A stretch of 53,102 nt of DNA, taken from Erysipelotrichaceae bacterium (GTDB taxonomy: Bacteria > Bacillota_I > Bacilli_A > Erysipelotrichales > Erysipelotrichaceae). Below, in pieces: positions 1 to 53,102 of this stretch. The stretch spans positions 1 to 53,102 of the forward strand of contig JAUNQE010000002.1 in NCBI GenBank assembly GCA_030536365.1. Direction: 5' to 3'. The first letter of the stretch is position 1; each line of letters opens with the position of its first letter. Position numbers and translations under genes: made by a program. The notes under the pieces were generated by a model that saw only the letters and a program-made list of their open reading frames with translations, searched no databases and was not told the origin of the DNA.

Positions 1-163
1 TTATAGACATGTAAGATCAGTAAAACCGCTTATATACCTAAATTGTGCAAGTTTTCGGTTGTTTTTGTGTTCATAAAATGTGAACAAATCAAAAATCGTT
101 CAAATATCTGAAAAAAACTTGATTTGTTTCATGAAATATAGCGCAATACTTCCCTGTAAATTC

Positions 164-193
164 TTGACGTTTGTTTTCCATGAAATGTATAAT
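164..193 (+). promoter_or_regulatory. Predicted oppA promoter
   Basis: A TTGACG -35 box at 164-169 and a perfect TATAAT -10 box at 188-193 are 18 bp apart and lie 48 bp upstream of the oppA start. A GAGGAG ribosome binding site follows at 231-236. The first 160 bases are AT-rich and show no gene. Confidence 0.75.
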
Positions 194-241
194 TGAGTAT
201 ATTTGCATAGAATATGCATTTATTGACATGGAGGAGAAAAA

Positions 242-2311
242 ATGAAGAATGTCAGAAAACTGATGGCGTCCGTTTTGGCTCTCCTGATGGTTATGGCTTT
301 ATTTGGCTGTAACAAAAAGCAGGAAGAAGTCGTTTACGTACGCGGGGATGATGACGAAGTCTACGAAGCACAGTTAGGCGACTATGAAGCATTAGTTACT
401 AACGCAAAGCAGGCATCCAGCATTGACGAAAAATTCGTTTTATTCGCTCAGGCTGAAGCTGCTCTTCTCGACAGCGCAGTTATGATCCCGACAACAACTC
501 AGGGCGGCGCTTACACGATCAGCCGTATTGCTCCGAGAACAGTCCCGTACGTTCAGTGGGGTAACGACGATGACCGTCTGAAGGGTCTTGTCATCTCCGA
601 CGAATTCCTTACACCGGCTGAAAGAACAGAATTGCTCGATCAGTGGGCTGCAGCAGTTCGTGGCGAAGGCACATACGATCCGGCTGGCTACCTTGAAGGC
701 AAGGGCCACACAATCGCTACTGATTACACTTACAGCTTCTCAACCGCTCCGGTTACAATCGACTGGCTGAACACAAGCTCTCAGTCTGATACCGAGATCA
801 CTGTCAACACTGTTGATGGTCTGGTTGAATACAACAACTTAGGCCAGATGGTGCCGGCATTAGCTGAAACCTGGGAAGTTTCTGATGATGGTTTAACTTA
901 CACATTCCATATCAGACAGGGTGCTTACTGGTACACATCTGAAGGCACACAGTATGCTGAAGTTACAGCTAACGACTTCGTTGCTGGTTTCCATCACATG
1001 CTGGATGCTCAGGCTGGTCTTGAATGGCTCGTTCAGGGCGTTATCGTTGGTGTTGATGAATACTTCAACGGTGAAAGCTTTGACGGCGTTGGCTACAAGG
1101 CAGTTGATGACTACACACTGGAAGTCACACTTTGCCAGCCGACATCTTACTTCCTGACCATGCTGACATACTCCTGCTTCTTACCGATCTGTGATTCCTT
1201 CTATCAGAGCCGCGGCGGCGTTTACGGTATCGATGAATACGCTGAAGCATTCGCTGATACAGATGGTTACACATTTGGTAAGAGCACAGACGTATCCTCT
1301 CAGGTTTACTGCGGACCGTTCCTGCTCCAGAAGCTGCAGGGCGACTCCGAGATCGTTGTTGTTAAGAACCCGGGTTACTACAAGGCTGACGAAGTCAGAC
1401 TTAACTCTGTCAAGTGGGTCTTCGATAACGGTGAAAACCCGGATGCTACTTACAATGACGCTCTGAACGGAACTTATGCTGGTGTTACATTATCCGCTTC
1501 CAACGGCCTGCTCGACAAGGCTAAAGCTGATGGTAACTTCGATAAGTATGCTTACGTTTCCGATACAACATCCACCACTTACTTCGGCGGTCTGAACCTC
1601 AACCGTGGTACATTCCAGCTCGAATCCGGTGCTGTTGCTTCCCCGAAGACAAGTCAGCAGAGAATCGACACCAACACAGCTCTCCAGAACAAGAACTTCC
1701 GTAAGGCTTTACTGTTCGCTTTCGATAAGACAACTTGGAACGCTGTTCAGCGTGGTGAAGATCTCGCTAACACAAACCTGAGAAATATGTACACACATCC
1801 GGAATTCGTTCAGCTGAGCTCTGACGTAACTGTCAACGGCACAACATTCCCGGCTGGTACATTCTATGGCGAACTGGTTCAGTTCTTCCTTAAGGAAATG
1901 GGCAACCCGGTCGACATCCACGATGGTGTTAACGGCTGGTACTTCCCGGATGAAGCTAAGGCATACCTTGAAAAGGCTAAAGAAGAACTCGGCGATACAG
2001 TTACATACCCGATCCAGATCGACGTTGTATACTACTCCGCTAACGATGTTCAGGTCGCTCAGGGCAACGCTTACAAGAAGGTCATCGAAGACTGCTTAGG
2101 TGCTGAAAACGTTCAGGTCAACCTGGTTGAAGCTACTACATCGGATGACTTCTACGCATGCGGTTACCGTGCAAGTAACGGTGAAGCTGGTAACTTCGAT
2201 ATGTTCTACGGTTCTGGTTGGGGTCCGGACTATGGTGATCCGTCCACATACCTGGATACATTCTTAGGTGCTGGTGCCGGTTACATGACCAAGGTTGTCG
2301 GTCTGTATTAA
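242..2311 (+). CDS. oppA: Oligopeptide ABC transporter substrate-binding lipoprotein, apparently circularly permuted
   Basis: Extracytoplasmic peptide-binding protein of the SBP_bac_5 family, feeding the OppBC permease encoded downstream. The signal peptide ends in a lipobox (LFGC, Cys23), so it is membrane anchored. The module order is unusual. Residues about 45-125 (YEALVTNAKQ, then LFAQAEAALLDSAVMIP) resemble the segment that normally ends this family: in E. coli OppA the last 80 or so residues have the same pattern of a helix, an AQAE-like motif and a DSAxxIP motif. The family's usual N-terminal lobe begins only at about residue 160 (TYSFSTAPVTIDWLN). The protein stops right after the GWGPDYGDPSTYLDTF motif, where other members continue into the segment found here at the front. 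It looks complete rather than truncated. Start fixed by GGAGGAG eight bases upstream. Confidence 0.93.
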   Translation: MKNVRKLMASVLALLMVMALFGCNKKQEEVVYVRGDDDEVYEAQLGDYEALVTNAKQASSIDEKFVLFAQAEAALLDSAVMIPTTTQGGAYTISRIAPRTVPYVQWGNDDDRLKGLVISDEFLTPAERTELLDQWAAAVRGEGTYDPAGYLEGKGHTIATDYTYSFSTAPVTIDWLNTSSQSDTEITVNTVDGLVEYNNLGQMVPALAETWEVSDDGLTYTFHIRQGAYWYTSEGTQYAEVTANDFVAGFHHMLDAQAGLEWLVQGVIVGVDEYFNGESFDGVGYKAVDDYTLEVTLCQPTSYFLTMLTYSCFLPICDSFYQSRGGVYGIDEYAEAFADTDGYTFGKSTDVSSQVYCGPFLLQKLQGDSEIVVVKNPGYYKADEVRLNSVKWVFDNGENPDATYNDALNGTYAGVTLSASNGLLDKAKADGNFDKYAYVSDTTSTTYFGGLNLNRGTFQLESGAVASPKTSQQRIDTNTALQNKNFRKALLFAFDKTTWNAVQRGEDLANTNLRNMYTHPEFVQLSSDVTVNGTTFPAGTFYGELVQFFLKEMGNPVDIHDGVNGWYFPDEAKAYLEKAKEELGDTVTYPIQIDVVYYSANDVQVAQGNAYKKVIEDCLGAENVQVNLVEATTSDDFYACGYRASNGEAGNFDMFYGSGWGPDYGDPSTYLDTFLGAGAGYMTKVVGLY

Positions 2312-2352
2312 TTGTTTCCTAGACAAACCGATAAGTAACAACACTTAGCTAT

Positions 2353-2384
2353 ACACATAGGAGGCCACACGACCTCCTATGTGT
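2353..2384 (+). terminator. Intercistronic hairpin between oppA and oppB
   Basis: A perfect 12-bp stem (ACACATAGGAGG with its complement) and an 8-base loop follows oppA by 41 bases. Only a short T-rich tail follows, so it is likely a partial terminator or mRNA stabiliser that sets OppA above the membrane components, as in many opp operons. Confidence 0.75.
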
Positions 2385-2514
2385 TTGCTTATTGAAAACC
2401 AATTAAACTTACGGCTTAAATTGATTTTGAGACGTAAGTCTAGTTAAAGGCTTTCCAAAAACAAAACGAGGAGAAGGGAGGATAGTAATAAAAGGCAGCT
2501 TTTATTGAAAAACT

Positions 2515-4098
2515 ATGAAAAAGTACCTTGCAAAACGTATCGCATTCTCGATCTTTTCGCTCTTTGTCGTCGTAATGACTGTCATGTTGCTGGTCTATAC
2601 GATGATCGAAAGAAGTGTTATCTTCCAGCAGGATGATACATGGAATAAAAAGAGCAACAACGACCGTGAAATGTACGAGTATGTTCAGTATCAGAAATAC
2701 GGGTATCTGACGTACGTGGATTATTCCAGCTTCCTGAGGGAGAAGTATACCGCTAAATACGGTACCGGCTATGAGACGCATGAAGATTTCATCGAGGATG
2801 TCGCGGCCATTCAGGATGCCAAAGCCGCTAAGAAGAACGCTTCGGTAAAGGAATTCACCGAAAAGTATTCTGCTCAGGGCTACGAAGTCAAATACATGGA
2901 GCCGATCACCTACAAGCGCGGTGGCACAAAACCGGGTGGTAAGGGTTATCTTATAGCGATCCAGGAGAAGAATGTTTTCTTCCGTCTGATCGACTATCTG
3001 AAAGGTTTCATCAAGATCGAGACGACCAATGACGTAAAGGATCCGGAACTTACCGACCGGTATATCCGGATCGAGAAAGATCCTTATTCCGGATTGTTTG
3101 CTGTTGTCGGTTCGGGAACGACTCATAAATATCTTCTCTACTTCGATTCCAGTTTCCCGTTCATTCATCAGAACTGGATCCGCATCAACCTCGGTACCAG
3201 TTATACGACTTACCGTGGTCAGGAGATCACTACGGTCATCAACAGTCCAACCGGTGACCTTGTCGTTTCAAAGCAGCAGTATCCGTCCCAGATCGGTACT
3301 GATAACTATGTTGACACCGCGATCGATTTCCATACCCTCACCTACAACAGCGGTATCTTAAGCGAGATCGAACGCAGTCAGTTCAACGATAAGTACACAG
3401 TCTTCAGCTATAAGCGTAGCGGTCTTTCCATGATCGGAAACTCTTTCGTCATGGGCATCATTGCTACGATCATCGCTTATGCGCTTGGTCTGCCGCTTGG
3501 CATGCTGATGGCCAGAAGAAAAGACCAGCTGGCAGATAAGCTCGGTAATGCGTATATCATCTTTATCGGCGCTGTTCCGAGTCTGGCGTACATCTTCATG
3601 TTCGCTGCTTTAGGTACGACCTTATTCCATTTACCGTATAAGTTCGCAAATGCAGAGGTACCGATCCTTGCTTATATCCTTCCAACGATATCTCTGTCTC
3701 TGCCGTCTATCGGTTCATTGATGAAATGGATGCGTCGTTACATGATCGACCAGATGAACTCCGATTATGTTAAATTCGCAAGGTCTCAGGGTCTCTCCGA
3801 AAAGGAGATCTTCGATATCCATATTTCCAGAAACGCTATGATCTACCTCGTTCACGGTATTCCGGCTAACATCTTAGGCTGTCTGACCGGCGCGATCATC
3901 ACCGAACGCGTCTACTCAGTACCTGGTGTCGGTAACCTTTTAACAAGAGCGATCAACTCGCATGATAATGGTATTATCGTCGCTTGTACCGTCTTCTACA
4001 CTTCGCTGTCGATCATTTCCCTGATCCTCGGTGACCTGTTGCTGACGAAGTACGATCCGCGTATCTCGCTGCAGGAAGATAAAGGAGGTGGAAGATAA
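2515..4098 (+). CDS. oppB: Oligopeptide ABC transporter permease with large external domain
   Basis: Inner-membrane permease of the peptide importer. At 527 residues it is far longer than a classic OppB (about 310) and nearer to streptococcal AmiC. A first membrane helix (residues about 9-30) is followed by a polar segment of about 270 residues, presumably outside the cell. The usual helices come after it, with the EAA coupling loop near residues 415-445 (DYVKFARSQGLSEKE...). An in-frame TGA at 2506-2508 rules out any upstream start, so ATG 2515 is the first possible one even though a ribosome binding site is weak. Its stop overlaps the start of oppC by one base. Confidence 0.93.
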   Translation: MKKYLAKRIAFSIFSLFVVVMTVMLLVYTMIERSVIFQQDDTWNKKSNNDREMYEYVQYQKYGYLTYVDYSSFLREKYTAKYGTGYETHEDFIEDVAAIQDAKAAKKNASVKEFTEKYSAQGYEVKYMEPITYKRGGTKPGGKGYLIAIQEKNVFFRLIDYLKGFIKIETTNDVKDPELTDRYIRIEKDPYSGLFAVVGSGTTHKYLLYFDSSFPFIHQNWIRINLGTSYTTYRGQEITTVINSPTGDLVVSKQQYPSQIGTDNYVDTAIDFHTLTYNSGILSEIERSQFNDKYTVFSYKRSGLSMIGNSFVMGIIATIIAYALGLPLGMLMARRKDQLADKLGNAYIIFIGAVPSLAYIFMFAALGTTLFHLPYKFANAEVPILAYILPTISLSLPSIGSLMKWMRRYMIDQMNSDYVKFARSQGLSEKEIFDIHISRNAMIYLVHGIPANILGCLTGAIITERVYSVPGVGNLLTRAINSHDNGIIVACTVFYTSLSIISLILGDLLLTKYDPRISLQEDKGGGR

Positions 4099-5063
4099 TG
4101 TCTGAAAAGAATCCGGCTGTCAACCAGGACGAACTGTTCCGCTTTATCGACAGTGATACGATCTCTTCAGAAAAGATCGTCGCCCCCCGTTACTCCTACT
4201 GGTCCAGTGTTTTCCGCGTCTTCTTCCGCAAGAAGATGAACATCGTTATCCTCGTCATTCTGGCGCTGATCATTCTGATCTCCTTTATCGGACCGGTCAT
4301 CTTCCCGTATGACATGATGGAAAACGTAACGAACGCGCGGACATACAACCTTTCACCGATGGCTGCCTGGGATTACTTCGGCGGGTTCTCGCTGAAGTGG
4401 CTGCTTGGTTCCGGTCCGATGGGCAACTCCATCTTCTATGGTGTTATCGCGTCGTCCCGTACCAGTCTCCTGCTCGCAGTTATCTGTGCTGCTATCAACA
4501 TGTCGGTCGGTATCATCGTCGGCTCTGTCTGGGGTTACTCCCGTAAAGTCGATCAGGTCATGCTGGTCATCTACAACATCGTTGCGAACGTTCCTTATAT
4601 CCTCCTCATCTCGGTCCTCGTTTATATCATCGGTTCCGGTTTCTGGAGTTTCATCTTCGCGCTGACGATCACAGGCTGGTTAGGTATCGCGTACTTCTTC
4701 CGTACGCAGGTCATGATCATCCGTGACCGTGAATACTCCCTGGCATCCAGATGTCTGGGTACTCCGGTCTCCCGTGTCATTTCCAAGAACATCCTGCCGT
4801 TCCTGACATCTGTCATCGTTACACTGCTTGCAACGGAACTTCCTTCCTACATCGGTATGGAAGTCTTCCTGTCCTATATCGGTGTCGGTCTGTCCGCATC
4901 GATCCCGTCGCTGGGCCGTATGATCCAGCAGGCACAGTCCGCATTCCTTACTTACCCGTGGGAATTCTGGCCGCCTGTTGTCGTCGCGTCCGCGATCACG
5001 ATCATTCTGTACGTTCTCGGCCAGGGTCTTGCAGACGCATCTGACCCGAGAACCCATATGTAA
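4098..5063 (+). CDS. oppC: Oligopeptide ABC transporter permease
   Basis: Second permease subunit, pairing with OppB. An N-terminal cytoplasmic stretch precedes the first helix (INIVILVILALIILISF-like, residues about 50-72), as in OppC proteins. The coupling loop DREYSLASRCLGTPVSR lies near residue 212, and the C-terminal helices end with a YVLGQGLADASDPR motif typical of OppC/DppC. The 321-residue length is normal. The start codon overlaps the oppB stop (TAATG) with GGAGG directly upstream, which suggests translational coupling. Confidence 0.95.
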   Translation: MSEKNPAVNQDELFRFIDSDTISSEKIVAPRYSYWSSVFRVFFRKKMNIVILVILALIILISFIGPVIFPYDMMENVTNARTYNLSPMAAWDYFGGFSLKWLLGSGPMGNSIFYGVIASSRTSLLLAVICAAINMSVGIIVGSVWGYSRKVDQVMLVIYNIVANVPYILLISVLVYIIGSGFWSFIFALTITGWLGIAYFFRTQVMIIRDREYSLASRCLGTPVSRVISKNILPFLTSVIVTLLATELPSYIGMEVFLSYIGVGLSASIPSLGRMIQQAQSAFLTYPWEFWPPVVVASAITIILYVLGQGLADASDPRTHM

Positions 5064-5075
5064 GGAGGAAAGCGT

Positions 5076-6887
5076 ATGAGCGAAAAGAACGACAAGAAAG
5101 TTCTCCTTTCCTTAAAAGATGTTGAAGTAAAATTCAATGTCCGCGGCCGTATCCTTACAGCTATCCGCGGCGTATCGCTGGATATCTATGAAAACGAATC
5201 CATCGCGATCGTCGGTGAATCCGGTTCCGGTAAATCCGTTCTGACAAAGACGTTCGCCGGTATGCTGGACTCCAACGGTTTCATCCCGAACGGCAAGATC
5301 ATCTTCTCCGATGATGAGATCTCCAAGACGGATGTTAAACTGACTGATGCTAACCGTCAGATCCTGAAAAACGCGAAAGACATGCTGAATAAGCACTCTG
5401 TCCTCGAAAGAGGCGCAGAGGAATACCTCGCGATCCAGAAGATCAATGACGAGATCAAATACGCTAAGGCACTGACACCGGAAGAAGAAGCTTCTTTCGA
5501 TGAACAGCTCAAGAAAATCGATGATGCGATCGTCGAAAAGACGAACTATCTCTGGACTCTCGATAAGAAAGCAGATGCTGCTGAGATCAAATCACTGAAT
5601 GATGTTCTCAAAGATCTGACTAAGAAGAAAGAAGAGATCGAAGCAGACGAAAAAGAATTCATCAAAAAGAAAGCGGATGAATTTGCCAAAAATACAGAGC
5701 TGAATGCCAAGTATCAGGAGCAGATCAAAGCTCTTGAAGCTAAGCGTCAGGAAAAGATCGCAAAAGCAGACAAAGAGGGCAATGTAAACGGCCTGAGCGA
5801 TGAAGTGCTCGCCCGCAATGAGAGGATCGCCTATGAGATCCTGCTCTCGATCGCCCGTTATCCGAAACGTTCTCAGAATAACTTCCTGAATAAACTCGAT
5901 AAGTCCTTTGAGGAAGCTATGAAGAGAGGGGAAGACCTGACAGACGGAGATACATTGAATAAGATCTTCGAAGTCGGCACCTTCCGTGTTGAATTCCGTG
6001 AGCTTGATGAAGCCAATCAGATCGTCCATGGTTACACGATCATCGACTGTGCCAAGATCACGCTCGAAAGAGACTGGGAACAGATCCGCGGTCGCCGTAT
6101 CGCAACTGTCTTCCAGGATCCGATGACATCACTGAACCCGGTCATCACGATCGGCAAACAGATCATGACAGTCATCCTCAAACATCAGAAGTGCTCTACT
6201 GAAGAAGCGCGCAGAAGAACGCTGGACATCATGGCGAAAGTCGGTATTCCTGATCCGGAAAGCCGTTTCGATGATTATCCGTTCGAATACTCCGGTGGTA
6301 TGCGTCAGCGTATCGTTATCGCGATCGCTCTCTCCTGCCAGCCGAAGATCCTGATCTGTGACGAACCGACGACCGCTCTGGACGTTACGATCCAGGCGCA
6401 GATCATCCGTCTGATCAAGGATCTGCAGAAGGAACTTGGTTTCACTACGATCTACATCACACACGACCTTGGTGTCGTTGCGAACGTTGCGGAAAGAGTC
6501 GCAGTACTCTACGCCGGACAGATCGTCGAGCTGGGTACAGTTGAAGAGATCTTCTATGATCCGCGTCATCCGTACACCTGGTCGCTGCTGTCCTCACTGC
6601 CGCAGCTTTCCGAAAAGGGCAAGGACCTGTTCTCCATTCCGGGAACTCCGCCGTCCCTCTACAACAAGATCAAGGGTGATGCGTTCGCACCGCGTTCCAA
6701 ATATGCTATGGCGATCGACCTGGAGCAGGAACCGCCAATGTTCCAGATCAGCGATACACATTTCGCTAAGACCTGGCTGCTCGATCCTCGCGCACCGAAG
6801 GTCGAGAAACCGGAGAATATCCAGAATCTGCACGAGAAGATCAAGAAGACCTATGTTGACTTTGATGAGGAGGTAGTACATGAGTAA
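5076..6887 (+). CDS. oppD: Oligopeptide ABC transporter ATPase with coiled-coil insertion
   Basis: Cytoplasmic ATPase energising the importer. Walker A is GESGSGKS (residues 47-54), the Q-loop [11 protein letters not shown] is at about 345-355, the signature YSGGMRQR is near 408 and Walker [13 protein letters not shown] near 430. The family is normally 330-350 residues; this one has 603. The extra roughly 240 residues (about 85-325) sit between Walker A and the Q-loop and are rich in Lys/Glu with heptad-like patterns, so probably coiled coil. In the C-terminal oligopeptide (HPY) domain the positions usually occupied by four cysteines read GD, RS, ID and AKTW, so no [4Fe-4S] cluster is expected. 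It overlaps oppF by 8 bases. Confidence 0.94.
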
Positions 6888-7833
6888 CGAAGAGAAAAAA
6901 GTATTACTTTCCATTCAGAACCTCGATGTTGTCTTCGGCCGCGGTAAAAAAGCTTTCAAAGCTGTCGATAACGTAAGTTTCGATATCTATAAGGGTGAAA
7001 CGCTTTCCCTGGTTGGTGAATCCGGTTCCGGTAAAACAACCATCGGCCGTGCGATCATGCGTATCAATCCGTGTTCTGCCGGTGCCATCTACTATGATGG
7101 TAAAAAGATCTCCGGTAAGATCAGCAAGCAGGAAGACCGTGAAGTCATTCGTAAGATCCAGATGATCTTTCAGGACCCGGCTGCATCTCTGAATGAAAGA
7201 GCGACCATCGAATACATCATTTCCGAAGGTCTCTATAACTTCCATCTGTATAAAGACGAAAAAGACCGTATCTCCAAGATCGAAAAGATCGTTGAAGATG
7301 TCGGTCTGCTCCCGGAACACCTGACCCGTTATCCGCATGAATTCTCTGGTGGACAGCGTCAGCGTGTCGGTATGGCCCGTTCGATCGTCATGGAGCCGGA
7401 ATTCATCGTTGCCGATGAACCGATCTCCGCTCTTGACGTCTCGATCCGTGCCCAGGTCCTTAACCTGCTGAAGAAATTCCAGGTTGAAAAAGGTCTGACT
7501 TATCTCTTTATCGCCCACGACCTTTCGATCGTCCGCTTCATTTCCGACCGTATCGTCGTTATCTACAAGGGCCGTGTCATGGAGATCGCGGAAGCAGAAG
7601 AACTCTTCGCTTACCCGCTGCATCCTTACACCAAGTCCCTGATCTCAGCGATCCCGGTACCGGATCCGATCATCGAAAAACAGAAAAAACTCTTTGTCTA
7701 TGATCCGGCCAAGTTCCATGATTATTCCAAGGAACAGCCGCAGCTGGTCGATATCGGCAACGGACACATGGTCTTCGGCAACAGCGAAGAGATCGCAAAA
7801 TACAAACAGATCCGTTTTGGAGAAGGGGCGTAA
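6880..7833 (+). CDS. oppF: Oligopeptide ABC transporter ATPase
   Basis: Second ATPase of the Opp importer, heterodimer partner of OppD. Walker [10 protein letters not shown] is near residue 47, the Q-loop [11 protein letters not shown] near 97, the signature [10 protein letters not shown] near 155 and Walker [13 protein letters not shown] near 176. The C-terminal tail ([13 protein letters not shown]... GHMVFGN) matches AmiF/OppF of Gram-positive bacteria. Length 317 is ordinary and no insertion is present, unlike OppD. The start ATG is embedded in the end of oppD behind GAGGAGG. Confidence 0.95.
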
Positions 7834-7900
7834 GCGCTCCTTCTTTTCTTTCGAAAGGCGGTATGCTGAATTATAATGATATTTGAAAACGAGGTAAGGA

Positions 7901-9109
7901 ATGTTCGATAGCGAAAGAGATGAACAGCTGGTGCTCAGCACCAGACATATAAAACTCAGGACAGTATTATTTGTTTTGGCTTTTCTGGTTGCGATCTTTT
8001 CCTTTGTTTACGGGATCCGTCAGATGATGCATAAAGATCCCGGCATTTATGAAGTCGAGGCCAACCCGGACGTTGAGAACAAGATGTACGATCACGGATT
8101 CCACCTATACTACAATTTCGAAGGAAGTTCCGGTGAGATCCGTCAGAAACAGAGCGAGCTGGGTGATTTCTACAGTATCTCTCTGGGCAGAGTCGTAAAA
8201 GAGCTCGATCCGGTCAATGAGTATGAGAGCATCGTTTCTCTGGCAGCTCTGAACAATCATCCCGGGGAAGAGATCGAACTGAGCGAAGAGCTGGTCACTG
8301 TGCTGAAGGATGCGCAGAGCAGGGGAAGCGATGTTTATTCCCTCTGCAACGGTCCGCTGTATGCGCTCTGGGAAGATGTATTATCGTTAAGCGAGCCGCT
8401 TGAAAGCGATCCGCTGAATGATCCTCATATCGCTGAACGTATCAGTGCCTTCTGTTCTTTGGAGGAAGGTTTCGGCGGTGAACTGCGGTTTAACGGAAAC
8501 AAGGTCACTTATATCCCCGGAGAGGGATATTTGGATTTTATCGCGGAGAACGAATATCCGGCTAATTACGTTGACCTGAATCTCCTGCATGATGCTTATG
8601 TCATCCGTCTGGTAGCGGACGATCTGGTCCGCAATGGCTGGACGAACGGTTTCCTGCAAAGCGACAGCGGTGTTCTTGTCTTTCTCGGCGAGGTCGATAT
8701 CGAAGGTCTGAATCTGTGCGGCTTTGACTGTGAAAACAGTGTATTGAAGAACGTGGCGGTCCTTCCAGGCTCAGCCAGTATGACAATGAGCCGGTTCACG
8801 ATCGCCGGAGGCGAGAATCCGCTGTACTATACGATCACAGGCGCAGACGGCAATATCCACTACCGTCATCCGTATTATCTTTCCAACGGAATTCCCCAGG
8901 AAAAGTATGCGGTTTCCTATGTGATCAGCAAGAATGGCGATCCGGTCGAAGCGGTCTGTGAGAATCTGTCCCTGCAGGAGGGAAAGCTGCCGGAAACGGA
9001 CGGATACTTCTACTCGCTCCTTGGGGAAAAGGATGTTGCCTATAGTAATCTCGCAAAGCAGCTGAAAACGGTTGACCAGAACGTTGAGATCCGTGAAGCC
9101 GGCGAATGA
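7901..9109 (+). CDS. Membrane-anchored protein with degenerate ApbE-like (FAD:protein FMN transferase) domain
   Basis: A single N-terminal membrane helix (residues about 21-43) is followed by an extracellular domain. Its layout follows ApbE: a SIVSLAALNN stretch (ApbE 'S.lS.lN'), an LSEELVTVLKDAQ helix, a GPLYALWEDV segment matching the 'Gpl..lWgf' motif, a YVDLNLLHDAYVI segment where ApbE has 'DLGGIAKGYA', and an RHPYYLSNGIPQ segment where it has 'HIiDPrTG.P'. The catalytic glycines, the flavin-site Asp/Arg and the Mg-binding 'AD.laTa' motif (here VEAVCENLSL) are replaced. It is therefore probably an inactive relative. RBS GAGGTAAGGA precedes the ATG. It may be transcribed with the small lipoprotein gene behind it. 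Confidence 0.6.
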   Translation: MFDSERDEQLVLSTRHIKLRTVLFVLAFLVAIFSFVYGIRQMMHKDPGIYEVEANPDVENKMYDHGFHLYYNFEGSSGEIRQKQSELGDFYSISLGRVVKELDPVNEYESIVSLAALNNHPGEEIELSEELVTVLKDAQSRGSDVYSLCNGPLYALWEDVLSLSEPLESDPLNDPHIAERISAFCSLEEGFGGELRFNGNKVTYIPGEGYLDFIAENEYPANYVDLNLLHDAYVIRLVADDLVRNGWTNGFLQSDSGVLVFLGEVDIEGLNLCGFDCENSVLKNVAVLPGSASMTMSRFTIAGGENPLYYTITGADGNIHYRHPYYLSNGIPQEKYAVSYVISKNGDPVEAVCENLSLQEGKLPETDGYFYSLLGEKDVAYSNLAKQLKTVDQNVEIREAGE

Positions 9110-9156
9110 TCTCGACTCGGAAATGATACAATATTGATAAAAATGGAGTGCTTGTT

Positions 9157-9510
9157 ATGAAAAAGGCATTAAAACTGACCTGCGTACTGCTGATCGCCTG
9201 CGCTTTCTTCGGATGCTCCAAGAAAGTAGATGTCAGCGGTAAATACTATCTCCTCCGGATCGATGCGGAAAACGATCCGGTGACAGAAGAAACGATGAAA
9301 GAACTTCGTGACCAGGGCTTTGAATTCAGTCTGACTCTCAAGAATGACGGAACAGGCGAAATGTTTGCCCTCAACGAAACGCTGGAAGTGACATACGATC
9401 TCGAAAAGGGGACCGCTGTTATTGGCGACATGCAGGAGTCTTTCCGCTACGAGAACGACCAGATCCTGATCGAAGACAGCGGCGGAACGATGGTTTTTGC
9501 GAAAGAATAA
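9157..9510 (+). CDS. Small lipoprotein of unknown function
   Basis: About 117 residues, with a lipoprotein signal peptide ending in FFGCSKK. The mature part has a KYYLLRIDAEND motif and alternating polar/hydrophobic residues suggesting a small beta domain; GTGEMFALNETLEVTYDLE resembles small lipocalin-like lipoproteins. I do not recognise a family. The start at 9157 is chosen because GGAG lies 8 bases upstream, whereas the GTG at 9148 overlaps that site. A hairpin terminator follows. Confidence 0.7.
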   Translation: MKKALKLTCVLLIACAFFGCSKKVDVSGKYYLLRIDAENDPVTEETMKELRDQGFEFSLTLKNDGTGEMFALNETLEVTYDLEKGTAVIGDMQESFRYENDQILIEDSGGTMVFAKE

Positions 9511-9535
9511 TAAGAAAACGATCATCAAAACACAG

Positions 9536-9561
9536 AAAGATCCGTTGGAAGGCGGATCTTT
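9536..9561 (+). terminator. Intrinsic terminator
   Basis: Nine-base-pair stem (AAAGATCCG with its complement), 8-base loop and a T-rich run, 25 bases after the small lipoprotein gene. The following stretch up to madL (9562-9772) shows no gene; it presumably holds the madLM promoter. Confidence 0.8.
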
Positions 9562-9772
9562 TATATTACAAAAATGTTATCGAAAGGGGTAAATATATTC
9601 CAAAAAACAACGCGCAGAAAACGCTATACTTCACAAAAATGCCCATTTTAACGGCATATTTAAAAGTATAACGTCCGGGATATTAATAAATTAAAAAATA
9701 TGTATTAGATGTTATCTAAGCGGGAAGATATGCTAAAGGCACGTTAATACATTACTTTGAAAGGAGAAACAA

Positions 9773-10132
9773 ATGGGTATTTACGGTTTAGGCATTATCG
9801 GTGCCTGCATGTTCGCCGGTTGCTTCCTCGGAAACCTGTTAGGTGCAGCTCTGGGACTTAACAGTGATGTCGGCGGTGTAGGCTTCGCTATGGTCTTCTT
9901 TATTCTTATTCAGGTTTATCTTGCAAAAACAGGAAAGAAACTTAATCCGAAAACAGAGGGTGGCATCGAATTCATTTCTGCTCTTTACATCCCGGTCGTA
10001 GTTGCTATGAGTATGAACCAGGACGTATACTCCGCTGTTGCTTCCGGTCTGGTTCCGATCATTTCCGGTATTCTCGCTGTCATCATTCCGCTTCTGACAA
10101 TTCCGCTTATCAGTAAGCTTGCGAAGGACTAA
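9773..10132 (+). CDS. madL: Malonate transporter subunit MadL-like
   Basis: Small integral membrane protein of 119 residues with four predicted helices, starting MGIYGLGIIGACMFAGCFLGN, the typical MadL opening. MadL and MadM together form the malonate:sodium symporter described in Malonomonas rubra. No malonate decarboxylase genes are visible in the window, so the substrate here is uncertain. A strong RBS (AAAGGAGAAAC) precedes the ATG. madM follows after 19 bases. Confidence 0.85.
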   Translation: MGIYGLGIIGACMFAGCFLGNLLGAALGLNSDVGGVGFAMVFFILIQVYLAKTGKKLNPKTEGGIEFISALYIPVVVAMSMNQDVYSAVASGLVPIISGILAVIIPLLTIPLISKLAKD

Positions 10133-10151
10133 TTAAGGGAGGAAACATTAA

Positions 10152-10979
10152 ATGACAATTTTTGCTAAAATGGCTTCCGGCTACGGCTTAGTCGGTTCCT
10201 TCATCCTTACTGCTGTTGTTACATTCCTCGGCTACAAAATCGCTGAGCTGATCGGTCAGAAGAGAATGGGTTCCGCTTTCGCGATCCTGTTAGCTCTGGT
10301 CGTTGCTTATATCGGTGGTGTCATCGCTCACAAGCAGTTAGACGCTGGTGTCCTGACATCCGCTTCCAAAGGTATCACAGACGTTGTTTACGCTGTTGGT
10401 TCCGGTGAATCCCTGAAGAAATATGCGATCTTCGGCGGTATCGGTATCCTCGGCGGCGGCATGATGCGTGACTTCGCAATCATCTCCACAGCTTGGGGTA
10501 TTGATCCGAAGAACCTGGTCAAGGCTGGTCTGGCTGGTATCGTTGCTCTGGCTCTTGGTCTTCTCTTCTCCTTCGTTATCGGTGTCGTTGTTGGTCTAGC
10601 ATTCGGTTACAGAGATGTTTACGAACTCGCTACTATCGGTGCCGGTGTTCAGACATTCGTTGTCGGCCCGGTCACAGGTGCTGCATTCGGCGTAAGCTCC
10701 GACGTTGTCGCTCTGTCCATCGCTGCTGGTGCTGTTAAGTCCATCGCTGCTATGATCATCGCTCCGCTGATCGCTAAGAAGATCAAGCTTGACAACCCGA
10801 CTGCTGCTATGATCTTTGGTGGTCTGATCGGCTCCACTTCCGGTACTGCCGGTGGTCTGGCTGCTGTTGACTCCAAGCTCGTTCCTTACGGTGCAATGGT
10901 CGCTACCTTCTACACAGGTCTCGGCTGCTTACTCACACCGACTGTCTTAACAGCAGCTCTCCGTCTGTTCATCCACTAA
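10152..10979 (+). CDS. madM: Malonate transporter subunit MadM-like
   Basis: Large membrane subunit (275 residues, about eight helices) of the MadLM transporter. Glycine- and alanine-rich helices, the GGGMMRDFAIISTAWG segment (about residues 97-113) and the long GAGVQTFVVGPVTGAAFGVSSDVVALS stretch in the middle are typical. Partner madL lies just upstream. RBS GGGAGGAAAC is present. A strong terminator follows. Confidence 0.85.
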   Translation: MTIFAKMASGYGLVGSFILTAVVTFLGYKIAELIGQKRMGSAFAILLALVVAYIGGVIAHKQLDAGVLTSASKGITDVVYAVGSGESLKKYAIFGGIGILGGGMMRDFAIISTAWGIDPKNLVKAGLAGIVALALGLLFSFVIGVVVGLAFGYRDVYELATIGAGVQTFVVGPVTGAAFGVSSDVVALSIAAGAVKSIAAMIIAPLIAKKIKLDNPTAAMIFGGLIGSTSGTAGGLAAVDSKLVPYGAMVATFYTGLGCLLTPTVLTAALRLFIH

Positions 10980-11013
10980 TCTGAATAACAACAGAGAACA
11001 AGCAAAGTATTTT

Positions 11014-11040
11014 AAAAGGCAACCTCATGGTTGCCTTTTT
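11014..11040 (+). terminator. Intrinsic terminator after madM
   Basis: An 11-bp stem AAAAGGCAACC, loop TCAT, complement and T-run. The A-run on the 5' side lets it also serve the convergent HAD gene on the minus strand. Confidence 0.9.
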
Positions 11041-11068
11041 TAGTGTTTGTTTCCGTAAATGAAGAACT

Positions 11069-11719
11069 CTAATCCAGATAGTTTTTCAGTTCACGAAGAT
11101 CTTTGATCTGCGCGACATCGTAATCACAGGGATGTCCGGTCGGATTGAACCAGACAGCTTTCATTCCCAGTTCAAGAGCACCCAGAATATCGCTGGTGAA
11201 TGTATCTCCGATGAACAGCACTTCCTCCGGAGCAACACCGAGATGTTCGCACGCGTTTAAGAAGATGCCCTTGTCCGGCTTGCGGGATTCGGCATCGTTT
11301 GAGCAGATCCGGTAATCAAAGTATCCGGCAAGTCCCGATGCGTCGATCTTTCCGTACTGACCGCGGGCGGATCCGTTCGTCACGATCCCCAGTTTGTAAT
11401 GGCCGTAAAGCTCCTTGACGATCTCTTCGGCTCCATCATAAAGAACCATGTTCTTGGCGCAGCGGTCGTTCCACCAGACATAGAACTCATCTTTGTCCGG
11501 TACATCGAGACCGTATTTTTTCTGGATGTTTTCCAGAATGAAACGCTTGGAGTAATAGCCTCTCATATCCCAGATCATACAGTCCTGGACGATCGCTTCC
11601 CGGTGCAGAGGATCAAGATCCGGTGTCAGGGAAGTGATGAGATCCATATAGGTACGGTAGGCATACTTGCGTCGCCAGCCCAGAGTTTCGTCAAAATCAA
11701 ATAATACAGCTTTCACCAT
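11069..11719 (-). CDS. HAD-superfamily phosphatase (YjjG/PhoE-like)
   Basis: Cytosolic haloacid dehalogenase-fold hydrolase with motif I DFDETLGW (nucleophile Asp near residue 8), motif II VTNGS (near 115), a KPDKGIF Lys region (about 147) and motif III IGDTFTSDILGA (near 170). The cap is alpha-helical (subclass I), as in nucleotide and phosphosugar phosphatases; the substrate cannot be told. A GTG lies 9 bases further upstream, but AGAGGTG is spaced 6 bases from ATG 11719, so that start is preferred. It is convergent with madLM. Confidence 0.82.
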   Translation of the reverse strand: MVKAVLFDFDETLGWRRKYAYRTYMDLITSLTPDLDPLHREAIVQDCMIWDMRGYYSKRFILENIQKKYGLDVPDKDEFYVWWNDRCAKNMVLYDGAEEIVKELYGHYKLGIVTNGSARGQYGKIDASGLAGYFDYRICSNDAESRKPDKGIFLNACEHLGVAPEEVLFIGDTFTSDILGALELGMKAVWFNPTGHPCDYDVAQIKDLRELKNYLD

Positions 11720-11878
11720 AGTTTTCACCTCTATCTGATTGTATCGGGTTTTCCGGGAAAAAGGTATAGGCTGTGTATAGGCCGGGTGTCGGAGGAGACT
11801 GTGAAAAATCTATCAGTGCCATTCTAAAAAAATGTATAATTATATCGAGCCTATGCTTGTTTTTAAGGAGGTATTTTT

Positions 11879-14506
11879 ATGCCGGAAAACAACAATACAG
11901 AAAACAAACGTCCGGTCTCCCGCCGCAGGAGAACAGTGACTTCAACTGTAGACAAAGTTGAAAAAAGAGGAAATGGTCTCGGTACCGGTAAGGTCGGTAA
12001 TGTAAACACGACAAACCGTCCCGGCTCTGCTAACGGTACTCAGCGGGAGTCTTCACAGAATACCCGCTCTTTCGGAAATCAGAGTCCGCGTCAGGAGTCT
12101 TCCTCCGGTCAGCGGATAAACTTTACACAGAACCGTCCGGGTTCCGGTTATCAGCAGGGACCGAATCTGCAGAACGCTTTCTCCTCCAGCAGATCCTCCA
12201 GATCCCGCCGCAGAGGTGTTCCGCTCTGGGTCATGCTGCTGATCTTCCTTCTGGTCTACTTCCTTCTTTCTGGCGGTCTGCGCAGCTGCTCGTCTTCGAA
12301 TAACTCCGCAGTAACACCGACACCGACACCGACACCGCAGGTCACTGCGAATCCGAAGCCGGCGCAGACGGCAGTTGCCTATTCCAAGCCGCAGACGACA
12401 TATCAGAATGTCAACACCAGCTCACTGAATACGACAGTCAGCGGCACTGCCAGAGAAAAATACACAAAGCTGAAAGGAAACGGCCAGGATACAGTCACGA
12501 TCATGCTGTATATGTGCGCTTCCGACCTTGAATCCAACTACGGTATGGCGACATCCGATCTGAACGAGATCCTTTATGCCGCGCATTCCGATAAAGTCAA
12601 TATCGTGATCGAGACAGGCGGCACCAGGAGATGGCGCAACTCTGTCATGTCCACCCAGTCCAACCAGCTCTGGCTGGTGAACCAGGGTGAACAGATCGGT
12701 CTTGTTCCGCTCGGAAACGTCGGTTCCCAGAACATGGCTGATCCGGAAAACCTCGCTTATTTCATCCAGCTCTGCGCGCAGAACTATCCGGCAGACCGTT
12801 ACATGCTGATCCTCTGGGATCACGGCGGCGGTTCTGTTCAGGGTTATGCGTATGATGAAGTGTATAACCGCGGAACGATGACTCTCGATAAGGTATACAG
12901 CGCTCTTGAAAAGGGCGGTGTGAAATTCGACTTCGTTGGTTTCGACGCCTGCCTGATGGCGACAGTTGAAACAGCCGTTGCCACAACACCGTTTGCCGAT
13001 TATCTGATCGCTTCCGAAGAGACCGAACCCGGTACCGGCTGGTATTACACGAACTGGCTGACATCCCTCGCAAACAACACATCCATCCCGACAACGGAAC
13101 TCGGTAAACAGATCATCGACGATTACACAGCCGCTTCCAAGCAGGCTGCCGGCCGTCAGGCTGTACAGACCACGCTGTCCCTGGTCGATCTCGCGGAATT
13201 TGACGCAGTCGTTCCGGCAGCACTCCGTGACTTCTCCAAAACGGTTACCGCTTCGGTCAAATCCGATGATTATATGACAGTCGCAAAGGCCCGCAGTGTT
13301 ACAAAGGAATTCTCCCAGCAGAACAAACTTGACCAGATCGACCTTGCGCACTTCTGCTCGAACTTCAGCACTCCTGAAGCAAAAACACTGCAGGATGCGA
13401 TCCTGAGCTGTGTCAAATACAACCGTACGGAGAACATTAAGAACTCTTATGGACTGAGCATCTACTTCCCGTACCGCGCCATCAACAAGGTATCGGCGAT
13501 CACCGGTATCTATGACCGCATCGGTATGGACAGTGAATACGCATCCGCTGTACGTTCCTTCGCAACACTGCAGAGTTCCGGTCAGGCAGTCACCCAGACT
13601 TCCACGAACAGCTTCTTTGATGTACTGGGCGGAGCACCGGTCTCCAACGGCACGACTTACAGCAGCGAGGACATCCTCAACCTGCTCCTCGGCAGCAGCG
13701 GCTACGATATCTCTTCGCTTTTAGGCGGCGGTACACAGGTCGTTGATTCCGACTCGCTTGACCTCTTCTCGATGCTCCTGGGCAGAAACCATCTGGATGC
13801 TTCCGCTCTGGAACTGACAGAAAAGAACGGCGAGACAGTTCTTGAACTCACTGACGAACAGTGGAAACTGGTCGACGATATCTACCTGAATGTCTGGGCA
13901 GACGACACCACCGGTTACATCGATCTCGGATATGATCCGTTCTTCGAGTTCAACGAGACCGGCGATCTGATCGTTGCGTACGATTCAACCTGGACGACTC
14001 TGAACGGCCATCTGGTCGCTTACTATCCGCTCGCAAACGAAGAAGTCAGTGACGCGGAATACACGCAGACCGGTTACATCCCGGCGATCCTGACGAACGC
14101 GGACGGTTCGCAGAGAGTGAATCTGCTCGTTCAGTTTGACCAGGATAACCCGGACGGTTTCGTTCTCGGCGCACAGGTCGTTTATGACGATGGTGTTCTG
14201 GCAAAGGACCTGATCCAGATCGCGAAGGGCGATAAGATCGATTTCCTCTGTGATTACTATGATTACAACGGAAACTATCAGGATACCTATTATCTTGGCG
14301 ATACACTGACAGTCGGTGAAGGCACCGGCGAATACGCAGATGCAGTATTTGCATCCGATCTCGGTGACGACGCGACCACACAGACGGAAAAAGGTCTGCT
14401 CGAAGTCGGCCTGGGTTCGATCGAGAATACAGATCTGCACTTCTGCTACATGCTGAGAGATGTATACGGCTCGCAGATGTGGACACCTGTTCAGGTAGCC
14501 AAGTAA
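11879..14506 (+). CDS. Membrane-anchored clostripain-family (C11) cysteine peptidase
   Basis: An 875-residue protein. Residues 1-112 are a basic, Ser/Arg/Gln-rich cytoplasmic tail, residues 115-132 a membrane helix, then a Pro/Thr linker (TPTPTPTP) and a peptidase C11 domain. The catalytic His315 lies in LILWDHGGG and Cys358 in GFDACLMA, as in clostripain and PmC11. A C-terminal beta-rich region of about 250 residues (after residue 620) is of unknown role. Homologues are usually secreted Arg/Lys-specific endopeptidases that self-process. A leader with a TATAAT box at about 11830 precedes the RBS AAGGAGG. Confidence 0.88.
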   Translation: MPENNNTENKRPVSRRRRTVTSTVDKVEKRGNGLGTGKVGNVNTTNRPGSANGTQRESSQNTRSFGNQSPRQESSSGQRINFTQNRPGSGYQQGPNLQNAFSSSRSSRSRRRGVPLWVMLLIFLLVYFLLSGGLRSCSSSNNSAVTPTPTPTPQVTANPKPAQTAVAYSKPQTTYQNVNTSSLNTTVSGTAREKYTKLKGNGQDTVTIMLYMCASDLESNYGMATSDLNEILYAAHSDKVNIVIETGGTRRWRNSVMSTQSNQLWLVNQGEQIGLVPLGNVGSQNMADPENLAYFIQLCAQNYPADRYMLILWDHGGGSVQGYAYDEVYNRGTMTLDKVYSALEKGGVKFDFVGFDACLMATVETAVATTPFADYLIASEETEPGTGWYYTNWLTSLANNTSIPTTELGKQIIDDYTAASKQAAGRQAVQTTLSLVDLAEFDAVVPAALRDFSKTVTASVKSDDYMTVAKARSVTKEFSQQNKLDQIDLAHFCSNFSTPEAKTLQDAILSCVKYNRTENIKNSYGLSIYFPYRAINKVSAITGIYDRIGMDSEYASAVRSFATLQSSGQAVTQTSTNSFFDVLGGAPVSNGTTYSSEDILNLLLGSSGYDISSLLGGGTQVVDSDSLDLFSMLLGRNHLDASALELTEKNGETVLELTDEQWKLVDDIYLNVWADDTTGYIDLGYDPFFEFNETGDLIVAYDSTWTTLNGHLVAYYPLANEEVSDAEYTQTGYIPAILTNADGSQRVNLLVQFDQDNPDGFVLGAQVVYDDGVLAKDLIQIAKGDKIDFLCDYYDYNGNYQDTYYLGDTLTVGEGTGEYADAVFASDLGDDATTQTEKGLLEVGLGSIENTDLHFCYMLRDVYGSQMWTPVQVAK

Positions 14507-14576
14507 AACAGCCATTGATGCATTAATGTGCAATATCCGTATTTTCCACAGAAATACGGCACATTCAATTGACGAA

Positions 14577-14620
14577 AAGGCAGCAATTACATATAATAAT
14601 TGTTGCCTTATTATTTTTTT
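14577..14620 (+). terminator. Intrinsic terminator upstream of rplM
   Basis: A 13-bp stem (AAGGCAGCAATTA with one G-U pair), 7-base loop and T-rich tail. It could end the peptidase transcript or attenuate the ribosomal protein operon, since it lies only 37 bases before rplM. A second small hairpin (CCGTATTT/AAATACGG) is at 14537-14559. Confidence 0.8.
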
Positions 14621-14656
14621 GTAGCCCCGGAAACTACATAGAGAAAGAGGTATACT

Positions 14657-15085
14657 ATGCGTCAAACTACGATGCTTAAAGCAGAAGAAGTGAAGAAAGA
14701 CTGGTATGTCGTTGATGCAACAGGAATGACTCTTGGTCGCTTAGCTACCAAGGTTGCTACTGTTCTGCGCGGCAAAAACAAGCCGACCTTCACTCCCCAC
14801 GTTGACTGCGGTGACTATGTTATCGTCATCAACGCCGACAAAGTCGTTTACAGCGGCGATCAGGAAAACAAGAAAGTCTACTACCATCACTCCGGATATC
14901 CGGGAGGACTGAAATCCAAGACGATCGGTGAACGTATGAGAAAAGATCCGGCCGGCTTAGTAGAAGGTGCGATCCAGGGCATGCTTCCGCATAACAAGCT
15001 CGGCAACAAGATCCGTCATCATGTCTTCGTATACGCAGGTCCGGAACATCCGCATGCTGCTCAGAAACCAATGGAGCTGAAATAG
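14657..15085 (+). CDS. rplM: 50S ribosomal protein L13
   Basis: Binds 23S rRNA early in large-subunit assembly. The 142-residue length is standard and the conserved motifs [34 protein letters not shown] and GMLPHNKLG are all present. It forms the classic rplM-rpsI operon with the gene 12 bases downstream. RBS AAAGAGG. Confidence 0.98.
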
Positions 15086-15097
15086 AAAGGATAAACT

Positions 15098-15502
15098 ATG
15101 GCTAAAAAGAAGAATAGTGTATCTTACATGGGTACAGGAAGAAGAAAATCTTCCGTTGCACGCGTCTATTTAACTCCTGGTACAGGCAAGATCATGGTTG
15201 GTGAAAAGACTCTTGAAGAGTATCTCCCGCAGGAGATCCTCCGCATGGTCGTCAAATCACCGCTGGTCCTGACAGAAACTGAAGGCCAGTACGACGTTTA
15301 CATCAACGTCTACGGCGGCGGTTACACAGGTCAGGCTGGCGCTATGCGTCATGGTATTGCAAGAGCACTGCTCGAAGCTGGTTCCGATTTCCGTCCGGCG
15401 CTGAAGAGCGCAGGCTTCCTCACACGTGATCCGCGTGAAAAGGAAAGAAAGAAATACGGTCTCAAAAAAGCGAGAAGAGCTCCGCAGTTCTCCAAGCGTT
15501 AA
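15098..15502 (+). CDS. rpsI: 30S ribosomal protein S9
   Basis: Small-subunit protein whose C-terminal tail reaches the P-site tRNA. It has the [14 protein letters not shown] opening, the [19 protein letters not shown] core and the basic [11 protein letters not shown] ending. Length 134. Translated with rplM; RBS AAAGGA. Confidence 0.98.
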
Positions 15503-15523
15503 GCGATTTTATCAAAGCTGCAA

Positions 15524-15562
15524 AAAAGCCCTGCATTCCTTATGGTCTGCAGGGTTTTTCTT
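15524..15562 (+). terminator. Intrinsic terminator after rpsI
   Basis: A 12-bp stem around CCCTGCA/TGCAGGG with one wobble pair, an 11-base loop and a T-run, 20 bases after rpsI. Confidence 0.88.
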
Positions 15563-15636
15563 TTGCATTGGGTCTTCCCGAAATCGGTCAATGGCCGTAT
15601 GATGAAATTGACCGAAGCGGTTAACAGAGGCACATA

Positions 15637-16281
15637 ATGAATCCGAAATTTTTCACTCTTCCCAAGGAAAAACAGCAGGCGATACTGAATGCCGGTTTTC
15701 GTGTGTTTTCCCGGAGCAGTTATAAAAAGAGCCCCATGAGCGAGATCGCCGCTGCCGCCGGCATCAGCAAGGCTCTCCTGTTTCATTATTTTCACAATAA
15801 GAAGGAGCTCTATCTTTTTCTCTGGGACACCTGCGCCAGGATCACGGTAGAAGAAATGACCCGCAGCGGCGCGTATGAACAGACGGATCTTTTCGGCAGC
15901 ATGGAACACGGTATGCAGGCGAAGCTGCGCCTGATGCGCCGGTATCCGGATATCGGCGTCTTTGCCGTACGCGCCTTTTATGAAAAAGACTCGGAAGTCT
16001 GTATGGACATCCAGGCAAGCATGAGCAAATATCTTGAAGCGCACGCAGCCAAGAAGCTTCAGAAGATCGATCCGGAGGACTTTATTCCCGGGATCGATCT
16101 GCAGATGATGTATAAGGAAATGTACTGGGCATCGGAAGGATGCTTGTGGGAATATATCCAGCGCGGATTCACCGATACGAAGGCGATGGAAAAAGACTTC
16201 CGCGCTCTGCTGGATTTCTGGAAAAGCGTCTATCTGCGAAAAGAGAGGAAGGATCTGCAGGATGATCAGAAAGTCGTATGA
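15637..16281 (+). CDS. TetR/AcrR-family transcriptional regulator
   Basis: A 214-residue regulator with an N-terminal helix-turn-helix (residues about 10-55: SEIAAAAGISKALLFHYFHNKKELY, the typical TetR recognition helix). The C-terminal ligand domain is helical and variable. It heads a three-gene operon and overlaps the alpha/beta hydrolase gene by 20 bases, so it probably controls that operon, itself included. RBS AGAGG. Confidence 0.88.
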   Translation: MNPKFFTLPKEKQQAILNAGFRVFSRSSYKKSPMSEIAAAAGISKALLFHYFHNKKELYLFLWDTCARITVEEMTRSGAYEQTDLFGSMEHGMQAKLRLMRRYPDIGVFAVRAFYEKDSEVCMDIQASMSKYLEAHAAKKLQKIDPEDFIPGIDLQMMYKEMYWASEGCLWEYIQRGFTDTKAMEKDFRALLDFWKSVYLRKERKDLQDDQKVV

Positions 16282-17083
16282 AACCCCTCTGGGAATGATC
16301 CGCTACTGGACGAATGAAGACCGGACGGAAGAAAGCGCGCTGGTCTTTCTTCCCGGTCTGACAGCTGATCATCATCTGTTTGACAAACAGTTCGAGGCAT
16401 TTGAAGAAGAATTCCGTATCCTCAGCTGGGACGCGCCCGGGCATGCGGAGTCAAGGCCGTTCACCCTGGACTTTTCGCTTATGGATAAAGCCGTATGGCT
16501 TCATGAGATCCTGCAGAAAGAGGGCATCAAACATCCTGTTCTGATCGGACAGTCGATGGGCGGTTATGTATCTCAATGCTTCCTGGAAAAGTATCCCGGA
16601 GAAGCGGCGGGCTTCATCTCGATCGATTCCGCTCCCTTGAAAAGGCAGTATGTAACAGCCGCGGAGATCTGGGCCTTAAAGAGAACAGAACCTATGTACA
16701 GAGCTTTCCCCTGGGGATCTTTGCGAAAACTGGCGATCGAAGGCTGTTCAAAGACTGAATACGGCCGCAAACTCATGGAACAATTCGTTGATTCTTATAC
16801 GAAGGATGAGTACTGCAGCCTGTCCGGCCACGGGATGAAACTGCTGGCAGAGGCCATGGAAGCAGATCTTCCCTATGCGATCGACTGCCCGGCGGTCCTG
16901 ATCTGCGGAGAGAAGGATCAGGCCGGTTCCGCAAAAAGCTATAACCGCCGATGGGCGAAAAAAGAAGGCCTCCCGGTCTTCTGGATCAAAGATGCCGGTC
17001 ATAACGCCAATACCGACAAACCGGAAGAAGTCAATCAGATCATCCGCGAGTTTGTCCGGAAATTAAAGGAGGATCCGCAATGA
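16262..17083 (+). CDS. Alpha/beta-fold hydrolase
   Basis: A 273-residue serine hydrolase. The nucleophile elbow GQSMGG gives Ser (near residue 101), the acid is probably Asp in ICGEKDQAG (near 219) and the catalytic His lies in DAGHNAN (near 247). It resembles the small esterase/lipase (MenH/YbfF) group. Substrate unknown. It overlaps the TetR gene upstream and, by 4 bases (ATGA), the methyltransferase gene downstream; the three are surely one operon. Confidence 0.87.
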   Translation: MIRKSYETPLGMIRYWTNEDRTEESALVFLPGLTADHHLFDKQFEAFEEEFRILSWDAPGHAESRPFTLDFSLMDKAVWLHEILQKEGIKHPVLIGQSMGGYVSQCFLEKYPGEAAGFISIDSAPLKRQYVTAAEIWALKRTEPMYRAFPWGSLRKLAIEGCSKTEYGRKLMEQFVDSYTKDEYCSLSGHGMKLLAEAMEADLPYAIDCPAVLICGEKDQAGSAKSYNRRWAKKEGLPVFWIKDAGHNANTDKPEEVNQIIREFVRKLKEDPQ

Positions 17084-17751
17084 ACAGAGGCCTTTTCCTG
17101 AAAGCGATCACTAGGTTTTCCGCAGGTCTGCTGCTCGTCGGTCTTCTGCTTTTTCTGCCTGCCGGGACTTTCCGCTATCCGCAGGCATGGCTGCTTACGG
17201 GCATCCTGTTCGTCCCGATGTTCATCGCGGGACTTGTCATGCTGAAGAAGAATCCGGAGCTGTTGAAGAAACGTCTGAACCTGAAGGAGAAGGAAACGGA
17301 GCAGAAGGAAGCGATCCTTTTCAGCGGGATCATGTTTATCGCTGCTTTTGTTGCTGCGGGCTTAAGCTTCCGTTACGGGTGGCTGATGCTTCCTTTCCCG
17401 GTCAGCATCTTCTTTGCGGTCGTTTTCCTGGCGGCCTACGCGCTTTACGCCGAGGTCCTGCGGGAGAATACCTATCTTTCCCGGACGATCGAGGTGCAGG
17501 AAGGCCAGAAAGTGATCGACACCGGTCTTTACGGGATCGTGCGTCATCCCATGTATATGGCGACCGTCTTTCTGTTTCTCGCGATGCCGCTGGTGCTGGG
17601 GTCTGTCATCTCTTTTGTGATCATGCTTGCGTATATTCCGATCATCATCAAACGGATCCGTAATGAAGAAGAGGTCCTGACAAAAGATCTGCCGGGCTAC
17701 GAGGCATATAAAAAGAAAGTGAAGTACAGACTGATCCCGTTCATCTGGTAA
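17080..17751 (+). CDS. Isoprenylcysteine carboxyl methyltransferase-family membrane protein
   Basis: A 223-residue protein with about five membrane helices and the C-terminal motif RHPMYMATVFLFLAMPLVLGS (about residues 155-175), followed by RIRNEEEVLTKDLPGYEAYKKKV. This is the SAM-binding signature of the ICMT/PEMT fold. Bacterial members methylate mostly unknown small or lipid substrates. It overlaps the hydrolase gene by ATGA. Confidence 0.85.
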   Translation: MNRGLFLKAITRFSAGLLLVGLLLFLPAGTFRYPQAWLLTGILFVPMFIAGLVMLKKNPELLKKRLNLKEKETEQKEAILFSGIMFIAAFVAAGLSFRYGWLMLPFPVSIFFAVVFLAAYALYAEVLRENTYLSRTIEVQEGQKVIDTGLYGIVRHPMYMATVFLFLAMPLVLGSVISFVIMLAYIPIIIKRIRNEEEVLTKDLPGYEAYKKKVKYRLIPFIW

Positions 17752-17762
17752 AACAAAAGAAA

Positions 17763-17782
17763 AACCTGCCATCAGGCAGGTT
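17763..17782. terminator. Bidirectional terminator
   Basis: Perfect 8-bp stem AACCTGCC/GGCAGGTT with a 4-base loop between two convergent genes; A-rich before and T-rich after, so it can work on both strands. Confidence 0.85.
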
Positions 17783-17788
17783 CGTTTA

Positions 17789-18439
17789 TCAGTAGCTGTT
17801 TTCGTAAGTGAAGATGTCCAGATTATCGAATTCGACATCTTCTTTTTCTTCGTAAGTGACACGGTGCTCATTGAGTTCACTGCCGACTTTTTCGACTTTC
17901 TCGATCGAGCCGTTAAAATAGCTCAGGACATTGAAGTTTCCGTAAAGGGTGAAAGTCTGACGGCCGAAATAGTTTCTCGCGGTCTCGACATCGACGACGA
18001 ATTCGATCACGGAATCATCGACCAGGTGGTAGCAGCCGTTCACGGTGTCTTCATCCGCTTTTTCTTCGACCTTGACCAGCGGCAGGACAACTCCTGTATC
18101 CAGTGTGAAGTAATAGCGGTCACCGATCACACCGTAATAGGAACCCAGTGCCACACCGATAAACCCGTCCTCGTCCACGAGCAGTCCGCTGTCATCGAGA
18201 GCCATATGCTGACGGATGTACCAGTACTGTGTGGAGCTTGGCGAGGTTATCATTTTCCAGTCCATGTAGGATTTTACGGAGCTGTAGGAACAGACACCGA
18301 CTTCCTCGCTTTCGTATTCCTTCTGATAATCGAATACGACGTTCGGATCGAAATCCTCCCATTCGCTGCTGTCGGCGAAACCGCACAGGCAGACGATCAT
18401 CAGCAGAACAAAAAAGCTTCTGCAGAATTTTTTGAGCAT
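17789..18439 (-). CDS. Secreted protein of unknown function
   Basis: 216 residues with a signal peptide (LKKFCRSFFVLLMIVCLCGF). The mature part carries a well-formed segment, residues about 95-150, with GFIGVALGSYYG, YYFTLDTGVVLPLV, EEKAD and SVIEFVVD. The spaced Asp and Gly residues remind one of secreted double-psi barrel (3D-like) domains, but I cannot assign a family. The start ATG 18439 lies exactly 6 bases after a perfect TATAAT (18446-18451, minus strand), without a ribosome binding site: a probable leaderless transcript. Confidence 0.7.
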   Translation of the reverse strand: MLKKFCRSFFVLLMIVCLCGFADSSEWEDFDPNVVFDYQKEYESEEVGVCSYSSVKSYMDWKMITSPSSTQYWYIRQHMALDDSGLLVDEDGFIGVALGSYYGVIGDRYYFTLDTGVVLPLVKVEEKADEDTVNGCYHLVDDSVIEFVVDVETARNYFGRQTFTLYGNFNVLSYFNGSIEKVEKVGSELNEHRVTYEEKEDVEFDNLDIFTYENSY

Positions 18440-18446
18440 ACTCGTA

Positions 18447-18962
18447 TTATACACCTATTTCCTTTTTGAACGCTACTCCCCAGGCGTCTTTCAGCTTTTC
18501 AAGGGTCCAGGCGGCATTTGCCGGGGAGGTGGAGGGGAGCTTCAGTACTTCGATCTTAAGATCTCCGTGATATTTCATGAAGTATTTATACGATGCTGCG
18601 CCGTTGCAGCAGATCGTCCGGATCTCTGTTCCGGAAAGGATCCCGGGAATATCCGCCGGTACGACATTGCGGATGTGCGCGTCGGAGGAACCGAGGATCT
18701 CGCAGCTCTCGATGCTGTCATACATGGCGATATGGTGTCTTTCAAGGAGCTTCTTCTTTGTTTCGATATCTTCCAGGGCAGGAACCTCTTCCTTCAACAG
18801 GCCCGCCAGCAAAGGCCAGAAACGGTTCTGCGGGTGTCCGTAGAAAAACTGTTGCGCGCGTGAGCGGACGGAAGGGAAGGAACCCAGGATCAGGATCTGT
18901 GAATCCGGTCTTACGAACGGTCCGAAGCCGTGGTCGATCTTCTGATATTCGCTGTTTTTCAT
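18447..18962 (-). CDS. Uracil/hypoxanthine-DNA glycosylase (Mug-like, COG3663)
   Basis: DNA repair enzyme of the uracil-DNA glycosylase superfamily, 171 residues. The opening GPFVRPDSQILILGSFPSVRSRAQQ contains the family's GSFPS active-site loop, followed by FYGHPQNRFWPLL, both typical of the DNA-deoxyinosine glycosylase group. A C-terminal LPSTSPANA motif matches the DNA-binding loop. It starts inside the end of the phosphatase gene (ATGA overlap), so the two are translationally coupled. Confidence 0.85.
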   Translation of the reverse strand: MKNSEYQKIDHGFGPFVRPDSQILILGSFPSVRSRAQQFFYGHPQNRFWPLLAGLLKEEVPALEDIETKKKLLERHHIAMYDSIESCEILGSSDAHIRNVVPADIPGILSGTEIRTICCNGAASYKYFMKYHGDLKIEVLKLPSTSPANAAWTLEKLKDAWGVAFKKEIGV

Positions 18963-19417
18963 TTCTGCTCCAGAAGGTAGCTGAGAAGAGCTGTGCAGCC
19001 TTCCCGGATCTGTTCATAGACGCCATGGAAATCACCGGTGTACCAGGGATCATCAATCTCTTTGTTGTCGCCGCAGTATTCCCGCAGCATATGGATCTTG
19101 TGATCGGGATCTTTCGGGAAATAGCGGTTCATATGCCACAGATTCTCCCGGTCCATAATGACCAGAAGGTCAAAATCATCATAATCGTTCACGGTGATCC
19201 TGCGGGCGCGTTTTCCGCTGCAGTCGATCCCGTGCGTCTCCAGCATGCGTTTTGCCGGCGGATAGACCGGACGGCCGATCTCCTCGGAAGTCGTCGCCGC
19301 TGATTCGATAGCGAAAAGGTCCGCGACACCCTGTTCCCGGACCAGATCTTTCATAATGAATTCCGCCATCGGGCTCCTGCAGATGTTGCCGTGGCAGACG
19401 AATAGTATCTTTATCAT
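18959..19417 (-). CDS. Low molecular weight protein tyrosine phosphatase, 5' end rebuilt by an integrated element
   Basis: 152 residues. The P-loop CHGNICRS (residues 8-15) carries the catalytic Cys and Arg; the general acid Asp is in DDPWYTGDF (near residue 121). It dephosphorylates phosphotyrosine proteins or small substrates. The first codons (MIKILFV) lie at the junction with the mobile element to the right: a second copy of the gene's opening (MKKILFICHG) is stranded 10 kb away at 29372-29402. The element has thus replaced the promoter and the first seven or so codons while keeping the frame intact. Confidence 0.92.
   Translation of the reverse strand: MIKILFVCHGNICRSPMAEFIMKDLVREQGVADLFAIESAATTSEEIGRPVYPPAKRMLETHGIDCSGKRARRITVNDYDDFDLLVIMDRENLWHMNRYFPKDPDHKIHMLREYCGDNKEIDDPWYTGDFHGVYEQIREGCTALLSYLLEQK
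19387..19417. repeat. Left attachment site (attL) of the integrative element
   Basis: This stretch matches 29372-29402 at about 27 of 31 positions. The shared TGCC-GT-GGCA is a short inverted repeat of the sort tyrosine recombinases use as a core. It covers the first codons of the phosphatase gene. Confidence 0.72.
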
Positions 19418-19499
19418 ATCGTTTTTCCTTGTTTTATCAGGGCTTAGACACCTTTTTCATTTTCATTTGCTGGCATAGCATATGCATATTTTGGCATAT

Positions 19500-19550
19500 T
19501 TACACCGGCAAAAGGTGTAAAGTAAGGTGTAATTATTTTTCGTTTACACC
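19500..19550. repeat. Left integrase arm-type repeats
   Basis: GGTGTAA occurs at 19514-19520 and 19526-19532 (12 bp apart), and inverted as TTACACC at 19500-19506 and 19544-19550. The same heptamer is paired near the right end at 29134/29145 and 29291/29302. Arrangement and position fit arm-site binding by the integrase N-terminal domain. Confidence 0.6.
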
Positions 19551-19558
19551 TTAAGATT

Positions 19559-20754
19559 TTATACAACATTCAGCTTCTCAATCTCTGCTTTTGCATCCTC
19601 AAAGTTCACGTGAGTATAGACATTCAGCGTGGTTCCAATGTCCGCATGTCCCATGAGATACTGAAGCGTTTTCGGATTCATCCCGGACTTCGCCATGTTG
19701 GAACAGTAGGTATGGCGGCATACATGAGGTGTAATCTCGGGCATCTGAAGCTTGTAAATAGAATTATACTTGTCCACTATATGCTTAAAGTAATGATCCC
19801 AGTGAAGCGAGTATGTAATGCTTCCATCCTTGTCGTAGTATAGAAATCCGGTATACCCGTCAACTATCGGCTCAACCTTGGGTGCGTTGCGTTCAGAGAT
19901 GATCTTCCTAAAACAAGCCTCAACATCTTCTGTCATAGGTAGTACTCTGGTTCCGCAAGTAGTCTTTGTGCTCTCGATGTAGTATCCGATATGCGCACGC
20001 TTCTGAAGCTGATGGTCCACATTGATCTTGTGATTCTCAAAATCGATATCCCCAAGAGTCAGTCCGCAAAACTCCGAGATGCGAAGCCCCGTATGGAAAA
20101 GAATATAAATCCCTTCATAGTATTTGCAAAAATGAGGATCCTCTTTTACAAACTTAAGGAATTTTCTCTCCTCGTCCCTGGTTATCGAAAGCCTTGTATG
20201 GCTGTCATTTACGATCACGGATGCCAATTCGAAATCAAACGGGCTCTTGCGAATCAGATCATCATCCACAGCCATCTTAAAGGCCGGTCTTAAGACACCT
20301 CTTAAGGAATGAATTGAACTGTAACTCTTACCACCCTCCTGCAGCTTGATCAGCCAGCACTTTGCATCGGAAAGTCGAACCGTATCAATACGCTTCCCGC
20401 CAAAGGGATCCTTGCTCAAAAAATGATTACCGTGTTGTAGCCTGCTTTCGTTGTAGGTCTTACACCGGTCTTGGTGGAAATGTATTTCTTCGCAAGTTCG
20501 AGTACAGTCATGTTTCCACCATGTGAAACGATGTTATCAAACAAGTCTGCCTGAATCTGCTTCTCCATCTCGCGAAGTGATAACGTCCTAACCTTTCCCT
20601 TTGGTGTGGCATCGTTATGATCGAGTCTCCAGCTGTAAACGAACTTCTCTCTTCCGTCAGCATCAACGTACTTGAACTGGTATCTGCCGTCCTTTCGCTG
20701 GATTTCTCCGTTGTGCAAAATTCTTCCTCTGTTATCCTTTCTTTTTTCACTCAT
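19559..20754 (-). pseudogene. int: Tn916-type tyrosine integrase, split by a one-base frameshift
   Basis: Read in two frames, this gives a protein of about 400 residues, the size of Tn916 Int. The N-terminal part (20754-20416) begins MSEKRKDNRGRILHNGEIQ, matching the Tn916 arm-binding domain, with AAGGAGG 9 bases upstream. The catalytic part (20419-19559) has TGLRISE (Arg), TPHVCRHT (His-x-x-Arg), GHADIGTT (His) and the Tyr in NVYTH, all intact. The join is a run of six T (minus strand) followed by TGA; a seventh T would restore one frame. Alternatively ribosomes could slip back one base on UUU before the UGA stop. Without either, the element cannot excise. Confidence 0.88.
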
Positions 20755-20871
20755 ATTAGTAGTCCTCCTTGTCATAATAGAAAAGGCGAACTACCCGATA
20801 TTGACATTATATCAATCGGGCTGTTCGCCTGCCATGTAAATTTTGTTGTATTTTCATTATTTGATGTGCTT

Positions 20872-21246
20872 TTATACCGCCGTTGCCCGATCAAGAAACT
20901 CTTCAAAGAGTCTTCTTTTTATTCGCTGATGGGATCCTATCTCAAGAATAAAAGGAGCGTTATAGTGTTCAGCCACAATGCTCCTTAGTCTCTTTTCGCC
21001 AATCCCGTAATACTCAGCCGCCTCCTGTATCGATAGAGAGTTCTTGTCCGCAATAGAAACAGCGGGGCTATCTTTCACCTCTTTTACCGGAACCGCTTCT
21101 TTCATAGTCTTCTTCAGCTCACAAAGAATTCCATGAGCAAGTGGAACCATCATCGGAACTTTAGCGGGACGTTCTGTAATCTCATGTATCAGAGTTATTC
21201 CGTTTGCATTGTTACATCCAAGATCTGTATTAAGCATATTTTTCAT
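20872..21246 (-). CDS. xis: Excisionase-like DNA-binding protein
   Basis: 124 residues. The C-terminal half (about 70-124) is a winged helix of the Tn916 Xis kind: LSIQEAAEYYGIGEKRLR, then FILEIGSHQRIKRRLFEEFL. The N-terminal half contains a PLAHGILCELKKTM stretch found in longer excisionase-type proteins of ICEs. It assists Int in excision and lies directly upstream of int in the same direction, as in Tn916. Its start region overlaps the end of the RepA_N-like gene by 17 bases; a downstream Met is also possible. Confidence 0.75.
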   Translation of the reverse strand: MKNMLNTDLGCNNANGITLIHEITERPAKVPMMVPLAHGILCELKKTMKEAVPVKEVKDSPAVSIADKNSLSIQEAAEYYGIGEKRLRSIVAEHYNAPFILEIGSHQRIKRRLFEEFLDRATAV

Positions 21247-21646
21247 CTCCTTCCTCGCTCAGCTTTGCTTCAGGTTTCCAGTTCGGATTGTACGGCGAAA
21301 GAAGATCATATACATAAATCCCGTTTGGCTTTTCCAGCCCTCTGTGTTTCCTCTGAACAAGATCATATTTCTCCAATTCCTTCAAAAGCTCATTGATCTT
21401 TTTGTTCCCATAGTTCATAAGTCTCATCATCTCTTCGATGGTAAAATAGATAAACACGCACCCGTGATCATCTCTCCAATCACTTCCATTGATCTCCGAG
21501 AGACATCTGCGATCAAGCAAAATCATGTATAGCATTTTGGCATCAATCGACATTTCTTCAAATGCAGGATCCTCAAACAATCTCTTCGGAAGCCTGTAAA
21601 ACAATCTCGTGTCATTCATTAATTCTTCATATTCTATCATAGTCAT
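21230..21646 (-). CDS. RepA_N-family replication initiator-like protein
   Basis: 138 residues starting MTMIEYEELMNDTRLFYRLPKRLF. The FYRLPKxLFE opening, SIDAKMLYMILLDRRCLS, VFIYFTIEEMM and RKHRGLEKPNGIYV are hallmarks of the RepA_N winged-helix domain of Gram-positive plasmids and ICEs. Only this N-terminal DNA-binding domain is present, so it may bind an origin or regulate transfer genes rather than initiate replication alone. Confidence 0.78.
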   Translation of the reverse strand: MTMIEYEELMNDTRLFYRLPKRLFEDPAFEEMSIDAKMLYMILLDRRCLSEINGSDWRDDHGCVFIYFTIEEMMRLMNYGNKKINELLKELEKYDLVQRKHRGLEKPNGIYVYDLLSPYNPNWKPEAKLSEEGDEKYA

Positions 21647-21689
21647 TTTTCTTTATTCCTTTCTTTTCCATATCGAAAATTCTGTTGTT

Positions 21690-21810
21690 TATAAACTGGC
21701 AAGCAGTGCATCGGCGTACACCTGATGCGATTTGGCTTGTTGGGGAGTATGCCCCAATCCCCCTGATTGCCAATTTTCCATTGGCAAGCTACGCCTGCAA
21801 GCAGGCTGAA
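21690..21810. other. Candidate origin of transfer (oriT) hairpin region
   Basis: Non-coding stretch just 3' of mobC with three consecutive short inverted repeats: TTGGGG-6-CCCCAA (21740-21757), TTGCCAAT-5-ATTGGCAA (21767-21787) and GCCTGC-2-GCAGGC (21793-21806). Clustered hairpins next to mobC are the usual layout of a Gram-positive oriT. The nic site cannot be identified with confidence and the matching relaxase is missing. Confidence 0.45.
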
Positions 21811-21825
21811 ATTATTTTTCCCGTG

Positions 21826-22190
21826 CTACATAATTTCAAGCAATTTATCAAAATACTCTTTTACCGTTTCCAGAACTTTCTCATGCTCAGTTTTCATATC
21901 AGCGATGATTTTTTCATCAACCCAGCCATAGGTATGGCTGCTTTTGCAATCTGATTAGTGTTTCTGCTGTCGATGCACATCATCTTGGCAAGATCATGAA
22001 TTGCAGTAAAATCTACATTGATGTAATATCCATCGATTACCATTTTTCTGATATAGGCACTCATATTCTTGAAACCCATTTGTTCCATTCTATCCCTGAT
22101 CAGTTTTAATTCCTTGTCCGAAAGCTTTATATGGATCTGTCTGTTACACGGAAGATATTCTTGATTAAACATTGATTCTTTCACCTTCAT
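21826..22190 (-). pseudogene. mobC: MobC-like relaxosome protein, frameshifted
   Basis: The intact first part (about 88 residues) has a ribbon-helix-helix-like domain (RQIHIKLSDKELKLIRDRM) and the MobC motif NTNQIAKAA. One base (an A in GCCATACC, near 21930) has been lost. The original frame resumes at once as GWVDEKIIADMKTEHEKV and runs to a stop at 21826, restoring a normal MobC tail. MobC helps a relaxase open oriT. As it stands the protein would end about 10 residues after the lesion. Confidence 0.8.
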
Positions 22191-22195
22191 AAAAT

Positions 22196-22220
22196 GAAAA
22201 AGACATCCCTAAGGATGCCT
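22196..22220 (-). terminator. Hairpin terminator or attenuator before mobC
   Basis: On the minus strand GGCATCC-TTA-GGATGTC is followed by TTTTTC, just upstream of mobC. It may limit transcription into the transfer genes. Confidence 0.6.
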
Positions 22221-22279
22221 GCGTTAATAGTTACCGATATTCTTTTCTATGATCCTCTCAAAATGATCACCTCCTATCC

Positions 22280-22504
22280 TTATCCCATCCGATCCACCGT
22301 AGTGTAGTTTCGACACACTACGGATAGGATACGATTAGTATTACTAAAGTCAGTTTTATTTCTCTCAGTCTTATTACTTTGTCCTTTTGACATTTCTTCA
22401 CGTTTCCGAAGGACATTTCCTGAAGTCTGATTCTCATACTTCCCGCGTGTCCTTTTAAGACTACTATGGTATGATTTGGACATACGAAACAGAGTTATCC
22501 ACAT
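22280..22504 (-). CDS. Possible small basic protein
   Basis: 74 codons in the direction of the element's genes, polar and rich in Lys, Arg, Ser and Asn, without a recognised domain. I see no good ribosome binding site; the Met eight codons in (MSKSYHSS) is an alternative start. A perfect 9-bp inverted repeat (CCGTAGTGT/ACACTACGG, 22297-22323) lies in its 3' end, so the region may be structural rather than coding. Confidence 0.25.
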   Translation of the reverse strand: MWITLFRMSKSYHSSLKRTRGKYENQTSGNVLRKREEMSKGQSNKTERNKTDFSNTNRILSVVCRNYTTVDRMG

Positions 22505-22677
22505 CCCAAATCACGAATCAAAAACTTCATCATTCTGTATCACCGCCTTTCTTATCTTTTTTGTTAATACTGCACAGTCATTTTTGTGAAATATCACAAC
22601 AAAAACCGAGTACTTTTTGTAGTCATGATTTCACACTTTTCCCGGTTTCCAATTCCCACCACATTTTTCAATGCATC

Positions 22678-22762
22678 AAAAAAGCCCAAACTGCAAGGAG
22701 TTTGAGCTTTATTCTGCATTTATAAAATTGTCGTTTTTCCGTTTTTAGGGTATAAGAAACAC
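22678..22762 (-). ncRNA. Candidate small RNA or leader bounded by promoter and terminator
   Basis: A promoter (22769-22797) would start transcription near 22762. An 11-bp hairpin (22682-22692 with 22699-22709, one wobble) followed by six T on the minus strand ends it about 80 bases later. No start codon with a ribosome binding site lies inside. It may be a regulatory RNA of the element or an attenuated leader for the genes downstream. The rest of the gene-free stretch 22505-22939 shows nothing else clear. Confidence 0.45.
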
Positions 22763-22768
22763 ACTAAT

Positions 22769-22797
22769 CATATAGAATATATGTTCGGCTTTGTCAA
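22769..22797 (-). promoter_or_regulatory. Promoter for the candidate small RNA
   Basis: On the minus strand, a perfect TTGACA (22797-22792), a 17-base spacer and TATATGAT, which gives a -10 box at 17-19 bases. Confidence 0.6.
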
Positions 22798-22876
22798 GTA
22801 TTAATCCTATTGAATTCTTTATGCCTTGACATGCCCGAGATTTGAAGTATGGCGACCTCGTCGGTCAGCAAGTACA

Positions 22877-22916
22877 AAAAGGCCTGCTATGGATGTAAAC
22901 CTCCATAACAGCCCTC
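22877..22916 (-). terminator. Terminator of the helicase gene
   Basis: Long imperfect stem (GGCTGTTATGGA with TCCATAGCAGGCC) followed by TTTTT on the minus strand, 24 bases after the helicase stop codon. Confidence 0.75.
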
Positions 22917-22939
22917 TAAATTCGAAATGTTTTAGCATA

Positions 22940-24355
22940 TTAGTATTGAACCCCGTTAAACATCAATTGTTTCGCATCTGAAATAATATAAATATGTTTT
23001 TTGGCTCGTGTCATAGCTACATAAAAATCTCTCACATCCATTTTATCTCTTGCATCAATTATTACGCAATCAAATTCAAGTCCTTTTGTTAATACTGTTC
23101 TTGATGATAATCTTGGGAATTCAAATTTCTTTTCAAAAAAATATCTCTGACTACTCAAAACCTCAACAGCCTCGCGAAGAGATATTTTCTCTTCAACCAT
23201 ATGTGCATACGTTTTGCCTATTCGATAAAACAACTCTCTCCGATATATTTTAAATTCTCCATTTCTTCCAAACCAGCGAAGCGCTTCAAGAACATGCTCT
23301 GGTGAATCATTATTGCATATTTTCTCTATAATGTTGCCCAATTCTTTATGCTTACTTATCCTACCAAAATCTGATTTTCCTTTGTTCAAATTGTTAATAT
23401 AGGATCCCAACTCAGCCTGAATTCCATTTATCATTTTTTTCATCATTTCAAGAAACACAAGCGCTTTCTTTTCTTTCTCGTTGGATTCAATTTCTGCTAT
23501 TATTTCTTCCGCTTCAGCCAAATCTTTCGTTTCATCACATTGGAAAAATCCACCATTATGTTGCGAAAAAGATTTTTGTTTGTTTGGAATCGTAGACAGA
23601 TAAACCAAGCTATTGTAGTCTTTTATTCTATAAGCGTATTGCCCATTATTCCATTGAGTTGAATTTATAATAGTCATACATCCGGGAACATCAGCAATGT
23701 TTATTGTTACTGGTTTCCCATCAAGCGCAACAATTATCTTTTTTCTTAGATTATCCAATAATTTACCTAGTTCCTTGTTTGTCTTCTCCCAGCGCCAAGG
23801 GATAGTAAGCGGTGTCATCACCTTAAAAGGGAACAAATTCCAATTGACAATCTTATCTCCCTTAACCCAGTAGAATATTCCCTGTAACGGATCTCCAAAA
23901 ATCCTTATCGGCATCAGTTTTTCTAACATCATAAATATTTCATGCTGAGATTCGGTACAATCTTGATATTCATCGACAAATACTCCTGTATATGTCTGTT
24001 TCAAAACTGATTTAGCCCAATGATTAGTAAAAACTCTAGCCGTACCATTATAAATATCTTTATAATTTATCTCGCTTATTTTTTCAGGTATCTGAAGCCC
24101 TGCGGTTGAAGGATATGCTTTGCACCATTTCAAACAAAATGCTGCAATTGTATCTATTTCGTATTTTTCAGAACAAATCTTTTTTCTTTTTATTCTTTCT
24201 CTTAGCGCGGCCACACCAGCTCTAGTGTGCGTTAAGATAAGTTGCTTCCCTTCACATGAATGAACAGCGTCAGCAATCTCTTCTGTTTTTCCATAGCCTG
24301 CTGGAGCTATTATTCCAACTATTGGCTCATTTAGATAATCCCAATTCTTCTCCAT
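22940..24355 (-). CDS. UvrD/Rep-type superfamily 1 helicase, Gabija GajB-like
   Basis: 471 residues. Helicase motifs in order: I (Walker A) APAGYGKTEE near residue 17, Ia LTHTRAGVAAL near 40, II VFVDEYQDCTES near 125, III RIFGDPLQGIF near 150, IV-like IPWRWEKTN near 183, and V/VI TKGLEFDCVIIDA with YVAMTRAKKHIYII near 430-460. The size and place next to an OLD nuclease match the helicase of two-gene Gabija-type anti-phage systems (GajB is about 490 residues). Its start lies within the 3' end of the nuclease gene (29-base overlap), so they are translated together. Defence is inferred, not shown. Confidence 0.82.
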   Translation of the reverse strand: MEKNWDYLNEPIVGIIAPAGYGKTEEIADAVHSCEGKQLILTHTRAGVAALRERIKRKKICSEKYEIDTIAAFCLKWCKAYPSTAGLQIPEKISEINYKDIYNGTARVFTNHWAKSVLKQTYTGVFVDEYQDCTESQHEIFMMLEKLMPIRIFGDPLQGIFYWVKGDKIVNWNLFPFKVMTPLTIPWRWEKTNKELGKLLDNLRKKIIVALDGKPVTINIADVPGCMTIINSTQWNNGQYAYRIKDYNSLVYLSTIPNKQKSFSQHNGGFFQCDETKDLAEAEEIIAEIESNEKEKKALVFLEMMKKMINGIQAELGSYINNLNKGKSDFGRISKHKELGNIIEKICNNDSPEHVLEALRWFGRNGEFKIYRRELFYRIGKTYAHMVEEKISLREAVEVLSSQRYFFEKKFEFPRLSSRTVLTKGLEFDCVIIDARDKMDVRDFYVAMTRAKKHIYIISDAKQLMFNGVQY

Positions 24356-26009
24356 AATTTATCCAACTAACGATTGAATTAACTGTTTTTACAGCTGCAG
24401 AATCTGGCGAAATACCAGATATTTTTTCAAAAAACATTTTTCCGAGTTCTTCTCCCCCAGCAACACGTTTAAAGAACTCCTTATTACTACAAATTTTTGC
24501 TATTTCTAACAGATTTGCATTCTCTCCGAGTATATACTTCTCACGCGCAAACCCTTGTTTTATTATTTCGTCCCATGTTGCATCTTTCTTTTCGGATTCC
24601 CACTGAAGTAATTTGCCTAATGTTTCAACCGAAAAAAGAGGGAGCAGCGCAGTTTCGATGCATTGTTCTTCTTCCCAAGAAAAAACCGAAACTCCCTTGG
24701 ATATTAATGAATTCTTTTTGTTCTCATCTTCAGGACGATCATTATCTATCAATACAGCAACGTCGAAACCAAGATCATGAAATCTTTCAGCAACAGCTAG
24801 TGCTTCTGCGCTTCCTTTTCCATCCGCATACGATACACATCTGCTTGCCATATAAAACTTTTCATTTTCTTGCAGTTTTTCATCTAAAGCTCGAATGAAT
24901 CCAACCTCAGTAATTCCTTCACAGACAAGGATTCTCGGAGTTAAAAAGGCATCTGGAATTCTACGCAACATTCCCTGCATTTTTGAATTAAGCATTGCAT
25001 TTTCATTTGCAATAATTCGAAATGTCGTAACTCCGTCTTCCGAATTGACTAGTATCAACTGTGAAATATCGAGTTCCGCGAGTACAACAGTGGAATGCGT
25101 AGTAAATAGCACTTGACCTCCATTATTTACTTCCTTTTTCAGTCTATGAATCAAACTTTTCTGTCTATAAGGTTCCAATCCTATTTCTATTTCATCTATA
25201 AGCAAAATAGATGCCCTGTCATTATCTCCTATTTGTAGTCCTAAATTAATTAGTTTTTTGCTTCCGTATCCTCGCTGATTAAATGGTTTGCTACCTTCAA
25301 ACAATTCAATGGTCGACAATACGTTTTTTGTTTTGAGAGAAACCTTATTGTTCAACTCACCATCTATTGAAACTCCATATCCGTCAGCAACAGCTGCTAT
25401 TATAGGAGCTATAGCATCAAGATCGCTGTAATCTCCTAACTTGCGGGATTCTGCTTCAATTATAGAAAGATTCTTTTTTATTGTTTCTCTGGGATCCACG
25501 TACTTTGATAAGGCAGATCCTTGACCCCAATTCAGATTTTGCGAAAAATCTATCCCAATCATCCCCGGAGACACCATTTGTCTATCAGCCGTAGAAAACG
25601 CTTTGTCATCCTGCCGTTTGCAAACAATGCTCCACTGAGGTTCAAACGAATCATTAATAATAAGACGCGCTGTCAAAAAACAGTTTGTCTCAGTAGGTTC
25701 ATCTGCTTCTGCGTTCCAGCTACCGCGAAGATACAACCCATACTTTTGTTCCTTCAAAAAACTATCAGGGAATTCATCAAAGGATACCTCTATGCAAATC
25801 TGCTCATCTGTATTGCAATCATAAAAATCGCTTGAAGAAACTGACAAGTTCCAACTGGGCCATAATGCATAATGGATTGCCCTAAGAATCGTAGATTTTG
25901 TTGAATCACCCGGACCTATGAGGCAAACAAGCCTTTGCTCATCCGGGAAAGTCAAATCCGCTTGTTTAATCCCTCTAAAGTTTTTTATGCTAACATGCTT
26001 TAATCTCAA
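24327..26009 (-). CDS. OLD-family ATPase/TOPRIM nuclease, Gabija GajA-like
   Basis: 560 residues. An SMC/RecF-like ATPase opens the protein (LKHVSIKNFRGIKQADL). Its P-loop is GPGDSTKST (residues 32-40), with Thr where the Walker A consensus has Gly. The signature-like GYGSKKL is near 248, Walker B ILLIDEIEIGLEP near 270 and the switch His in TTHST near 305. The TOPRIM nuclease follows: ILVCEGITE (Glu364) and LIDNDRP (Asp422, Asp424), the metal-binding residues. Class 2 OLD proteins pair with a UvrD helicase, as here, and GajA of Gabija is such a protein. The start is TTG with GGGGGA upstream. Other OLD/helicase defence types are possible. Confidence 0.83.
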   Translation of the reverse strand: MRLKHVSIKNFRGIKQADLTFPDEQRLVCLIGPGDSTKSTILRAIHYALWPSWNLSVSSSDFYDCNTDEQICIEVSFDEFPDSFLKEQKYGLYLRGSWNAEADEPTETNCFLTARLIINDSFEPQWSIVCKRQDDKAFSTADRQMVSPGMIGIDFSQNLNWGQGSALSKYVDPRETIKKNLSIIEAESRKLGDYSDLDAIAPIIAAVADGYGVSIDGELNNKVSLKTKNVLSTIELFEGSKPFNQRGYGSKKLINLGLQIGDNDRASILLIDEIEIGLEPYRQKSLIHRLKKEVNNGGQVLFTTHSTVVLAELDISQLILVNSEDGVTTFRIIANENAMLNSKMQGMLRRIPDAFLTPRILVCEGITEVGFIRALDEKLQENEKFYMASRCVSYADGKGSAEALAVAERFHDLGFDVAVLIDNDRPEDENKKNSLISKGVSVFSWEEEQCIETALLPLFSVETLGKLLQWESEKKDATWDEIIKQGFAREKYILGENANLLEIAKICSNKEFFKRVAGGEELGKMFFEKISGISPDSAAVKTVNSIVSWINYGEELGLSK

Positions 26010-26033
26010 CTTGCATATCCCCCAACAATATTT

Positions 26034-26205
26034 TTACGCTGCTATCGCGTTATCATTTATGCTTTCTATAACCTTACGGATTCCCATCCAAATATTTAGA
26101 TCTGTAAATACCTCTACCACACTACCCTGATATTTTTTCTTCAGGGATATCTATATATTCATGAAGAGGCCAACCGCTTCGGTTTTTAACAATAATTTCA
26201 TTCAT
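26034..26205 (-). pseudogene. Small frameshifted ORF of unknown function
   Basis: Reading from ATG 26205 gives MNEIIVKNRSGWPLHEYIDIPEE, then a stop within a few codons. Changing a run of six A by one base opens the frame to GSVVEVFTDLNIWMGIRKVI and a stop at 26034, for about 56 residues. The composition looks protein-like in both halves. It lies directly upstream of the OLD nuclease gene in the same direction. No family recognised. Confidence 0.4.
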
Positions 26206-26209
26206 CCGC

Positions 26210-26779
26210 CTATATCATTCCTCTTTCATCATTTAAATCTTTTTTGGTGTTCACCACCACATATTTTTCGTCCGTTCTTGGATCTATTTTCTCCTCAGAT
26301 TTATAGTCAAACTTAAAACCACATGCATCCTGCAATCTTTTTGAAGCCAGATTCTTTTCACGATAACTACAGTGAAATTCTTTTGCTCCCTGTTTTCTTG
26401 CCTCTCCACACAATGCATTTAAAATCTGTTTTCCATATCCTTTTCCGACAAAGTCTGGTCCAATGGCGATTCCCATATCCTCATATACATAGGGATTCAC
26501 TTCACGCATGGATGCCCATCCAATGGCCTCTAATCCGCTTTCCGTTTTCAGATATACGGTAAGCGCGTACTTTTCTTTACTTTGAAAATCAAGAGTTCGA
26601 AGCATCCTGTCCTTTGATTCTTCCTCAGAATCATCGATCTTCCATAGCATATATTTGGCAGACTCCGGTCGGCTTGTTATATTTCGGTACAGCTGCTCCC
26701 AGTCACCAAATACAGCCTTTTTCATGATCAGATTACTTGTCTCTATCACGACCTCTGAATAATCCGTAACAATTTCCAT
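26210..26779 (-). CDS. GNAT-family N-acetyltransferase
   Basis: About 189 residues from ATG 26779, chosen because GGAG lies 8 bases upstream. It has the acetyl-CoA binding pattern: IGWASMREVNPYVYEDMGIAI followed by GPDFVGKGYGKQIL (motif A, R/QxxGxG/A replaced by VGKGYG) and CSYREKNLASKRLQDACGF (motif B). It acetylates an unknown amine substrate. It follows the nitrilase-like gene by 19 bases, in the same direction. GNAT-nitrilase pairs and fusions are known in Firmicutes. Confidence 0.82.
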   Translation of the reverse strand: MEIVTDYSEVVIETSNLIMKKAVFGDWEQLYRNITSRPESAKYMLWKIDDSEEESKDRMLRTLDFQSKEKYALTVYLKTESGLEAIGWASMREVNPYVYEDMGIAIGPDFVGKGYGKQILNALCGEARKQGAKEFHCSYREKNLASKRLQDACGFKFDYKSEEKIDPRTDEKYVVVNTKKDLNDERGMI

Positions 26780-26798
26780 TTTCTCAACTCCATAAACT

Positions 26799-27577
26799 TC
26801 AGGTCGAAGATCCTGACAATTGATCCGAATAGCGCTTACGCCCAATTTCGCCAAAGTTTAATTCCTGTTTTTCAAAATCGTATATGAGCATTCCCTCACT
26901 ATTCTTATCCAGTTCTTTACATACTCCCCCTGATGCATTGATAAAACAGGTAGGCGCTGTCTGATAAGGATGAATCGCATTTACAGATAATACGGCTGTG
27001 ATATTTTCCACAGCTCTTGTAACCAGATGTCCACGAATCATTTGGTACCGAGTCTCATCATCTTTATCAGCCACATCATAAAACAGCACAATATTCAAAT
27101 CGGGTTTTTCCCTATACAGTTCTATAAAATACTCAGGGAACCGTACTTCAAAGCAAATTCTTACGCCAATCTTTATCCCATCTATTTCATATATTCCATT
27201 TTCATCGCCAAGTGCAAGATTATCCTCATCCCACCCATTGAGTGCCCGTTTGTCGTACCGGCGTTTGGCTTTGTTAGGTGAAACCAAGTATGCTCTGTTA
27301 TAGTATTTTGAATCAACGTAGTTGATTGTTCCTACTATAATGTGAATATCCAGTTCATCTGCCAGTTTCTGTAACTCCTGTTTAGCTTCCGAAACCACAT
27401 TGACATTGATTCTGTCTGAACCGGCAATATCACGAGGCGGATACCCTATCAAAGCACATTCGGGAAATATGATCAAATCCACCTTATTCTCTGATGCACT
27501 CACTATAGCTTTTTTATTATTTCAAGATTATGATCAATATCACCACATACGGCAAATTGATAAGCCGCCAACCTCAT
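26799..27577 (-). pseudogene. Carbon-nitrogen hydrolase (nitrilase family), frameshifted near its start
   Basis: From ATG 27577 the sequence reads MRLAAYQFAVCGDIDHNLEI, the typical opening of the family, then meets a stop. A run of six A near 27510 with one more A would lead into KAIVSASENKVDLIIFPE and on to 26799, about 259 residues. The catalytic triad is intact: Glu in IFPECALIGY, Lys in YDKRAL and Cys in RICFEVRFPE. A shortened protein starting downstream would lack the first strand and helix, so it is likely inactive. Confidence 0.8.
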
Positions 27578-27594
27578 AACTCTTTCTCATCCTT

Positions 27595-28932
27595 TCATAG
27601 GTCTTCGATTAAAAATGGCAACATGTATATTGGATATAATTTCAGCATTTCACTATTGCCTATATCTTTTTGTGATAACAATATTTCCTTCGAAACATGC
27701 TTAGAATATTTTTTCTTAAATTCTATAATTGATTCATGCTTACCGATTCCGGATGACTTAACTTCAATCGAAACTATCTTTGTTTTCGAAGCAAGCAAAA
27801 AGTCAACCTCATAGTAGTGGGAACTGTTTTCTTTCTCCCATGTGTGATAATAAAGGTCTATATCCGATCCGGCAATTATCTGAGCAACTACATTTTCGTA
27901 TAAATATCCCAAATCTGCAGGAAGTGAATCGCTCAACAATTTCGTATAAATATTTTCATCCGTCTTTCCTGATGATCTGAAAATCATGGTAGTAAATAAC
28001 CCTGTATCAGCCAAATAAAGTTTGAATGTATCATCATCTCTCGTTTGAGATAACGCAATGCTCGGATTAAGGACATTATGGCATGATAATACCGTCTTTG
28101 AATCCAGCAAATCATGTAAACGCTCTAAATCTTTATCGATCTTTTTTTTGCCTGTAGCTGCCGAAATAACATAGCTTCTTTTATCCGTTGCTAACTGTGT
28201 CGGAACAGAATCATACATTCTTCCAATCAGTCCAGTATCATCGATCTTGAAGAAATCGTCTTTGTACAAATCTATGATTTCTCTCTTTACTTCATCGATT
28301 TCTGTAAAATTCCTGCCTTCCACATAAGCTTCTACAGCCTGAGGCATTCCACCTACCGCCATATAAATTCTGAAATCCCGCATCAGCTTTCTGTTTAAGG
28401 AATTTCCAACCGGCTTCCCAAGCTTATATAAATCCCGCAATACGCCATAGGTATCATTTCCGATGGCCCACATAAATTCTTCATAGTCCATCGGATATAT
28501 CTGTATTTTCATCTCCTCAGATGGAAGCACTATATCCTTGACATTCTTTTTTATACTGATCAGAGAACCGGTCTCAATATAGTCATATCTTCCGTCCGCA
28601 ACCAGGTACTTTATAGCCTGGCGCACTTTAGGCATAAGCTGGATCTCGTCAAATATAATAACGGATTCTCTTTTATACAACGTTATCCCAGTTGCAGTTT
28701 GCAGTCTAAGAAAAAAAATATCCAAATTTGCTATGTCATCGAACACATCAAGAACATCCTGCGTTATGTTAGCAAAATCCACTTTTATATATGACCTATA
28801 CTCTTGCTTTGCAAATTCTTCGGCAATTGTCGATTTTCCAACACGCCTGGCCCCTTCCAGAAGCACAGAATACTTTGGTGCCTTTTTTTCTTTCCAATAT
28901 TTTAGCTTTTCTAAAGCTTTTCTCTTAAACAT
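27595..28932 (-). CDS. AAA-family ATPase with DUF4143 domain
   Basis: 445 residues. Walker A GARRVGKST is near residue 27 and Walker B VIIFDEIQLMPK near 92, followed by YIETGSLISI and IYPMDYEEFMWA, all typical of the AAA_14 group. The C-terminal DUF4143 region ends in a nuclease-like core, YEVDFLLASKTKIVSIEVKSS (Asp, Glu, Lys pattern of the PD-(D/E)XK fold). These proteins are common accessory genes in gut Firmicutes; their role is unknown. RBS GAGGAG. An array of four 10-bp repeats lies upstream (28958-29063). Confidence 0.85.
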   Translation of the reverse strand: MFKRKALEKLKYWKEKKAPKYSVLLEGARRVGKSTIAEEFAKQEYRSYIKVDFANITQDVLDVFDDIANLDIFFLRLQTATGITLYKRESVIIFDEIQLMPKVRQAIKYLVADGRYDYIETGSLISIKKNVKDIVLPSEEMKIQIYPMDYEEFMWAIGNDTYGVLRDLYKLGKPVGNSLNRKLMRDFRIYMAVGGMPQAVEAYVEGRNFTEIDEVKREIIDLYKDDFFKIDDTGLIGRMYDSVPTQLATDKRSYVISAATGKKKIDKDLERLHDLLDSKTVLSCHNVLNPSIALSQTRDDDTFKLYLADTGLFTTMIFRSSGKTDENIYTKLLSDSLPADLGYLYENVVAQIIAGSDIDLYYHTWEKENSSHYYEVDFLLASKTKIVSIEVKSSGIGKHESIIEFKKKYSKHVSKEILLSQKDIGNSEMLKLYPIYMLPFLIEDL

Positions 28933-28957
28933 ACTATCTCCTCAAAACAACATAGTT

Positions 28958-29063
28958 CCATTTCTTCAAACTTATAAATGGATTATAGTACCATTTCTTC
29001 AATATTTCAAGGGCATTATTCCGTTTCTTCAAGATTCATTTCTACTTTTAGTACCGTTTCTTC
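28958..29063 (-). repeat. Four regularly spaced repeats upstream of the DUF4143 ATPase gene
   Basis: The core CCRTTTCTTC (plus strand) occurs at 28958, 28991, 29021 and 29054, giving spacings of 33, 30 and 33 bp, about three helical turns. Flanks are partly conserved too (AGTAC before, CAA after). This looks like a multi-site operator, or a set of RNA motifs in the 5' leader of the gene. Confidence 0.6.
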
Positions 29064-29133
29064 CAAATTACTGACAAAAAGCACCCTGCATAACGCAGAG
29101 TGTTCTCATCTCATCGGGTAGTTCACCTTAAAT

Positions 29134-29308
29134 GGTGTAAACGGGGTGTAAATCCATTTGATAAATCTTCAAAATGCCGTATTTTCAAGGTTTTCCGCCT
29201 TACTGAAATCTCTTGCCCCAAAAGACGAACAGTATTTTTATCATGTCTTGGGTGCTCTCTTTCAGATGTGTGTTCCTTCCCAAATCAAAAGGTGTAAGCA
29301 AGGCGTAA
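29134..29308. repeat. Right-end arm repeats and internal attachment remnant
   Basis: GGTGTAA pairs occur at 29134/29145 and GGTGTAA/GGCGTAA at 29291/29302, each 11 bp apart. Between them, 29223-29244 matches the start of the phosphatase gene at 19396-19417 in 20 of 22 bases. The layout suggests the junction of two tandem elements, the right one almost wholly deleted. The 28933-29490 stretch has no intact gene. Confidence 0.55.
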
Positions 29309-29371
29309 ATCAGATACCATTCTGCCCATAAACGGCTTATTTCCGCCATTCTTTGCTTTGGCATTAAATCC

Positions 29372-29402
29372 TGCCGTGGCAGATGAATAAGATCTTTTTC
29401 AT
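29372..29402. repeat. Right attachment site (attR) with original phosphatase start
   Basis: On the minus strand this reads as the first codons of an LMW phosphatase (MKKILFICHG) and then runs into unrelated sequence and a stop. It matches attL at about 27 of 31 positions, including the TGCCGTGGCA core. It is taken as the pre-insertion 5' end of the target gene. Confidence 0.7.
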
Positions 29403-29490
29403 TCGTTTTATCCTTTGCGTGAAGGAATCTTGTGACAGAAATCAAGATATCCCTTAGCGCAGCGGCTTTCCGCGCAAGGGAATTCTATGG

Positions 29491-29808
29491 TCACTCTAAT
29501 GCATTTTTTGCTTCCGCGCAAGCGATCTCGGCGATCAGATATTCTTCGATCATGAAACGGACAACGCATTTCTGACCATCTTCGATCTTATCGTAGACTC
29601 TGCCGGCGGAATAGGTTCCCCGGGCGACGGTCTCGACGGAGTTGGCGACATAGCCGATCGCGGTGTTGTTTTTATTGAATACCCGGATCGCTTCGTCGTC
29701 AAAGGCATTTCCGATGTCCTTCTTTAAAGTGAGTTCCTGACCGACCTGCGCGACCTGGGTCCGCATGCAGTCCGGCAGGTGATCGATCGTGATAAACACA
29801 GTTTTCAT
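29491..29808 (-). CDS. HIRAN-domain-like protein
   Basis: 105 residues. The central motif GQELTLKKDIGNAFDDEAIRVF followed by AIGYVANSVETVARG fits the HIRAN domain (small beta barrel found in HLTF/Rad5-type helicases and as stand-alone bacterial proteins), thought to recognise damaged or single-stranded DNA ends. The N-terminus (MKTVFITIDHLPDC) is unrecognised. RBS AGGGAGG. Before the element arrived, the phosphatase gene lay directly downstream of this gene. Confidence 0.65.
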   Translation of the reverse strand: MKTVFITIDHLPDCMRTQVAQVGQELTLKKDIGNAFDDEAIRVFNKNNTAIGYVANSVETVARGTYSAGRVYDKIEDGQKCVVRFMIEEYLIAEIACAEAKNALE

Positions 29809-29894
29809 ATGGGTATCCTCCCTGAGCTGTTTTTATGATAAAGACCACTATGTGCAAAAAAACGCACCGGCGATGCAGGAAACAACAGGATAAC

Positions 29895-29917
29895 TAAAAA
29901 ACCGGTCACTGACCGGT
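29895..29917 (-). terminator. Terminator overlapping the end of the phosphoesterase gene
   Basis: On the minus strand ACCGGTCA-G-TGACCGGT is followed by TTTTTT. The stop codon of the upstream gene is part of the hairpin. Confidence 0.8.
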
Positions 29918-30610
29918 CTCGTCATCCTTGTTTTTAGACTCAAGGTAAGCGTAGTTATTGTAGAGCAGGCTGTGTTTTTCATCGAATTCGATCTCCTGAT
30001 GATGGTGACCGAAATACCAGTGACCAAAGTCAATACTGTGATCAAGCTCCTCGAAATAATGGCTGAGCGTATATCCGCGGGCTCTGCTGTATAGCGATTT
30101 CAGGATGGTCGTCGTTACTTCGTGGGTCACGAGCAGATCGACCTTATTGCCGTGTGCCTGCAGATTTTCCTTTCCGTGCGCGTATTCTTCCTCACTCGGA
30201 AGCTCCTGCGGCCACCAGCTGACACCCGGGGTGCGCAGCTCCTTGTCGACCGAATAAGCACCGCCGAAGGTGAATACGGAATAGCCCTCGATGTCATAGA
30301 TCTCTCCGCGCAGCAGATGAATGATGTCCGGACGGATGAAATGGACTTTTCCTCCGTGCCAGTCCTTCTTCTCGTAAGCATCCAGCGCGTCGAAGTTCTC
30401 ATGATTTCCGTCGATGAACAGGATCGTGACCGGAAGGGCGGAAAGCTTGTCCAGTTCTTCATCGTCCCGTTCGTCACCATGCCAGACGTAGCCGAAATCC
30501 CCGGCGATCAGGATATAGTCCTTTTTCGTCAGTCCTGTATAATCGAAGACGTCAGGATCAAGACGGCGTCCGTCATATCTGTTGTGTGTATCTCCGGTAA
30601 TGATCAGCAT
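29906..30610 (-). CDS. Calcineurin-like metallophosphoesterase
   Basis: 234 residues from ATG 30610. Metal ligands are visible in order: GDTHN (Asp, His), AGDFG (Asp), GNHEN (Asn, His), VTHEV (His) and GHHHQ (His-x-His). Such enzymes hydrolyse phosphodiesters or phosphoproteins; the substrate is unknown. The start is preceded by a perfect TATAAT exactly 6 bases upstream (30617-30622, minus strand) and by no ribosome binding site, so the mRNA is probably leaderless. Upstream in-frame codons belong to the promoter. Confidence 0.88.
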   Translation of the reverse strand: MLIITGDTHNRYDGRRLDPDVFDYTGLTKKDYILIAGDFGYVWHGDERDDEELDKLSALPVTILFIDGNHENFDALDAYEKKDWHGGKVHFIRPDIIHLLRGEIYDIEGYSVFTFGGAYSVDKELRTPGVSWWPQELPSEEEYAHGKENLQAHGNKVDLLVTHEVTTTILKSLYSRARGYTLSHYFEELDHSIDFGHWYFGHHHQEIEFDEKHSLLYNNYAYLESKNKDDETGQ

Positions 30611-30682
30611 AGCTATATTATAAAGGTATTTTGGACACATCCGTTAAGAAAAACCGTATAATAGAGAACGGAGGGTTATGAA

Positions 30683-30982
30683 ATGGATTACAAAGAATTA
30701 ACTGTTGAAAAGATCGGTGAGATCGTCAAACCGATCTTCCATAAGTACAATATCAACAGAATGGGTGTCTTCGGTGCTTACGCGCTCGGCTTGCAGAGCG
30801 AGATCTCCAATGTCGACCTGTGGGTCGAAAGAGGCAATGTCACGAACTTCAAGGCTCTGATGGATATCGAAAAAGAACTCAAGGAAGCTCTTGGCCGCCC
30901 GGTCAATCTGCAGTTCGCAGATGCGGATCTCTCTCCTTACTATCTTGAGGACGTTACCCGTACCTTCGTTGAGATCAAGTAA
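30683..30982 (+). CDS. MNT-type nucleotidyltransferase-like protein, active site altered
   Basis: 99 residues of the minimal nucleotidyltransferase fold. The usual active-site line GSxARG...SDxDL reads GAYALGLQSEISNVDLWVE here, with Ser to Ala and the first Asp to Asn. The remaining NLQFADADL matches the third acidic strand. MNT proteins are often antitoxins paired with HEPN toxins, but no HEPN gene is adjacent. TATAAT at 30657-30662 and RBS GGAGGGT precede the gene. Confidence 0.7.
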   Translation: MDYKELTVEKIGEIVKPIFHKYNINRMGVFGAYALGLQSEISNVDLWVERGNVTNFKALMDIEKELKEALGRPVNLQFADADLSPYYLEDVTRTFVEIK

Positions 30983-30983
30983 G

Positions 30984-31011
30984 ACCGGTCAGTAAAGACC
31001 GGTTCTTTTTT
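30984..31011 (+). terminator. Terminator abutting the next start codon
   Basis: ACCGGTC-6-GACCGGT followed by TTCTTTTTT. The T-run ends directly at the ATG of the TSUP gene. Confidence 0.8.
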
Positions 31012-31713
31012 ATGATCTATCTCGCCGGATTTCTCGCTTATTTTATTAAAGGACTGTGCGGATTTGCGAATACGCTGGTTTTCCAGTCCGTTCTACGGAT
31101 CTCCGACGCTTCTCTGAACATGAATATCACGCCGCTCGAGTGTCTGCTGAGCTGGCCGTTCAATCTGCTGATGACCTGGCACAAGCGTGCCTATCTGAAA
31201 CTCAAACGGGTCGCCGGTCTGATCGTTCTGGTCCTCGGCGGCGCTGTGATCGGCGTCTTTCTTTTGAAAAACCTGCATGGCGCCTGGCTGAACCGTCTGT
31301 TCGGTATCACGGTGATCGCGATCGCTCTGGATCTGCTGTTTCTGAAAAAGAAGAGCGATCCGGATTCTCCGCTTCTGAAGATCATCGGATTCCTTTCCGG
31401 CATTCTGTGCGGACTTTTCGGTATCGGCGCTTTCCTGGCCGCCTACATGAACCGGGTCAGCGACTCTTCGGATGAATTCAAGGCGAATCTCAGCGCTGTA
31501 TTCATCTTTGAGAACAGCTTCCGCCTGCTGCTTTATGCCCTGAACGGCATGCTGAACATGGCGATCCTCAAACAGGTCCTCTTCTGTCTGCCGGTATCCC
31601 TGTTAGGGCTTTATGCCGGGATCAAGTGCAGCCAGTTCGTTTCCGAAAAGACCGCGAAGATCTTCGTTCTGATCGCTTTGTTTGTCAGCGGTCTTTATCT
31701 GTTGTTTGTTTAG
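31012..31713 (+). CDS. TSUP (TauE/SafE) family membrane protein
   Basis: 233 residues with about seven membrane helices. The opening (YLAGFLAYFIKGLCGFANTLVF) and the second repeat (SGILCGLFGIGAFLAAYMNRV) carry the paired Gly-rich helix motif of TauE/SafE anion exporters (sulfite, sulfoacetate and similar). Substrate unknown. The ATG follows a terminator T-run directly, with no ribosome binding site, so either expression depends on readthrough or the true start is unusual. The next genes are the trp operon, separated by its own promoter. Confidence 0.8.
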   Translation: MIYLAGFLAYFIKGLCGFANTLVFQSVLRISDASLNMNITPLECLLSWPFNLLMTWHKRAYLKLKRVAGLIVLVLGGAVIGVFLLKNLHGAWLNRLFGITVIAIALDLLFLKKKSDPDSPLLKIIGFLSGILCGLFGIGAFLAAYMNRVSDSSDEFKANLSAVFIFENSFRLLLYALNGMLNMAILKQVLFCLPVSLLGLYAGIKCSQFVSEKTAKIFVLIALFVSGLYLLFV

Positions 31714-31727
31714 CGAATTTCTTATAA

Positions 31728-31757
31728 TTGACGGTGCGTTGGCCTGTTGTATACAAT
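31728..31757 (+). promoter_or_regulatory. Promoter of the trp operon
   Basis: TTGACG at 31728-31733 and TACAAT at 31752-31757, spacer 18 bp, just upstream of the T-box leader. Confidence 0.7.
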
Positions 31758-31764
31758 AAAATGG

Positions 31765-32025
31765 TAAACCGTTGAGGCGGAGATAAAGGCAGATATGATC
31801 TCCCAGAGAGCCCGGGCAGGTGAGAGCCGGGCAGAAGCACAGTCTGTCAAATGGACCGCTGAGGGCAGAGTCAAAGGCTGTTGCTGAGTATTCTCTGACG
31901 CACAGGGCTGCGTTAGTGACCGGGGGTATGATCGTACCCTGCTGAGTGTGCACTTAGGTGTGAATTAGGGTGGCACCGCGGATATTGTATTCGTCCCTGA
32001 TGGAGTTTTTCCGTCAGGGTTTTTA
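31765..32025 (+). promoter_or_regulatory. Tryptophan T-box riboswitch leader
   Basis: The T-box sequence AGGGTGGCACCGCGG (31967-31981) is perfect; its UGGC part pairs with the CCA end of uncharged tRNA. A terminator follows (CCCTGATGG, 31995-32003, with CCGTCAGGG, 32011-32019, then TTTTT). Upstream is a long stem I; the likely specifier codon is TGG (31852-31854) in AAATGGACC, which would read tRNA-Trp, in agreement with the trp genes downstream. Low charged tRNA-Trp should open the operon. Confidence 0.92.
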
Positions 32026-32040
32026 TTTGGAGGAAAAAGA

Positions 32041-32826
32041 ATGGATATCCTGCAGCAACTGGCTGATCATGCGCGGGAGCGTGTCCGGCTGAAGAAAGAA
32101 AAGATCCCGCTGTCAATGCTGAAAGAGCGGGCGGAACAGATGGAAAAGGGGACGTTCCCTTTGGAAAAGGCGTTATCGGAAGAAGGTATGAGCTTTATCT
32201 GCGAATGCAAGAAAGCCTCTCCCAGCAAAGGGATCATCGCCGAAGACTTCCCTTACCTGCAGATCGCCCGCGAATACGAGGAAGCAGGCGCCTCAGCCAT
32301 CTCCTGTCTGACCGAACCGAAGTGGTTTCTCGGCAGCGACAGCTATCTCAAAGAGATCGCGAAGAAGGTGAGGATCCCTGTCCTGCGTAAAGACTTTACA
32401 GTCGATCCCTATATGATCTACGAGGCGAAGATCCTGGGCGCGTCTGCGGTCCTGCTGATCGTCGCGATCCTCAGCGAGGAGGAGTTGCGCAGCTATCTGC
32501 AGATCTCTGATGAGCTCGGTCTCTCGGCTGTTGTGGAAGCGCATGACCGGAAAGAGATAGAGACCGCATTAAACGCGGGAGCGCGGATCATCGGCGTCAA
32601 CAACCGGGATCTCCGTGATTTCTCGGTCGATATCCATAACAGTATCGCTCTGCGTCAGTATATCCCGGAGGATGTCCTGATGATCGCCGAAAGCGGCATA
32701 AGGACCCGGGAAGATATCATCGAACTGGAAAAAGGAAAGATCAACGGTGTTCTGATCGGCGAAAGCCTGATGCGTTCACCGGATAAAAAGACAGTGCTTG
32801 CAACATTGAGAGGAGTCAGAAAATGA
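32041..32826 (+). CDS. trpC: Indole-3-glycerol phosphate synthase
   Basis: Converts CdRP to indole-3-glycerol phosphate. 261 residues, a TIM barrel with the family motifs [13 protein letters not shown] (catalytic Lys), [35 protein letters not shown] and AESGI. First gene after the T-box; there is no trpE or trpG before it, though these usually lead a trp operon. RBS TTGGAGG. It overlaps trpD by 4 bases. Confidence 0.97.
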
Positions 32827-33848
32827 TCAAGGAAGCAATCGTTAAGATCGTCAGCAAAGGAGATCTCAGATATGACGAAGCCTATACCGTCATGAACGAG
32901 ATCATGTCCGGCCAGACGACCGCCACCCAGAATGCCGCCTTCCTGGCCGCATTATCCACCAAGAGCACCAAAGCCGAAACGATCGATGAGATCTCCGGCT
33001 GTGCCGCCGCCATGCGCGAGCACGCCACGCCGGTAAACCATCCGGGAATGGAAGTTCTCGAGATCGTCGGTACCGGAGGGGACGGTTCGCATTCCTTCAA
33101 TATTTCCACGACTTCTGCCTTTATGATCGGCGCGGCAGGCATCAAAGTTGCCAAACACGGCAACCGCGCCGCTTCCTCGCTTTCCGGAACAGCGGATGTG
33201 CAGGAGGCTCTCGGCGTCAATATTCAGCAGGATCCCGAAAAAGCGCTGCGCATGCTGGAAGAGGCGGGAATGTGCTTCTTCTTTGCCCAGATGTATCACT
33301 CCGCTATGAAATATGTCGGCGCGATCCGCCGCGAACTCGGCTTCCGCACCGTCTTCAATATCCTCGGTCCCTTGACCAATCCGGCCCGCCCGGAATACTT
33401 CGTCCTCGGTGTCTATGATGAATATCTGGCTGAACCGATCACCAAAGTTCTGGACAAGCTGGGCGTGAAAAGAGCCTTCGTTGTCTATGGCCAGGATAAG
33501 CTCGATGAGATCTCTGCCGTTGGACCGACGACTGTCTGCGAGCTGCGCAACGGCTATTACCGCACCTTCAGTGTTTCTCCCGAAGACTTCGGTCTGTAAA
33601 GAGGAGCGAAAGAGGAGCTGAAGGGAGGAACGCCGCAGGAAAACGCGGAGATCACCAGAGCGATCCTTTCCGGTACACTCACCGGCACCAAACGCAACGC
33701 GGTGCTCCTGAATGCCGGCGCCGGTATCTATATCGGCGGCAAGGCAGAGAGTTTCGCGGAGGGCGTTCGTAAGGCGGAAGAGCTGATCGACAGCGGTGCG
33801 GCTCTGCGTTTCATGGAACGCTATATCGAAAGCTCATGCGCACAGTAA
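32823..33848 (+). pseudogene. trpD: Anthranilate phosphoribosyltransferase interrupted by an in-frame stop
   Basis: Would join PRPP to anthranilate. The first 258 codons carry normal motifs ([41 protein letters not shown]). Then TAA at 33597-33599 follows FGL. The same frame continues without any other stop for 82 codons ([18 protein letters not shown]... GAGIYIGG... SCAQ), which is the missing C-terminal domain, ending at 33848 inside the trpF start. One substitution (a Lys codon AAA to TAA) explains this. No start codon with a good RBS follows the stop, so the protein is cut by about a quarter unless the stop is read through. Confidence 0.9.
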
Positions 33849-34447
33849 AGATCTGCGGTCTGCGCCGCAAGGAAGATATCGAGGCTGTCAATGTTCTGCT
33901 GCCGGAATATGCCGGCATGATCCTCTCATCCGGTTTCCGCCGCTCGCTCAGCAGAGAGACCGCGGCTGAGCTGAAGGCAGCCCTGGACAAAAGAATAAAG
34001 ATGTGCGGTGTCTTCGTGAATGAGGAAACAGCGTTTATCCGGAGCTTCCTCGAAGAAGGCATCATCGACATCGTCCAGCTTCACGGGAACGAAAAGAACA
34101 GTCAGATCGATGAGCTCCATTCCCTGTATCCCGGACTGACCGTCTTTAAGGCTTTCCGGGTCAGAAACAAAGAGGATCTTAAAGAAGCAGCTGAAAGCCA
34201 TGCCGATCATGTCCTGCTCGACAGCGGGACCGGGACCGGCAGGACCTTCGACTGGGAACTGATCCGTGATTTTCCGAGACCCTACATTCTGGCCGGAGGA
34301 CTGGACCCGGAGAATGTCGGCGAAGCTTTAAGAATACTTACACCCATTGGTCTCGATGTCAGTTCCGGTGTGGAAACCGACGGCATGAAAGACCCGCTCA
34401 AAATGAAAGCCTTTGTGGAGGCGGTACGCGGAAAGGAGACTGTTTGA
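33836..34447 (+). CDS. trpF: Phosphoribosylanthranilate isomerase
   Basis: 203 residues, TIM barrel. Motifs [12 protein letters not shown] (catalytic Cys at the usual place), [29 protein letters not shown] (catalytic Asp) and [19 protein letters not shown] are all present. It isomerises PRA to CdRP, the substrate of TrpC. Its start overlaps the end of the trpD reading frame by 13 bases, and its stop overlaps trpB by one base. Confidence 0.96.
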
Positions 34448-35631
34448 TGTCAAAAGGAAGATTCGGCGCGCATGGCGGCCAGTACATTCCGGAAACACTG
34501 ATGAATGCCGTGAATGAACTGGAAGCCGCGTACGAAAAATGCAAGAACGATCCGGCGTTTCAGCAGGAGCTGAAAACACTCTTTGATGAATATGCCGGAC
34601 GCCCCAGCCGGCTTTACTACGCCAAAAGAATGACGGAGGACCTCGGCGGAGCGAAGATCTACCTGAAACGGGAAGATCTGAATCATACCGGTGCCCACAA
34701 GATCAACAACGTTCTGGGCCAGGCGCTGCTCGCGAAGAAAATGGGAAAAACAAGACTGATCGCCGAGACCGGAGCCGGTCAGCACGGTGTTGCCACCGCT
34801 ACGGCCGCGGCTCTGCTCGGCATGGAGTGTGTCGTTTTCATGGGCCGCGAGGATATCGAGCGCCAGGCTCTCAATGTCTATAAAATGAGGCTTCTCGGAG
34901 CGGATGTCGTTTCCGTCAATACCGGGACCGGGACTTTGAAGGACGCTGTTTCCCAGGCGATGCGGGAATGGACTTCGCGCATGGAAGATACCCATTACTG
35001 TCTCGGTTCGGTCATGGGACCGCATCCCTTCCCGACGATCGTCCGTGATTTTCAGGCAGTGATCTCTGCCGAGATCAGGGAACAGATCCTGGAAAAAGAG
35101 GGTCGTCTGCCGGATGCGGTCATTGCCTGTGTCGGCGGCGGTTCCAACGCGATCGGCTCCTTCTATCATTTCATTGAAGACCCGGAGGTGAAGCTGATCG
35201 GATGTGAAGCGGCCGGAAGAGGGATCGATACCTTTGAGACAGCCGCGACGATCAATACCGGCAGGATCGGGATCTTTCACGGAATGAAGTCCTATTTCTG
35301 TCAGGATGAATTCGGACAGATCGCACCGGTCTATTCCATCTCCGCCGGTCTTGATTATCCCGGGATCGGCCCTGAACATGCCTGGCTGCACGACAGCGGG
35401 CGGGCGGAATATGTGGCGGTCACCGATGAGGAAGCCGTCGAAGCTTTTGAATATCTCTCGAAGAAGGAGGGGATCATCCCCGCTATCGAATCCGCGCATG
35501 CCCTGGCATACGCAATGAAATACGCGCCCACGCTTCCCAAAGACAGGATCCTTGTCGTCACGCTTTCCGGGCGCGGAGATAAAGACTGTGTATCGGTAGC
35601 GCGCTACCGCGGAGAGGAGCTGAGCGAATGA
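34447..35631 (+). CDS. trpB: Tryptophan synthase beta chain
   Basis: 394 residues, PLP enzyme joining indole and serine. It starts [19 protein letters not shown]; the PLP lysine lies in [11 protein letters not shown] (near residue 83), with [14 protein letters not shown] and GGGSNAIG (phosphate loop, near 229) and the GRGDKD ending. It forms the TrpA2B2 complex with the next gene. The start is taken as the ATG at 34447 in TGATG, overlapping the trpF stop. Confidence 0.98.
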
Positions 35632-36404
35632 GCCGGATCAGAAATGCCTTCAAAGACAGAAAATCTTTCATAGCGTTTATCACCTGCGGCGATCCGGATC
35701 TAGAGACCACCGAAGAAGCAGTAAAGGAAATGGTCAGACAGGGCGCGGATCTGATTGAACTTGGTATACCTTTCTCGGATCCGACAGCGGAAGGACCGGT
35801 CATCATGGCGGCGGATGAAAGAGCGCTGCAGGCCGGGACTACGACCGACGCAGTCTTTGAGCTTACCGCCAGACTCAGAAAGACAGTCGAAGTACCGATG
35901 GTCTATATGACGTATGCCAACGTCGTTTTCTCCTACGGGACCGAACGCTTCATCGCGAAAGCCGCGGAAGCCGGGATCGACGGACTGATCCTGCCGGATG
36001 TGCCGTTTGAGGAACGGGAAGAATTCGCGGAAGTGTGCCGGAAATACGGTCTCTTGCTGATCTCGATGATCGCGCCGACATCCAGAGACCGGATCGCGTT
36101 GATCGCAAAGGAAGCGGAAGGATTTATCTACATCGTTTCCTCACTGGGAGTGACCGGTGTCCGCTCGGCGATCACGACCGATATCGCGTCGCTCGTCACA
36201 ACGGTCCGTGAGAATACGGATGTTCCCTGTGCAGTCGGTTTCGGGATCTCAACGCCGGAACAGGCAAAAGAGATGGCAGCTCTCAGCGACGGAGCGATCG
36301 TCGGTTCAGCCATCGTCCGCATCGTTGCCGAAAAAGGGAAGGAAGCCGCTATCCCGGCGGGCGAGTATGTCTGTGAAATGGCGGAAGCCGTCCATTCTCT
36401 TTGA
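35628..36404 (+). CDS. trpA: Tryptophan synthase alpha chain
   Basis: 258 residues. It cleaves indole-3-glycerol phosphate and passes indole to TrpB. The catalytic Glu is in [11 protein letters not shown], and Asp/Gly residues follow in SSLGVTGVR and [11 protein letters not shown]. The normally conserved ADGP reads AEGP, as in several gut Firmicutes. Last gene of the operon; a terminator follows. Confidence 0.97.
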
Positions 36405-36426
36405 CAGAAAACGCAGAAACGAAAGA

Positions 36427-36455
36427 AAGGACCATTATGTGAAATGGTCCTTTTG
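36427..36455. terminator. Terminator between trpA and the tRNA array
   Basis: AAGGACCATT and its complement with a 7-base loop, T-rich on both sides (TTTTGG on plus, CTTTCTTT on minus). It can end trpA and the oppositely directed tRNA transcript. Confidence 0.85.
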
Positions 36456-36461
36456 GTTTTA

Positions 36462-36537
36462 TGGTGATGCCAGCCGGAATCGAACCGCGCATTGCGGAGT
36501 TGAAAGCCCCGTTTCCTGACCGTTAGAAGATGGCACC
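36462..36537 (-). tRNA. tRNA-Glu(TTC)
   Basis: 76 nt with encoded CCA. Acceptor stem 7 bp with one G-U; anticodon loop CTTTCAA; T-loop TTCGATT is normal. The T-stem strands CGCGG and CCGGC fail to pair at two positions (49-65, 50-64), so only three T-stem pairs form. Confidence 0.8.
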
Positions 36538-36617
36538 GCTAACGCTGAGCACAGGATGTTGCACACGGCGATCTAGTGAACCACCGCATTTGACTGCTCA
36601 GCTAAAACAGCATGATA
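36538..36617 (-). other. Structured gap within the tRNA array, no recognisable tRNA
   Basis: An 8-bp inverted repeat GCTGAGCA/TGCTCAGC encloses 44 bases holding a hairpin (GGTGG-9-TCGCC) flanked by TGC/GCA. It resembles a tRNA that has lost an arm, or a separate structured RNA. The enclosed part is too short for a normal cloverleaf. Confidence 0.35.
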
Positions 36618-36694
36618 TGGAGCATCAGGCAGGATTTGAACCTGCGCAAACAGGCGTTGCAGACCTGTTCCTTCAGCCACTTGGATACTGATGC
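36618..36694 (-). tRNA. tRNA-Cys(GCA)
   Basis: 77 nt with encoded CCA. Acceptor GCATCAG/CTGATGC perfect, anticodon loop CTGCAAC, T-arm GCAGG-TTCAAAT-CCTGC perfect. D-loop keeps GG. A fully canonical member of the array. Confidence 0.93.
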
Positions 36695-36697
36695 ATC

Positions 36698-36773
36698 TGG
36701 CAGTCCCGACGGGTGCTGCCCCCGCTGTCTCCGGCGTGACAAGCCGGCGCATCTGCTGCTATGCTACAGGACT
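36698..36773 (-). tRNA. tRNA-Asp(GTC)-like, non-canonical D- and T-loops
   Basis: 76 nt, all stems pair (acceptor AGTCCTG/CGGGACT, D-stem GCAT/ATGC, anticodon stem CCGGC/GCCGG, T-stem GCGGG/CCCGT) and CCA is encoded. The anticodon loop TTGTCAC reads Asp codons. The T-loop is GGCAGCA instead of TTCRANY and the D-loop AGCAGCAG lacks GG, so the usual elbow contacts cannot form. Confidence 0.75.
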
Positions 36774-36777
36774 GTAT

Positions 36778-36851
36778 TGGTCGGAACGGCAGGAGTCGGA
36801 CCTGCGAAACACGATTATAAGTCGTGCGTTTTGCCGTTAAACTACGCTCCA
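36778..36851 (-). tRNA. tRNA-Ile(TAT)-like
   Basis: 74 nt with encoded CCA. Anticodon stem CACGA/TCGTG with loop CTTATAA gives anticodon TAT, reading AUA directly. T-stem GCAGG/CCTGC perfect; T-loop TCCGACT has C at position 55 in place of T. The acceptor begins with a U-G pair. Confidence 0.75.
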
Positions 36852-36853
36852 GA

Positions 36854-36937
36854 TGGTGGACAGGGATGGATTTGAACCACCGCGCAGTTAAGACCTGAGT
36901 TACGGTCAGGCACATTCGACCTCTCTGTCACCTGTCC
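36854..36937 (-). tRNA. tRNA-Tyr(GTA)-like with C33
   Basis: 84 nt, class II size, with encoded CCA. Acceptor GGACAGG/CCTGTCC and anticodon stem CCTGA/TCAGG perfect; T-loop TTCAAAT normal. The anticodon loop CCGTAAC has C33 where nearly all elongator tRNAs have U33. The 12-nt variable arm does not form a clear stem. Confidence 0.8.
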
Positions 36938-36942
36938 ATTTA

Positions 36943-37035
36943 TGGCGCCCGTCAGAGGATTCGAACCCCTGCGCCGGTCTCCCGGCCTTCCGGTTTTCAG
37001 GACCGGTCTCTTCAGCCGGACTTGAGTAGACGGGC
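36943..37035 (-). tRNA. tRNA-Ser(TGA)-like with C33
   Basis: 93 nt, class II with a proper variable arm (GCCGG-4-CCGGC), encoded CCA and a normal T-loop TTCGAAT. Acceptor GCCCGTC/GACGGGC perfect. The anticodon loop CCTGAAA again has C33 instead of U33. Confidence 0.82.
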
Positions 37036-37038
37036 GAT

Positions 37039-37112
37039 TGGCTGCTCCGGAATGATTTGAACATTCATCTGCCGAGTCAGAGTCGGCGATCCTGCCGTTG
37101 GACGACGAAGCA
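37039..37112 (-). tRNA. tRNA-Gln(CTG)
   Basis: 74 nt with encoded CCA. Anticodon stem GCCGA/TCGGC with loop CTCTGAC; T-arm GAATG-TTCAAAT-CATTC perfect; D-loop has GG. Canonical. Confidence 0.92.
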
Positions 37113-37117
37113 ATTTC

Positions 37118-37193
37118 TGGTGGATCTTCTCCGTTACGCTCGGAGCCCTTCTGTTCTTCAAACAGACGCTTCCACTAGGTTAGCTTAAGATCC
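37118..37193 (-). tRNA. tRNA-Phe(GAA)-like, non-canonical T-loop
   Basis: 76 nt with encoded CCA. Acceptor GGATCTT/AAGATCC, anticodon stem TCTGT/ACAGA and T-stem CTCCG/CGGAG are perfect. Loop TTGAAGA carries anticodon GAA. The T-loop is AGCGTAA rather than TTCRANY; it nearly matches the T-loop of the adjacent tRNA-His-like gene. Confidence 0.78.
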
Positions 37194-37196
37194 GTT

Positions 37197-37271
37197 TGGG
37201 TGGTCGTAACGGTAACGCTCCGTTTCTCCGGCGGCCACAACGCCGGGTGCTGCTTTACCACTAACGATCAC
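37197..37271 (-). tRNA. tRNA-His(GTG)-like, non-canonical D- and T-loops
   Basis: 75 nt with encoded CCA and the His-specific extra G-1 opposite C73. Anticodon stem CGGCG/CGCCG, loop TTGTGGC. T-stem AACGG/CCGTT perfect but the T-loop is AGCGTTA. The D-loop GTAAAGCAG lacks GG, and the acceptor has an A3-C70 mismatch. Confidence 0.75.
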
Positions 37272-37276
37272 ATAGA

Positions 37277-37352
37277 TGGCTCAGGAACCCGGACTTGAAC
37301 AGGGATCTGCCGGGTCAAAGCCGGCTGTCTTTTCCAGTTAGACGATTCCCGA
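37277..37352 (-). tRNA. tRNA-Gln(TTG)
   Basis: 76 nt with encoded CCA. Anticodon stem GCCGG/CCGGC, loop CTTTGAC; T-loop TTCAAGT normal. One T-stem mismatch (U-C) and one acceptor G-U pair. Otherwise canonical; first in the direction of transcription. Confidence 0.87.
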
Positions 37353-37373
37353 AGGTAAGCGCCGGAAGGCGCT

Positions 37374-37604
37374 TTATTTTCTGATGACGAGTATATCGCT
37401 GACTGTGACGTTGAACAGATCTGCCAGGATGACAAGATTGTCCACGCTCGGCAGAGCGTCACCTCTCTGCCATTTGAAGATCGACTGCGGGTTGTTGAAT
37501 CCAAGCGCGGTCTGCAGATCTTTCACAGTCATTTTGTTTTTCTTTCTCAGCGCAAGGATGTTTGCACCGGTGTCGATCATATCGATCCTCGGAACTGTAT
37601 TCAT
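37374..37604 (-). CDS. Small XRE-family helix-turn-helix regulator
   Basis: 76 residues, nearly all one Cro/C1-type DNA-binding domain: ILALRKKNKMTVKDLQTALGF, then SIFKWQRGDALPSVDNLVILADLF, then VTVSDIL. RBS GGAGG, 7 bases before the ATG. It lies 21 bases upstream of the tRNA array in the same direction, with only a small hairpin (37358-37375, no T-run on this strand) between them, so it may share a transcript with the tRNAs. Confidence 0.85.
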   Translation of the reverse strand: MNTVPRIDMIDTGANILALRKKNKMTVKDLQTALGFNNPQSIFKWQRGDALPSVDNLVILADLFNVTVSDILVIRK

Positions 37605-37620
37605 TTCCTTTCCTCCATTA

Positions 37621-37660
37621 TAAAACCGCTTGTTTCAGTTGGTGCTGCAGAACAAGCGGT
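37621..37660 (-). terminator. Hairpin between small ORF and XRE gene
   Basis: Perfect 10-bp stem ACCGCTTGTT/AACAAGCGGT with a 16-base loop, followed by TTTTAT on the minus strand. It ends the small gene upstream. Confidence 0.75.
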
Positions 37661-37693
37661 CATAAAGTTATCCGTTGATCGATCTAAAAGAGA

Positions 37694-37804
37694 TCAGAGT
37701 TTCCTTCTGCAGCAGTCATAACAAAAATCATCGTCGATAAAGTCTATTGAACGATGCTGGTGTTCCTCATACTGTGAATAATATCTGTTAAGAACTGCTT
37801 TCAT
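37694..37804 (-). CDS. Small 36-residue protein with C-terminal cysteines
   Basis: Starts MKAVLNRYYSQYEEHQ and ends DDDFCYDCCRRKL. A strong AAGGAGA site lies 8 bases upstream of the ATG and a terminator follows, which together support a real small gene. The Cys-x2-Cys-Cys tail could bind metal. Function unknown; it may be involved with the XRE gene downstream. Confidence 0.5.
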   Translation of the reverse strand: MKAVLNRYYSQYEEHQHRSIDFIDDDFCYDCCRRKL

Positions 37805-37869
37805 TTTCAGATCTCCTTCCACCTGCCATTTTAAAGGAAAAAAGGAAGAAATCAAGTAAACCGCTGGTT

Positions 37870-37905
37870 TATACAAAAAACGCCATCCGCGGCGGACGAC
37901 GTTTT
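37870..37905 (-). terminator. Terminator of the DUF1576 gene
   Basis: On the minus strand AACGTCGTCCG and CGGATGGCGTT pair with two wobbles, followed by TTTTTT, about 30 bases after the stop codon. Confidence 0.75.
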
Positions 37906-37928
37906 ATCTGGTTGTGTGTTGGATCGAT

Positions 37929-39197
37929 CTACTCTTTCGCGAACGGCGTCTTCAGCCGGAAGAGATTCTTATACAGGGTATGCAGCATCAGCATGATATA
38001 GGCGACGAAGCCGGCCGCAAAACCGTTGTTGTAGAGGCACAGGAAACCGTGCAGGAAAGAGATATTGGGCGCCACATTGACATGGATCAGACCGGTGATC
38101 ATACCGAAGATCGGTCCGAAATCGCCGGCGATCGGAGCCATGCAGGCGGAGTTCAAAGTCGTCGTCAGGATGCCTGTGCTTCCCAGATCATACTTGAAGA
38201 TGAAGGAGCCCAGAACGATGCCCAGGATCGACCAGGGCATATTGGCCATATGCATACCGTAAGCCGCAAAACCCGGGATCGTCCAGATACAGGAGATGAC
38301 GGGACCATTGATCTGTCCGCCGACCAGGAAGACATAAGCCGTCGCCATCAGTCCGCAGCCGCCCATGTTGATCAGGGTGACCGGGAAGGAAGCTTTAGAG
38401 AAGAAGTCCGCCGGCGCTTTGCCGGTCTGTTTAAGCAGTTCCTTCAGACCCTTGAAGCTCTTTCCGTTAAGGAAGAAGCCTTCGACGATCATGCTGAGAT
38501 AGATCAGCCCGAAGAAAGTGCCGAGCAGAAGGTTGTTGCCGCCGGTGACCGGAAGCGCGTTCTTGGCATAGGTGAAGCCAAGGAAGCGAAAAAGCGTCGC
38601 GATCAGTGTGCAGCAGATGCCTGCGGCAAAACCCATATTGAACAGGTTGTAGCCTTTATGGATCGAGAAGGCATAGGACAGGATGTCCGCAGCCAGGAAA
38701 CCGAGCAGACAGCCTACCGCGAAAGCAGCCAGCAGACGCAGGAATACCGGTCCCTGGACTTTCAGGAAGATATAGCTTACAAAAGGCGCCATGCAGGTCG
38801 AGAACAGCGATGTAACGACATGATTCTTGAACGGATCCTTCTTCATGCGGGAATAGAGGAAGACACCGCAGATCAGCGGCAGGATATTCAGGACATTCTC
38901 GCCATAGAAGGAATAACCGGCGACGATGAAACTGCTGGCGAAGTGTTTGCCGGCAGCGCCGGTATCGAAGATCTTCAGCAGTGTGACAACGAGCAGGAAG
39001 CACAGACCGGCGTTCACGAAGCCCGGTCCGAGACCGAAGTGAAAGGCATCAAATGCCAGAGCGGAATCGGAGCTGATTATCCCAATTAGGCCTTCTTTCA
39101 ATTGTGTGAGTGAGGGACAGAGACAAACACCGAAGAGGATGAATAGACATGCGTAGACAAACAGGTGCGCAAAAATGAAGCTATCTCCCTTTTTCAT
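37929..39197 (-). CDS. DUF1576 multi-pass membrane protein
   Basis: 422 residues with roughly eleven membrane helices. Motifs such as AFHFGLGPGFVNAGL, ALPVTGGNNLLLG and HGFLCLYNNGFAAGFVA match the DUF1576 family of uncharacterised integral membrane proteins in anaerobic Firmicutes. A transport role is plausible but unproven. An extended -10 (TGCGATAAT) ends exactly 6 bases before the ATG, so this gene may also be leaderless, although AAAGG lies close to the start. Confidence 0.82.
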   Translation of the reverse strand: MKKGDSFIFAHLFVYACLFILFGVCLCPSLTQLKEGLIGIISSDSALAFDAFHFGLGPGFVNAGLCFLLVVTLLKIFDTGAAGKHFASSFIVAGYSFYGENVLNILPLICGVFLYSRMKKDPFKNHVVTSLFSTCMAPFVSYIFLKVQGPVFLRLLAAFAVGCLLGFLAADILSYAFSIHKGYNLFNMGFAAGICCTLIATLFRFLGFTYAKNALPVTGGNNLLLGTFFGLIYLSMIVEGFFLNGKSFKGLKELLKQTGKAPADFFSKASFPVTLINMGGCGLMATAYVFLVGGQINGPVISCIWTIPGFAAYGMHMANMPWSILGIVLGSFIFKYDLGSTGILTTTLNSACMAPIAGDFGPIFGMITGLIHVNVAPNISFLHGFLCLYNNGFAAGFVAYIMLMLHTLYKNLFRLKTPFAKE

Positions 39198-39275
39198 GCC
39201 TTTATTATCGCATATTCGGCTGATAAAAACCGAGGATTTCGGGTAGAATGAGGATGAAGAAATGAGGGTAATAAA

Positions 39276-40469
39276 ATGAAAAAACTGATCTTGCTTTTAT
39301 TTACGCTGTGTCTTCTGATCAGCGGCTGCAGTCAGAAAGAAAAGACACCTGAAGAACTGCTGCAGGAAGCTTATGCCAAAGCCGAACAGCTTGATTCGAT
39401 GACGATCACCGGTATGCTGGATCTGACTGTCAGCGCCGGCAGCGAGCTCGTTATTCCGATCGATCTGCTCATGAAAGTCGAAAGAGGTGATAAGGCAGAT
39501 CCGAAAGATGATCTTTCCTACACTGAGATCACCGCAGAGGTCTTTGGCCAGCAGAGCAACACCAAGACCTGGGTGAAGGATGGCGTTTCCTACGTGGAGA
39601 CGGCTGATAGAAAATATATAGGTGATACCGCGGAGACACCGGAGCCGGCAGCCTTTGATGCCGGAAAGATGGCGAAAGCGATCGCAGAGAACGCGGAATC
39701 GATCACAGCGGCTAAAAGCGGCGATTCCACAGTGATCACGGTCAAGCCAACAAAGAAGCTGATCGCGGCGATACTTGAAGCCGGCTCTGCGGAGGAGATC
39801 TCCGGCGACCTTCTGAATAATGAGGTCCTGGAAAGCCTGACATTTGATGACATTCTCATCACGATCGGCAAGGAGGGATATGTCGACAACATCCTGATCT
39901 CCGCTGCCGGCGAGGTAGAAGGGGTCAATATGAAGCTGTCGCTGGATCTGACCGTGTCTGACCGCAACGCGACGAAAGTTCCGGAATTCGATCCGGCAGA
40001 ATTCACCGACGAACCCGAAACAGAACCGGAACCGACCGATGTTTCCGATGACAGCAAGCTGCTGGAGGTCACCTTTGAGGATGATGGTATCACTGCCGGT
40101 TTCGAAGCGAAAAAGGACAGCAATATCGCGATCGTATTTGACGAAGAAGAGTCTTTCGTCGAAATCTATGACGCGAAGTACGAAAACGAAAGAGCTCTCG
40201 GCCTCTTTTTGGGCGCTGATATGACGGATGAACTCCTTGAGGCCGTGCGCACCGGCAAGGACGGTTACGAACTGCGCGAAGAAGCTACAACGGATATCGG
40301 ACCCTACGTTATCGGCTATTCACCTAAGGAGACCGAAATCTTCAATCCGGATACGATCTTCCTGGCCATGCGCTACGAAGGCTATGATCTCGGTTATGTG
40401 ATGGTCGGTTTCGGCGGCGAAGAGGATTTCCTCGATCTTTTAGACAATCTCAGTTTTTATACCAAGTAA
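39276..40469 (+). CDS. Lipoprotein of unknown function
   Basis: 397 residues with a lipobox ending LLISGCSQKE. The N-terminal half (EELLQEAYAKAEQLDSMTI... DLTVS) resembles LolA/DUF6612-like lipoproteins that scan hydrophobic ligands. An acidic Glu/Pro/Thr linker (EPETEPEPTDVSDDS, about residues 245-260) leads into a C-terminal alpha/beta domain. RBS GAGGG precedes the ATG. No catalytic motif is visible. Confidence 0.7.
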   Translation: MKKLILLLFTLCLLISGCSQKEKTPEELLQEAYAKAEQLDSMTITGMLDLTVSAGSELVIPIDLLMKVERGDKADPKDDLSYTEITAEVFGQQSNTKTWVKDGVSYVETADRKYIGDTAETPEPAAFDAGKMAKAIAENAESITAAKSGDSTVITVKPTKKLIAAILEAGSAEEISGDLLNNEVLESLTFDDILITIGKEGYVDNILISAAGEVEGVNMKLSLDLTVSDRNATKVPEFDPAEFTDEPETEPEPTDVSDDSKLLEVTFEDDGITAGFEAKKDSNIAIVFDEEESFVEIYDAKYENERALGLFLGADMTDELLEAVRTGKDGYELREEATTDIGPYVIGYSPKETEIFNPDTIFLAMRYEGYDLGYVMVGFGGEEDFLDLLDNLSFYTK

Positions 40470-40484
40470 TAAAGGAGACCGCTG

Positions 40485-40844
40485 ATGAACGAGAAAGAAT
40501 GCGTACGACAGTTCCTTAAGGCATTTCCGGAATACAAGGATGAATATGACGATCATATCCTGCAGAACGGAAAACTGCACATCCATGTCTTTTTCGGAGA
40601 GATCAACAGTCTGTTTCTCCGCACCAAACTGGACGAACCGGAGAAAGCGAAAGCGTATTTCGACTACGTGGAAAAAATGAACCGGGAAGGGGATGAAGCG
40701 GTACGGAAGATCGTCCGCCGTACGATCCTCGAACGCATCAAGGACGAACCGGGAGCCTGGGAGGTCTTCACAAAAACAGCCTCCGCGGAATTCGTACAGC
40801 AGGCACAGGAGATCCTGGAAGAACTCGGAAAATCCGCGCAGTAA
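40485..40844 (+). CDS. Hypothetical protein of the DUF7674 type
   Basis: 119 residues, soluble and charged: MNEKECVRQFLKAFPEYKDEY, a central LHIHVFFGEIN strand and a helical C-terminus ending in EILEELGK. Proteins of this kind are sometimes immunity or DUF7674-like proteins, but the assignment is tentative. It follows the lipoprotein gene by 15 bases with RBS AAAGGAG, so it is likely in the same operon. Confidence 0.6.
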   Translation: MNEKECVRQFLKAFPEYKDEYDDHILQNGKLHIHVFFGEINSLFLRTKLDEPEKAKAYFDYVEKMNREGDEAVRKIVRRTILERIKDEPGAWEVFTKTASAEFVQQAQEILEELGKSAQ

Positions 40845-40864
40845 GATCATTCTTTGAACAAATG

Positions 40865-40904
40865 AAAACAGAAGCCATGCACTGCATAGCTTCTGTTTTT
40901 TAGC
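40865..40904. terminator. Bidirectional terminator
   Basis: Perfect 11-bp stem AAAACAGAAGC/GCTTCTGTTTT between convergent genes. Confidence 0.88.
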
Positions 40905-40920
40905 ATTCGGATCTTTTTTC

Positions 40921-42252
40921 TTATTGCGTGAGTTCCTGATAGAGTTTCGTGATCTCGCCGGTTTCTCTGCTGCCAAGCAGGAAATAGCCGTCTGCATTAT
41001 GGATCAGCAGCCAGGGACCGTTCGTCGGATCCAGCATGACCTTGATCCGGTAATAGTCATCGGCTGTGAAATCGCCTTTGAGCAGCTTGTTGGTCCCGGT
41101 GCCCCAGTAGCGGCTGAGACCTTTCGGAAGCTTTTCCAGAAGCTCGATGCTGTCGGCACTTTCAAGATCGATCTCATAGTCTGTCCAGCCGGCCTCGGCT
41201 TTGAGGACATTTCCTTCCATTTTTAAGGAAATCGGCTGATAGCTCATCTGATCCAGCGCGATCCCCAGGAAAGGCATTCCCAGAAGAAGAAGGATCGTGG
41301 CGACAATCATGAACTTTCCAAAACCGGAAGCCAGGTTTACCGTAGAGTTCAAACCGATACGGGAATTGATGATCGCGTTATGATCGTCGGGATTGTAATA
41401 GAGAAAACCGCCAAGCCATTTGTCATCGTCATCGATATACGCGCCGGCACCGGAGGATTCCGTAAGTTTTTCCTGCATCTTGCGCATCCGCATTTCGATA
41501 CGGAGCGCGAAGACACATACTGCGACCGTCAGTACGGTCATAAGCACAATGAGCAGTGTGCCGTTCTGCCGGCCGAAGAGGAAGATCAGACTGACGGAAG
41601 CCATCATCCAGGATATCAGCAGCCAGACTTTTCCCCAGTTGTAGCGGCGGATCCTTGTCAGAGCGATCGTCAGCTCGGTATTCTCATCGACCATCTCCGC
41701 TTTGTTGCGGTACAGATAGCGGTAACCGAACCAGAGGAGTATACAGCACACGGTGTTGATCAGATAGATCGGCCAGGAACTGCGGTCAAAAAGGAAGGGG
41801 AGAGCGCTGATGAGCACCGGCAGGGCAAAGAAGACAGGCGAGATCCAGCGTTCATTACCGATCGCGCGGGTATCCACATAGATCTTCCGGCTTTCCTTTT
41901 TCCAGCCTTTTTCAGCCTTGATGTCCATCAGCCGGCGGTGCGCTTTGATATAGGGAATGTAGGGCAGGAAGATACAGAGGTCGATCCAGATCATCCAGAC
42001 AGTCATCATCCAGCGGTCAAGCTGCGGCAGCAGACAGATCAGCAGACTTCCGCACAGAGCGACAGTGATCAGGATCTCCGTCTTTTTGAATCTGTCGAGT
42101 ACCGTGAGGACATCCGGATCCTCGTGAGCTTCCTGCGGCAGGGTAACACCAAGAACGATATTCTTTTTAAAACGGGTCTCGTTGATCAGCATCCAGCACA
42201 TAAGGGGTGCGATCCAGATGGTTGAAAAGATAATGATCAGTTTCGTCGTCAT
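40921..42252 (-). CDS. DUF5808-domain membrane protein
   Basis: 443 residues with about eight membrane helices. The segment DDDDKWLGGFLYYNPDDHNAII followed by GLNSTVNLAS (near residue 275-310) is the DUF5808 signature. The C-terminal part is a soluble domain resembling the PH-like domain of YvbH/YdbT-like proteins. It overlaps the GntR gene by 4 bases. A GntR-membrane-protein pair of this kind, often with DUF1648, is typical of Firmicutes; the role may be in envelope stress. Confidence 0.78.
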   Translation of the reverse strand: MTTKLIIIFSTIWIAPLMCWMLINETRFKKNIVLGVTLPQEAHEDPDVLTVLDRFKKTEILITVALCGSLLICLLPQLDRWMMTVWMIWIDLCIFLPYIPYIKAHRRLMDIKAEKGWKKESRKIYVDTRAIGNERWISPVFFALPVLISALPFLFDRSSWPIYLINTVCCILLWFGYRYLYRNKAEMVDENTELTIALTRIRRYNWGKVWLLISWMMASVSLIFLFGRQNGTLLIVLMTVLTVAVCVFALRIEMRMRKMQEKLTESSGAGAYIDDDDKWLGGFLYYNPDDHNAIINSRIGLNSTVNLASGFGKFMIVATILLLLGMPFLGIALDQMSYQPISLKMEGNVLKAEAGWTDYEIDLESADSIELLEKLPKGLSRYWGTGTNKLLKGDFTADDYYRIKVMLDPTNGPWLLIHNADGYFLLGSRETGEITKLYQELTQ

Positions 42253-42620
42253 TTGTTTCCTTCCTCCTCGTATAGCGTTTCACAGATCCGGAGGATCTCT
42301 TCTTTGGTAAGTCCGGCAAGACGGAGCTCGGAAAGATGGAGACGCAGCTGCTCCAGTGTAGCTGCGGGGACCTCGTTTCTTCCGGAGACAGCGACTTTCG
42401 CGCCGCTGCGGCGGTCCGTCGTGATATAACCTTCCTGTTTGAGGATCTGGTAAGCCTTGGACACCGTCATCATATTGATGCCGCTTTCTTCCGCCAGCGC
42501 CCGGATCGTGGGCAGCTGTTCACCCGGTTTCAGTTTGCCTTCGGCGATCCCGACGACGATCTGGTTGCGCAGCTGCTGGTAGATCGGCACACTGCTGTTG
42601 AAATCAAAGTTCAGGATCAT
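42249..42620 (-). CDS. GntR-family (YtrA subfamily) transcriptional regulator
   Basis: 123 residues from ATG 42620, selected because AAGGAGG lies 6 bases upstream. The wHTH (SSVPIYQQLRNQIVVGIAEG, LPTIRALAEESGINMMTVSKAY, GYITTDRRSG) is followed by a short two-helix dimerisation tail, which is the YtrA type. It should repress its own operon through the inverted repeat upstream and so control the DUF5808 membrane protein. Confidence 0.92.
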   Translation of the reverse strand: MILNFDFNSSVPIYQQLRNQIVVGIAEGKLKPGEQLPTIRALAEESGINMMTVSKAYQILKQEGYITTDRRSGAKVAVSGRNEVPAATLEQLRLHLSELRLAGLTKEEILRICETLYEEEGNK

Positions 42621-42631
42621 AACATACCTCC

Positions 42632-42654
42632 TTGCATTAGAAATAGTAATGCAA
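42632..42654. promoter_or_regulatory. Operator for the GntR/YtrA regulator
   Basis: Perfect inverted repeat TTGCATTA-7-TAATGCAA, 12 bases upstream of the start codon; a third half-site (AATGCAA, 42657-42663) follows. Position and symmetry suit autorepression. Confidence 0.75.
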
Positions 42655-42723
42655 ATAATGCAAATTGTCAATATCGCCGGTTTGGGCATAAAAAAACTGT
42701 CTTTGCAGACAGTGATTCTTTAA

Positions 42724-42800
<77 letters not shown>

Positions 42801-42880
42801 ATGACTATTAACTAGTATACCTTCAAAGATGCGATTGGGCAAGAGAAAGTTTACTTTTTGTTAATAGTTTTTTAAGTTTG

Positions 42881-43702
42881 CTATTCAGCCGGTGTTTCCG
42901 CCGGTGCTTCAATCGGTGTGTAGTAATCCGGCTGGATGAGACCGCTGGGATAGATATCGACCCGGACATTGCCGATGCTGATCTCGGTCTTATCCGGCAG
43001 ATTGACGTGGTAGACCGCCTGTGTGTCCCACTCCGGATCGGTGCCGATCATGTAGTAATCGTATATGCTTTCGTCTTCGTTCGTCAGATCGACATAGCCG
43101 TTGCCACCACTGCTGTAGAAAATATCGTATACGCCTGCCGGGAAATCGCGTCCGGCTTTGTAGTTGCCGCTAACGAGCGTATAGCCTTCTTCCGCCCACG
43201 GTTCACGTCCGGCGAGCGGCGCGGTGGATGCGTCTGTCGATGTCAGTTTCAGGGTCACACCGTCGATCTTCAGCGTATTTCCGTCATTCAGGATCATACC
43301 GCGAAAGGAATTGGAATAGCCGTCATCATACGTTCCCATCGATTCGCTTATACGGCCGAAATCGTAATTGTCACTGGTGACATAGCCGTTGCCGCGGATG
43401 ACCTCGAGGTCATAGGTTCCGCTCGGGATATCGACGCCGGCAGTATAGTAACCGCTCTGCAGATAGAGAGTGAGCGCTTCTCCCTCGACCGGGACGGCCG
43501 GTTCGCTGGTCGTCTGCGCGCTCGGCTCATAGGATGGCGCCGGTTCCGGTTCATGTTTGGCGGTGATCACGCTTACGGCGATAATGCCGGCGATGACCGC
43601 TACGATCAGGACAGCCATGATAACGATCATGGAAGCTTTTAAGCGTGTTTCTTTTTTCTGTTGTTCGCGATTCTTTTTCGCTAATTCTGCTAAGTTTTTC
43701 AT
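42881..43702 (-). CDS. Membrane-anchored protein with two internal repeats
   Basis: 273 residues. A charged cytoplasmic N-terminus (KKNREQQKKETRLK), one membrane helix (about 24-48), a Pro/Ser/Glu linker, then two copies of a beta-rich unit of about 85 residues. Each begins with L-x-SG-x-Y-x-AG-x-D-x-P-x-G-x-YD (GYYTAGVDIPSGTYDLEVI; GNYKAGRDFPAGVYDIFYS) and has a GNGYV motif. The protein should face outward. Function unknown. A TAGAAT -10 box ends 9 bases before the start and no ribosome binding site is evident. Confidence 0.7.
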   Translation of the reverse strand: MKNLAELAKKNREQQKKETRLKASMIVIMAVLIVAVIAGIIAVSVITAKHEPEPAPSYEPSAQTTSEPAVPVEGEALTLYLQSGYYTAGVDIPSGTYDLEVIRGNGYVTSDNYDFGRISESMGTYDDGYSNSFRGMILNDGNTLKIDGVTLKLTSTDASTAPLAGREPWAEEGYTLVSGNYKAGRDFPAGVYDIFYSSGGNGYVDLTNEDESIYDYYMIGTDPEWDTQAVYHVNLPDKTEISIGNVRVDIYPSGLIQPDYYTPIEAPAETPAE

Positions 43703-43751
43703 TGCGTTACTATTCTAGCATAATTTCCCGTGCGGAAAGTATAATTAGAAT

Positions 43752-44279
43752 ATGAATGCCCGGGAAACACGCAGACTGGTAAAACGGCAGTATAACGCGA
43801 TCTTTTTTGCTTTTGTGATCATTTTCGCTTTGATCGCGCTGCATTTTTATCTGCGTCCGGAAGCGGGTCCGAAAGAGGGACTGTATAAGATCGACTATGT
43901 TTCCGACGGTGACACGCTCATCGTCAATATCGAAGGGGAAAAGAAATTTGTCCGGCTGATCGGGATCGACTGTCCGGAATCTGTTCACCCGGATGAAACG
44001 AAGAATACCCCGGAAGGGAAGCTGGCAGCTGAACATACGCGCGAGCTTGCCGCGGGGCACAGCTGCTATCTTGAATATGATTCTGTCACCATAGACGATT
44101 ACGGCAGGACGCTGGCCTATGTCTGGCTCGACGACGGGACATTTCTGAATGAGCAGATCCTTGCTGACGGCTATGCGGAGCTTTTGACCATTCCGCCGAA
44201 CGTCCGCTACAGCAATCGTTTCCAGAAAGCGTATCATCAGGCCAGAGAAGAGGGGAAAGGATTATTTCAAAAGGATTAG
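43752..44279 (+). CDS. Membrane-anchored thermonuclease (SNase family)
   Basis: 175 residues: a membrane helix (about 17-35), then a staphylococcal-nuclease domain with DGDTLIVN, VRLIGIDCPES (catalytic Arg and metal Asp), EYDSVTIDDYGRTLAYVWL (second catalytic residues) and the LLTIPPN loop. It degrades DNA or RNA outside the membrane. The ATG follows TATAAT (43740-43745) by exactly 6 bases and lacks a ribosome binding site, so a leaderless transcript is likely. Confidence 0.9.
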   Translation: MNARETRRLVKRQYNAIFFAFVIIFALIALHFYLRPEAGPKEGLYKIDYVSDGDTLIVNIEGEKKFVRLIGIDCPESVHPDETKNTPEGKLAAEHTRELAAGHSCYLEYDSVTIDDYGRTLAYVWLDDGTFLNEQILADGYAELLTIPPNVRYSNRFQKAYHQAREEGKGLFQKD

Positions 44280-44351
44280 CACTCAACGCTTGACAGTGCC
44301 AGATAATGTGTTACACTATAGTTGTTAGCAGTCGAACAATGACAGTGCTAA
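44276..44351 (+). promoter_or_regulatory. Two CIRCE (HrcA) operators and the hsp20 promoter
   Basis: CIRCE consensus is TTAGCACTC-N9-GAGTGCTAA. Copy 1 at 44276-44302 is TTAGCACTC-N9-CAGTGCCAG; copy 2 at 44325-44351 is TTAGCAGTC-N9-CAGTGCTAA. TTGACA (44290-44295) overlaps copy 1 and a TACACT/TATAGT -10 region at about 44312-44322 lies between them, so HrcA would block both sides of the promoter. Confidence 0.85.
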
Positions 44352-44373
44352 AAGAAAGTTGAGGTAGTTTATT

Positions 44374-44799
44374 ATGAAATACGTTCCAAGCACATTAAAC
44401 TTTTTCGATGATGCATTTGATGATATGTTCTTCTCACCGATGTTCCGTTACACTTCCCAGAATAATCTGATGAAGACCGATGTCCGTGAAAAGGATGGAC
44501 TTTATATCCTGGATGTCGAGCTTCCGGGTTACCAGAAGGAAGATATCAATCTGGAACTGAAGGAAGGCTATCTGACGATCTCCGCAAAGCAGAACACTTC
44601 CAATGAGGAAAAGGATACAAGAGGAAACGTGATCCGCAAGGAACGTTATTCCGGTTCCTGCTCCAGAAGCTTCTATGTCGGTGAAGGTGTTGAGCCGGAA
44701 GACATCAAGGCCGGATTTGAGAACGGTATCCTGAAAGTCACACTTCCGAGCAAGAAGGAAAAGAAAGTCGAACCGGTCAGACGCATCACGATCGAATAA
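44374..44799 (+). CDS. Hsp20/alpha-crystallin small heat-shock protein
   Basis: 141 residues, ATP-independent holdase chaperone. The alpha-crystallin domain (about 38-140) has MKTDVREKDGLYILDVELPG, EDINLELKEGYLTISA and the closing GFENGILKVTLPSK motif. The N-terminus is short, as in bacterial class A members. Two CIRCE operators upstream indicate HrcA control. Terminators follow. Confidence 0.96.
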   Translation: MKYVPSTLNFFDDAFDDMFFSPMFRYTSQNNLMKTDVREKDGLYILDVELPGYQKEDINLELKEGYLTISAKQNTSNEEKDTRGNVIRKERYSGSCSRSFYVGEGVEPEDIKAGFENGILKVTLPSKKEKKVEPVRRITIE

Positions 44800-44805
44800 T
44801 CATCT

Positions 44806-44838
44806 GAAATACAGCCATCTGCGGATGACTGTATTTTT
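44806..44838 (+). terminator. Terminator after hsp20
   Basis: AAATACAG and its complement with an inner TC/GA pair, followed by seven T. Confidence 0.85.
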
Positions 44839-44851
44839 TTATCTGAAAGAA

Positions 44852-44881
44852 AAACAGACCATTCCGGAGAATGGTCTGTTT
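44852..44881. terminator. Bidirectional terminator before the F420 ligase-like gene end
   Basis: Perfect 13-bp stem AAACAGACCATTC with loop CGGA, A-run before and T-run after. It serves the minus-strand gene ending at 44886. Confidence 0.88.
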
Positions 44882-44885
44882 GTTT

Positions 44886-46079
44886 TTAGTCTGTGTAGTT
44901 GTCGAAGTAACCCTGGATCAGGACGACCGGTGTGCCCTTGTCGCCGCTGCCGCTGGTCAGGTCGCACAGGGAACCGATCAGGTCTGTCAGCTGACGCGGG
45001 GTCGTACCTTCGGAAGCCATCTTGCCGACCAGGTTCTTTTCTTTTTCCTTGATACGGTCGGAGATCGCGTTGCGCAGTTCTTCGCCGGAAAGATCCTTGA
45101 AGTCGTTATCTGCCAGGTATTTCAGTTTCAGTTCGTTCGGAGTGCCCTTGAGGCCTTCGGTGTAAGCCGGGGAAACGACCGGGTCAGCCAGTTCCCAGAT
45201 CTTGCCCTGCGGATCCTTGAAGGCGCCGTCGCCATAGATCATGACTTCGATGTTCTTGCCGGACATTTCTGCCAGGATCTTAGCGGTTTCGGAGACGAAT
45301 TTCTCGCCATATTCCGGGAAGAGCTTAACGCTCTCTTCAGTGGCCTTGTTGGAGCCGAGCAGACCGTACTTGCTGTTGAAGCCGCTGCCGTCGACCGAAG
45401 TGGTCAGGATATCATCCATACCCAGAACGATCTCAGCGCCTGCTTCCTTAAGCAGTCTCTTGGAACGGAAACGGGAGTGGATGTCACATGTTAAGACTTT
45501 CTTTGTATAGTTCAGGATGGCCTGCGGACGGTTCGCAAAGATGATCTCTGCTTCCGCTCCTTCCTTATTGATGATCTCTTCATAGTAGGAAACGTAATCC
45601 ATTCCGGTGAACGGATGACGGTTCTCGCCGAATAATTCGCGGTATTTCGCCAGATCGAGGACATCGGTATAGGGATCGATGCCTGCATCGTCGAGCTGAT
45701 CAAGGCTGACGAGCTGGTTGCCGACTTCGTCGCTCGGATAGCTGAGCATCAGAACGATCTTTTTGGCACCTCTGGCGATGCCTTTCAGACACATAGCGAA
45801 GCGGTTACGTGAGAGGATGGGGAAGATGACGCCGATCGTTTCTCCGCCAAGCTTTTCCCTGACATCTTTGCCGATCGCATCGCAGGTTGCGTAGTTGCCC
45901 TGAGCTCTGGCAACAACGGATTCAGTGATTGCTACGACATCGCGATCTCTCAGAACGAAGCCTTCGCTGTAGGCAGCGTCCATGACGGACTGAGCGACGA
46001 TGGTCGGAAGATCATCACCATTACGGATGATCGGGCAGCGGATTCCACGGGAAACAGTTCCAACTCTTCTTTCGAACAT
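44886..46079 (-). CDS. Coenzyme F420-0:L-glutamate ligase-like protein
   Basis: 397 residues from ATG 46079, 9 bases after GTGAGG (two further in-frame starts lie upstream). It matches the CofE-like family: GIRCPIIRNGDDLPTIV, LRDRDVVAITESVVARAQG near the N-terminus (the Mg/GTP region), and GSGFNSKYGLLGSNKAT and MIYGDGAFKDP further on. Firmicutes of this kind are not known to make F420, so the ligase may act on another gamma-glutamyl acceptor, for example folate. No other cof gene is nearby. Confidence 0.75.
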   Translation of the reverse strand: MFERRVGTVSRGIRCPIIRNGDDLPTIVAQSVMDAAYSEGFVLRDRDVVAITESVVARAQGNYATCDAIGKDVREKLGGETIGVIFPILSRNRFAMCLKGIARGAKKIVLMLSYPSDEVGNQLVSLDQLDDAGIDPYTDVLDLAKYRELFGENRHPFTGMDYVSYYEEIINKEGAEAEIIFANRPQAILNYTKKVLTCDIHSRFRSKRLLKEAGAEIVLGMDDILTTSVDGSGFNSKYGLLGSNKATEESVKLFPEYGEKFVSETAKILAEMSGKNIEVMIYGDGAFKDPQGKIWELADPVVSPAYTEGLKGTPNELKLKYLADNDFKDLSGEELRNAISDRIKEKEKNLVGKMASEGTTPRQLTDLIGSLCDLTSGSGDKGTPVVLIQGYFDNYTD

Positions 46080-46156
46080 AAACATGAACCTCACTTTTAC
46101 TTTTTAATAATACACGATTTCCGCATTTCGACAAGAAAAGCTTGTATAATAATTGC

Positions 46157-46681
46157 ATGTATTTACAGGAAGTCATCGTTGTCGAGGGAAAGAACGACAC
46201 CCGCAGGCTGCAGATGTTTTTTGATGTAGACACGATCGAGACCGACGGCTACCGTCTCCGTCCGGAGGTGCTGGCACTGATCCGTGAAGTGAATGAGCGC
46301 CGCGGCGTGATCATTTTTACCGATCCCGACACTCCCGGGGAGAATCTCCGCCGCCGTATCAACGAAGCTGTTCCGGGAGCGAAAAACGCCTTCCTGTTAA
46401 AAAAGGATGCCCGCACCAAGCACAAAGTCGGTGTCGAGCACGCGTCAAAAGAAGTTTTAGAGGAAGCGCTCAGCCGCTTCCTGACATATACGGAAAAGAA
46501 GGAAGAGACCCTGAGCCTTGCGGATTTCCAGGATCTCGGACTTTGCGGAAGAGCAGACTCCGGCGCCAGAAGACAGAAAGTCGCCGCTGCCTTTCCGGTC
46601 GGAGAGGTCAATGCCAAGACCATGCGTCAGCGTCTGAATATCCTGCAGCTGAAAAAAGAGGACATCGAAAGGATCTTATGA
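46157..46681 (+). CDS. rnmV: Ribonuclease M5 (5S rRNA maturation)
   Basis: 174 residues. TOPRIM nuclease that trims 5S rRNA precursor: EVIVVEGKNDTRRL (catalytic Glu), then IIFTDPDTPGENLRRRI (DxD) and GVEHAS. Typical neighbour of ksgA. The start ATG 46157 is exactly 6 bases after TATAAT (46145-46150) with no ribosome binding site, so the mRNA probably starts at the A of the ATG. Its stop overlaps the ksgA start (ATGA). Confidence 0.95.
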   Translation: MYLQEVIVVEGKNDTRRLQMFFDVDTIETDGYRLRPEVLALIREVNERRGVIIFTDPDTPGENLRRRINEAVPGAKNAFLLKKDARTKHKVGVEHASKEVLEEALSRFLTYTEKKEETLSLADFQDLGLCGRADSGARRQKVAAAFPVGEVNAKTMRQRLNILQLKKEDIERIL

Positions 46682-47499
46682 ACAGAATCATCGCCACACC
46701 TTCCGCAGTGAAGGAACTGCTAGCCAAATATGATCTGCATGCCATGAAGCGTTTCGGGCAGAATTTTCTGATCAATCCGGATATCGCCGAGAAGATCGCC
46801 GCAGCTGCCTGTGATCCGGACTGTCCCTGTATCGAGATCGGGCCCGGCCTTGGCTCGCTGACACAGTTTCTGTGCGAGAAGGCGCCGGCCGTCTATACCT
46901 ATGAGATCGACAAGAAACTCGTTCCGCTTCTCGAAGAGGAGCTGAAGGAGTATGAGAACCTGCAGGTCGTCAACGTCGACTTTATGGAACTCGATCTGGA
47001 GCAGGTCCCTTACAAAGATGAGGAAGTGACTTTCTGCAGCAACCTGCCGTATTACATCACCACCGCGATCATCTCGAAGCTTCTCGAAAGCAGCCTGAAG
47101 ATCCGCCGCATGGTGCTGATGATGCAGAAGGAAGTCGCGGAACGGATCGATGCCGGCACCGGAGATAAGGAATACGGCGCGGTCACCGTTCTTCTGAAGA
47201 AGTATTATTCCATGAAACGGCTGACGAATCTGACGCCGGCCTCTTTCCTGCCGCGTCCGCAGATCGATTCGACCGTCGTTGTGCTGACCCCGAAAGGCAT
47301 CGCCAATGACCCTGGCTTCAACGCGTTCGTCTACGAATGCTTCGCGCAGCGCCGCAAAACGCTCGCCAACAATCTGAAGAACCGCTGTGAAGCCGCTGTT
47401 CTCGCGGAGGCTCTTGCCTCGCTTTCTTTGAAGGAGGGAGTGCGTCCCCAGGAGCTGAGCGTTGCCCAGTATGAAGCTTTATATGAGGTGCTGAAATGA
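46678..47499 (+). CDS. ksgA: 16S rRNA dimethyladenosine transferase
   Basis: 273 residues. Dimethylates two adenosines in the last helix of 16S rRNA. SAM-binding IEIGPGLGSLTQFL near residue 47, catalytic NLPYYITTAI near 124 and the FLPRPQIDSTVV motif near 198 are present. Start fixed at ATG 46678, overlapping the rnmV stop. It is followed by ispE with a 4-base overlap, the order seen in many Firmicutes. Confidence 0.97.
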   Translation: MNRIIATPSAVKELLAKYDLHAMKRFGQNFLINPDIAEKIAAAACDPDCPCIEIGPGLGSLTQFLCEKAPAVYTYEIDKKLVPLLEEELKEYENLQVVNVDFMELDLEQVPYKDEEVTFCSNLPYYITTAIISKLLESSLKIRRMVLMMQKEVAERIDAGTGDKEYGAVTVLLKKYYSMKRLTNLTPASFLPRPQIDSTVVVLTPKGIANDPGFNAFVYECFAQRRKTLANNLKNRCEAAVLAEALASLSLKEGVRPQELSVAQYEALYEVLK

Positions 47500-48338
47500 T
47501 CGAGAAAGCCTACGCCAAGATCAATCTGGCACTGGATGTGACAGCCTGCCGTGAGGACGGTTATCACGAACTCGAGATGGTCAATCTGCCATTGAACTTT
47601 TTTGATACGCTCACGATCGAGGAAGCGGAGAAGACAAGCTATCACTGCAACCGCTCCTATATCTATTTCGATGAAAAGAATACGGTCGTAAAAGCGCTGA
47701 ACCTTCTGAAGGAGCGTTTCTGCATCGACAAAGAATTCACCGTGATCCTGCAGAAGCACATCCCGACAAGAGCCGGCCTCGGCGGCGGTTCAGCCGACGC
47801 GGCGGCAGTCTTCCGGGCATTACGGAAAATGTATTCGCTGCGGGCGAGCAAAGAGGAATGGATCTCTCTGGCGACGAAAGTCGGCGCCGATGTCCCTTAC
47901 TGTCTTTTCAACCGTCCGGCCATCGTCCGCGGGATCGGGGAGAAACTGGATTTTTTTGAACTGAAAAATACCTATACCTTCCTGCTGGTAAAGCCCCGCC
48001 GGGGCGTTTCCACCAAGGAAGCCTTTGACCGTCTGGATATGGATCTCTGCGATCATACCGATGTTGCCGCCCTGGCGCAGGCACTGCGTGAAGGCAACGA
48101 CCGCAAAGCTTTCCCACTGATGAAGAACTCCCTGGAACGCAGTTCTTTTGAGATCGAACCGGCTGTCCGCAAGATCAAGACGCATCTTTTAAAGGAAGGC
48201 TATGACCCGGTCATGATGAGCGGCAGCGGCGCGACGGTTTTCGCGATCTGTGAGAACAACGAGAAGACGCAGAAGATCATGGAACAGTTCCGCAAACATG
48301 GAAATTTCGTACGAATCTGTACAAACCTGACCATTTGA
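47496..48338 (+). CDS. ispE: 4-diphosphocytidyl-2-C-methyl-D-erythritol kinase
   Basis: 280 residues, GHMP kinase of the MEP isoprenoid pathway. It opens with YAKINLALDV; the ATP loop PTRAGLGGGSADAAAV is near residue 90 and the third motif MMSGSGATVFAI near 240. It implies that the organism makes isoprenoids by the MEP route. Overlaps ksgA by ATGA. Confidence 0.97.
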   Translation: MIEKAYAKINLALDVTACREDGYHELEMVNLPLNFFDTLTIEEAEKTSYHCNRSYIYFDEKNTVVKALNLLKERFCIDKEFTVILQKHIPTRAGLGGGSADAAAVFRALRKMYSLRASKEEWISLATKVGADVPYCLFNRPAIVRGIGEKLDFFELKNTYTFLLVKPRRGVSTKEAFDRLDMDLCDHTDVAALAQALREGNDRKAFPLMKNSLERSSFEIEPAVRKIKTHLLKEGYDPVMMSGSGATVFAICENNEKTQKIMEQFRKHGNFVRICTNLTI

Positions 48339-48395
48339 GAAACATAGTTCGCTATAAGCAAAATCTATATACATAACAGGTAAAAAAATTGTAAA

Positions 48396-49520
48396 ATGAG
48401 GTACATGGAAAAAAGCGCGATCCTTCTTGTCCGTAACAAAGATCTGATTTCCGAAGGAATTCTGGGAAAAAAGCTTTTTGAATACACAATGGATACTTTA
48501 AAAACGGCTTCGATTGAAACCGTTTATTATTGTGGAAATGACGTGCAGGATGATCGTTTGACATATGCTTCTTCCTATAAGCGGCTCTTTGATGAGCTCT
48601 CTCAGGAAGAAGGCCGTATCCTTCTGGTCGATATCGACTATCCTTTCCTGCGTCCGGAAACTCTTTCGGCCATGCTGGAGAGCGAAGGGAACCTCGTACT
48701 GGCGGATTACGCGGACATCACCGACGTCTTCGCTCTGGATAAAGCAGACCTCAACTCGCTTGAGGAACTCTACTTTGACCAGATGCCTTTCGGCGATGAT
48801 ACCGAAAAGATGCGTGTCAGCGATGCCCCGAGCCTCTCGATAGCGAAGGAATTCGAGAAAGACCGCATCAACCGCAACTGGCAGGAAAAGGGCGTGCACT
48901 TTGAAGACCCGGACCGTGTCTATATCGGACACGACGCGGAACTTGGAGCAGGCGCCAGACTCGGCATTGATGTAGCTGTTCTGGGAAAGAGCACCGTCGG
49001 CGAAGGCAGTGAGATCGCCTCCTTCAGCCATATTGAAAACAGCACGATCGGCAGTGACTGCCGGATCGGTCAGACTGTCATGAAGAATTCGTCCCTCGGC
49101 GACCGTGTCCGTCTGGGCTCCTATACGGAGATCGGCAACGGATGCAGCTTCGCGGAGGATGTCACGATCGGAGGTTTTTCCTCCTTACAAAACGTTTCCG
49201 TCGGGAAGAGCACAGGTATCGGGACTCACTGTTCCCTCAGCTTTACCCGGATCGGCGAATGTGTCCGCATCGGCAGCGGTGTGAGCGCGATCGATCCTGA
49301 CGGCGGAGACGATGATCTGGTCGAAATCAAGGACTATGCGTATATCGGAAATAACGTTATACTGGTCGCGCCGGTAACCGTCGGCGAGATCGCTGCGGTC
49401 GCAGCCGGTACGACGCTGACCGAAAACGTGGAGGACGGAGACTCTGTTATCGGACGCACCCGTCAGCTGACCCGTAAAGGCATGGGCCTGGAATATATTG
49501 CAAAGGAGAGCAAGAGATGA
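48396..49520 (+). CDS. GlmU-like protein with degenerate uridylyltransferase and acetyltransferase sites
   Basis: 374 residues (GlmU has about 455). The N-terminal part (about 1-165) has the GlmU strand order (AILLVRNKD, RILLVDIDYPFLRPETL) but lacks the LAAGxGTRM signature and much of the sugar site. The C-terminal part (about 170-350) is a left-handed beta helix of hexapeptide repeats ending IGNNVILVAPVTVGEIAAVAAGTTL, clearly GlmU-like. The stretch around the catalytic His (HLSYVGD in GlmU) reads SLSFTRIGE, and NYDG reads DPDG. The place directly before prs is that of glmU in Bacillus. ATG 48405 is an alternative start. Its stop overlaps prs. Confidence 0.7.
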   Translation: MRYMEKSAILLVRNKDLISEGILGKKLFEYTMDTLKTASIETVYYCGNDVQDDRLTYASSYKRLFDELSQEEGRILLVDIDYPFLRPETLSAMLESEGNLVLADYADITDVFALDKADLNSLEELYFDQMPFGDDTEKMRVSDAPSLSIAKEFEKDRINRNWQEKGVHFEDPDRVYIGHDAELGAGARLGIDVAVLGKSTVGEGSEIASFSHIENSTIGSDCRIGQTVMKNSSLGDRVRLGSYTEIGNGCSFAEDVTIGGFSSLQNVSVGKSTGIGTHCSLSFTRIGECVRIGSGVSAIDPDGGDDDLVEIKDYAYIGNNVILVAPVTVGEIAAVAAGTTLTENVEDGDSVIGRTRQLTRKGMGLEYIAKESKR

Positions 49521-50494
49521 AAGACACGATGACGATGGTATTTGGACTTACTGCTAACCTTGACCTGGTCAATGAGATCTGCGAATATCTCAAGATCAAG
49601 CCGGGCAAGATCTCTGTCAGCCATTTTGCTGATGGAGAGATCCTTGTTGAACCGGAAGAGAGTGTCCGCGGAAAGCGCGTATACCTCGTCCAGTCGAGCT
49701 GCAAACCGACGACTGAGCATCTGATGGAGATCCTGATCGCTGTCGATGCCTTCCGCAGAGCGAGTGCCCGCGAGATCACCTGCATCATGCCGTATTTCGG
49801 CTATGCCAGACAGGACCGCAAGGCACGCCCGCGTCAGCCGATCACTTCCAAACTGGTAGCCGACCTGATCAGCACCGCCGGTGCCGACCGTGTCGTCATG
49901 TTCGACCTTCACGCTGCCCAGATCCAGGGCTTCTTCAACTGCCCGACTGATAACCTGACCACGATCCCGATGATGGGCGCTTACTTCAAGCGTCATCCCA
50001 AGATCAAGCTGAAGAATACCGTTGTCGTATCCCCGGACCACGGCGGAACGACCAGAGCCAGAACGCTTGCCGAGATCCTCGAGGTCCCGCTCGCGATCGT
50101 TGATAAACGCCGTCCGCAGGCCAATGTCGCCGTTGCCAATGATGTCATCGGTGATGTTGCCGGAAAAGACTGTATCGTCGTTGACGATATCTGCGATACC
50201 GGCGGATCGCTTGTCGCCAGCTGCGATATCCTGAAGGATAAGGGCGCGAAAGACATCTATGTCGCGATCGCTCATCCGGTCTTCTCCGGCAATGCCGTAG
50301 AAAAGATCCATAACTCCTGCATCAAGGAAATGGTCGTCAGCAACACCATCCCGCTGAGCGAGGAAGCAAAGAAATACAAGAAGATCAAAGTCGTCTCCGT
50401 CGGCAAGCTGCTGGCAGGTCTGATCGACGCGATCTCCAACAATACACCGGTCTCTGAGATCTACAACTTCAAGGACCATTCATTTGATTTCTAG
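49517..50494 (+). CDS. prs: Ribose-phosphate pyrophosphokinase
   Basis: 325 residues. Makes PRPP from ribose-5-phosphate and ATP, feeding purine, pyrimidine, His and Trp synthesis. Motifs: SHFADGEILVEPEESVRG near the N-terminus, the flexible loop YARQDRKARPRQPI, DLHAAQIQGFF and the PRPP site IVVDDICDTGGS (near residue 220). Start overlaps the upstream stop by ATGA. Confidence 0.97.
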   Translation: MKDTMTMVFGLTANLDLVNEICEYLKIKPGKISVSHFADGEILVEPEESVRGKRVYLVQSSCKPTTEHLMEILIAVDAFRRASAREITCIMPYFGYARQDRKARPRQPITSKLVADLISTAGADRVVMFDLHAAQIQGFFNCPTDNLTTIPMMGAYFKRHPKIKLKNTVVVSPDHGGTTRARTLAEILEVPLAIVDKRRPQANVAVANDVIGDVAGKDCIVVDDICDTGGSLVASCDILKDKGAKDIYVAIAHPVFSGNAVEKIHNSCIKEMVVSNTIPLSEEAKKYKKIKVVSVGKLLAGLIDAISNNTPVSEIYNFKDHSFDF

Positions 50495-50516
50495 GATGAC
50501 ACTTCGTCATCCTTTT
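50493..50516 (+). terminator. Terminator after prs, also holding a -35 box
   Basis: Perfect 8-bp stem AGGATGAC/GTCATCCT, loop ACTTC, then TTTTT. The 5' half includes ATGACA (50496-50501), which is 17 bp before TATAAT (50519-50524). Confidence 0.9.
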
Positions 50517-50518
50517 TC

Positions 50519-50524
50519 TATAAT
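50519..50524 (+). promoter_or_regulatory. -10 box of a leaderless promoter
   Basis: TATAAT, 6 bases before ATG 50531, with ATGACA 17 bp upstream inside the prs terminator. Confidence 0.7.
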
Positions 50525-50530
50525 CGAAGT

Positions 50531-51352
50531 ATGAAACTTCGCACAGACGAAAAAGGGCTCTATCTCTCCGGAACTCCCGAAGAGATAAAGGAAAAGACGG
50601 AGATGCTTCTTTCCGCGCGTTATAAAAACGCCGCTGTCGAAAAGGAAGGGGAAGCTTTTCTCCCTTTTCTGCATGAGTCCGTCCCGAAAAAGGGAAACGG
50701 CACGAAGATCCTCTATAAGGACCAGTTTCTGGCAGTTGCCTATAAGCCGAAAGGGCTGCTTGTGCACGATGACGGAAACGCTTCGGACAATCTGCAGGAT
50801 CAGGTAAGTGAAAAGCTCGGGATCTCCGCGCAGGCGCTGCACCGTCTGGATACCGATACCGACGGACCTGTCCTTTTCTCGCTTTCGCCGGTCTTCCAGG
50901 CCGCAGCTGACCGCATGGTCTTCGAGCGGAAGATGCACCGCGAATATCTCGCCTTCGTGGAAGGGGAAGTAAAGAAGGAAAGCTTCACGATCGAAAAGCC
51001 GATCGGCAAGGACCGCCACCGCAACAATGTCTACCGGGTCTCGAAAAGCGGTAAGGCAGCCTGCACGCACTTTGAGCTTCTCGGAACAAACGGAAAGCAG
51101 TCTGTGTTACGCTGTACTTTAGAGACCGGAAGGCGGCACCAGATCCGGGTGCACCTGTCTTCCGCAGGATATCCGCTGATCGGGGATACGCTTTACGGAA
51201 AGAGTTCCGCATTGCCGCTGGGACTCAGCGCCGTAAAACTCTCCTTTCTGCATCCGGTCTTCGGCAAGGAGATCGCTGTGACCTGCGATTTTGACGAAAG
51301 GTATCAGAAGATCTACCAGAGCTGTGTGAGGAAAAGACATGAAAAAAGATAA
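50531..51352 (+). CDS. RluA-family pseudouridine synthase
   Basis: 273 residues; isomerises uridines in rRNA or tRNA. The catalytic Asp lies in LHRLDTDTDGPVLF (near residue 117), where the usual S of 'dTSG' is D. Other motifs are YREYLAFVEG, CTLETGRRHQIRVHL and GYPLIGDTLYG. No S4 domain is evident at the N-terminus. No ribosome binding site; a TATAAT lies exactly 6 bases before the ATG. It overlaps the next gene by 14 bases. Confidence 0.9.
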   Translation: MKLRTDEKGLYLSGTPEEIKEKTEMLLSARYKNAAVEKEGEAFLPFLHESVPKKGNGTKILYKDQFLAVAYKPKGLLVHDDGNASDNLQDQVSEKLGISAQALHRLDTDTDGPVLFSLSPVFQAAADRMVFERKMHREYLAFVEGEVKKESFTIEKPIGKDRHRNNVYRVSKSGKAACTHFELLGTNGKQSVLRCTLETGRRHQIRVHLSSAGYPLIGDTLYGKSSALPLGLSAVKLSFLHPVFGKEIAVTCDFDERYQKIYQSCVRKRHEKR

Positions 51353-51812
51353 GACGAACGCGATGCGGGCGCTGGATAAGGCCGGCATCGCCTATGAGAC
51401 ATACTATTACGATCTGGGAAAGGAGCCTTTCAGCGGCGAAGCAGTCAGTGAACTGCTCGGTCTGAGCGAGAGCGAATGCTTCAAGACGCTGGCCTGCCGC
51501 CATGAGAGAGAACTCTTTTTACTGGTGATACCGGTCGACCGGACCCTGGATCTGAAGAAGGCATCCGCCTTTCTGAAGGTCAAGAATCTGGAGATGGTCA
51601 AAGTCCGGGAACTGAAACAGACCGTTGGCTATGAGCGGGGCTCGGTCAGTCCGCTCGGGGTCATCGTCCGCCACCGCACAGCTTTCGACAGCTCAGCCCT
51701 GAACTACGAACACATCGAGATCAGCGGCGGAAAGCTCGGGATCGGTCTGAAGGTCAAAGGAAAAGAACTGATCGAATATCTGAACGCGGAGGTAGGGGAT
51801 CTATGTCAGTAA
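51339..51812 (+). CDS. ybaK: Cys-tRNA(Pro)/Cys-tRNA(Cys) deacylase YbaK-like
   Basis: 157 residues. Trans-editing hydrolase that clears mischarged tRNA-Pro. The family sequence is clear: TNAMRALDKAGIAYETYYYD, KTLACRHERELFLLVIPVDRTLDLKKAS (catalytic Lys region) and GGKLGIGLKVKGKELI. Overlaps its neighbours on both sides, so in one operon. Confidence 0.92.
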   Translation: MKKDKTNAMRALDKAGIAYETYYYDLGKEPFSGEAVSELLGLSESECFKTLACRHERELFLLVIPVDRTLDLKKASAFLKVKNLEMVKVRELKQTVGYERGSVSPLGVIVRHRTAFDSSALNYEHIEISGGKLGIGLKVKGKELIEYLNAEVGDLCQ

Positions 51813-52537
51813 AAGCAGTCTTCTTCGATCTTGACGGCACACTGCTGCCGATGGATGAAACCAAATTTACGAAATTCTATTTCAGTGAGCTGGCGAAAGA
51901 GGTCAAGTCTTTCGGCATCGAACTGATGCCGCTCAGCGTTTCGATCTGGAAAGGCGTCAAGGCCATGGTCAAAAATGACGGCACGATGACGAACTATGAA
52001 TGCTTCTGGATCTCCTTCTTTGAGGATTTCCCGCAGCTGCTCTCCCGCAAGGAGGAAGTCATCGCTGCGATCGGTCATTTCTATGAGACGAGCTTTGCCA
52101 ATTCGAAGATCGCCACCGGCGAGAATCCGCTGGCTTTAAAGATGGTCCGTCTTCTGCAGGAACAGGGGTATCCGCTGATCCTGGCGACGAATCCGATCTT
52201 CCCTTATACAGCAACTGCCACCCGCATGTCCTTCGTCGGTCTGAAGCCGGAGGATTTCAAGGATGTCAGCGCCTACGAGAACTGCAGCTACGCCAAGCCG
52301 AACCCGCAGTATTATACGGACATGCTGGAGCGTAACGGTCTCAAGCCGGAGGAAGTCCTGATGATCGGCAACGATTTCAATGAGGATGTCGTTCCCACGA
52401 GAACCTTGGGCATGCGCAGCGTCCTCGTCAGCGACTGTCTGCTAGGGGAACCGGACGACCAGGTCCGGGTCATGAGCTTCGCGGAGCTCTATGAACAGAT
52501 CCGCGATAAGAAACTGGAAGAACTGTATCAGAATTAG
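51803..52537 (+). CDS. HAD-superfamily hydrolase
   Basis: 244 residues, alpha-helical cap (subclass I). Motif I FFDLDGTLLPMD (nucleophile Asp near residue 10), motif II LATNPIFP near 130, the Lys in YAKPNPQYY near 167 and motif III IGNDFNEDVVPTRTLG near 195. Substrate unknown. Start overlaps the ybaK end by 10 bases. Confidence 0.9.
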   Translation: MSVKAVFFDLDGTLLPMDETKFTKFYFSELAKEVKSFGIELMPLSVSIWKGVKAMVKNDGTMTNYECFWISFFEDFPQLLSRKEEVIAAIGHFYETSFANSKIATGENPLALKMVRLLQEQGYPLILATNPIFPYTATATRMSFVGLKPEDFKDVSAYENCSYAKPNPQYYTDMLERNGLKPEEVLMIGNDFNEDVVPTRTLGMRSVLVSDCLLGEPDDQVRVMSFAELYEQIRDKKLEELYQN

Positions 52538-52578
52538 AAAACAAGCTTACATACATAGGATTGGGAGGTAGATGAGCC

Positions 52579-53102
52579 ATGTATGATGTAAAGGAAAAAT
52601 CGCTGCGCACCCTGCAGAAGGATCTTGAAGCAGGGAATGTCACTTCGGAAGAACTCGTTTTCGCTTATCTGCAGCGGATCGCAGACTTCGACCAGTTGGG
52701 TCCGGCACTTCATTCGGTTTTGGAGATCAATCCCGACGCGATCGATATCGCTGCCGCGCTCGACCGTGAACGCAGGATAAAAGGCAGCCGGGGACCGCTG
52801 CACGGGATCCCGGTGCTCGTCAAGGATAATATCGCGACCGGTGACCGCATGCATACATCCGCCGGTGCCGAATCCTTAAAAGACAATTTTGCTGCCGATG
52901 ATTCTGAGGTCATCCGCAAATTGCGCGAGGCCGGCGCCGTCATCCTCGGCAAGACCAATCTTTCCGAATTCGCCCGTTTCATGGCGATGGAAGTTCCCAA
53001 TGGCTATTCCGCCCGCGGCGGTCAGTGCAAGAGCCCTTACGGGGAAGATGTCGATCCGCTTGGCTCCTCGACCGGTTCCGGTGTTGCCGCCAGCATGAGT
53101 TT
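52579..53102 (+). CDS. Amidase (GatA-like amidase signature family), partial
   Basis: The first 174 residues are in the window and the gene runs off the right edge. The opening (TSEELVFAYLQRIADFD) and GIPVLVKDNIATGD (catalytic Lys) are typical, as is GSSTGSGVAASMS (cis-Ser of the Ser-cisSer-Lys triad). It could be GatA or a stand-alone amidase; the RIADFDQLGPALHSVLEINPDA segment fits stand-alone amidases better. RBS GGGAGG 10 bases upstream. Confidence 0.88.
   Translation, partial: MYDVKEKSLRTLQKDLEAGNVTSEELVFAYLQRIADFDQLGPALHSVLEINPDAIDIAAALDRERRIKGSRGPLHGIPVLVKDNIATGDRMHTSAGAESLKDNFAADDSEVIRKLREAGAVILGKTNLSEFARFMAMEVPNGYSARGGQCKSPYGEDVDPLGSSTGSGVAASMS

Follow-up and report, generated by a model that had tools for sequence, protein, structure and literature searches.

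The window, by which we mean the whole 53,102-nucleotide stretch of DNA that was analysed, comes from a gut bacterium, represented by an Erysipelotrichaceae MAG of 1.5 Mb that is 82% complete. Ten tRNA genes occupy positions 36462-37352 of the window's minus strand; a small XRE gene precedes them, trpA lies on their other side, and the region as a whole is flanked by trpA and DUF1576. In minus-strand order, and followed by the hairpin in the gap next to trpA, these features are:

37277..37352, minus strand: tRNA-Gln(UUG), G73
37197..37271, minus strand: tRNA-His(GUG), T-loop AGCGTTA, D-loop without GG, G-1:C73 kept, missed by ARAGORN and Rfam
37118..37193, minus strand: tRNA-Phe(GAA), T-loop AGCGTAA, A73, missed by ARAGORN and Rfam
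37039..37112, minus strand: tRNA-Gln(CUG), G73
36943..37035, minus strand: tRNA-Ser(UGA), C33, G73
36854..36937, minus strand: tRNA-Tyr(GUA), C33, A73
36778..36851, minus strand: tRNA-Ile(UAU), C55, A73
36698..36773, minus strand: tRNA-Asp(GUC), T-loop GGCAGCA, D-loop AGCAGC, G73, Rfam 41.3 bits
36618..36694, minus strand: tRNA-Cys(GCA), U73
36462..36537, minus strand: tRNA-Glu(UUC), T-stem with three of five pairs and two mismatches
36426..36454, no strand assigned: hairpin AAAGGACCATT...AATGGTCCTTTT between the array and trpA, a probable terminator for both sides

The array and its surroundings

A sequence-only reading of this DNA had described ten tRNA-like genes whose loops change while stems stay paired, and every deviation it named is there: the exact T-loops of Asp, Phe and His, the Asp and His D-loops without GG, C33 in Tyr and Ser, C55 in Ile, and the mismatched T-stem of Glu. 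CCA is encoded in all ten genes, and the stems are paired with the exception of the Glu T-stem and one A.C mismatch in His. ARAGORN calls seven of the ten genes and the Rfam tRNA model eight (all except His and Phe), at 41-60 bits, when tRNAs elsewhere in the genome mostly reach 50-75 bits. The lone tRNA-Pro at 42.7 kb is indeed normal (63.9 bits). The discriminators suit the synthetases (His G-1:C73, Cys U73, Asp, Gln and Ser G73, Tyr, Phe and Ile A73), and synthetase identity bases are kept across the nine amino acids of the array.

The normal set expected elsewhere in the genome exists for the array isoacceptors, except Asp: no normal tRNA-Asp was found in this 82%-complete MAG, and congeners have one. 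The Ile-UAU anticodon also has no normal counterpart elsewhere in this genome. The array is an extra set beside the housekeeping set, the Asp exception being seen only in this incomplete MAG.

The congener G003 carries an orthologous array, in which the His, Phe, Tyr, Asp and Cys genes are nearly identical and the Gln, Ser and Glu parts are replaced; array content differs between congeners, which indicates turnover. In the T-loops of His, Phe and Asp the sole change between the two genomes is purine 57, and stem changes are compensated at Phe 31-39 (anticodon stem) and Tyr 7-66 (acceptor stem). Because the stem changes are compensated and the loops recur in G003, the array tRNA genes are not decaying, as the earlier reading had argued. 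Some of them could nevertheless be poor decoders, given C33, C55 and the broken Glu T-stem.

Genome G001, a closer relative than G003, has neither the array nor the trp genes: tauE, the hairpin of 36426..36454 and DUF1576 directly follow one another, which shows the locus to be dispensable. Compared with window positions 31700-37930, the G001 segment (L053:4360-5180) lacks the trp operon and the array as if two inserts flanked the hairpin. The absence from G001, the turnover between congeners and the low Rfam scores might suggest a tRNA array left behind by a phage or mobile element and now decaying, and one related operon does lie on a viral contig. We consider this extremely improbable, for there is no phage gene among the neighbour genes scanned around the array, stem changes are compensated, the loops are conserved with G003 despite the replaced Gln/Ser/Glu part, and the leader, attenuator and operator described below are conserved across families. 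A remnant was rejected because of the conserved architecture and because trp genes and DUF1576 are what adjoins the array. DUF1576 itself is conserved within the genus and in few genomes beyond it, and elsewhere it is unlinked to arrays.

Staphylococcus has non-proteinogenic tRNA-Gly with D- and T-loop deviations and intact stems, which serve the FemXAB cell-wall ligases. On this precedent, array tRNAs with deviating loops and intact stems might be used outside translation, as the sequence-only reading had suggested, for instance in the cell wall; peptide tailoring would be another such use. We give next to no probability to such use. The staphylococcal case concerns one isoacceptor, cell-wall ligases and no regulatory leader, whereas the window array has no tRNA-Gly, keeps the identity bases of nine amino acids, and appears coupled to a codon-reading leader; no Fem-type gene or other tRNA-dependent ligase was found among the nearby genes scanned.

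Three further observations concern the window. An 80-nt extra segment between the Cys and Glu genes (36538-36617, minus strand), absent from G003, folds as a long hairpin (z -2.3) with no cloverleaf. The trpD-like ORF at 32823-33599 (plus strand) covers only positions 4-183 of 253 of Glycos_transf_3, and trpD looks truncated or frameshifted. Finally, a Gabija pair (GajA 6e-134, GajB 2e-104) and the candidate defence ATPase PDC-S01 lie about 10 kb from the array:

22940-26009 and 27595-28932, minus strand: Gabija pair and PDC-S01 candidate

Leader, attenuator and operator

What makes sense of the array is a leader ORF, an attenuator, an operator and an XRE gene, all of which the sequence-only reading had missed. 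The operon is made of an operator palindrome, a 36-codon leader ORF, an intrinsic terminator with a rival antiterminator pairing, an XRE regulator and the tRNA array, in this order. The features ahead of the tRNA genes are:

37857..37871, minus strand: operator palindrome TAAACCAGCGGTTTA, adjoining the predicted promoter, probable XRE binding site
37850-37855 and 37828-37833, minus strand: predicted promoter, TTGATT and TAAAAT
37694..37804, minus strand: leader ORF of 36 codons with a Shine-Dalgarno, upstream of the XRE gene, conceptual translation MKAVLNRYYSQYEEHQHRSIDFIDDDFCYDCCRRKL
37705..37714, minus strand: antiterminator segment TGCTGCAGAA, within the last leader codons
37625..37660, minus strand: attenuator, terminator hairpin ACCGCTTGTT...AACAAGCGGT, then TTTTAT
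37643-37652, minus strand: TTCTGCAGCA, loop side of the terminator hairpin
37374..37604, minus strand: XRE-type HTH regulator of 76 aa (Pfam HTH_3, 4e-9)

In the leader, 24 of the 25 residues at positions 8-32 belong to the set for which the array has tRNAs (Y, S, Q, E, H, I, D, F, C), with a binomial p of 2.7e-9 against average protein composition. The frame is kept in the G003 leader, where the indel is in frame and the substitutions draw on the same amino acids; this leader retains Ser and Gln although the G003 array lacks normal genes for either. The leader peptide of L067/L089 is dominated by Q, H, F, E, I and D, and its array carries exactly Q, H, F, E, I and D; the leader of genome G002 holds all eight amino-acid types of its own array.

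A short leader ORF with a Shine-Dalgarno ahead of an intrinsic terminator is the arrangement predicted for an attenuator, and the same position and design are found at related loci. The terminator hairpin has a folding energy of -16 kcal/mol (z -2.4), and TGCTGCAGAA is a perfect 10-bp complement of 37643-37652, with none of 200 shuffles as good. Locus by locus, the last leader codons can base-pair with the terminator's 5' arm and loop (window, TGCTGCAGAA:TTCTGCAGCA; L109, TTTCTGCATCAG:CTGATGCAGAAA; L122, CTCATATAAGACAA:TTGTCTTGTATGAG). Taken singly, 17 of 34 loci beat 95% of shuffles and the other half do not. The complementarity is locus-specific: own pairs of leader and terminator score 22.2 versus 17.3 for swapped loci (z=8.1, 0/100000).

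The operator pattern TAWACCASCGGTWTA occurs exactly twice in the window's genome, both times before one of its two arrays, and once in G003, at the array, with no occurrence in G001 and G002; within the window it is found once, when none is expected. Palindromes resembling TATACYACRGGTATA lie ahead of nearly all related leaders.

We think it likely that the array is the output of a reserve-tRNA operon under ribosome-mediated transcription attenuation. The architecture, the composition match, the complementarity and the operator specificity support this computationally. The leader would act as a checklist whose translation needs the tRNAs for Tyr, Ser, Gln, Glu, His, Ile, Asp, Phe and Cys, the array's own set. 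With ample charged tRNAs, the ribosome would reach the leader end and cover TGCTGCAGAA, and transcription would terminate short of the XRE gene and the array. Scarcity of any one of the listed tRNAs would stall the ribosome upstream, TGCTGCAGAA would pair with TTCTGCAGCA of the terminator, and the XRE protein and spare tRNAs would be made. With the spares, translation of the leader would resume and the operon would close once more; such a closed feedback loop would account for the amino-acid set that leader and array have in common. At the palindromic operator, the XRE protein probably provides a second lock. As a trigger, tRNA cleavage by anticodon nucleases would be likeliest, because the operons of relatives hold RtcB or combine an RNA ligase with kinase/HD or phosphatase enzymes; this fits the link to tRNA-cutting agents made in the sequence-only reading.

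Related operons in other genomes

BLAST of 273 family members revealed further arrays, including a second one in the window's own genome (contig C34), and a genome scan with the XRE alignment gave 80 loci in Erysipelotrichaceae, Lachnospiraceae, Oscillospiraceae and others, 35 of which have a tRNA array directly after the XRE gene. A rule-based search identified a leader and an attenuator in nearly all array loci examined; no leader was found in the upstream regions of L104 and L165. For 32 of the 35 loci tested, leaders were chosen by rule (Shine-Dalgarno, position before the attenuator) and not by composition, and those of the window, L066 and L030 were read by eye.

Over the 35 loci, the fraction of leader residues within their own array's set is 0.375, versus 0.298 when permuted (z=7.5, 0/200000). 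The permutation gives z=6.8 with 28 dereplicated loci, z=6.2 within clades only (core residues 7.2), and 3.8 and 4.9 for Erysipelotrichaceae alone and Clostridia alone. Conversely, 99.5% of array amino-acid types are present in their own leader, versus 90.9% permuted. The codon boxes of Ser, Leu, Arg and Ile match array anticodons only weakly (84 of 144, 74 expected, z=1.7, mostly Ile), and we therefore make the leader-array claim for amino acids and not for individual isoacceptors. In the out-of-sample locus L172 the array was read first (E, Q, C, E, W, Q, F, Y), and the leader, MKNMTSAIFYMSEWQAIFQCEEYSFSEARPFQDKQ..., then held all of these, Trp included.

Leader cores are overall rich in Tyr, Cys, Gln, Ser, Phe, His and Glu, and poor in Thr, Val, Ala, Pro and Gly, a bias that perhaps reflects the target range of the tRNases met. 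The general richness in Y, C, Q and S and poverty in T, V, A, P and G could also mean that the leader is a general sensor of translation stress (antibiotics, or any stall) and that its match to the array is a by-product of shared ancestry and general bias. The induction of the Anabaena trn operon by translation antibiotics (PMC10272220) would fit such a sensor. Yet the permutation keeps both biases and still yields z=7.5, or 6.2 within clades, and array-specific rare residues such as Trp track the array in L092 and L172, which disfavours this explanation and makes it very unlikely. The leader-array permutation, the comparison of own with swapped complementarity, and an operator found only at arrays also refute, in the main, the remnant considered above.

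The leader-XRE-array system may travel on mobile elements. Locus L172 (IMGVR_UViG_3300022753_000315) lies on a contig classified as viral and comprises a complete leader-XRE-array unit, near a second XRE gene. XRE relatives were found on viral contigs at 10 loci, and one of the seven scanned for tRNAs had an array. The clostridial terminator had no exact match in viral contigs.

RNA repair genes recur in many of these operons; the window locus itself lacks an RNA ligase gene. RtcB lies between the leader and the XRE gene in many clostridial loci, the second array of the window's genome is followed by genes for a protein of the RNA_ligase family and for a P-loop/HD protein similar to end-healing enzymes, L144 has an RNA_ligase flanked by two metallophosphoesterases, and L140 a vWA/DUF2828 protein ahead of RtcB. 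Rfam found no tRNAs in 16 array-less XRE loci, and the three of these that were opened (L099, L102 and L112) keep the leader, attenuator, RtcB and XRE gene, which suggests that the leader can also serve repair alone. In L106 the RtcB frame upstream of the XRE gene looks internally deleted, with only start and end left; the ligase can apparently decay while leader and array stay.

The second operon of the window's genome (G000:C34, L030/L086:4407-7334) consists of a leader, an attenuator, an XRE gene, tRNAs for Arg, Leu, Leu, Pro and Leu and one with CAU, and then the RNA ligase and P-loop/HD protein. Decay or an assembly error has shifted the XRE frame of this second operon by one base in this MAG, and its Leu(AAG) has no long variable arm. 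In G002, a related array (L023:9313-10998) is broken by an RNaseH_like (YkuK-type) ORF and ends with a different XRE ORF, an arrangement in which tRNAs and mRNAs would alternate in one apparent transcript.

Known systems and the tRNA elbow

Leader-peptide attenuation is textbook for amino-acid synthesis, where the trp, his and ilv leaders are ribosome-mediated attenuators of biosynthesis operons. The operon studied here resembles these in its short ORF, competing antiterminator and terminator, and control codons within the leader. It differs in that tRNA genes and RNA repair would be controlled, and many tRNAs read together instead of one or a few amino acids. We know of no case of leader-peptide attenuation controlling tRNA genes, nor, to our knowledge, has a leader peptide been reported that names a whole series of tRNAs and varies together with the genes under its control. 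No description of a leader-attenuated tRNA array was found in the open-access literature searched.

In function, the nearest known system is the trn operon of Anabaena sp. PCC 7120, a silent operon that TrcR represses along with rtcB and that responds to translation antibiotics by induction (PMC10272220). Both systems have an extra tRNA array beside the housekeeping set, a repressor (a probable one here), common control of array and rtcB (here in many loci), and, as proposed here, a response to translational stress (PMC10272220). In contrast, TrcR belongs to the RHH family of repressors (PMC10272220), whereas the regulator here is an XRE HTH_3 protein. The searched text of the paper mentions no leader or attenuation (PMC10272220); in the systems described here, a single operon can hold both array and ligase, and the make-up of the leader tracks that of the array.

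The rsr-yrlBA-rtcBA operon of Salmonella, an RtcB RNA repair operon that senses damaged tRNA through the CARF domain of RtcR, shares with many of these operons the RtcB ligase and a presumed response to tRNA damage, and itself includes a tRNA-like RNA (PMC7790460). The vWA/DUF2828 neighbour of RtcB in L140 is itself loosely Ro-like, which recalls the rsr operon. Unlike the arrays, the Salmonella operon encodes no tRNA set or leader, and the searched text of the paper leaves attenuation unmentioned (PMC7790460). Where Salmonella has the RtcR/CARF activator, an XRE gene and a leader take the regulatory place here.

If the proposed attenuation is right, it would constitute a closed-feedback sensor of tRNA supply across gut and rumen Firmicutes and account for chromosomal tRNA arrays without clear function. 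Leader composition would moreover predict which tRNAs are under attack in each lineage, making anticodon nuclease targets testable from sequence.

The array tRNAs also bear on the G18-Psi55 elbow contact, which is thought near-universal. T-loops and D-loops were parsed in 162 array tRNAs, of which 125 have the canonical TTCRA T-loop, 123 of these with GG in the D-loop. G55 ([AG]GCR[TG] or TGCRA) occurs in 16 of the 162, by inspection with AG[CT] in the D-loop, and the G55/A18 swap occurs in Erysipelotrichaceae arrays, among their His, Phe, Asp, Ile, Gln and Trp tRNAs. Both members of the G18-Psi55 contact change at once and G19-C56 is retained, which makes this a coordinated swap of G55 with A18 and a natural experiment on the contact. 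Candidate reasons are independence from T54/Psi55 modification and escape from elbow-reading nucleases.

Altered elbows, C33 and odd T-stems might instead keep array tRNAs off the ribosome. The same attenuator would then sense tRNA loss, and the array would supply sacrificial bait for anticodon nucleases, presented by the anticodon arms, a role that the sequence-only reading had raised. C33 and the Glu T-stem do break positions relevant to EF-Tu or the ribosome while the anticodon arms are perfect, and the tRNA-like domain of YrlA has been proposed as a competitive inhibitor of the nuclease (PMC7790460). We nevertheless consider bait unlikely: most array tRNAs have canonical T-loops, the identity bases of each synthetase are kept, and bait needs no tie between leader codons and array amino acids, unless the nuclease baited is specific for that tRNA. 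The leader-array match argues that the tRNAs are meant to decode.

More tentatively, since it is a broader claim and one we would not yet favour over its negation, the system could be a widespread Firmicute tRNA homeostat, in which the leader co-evolves with the array as its checklist and any listed loss calls up the replacement set, with repair ligases in many species. Some of its tRNAs would have an elbow with A18.G55, A54.U58 and G19-C56 kept, independent of T54/Psi55 modification and possibly resistant to whichever nucleases had cut the normal set.

Another unusual class of array tRNAs was observed in L092 (about 1918-2008), L106, L131 and L165. These Ser-like tRNAs, three of which have a UGA loop, combine a long tRNA-Sec-like D-stem with the T-loop ATCGACA, and resemble allo-tRNAs.
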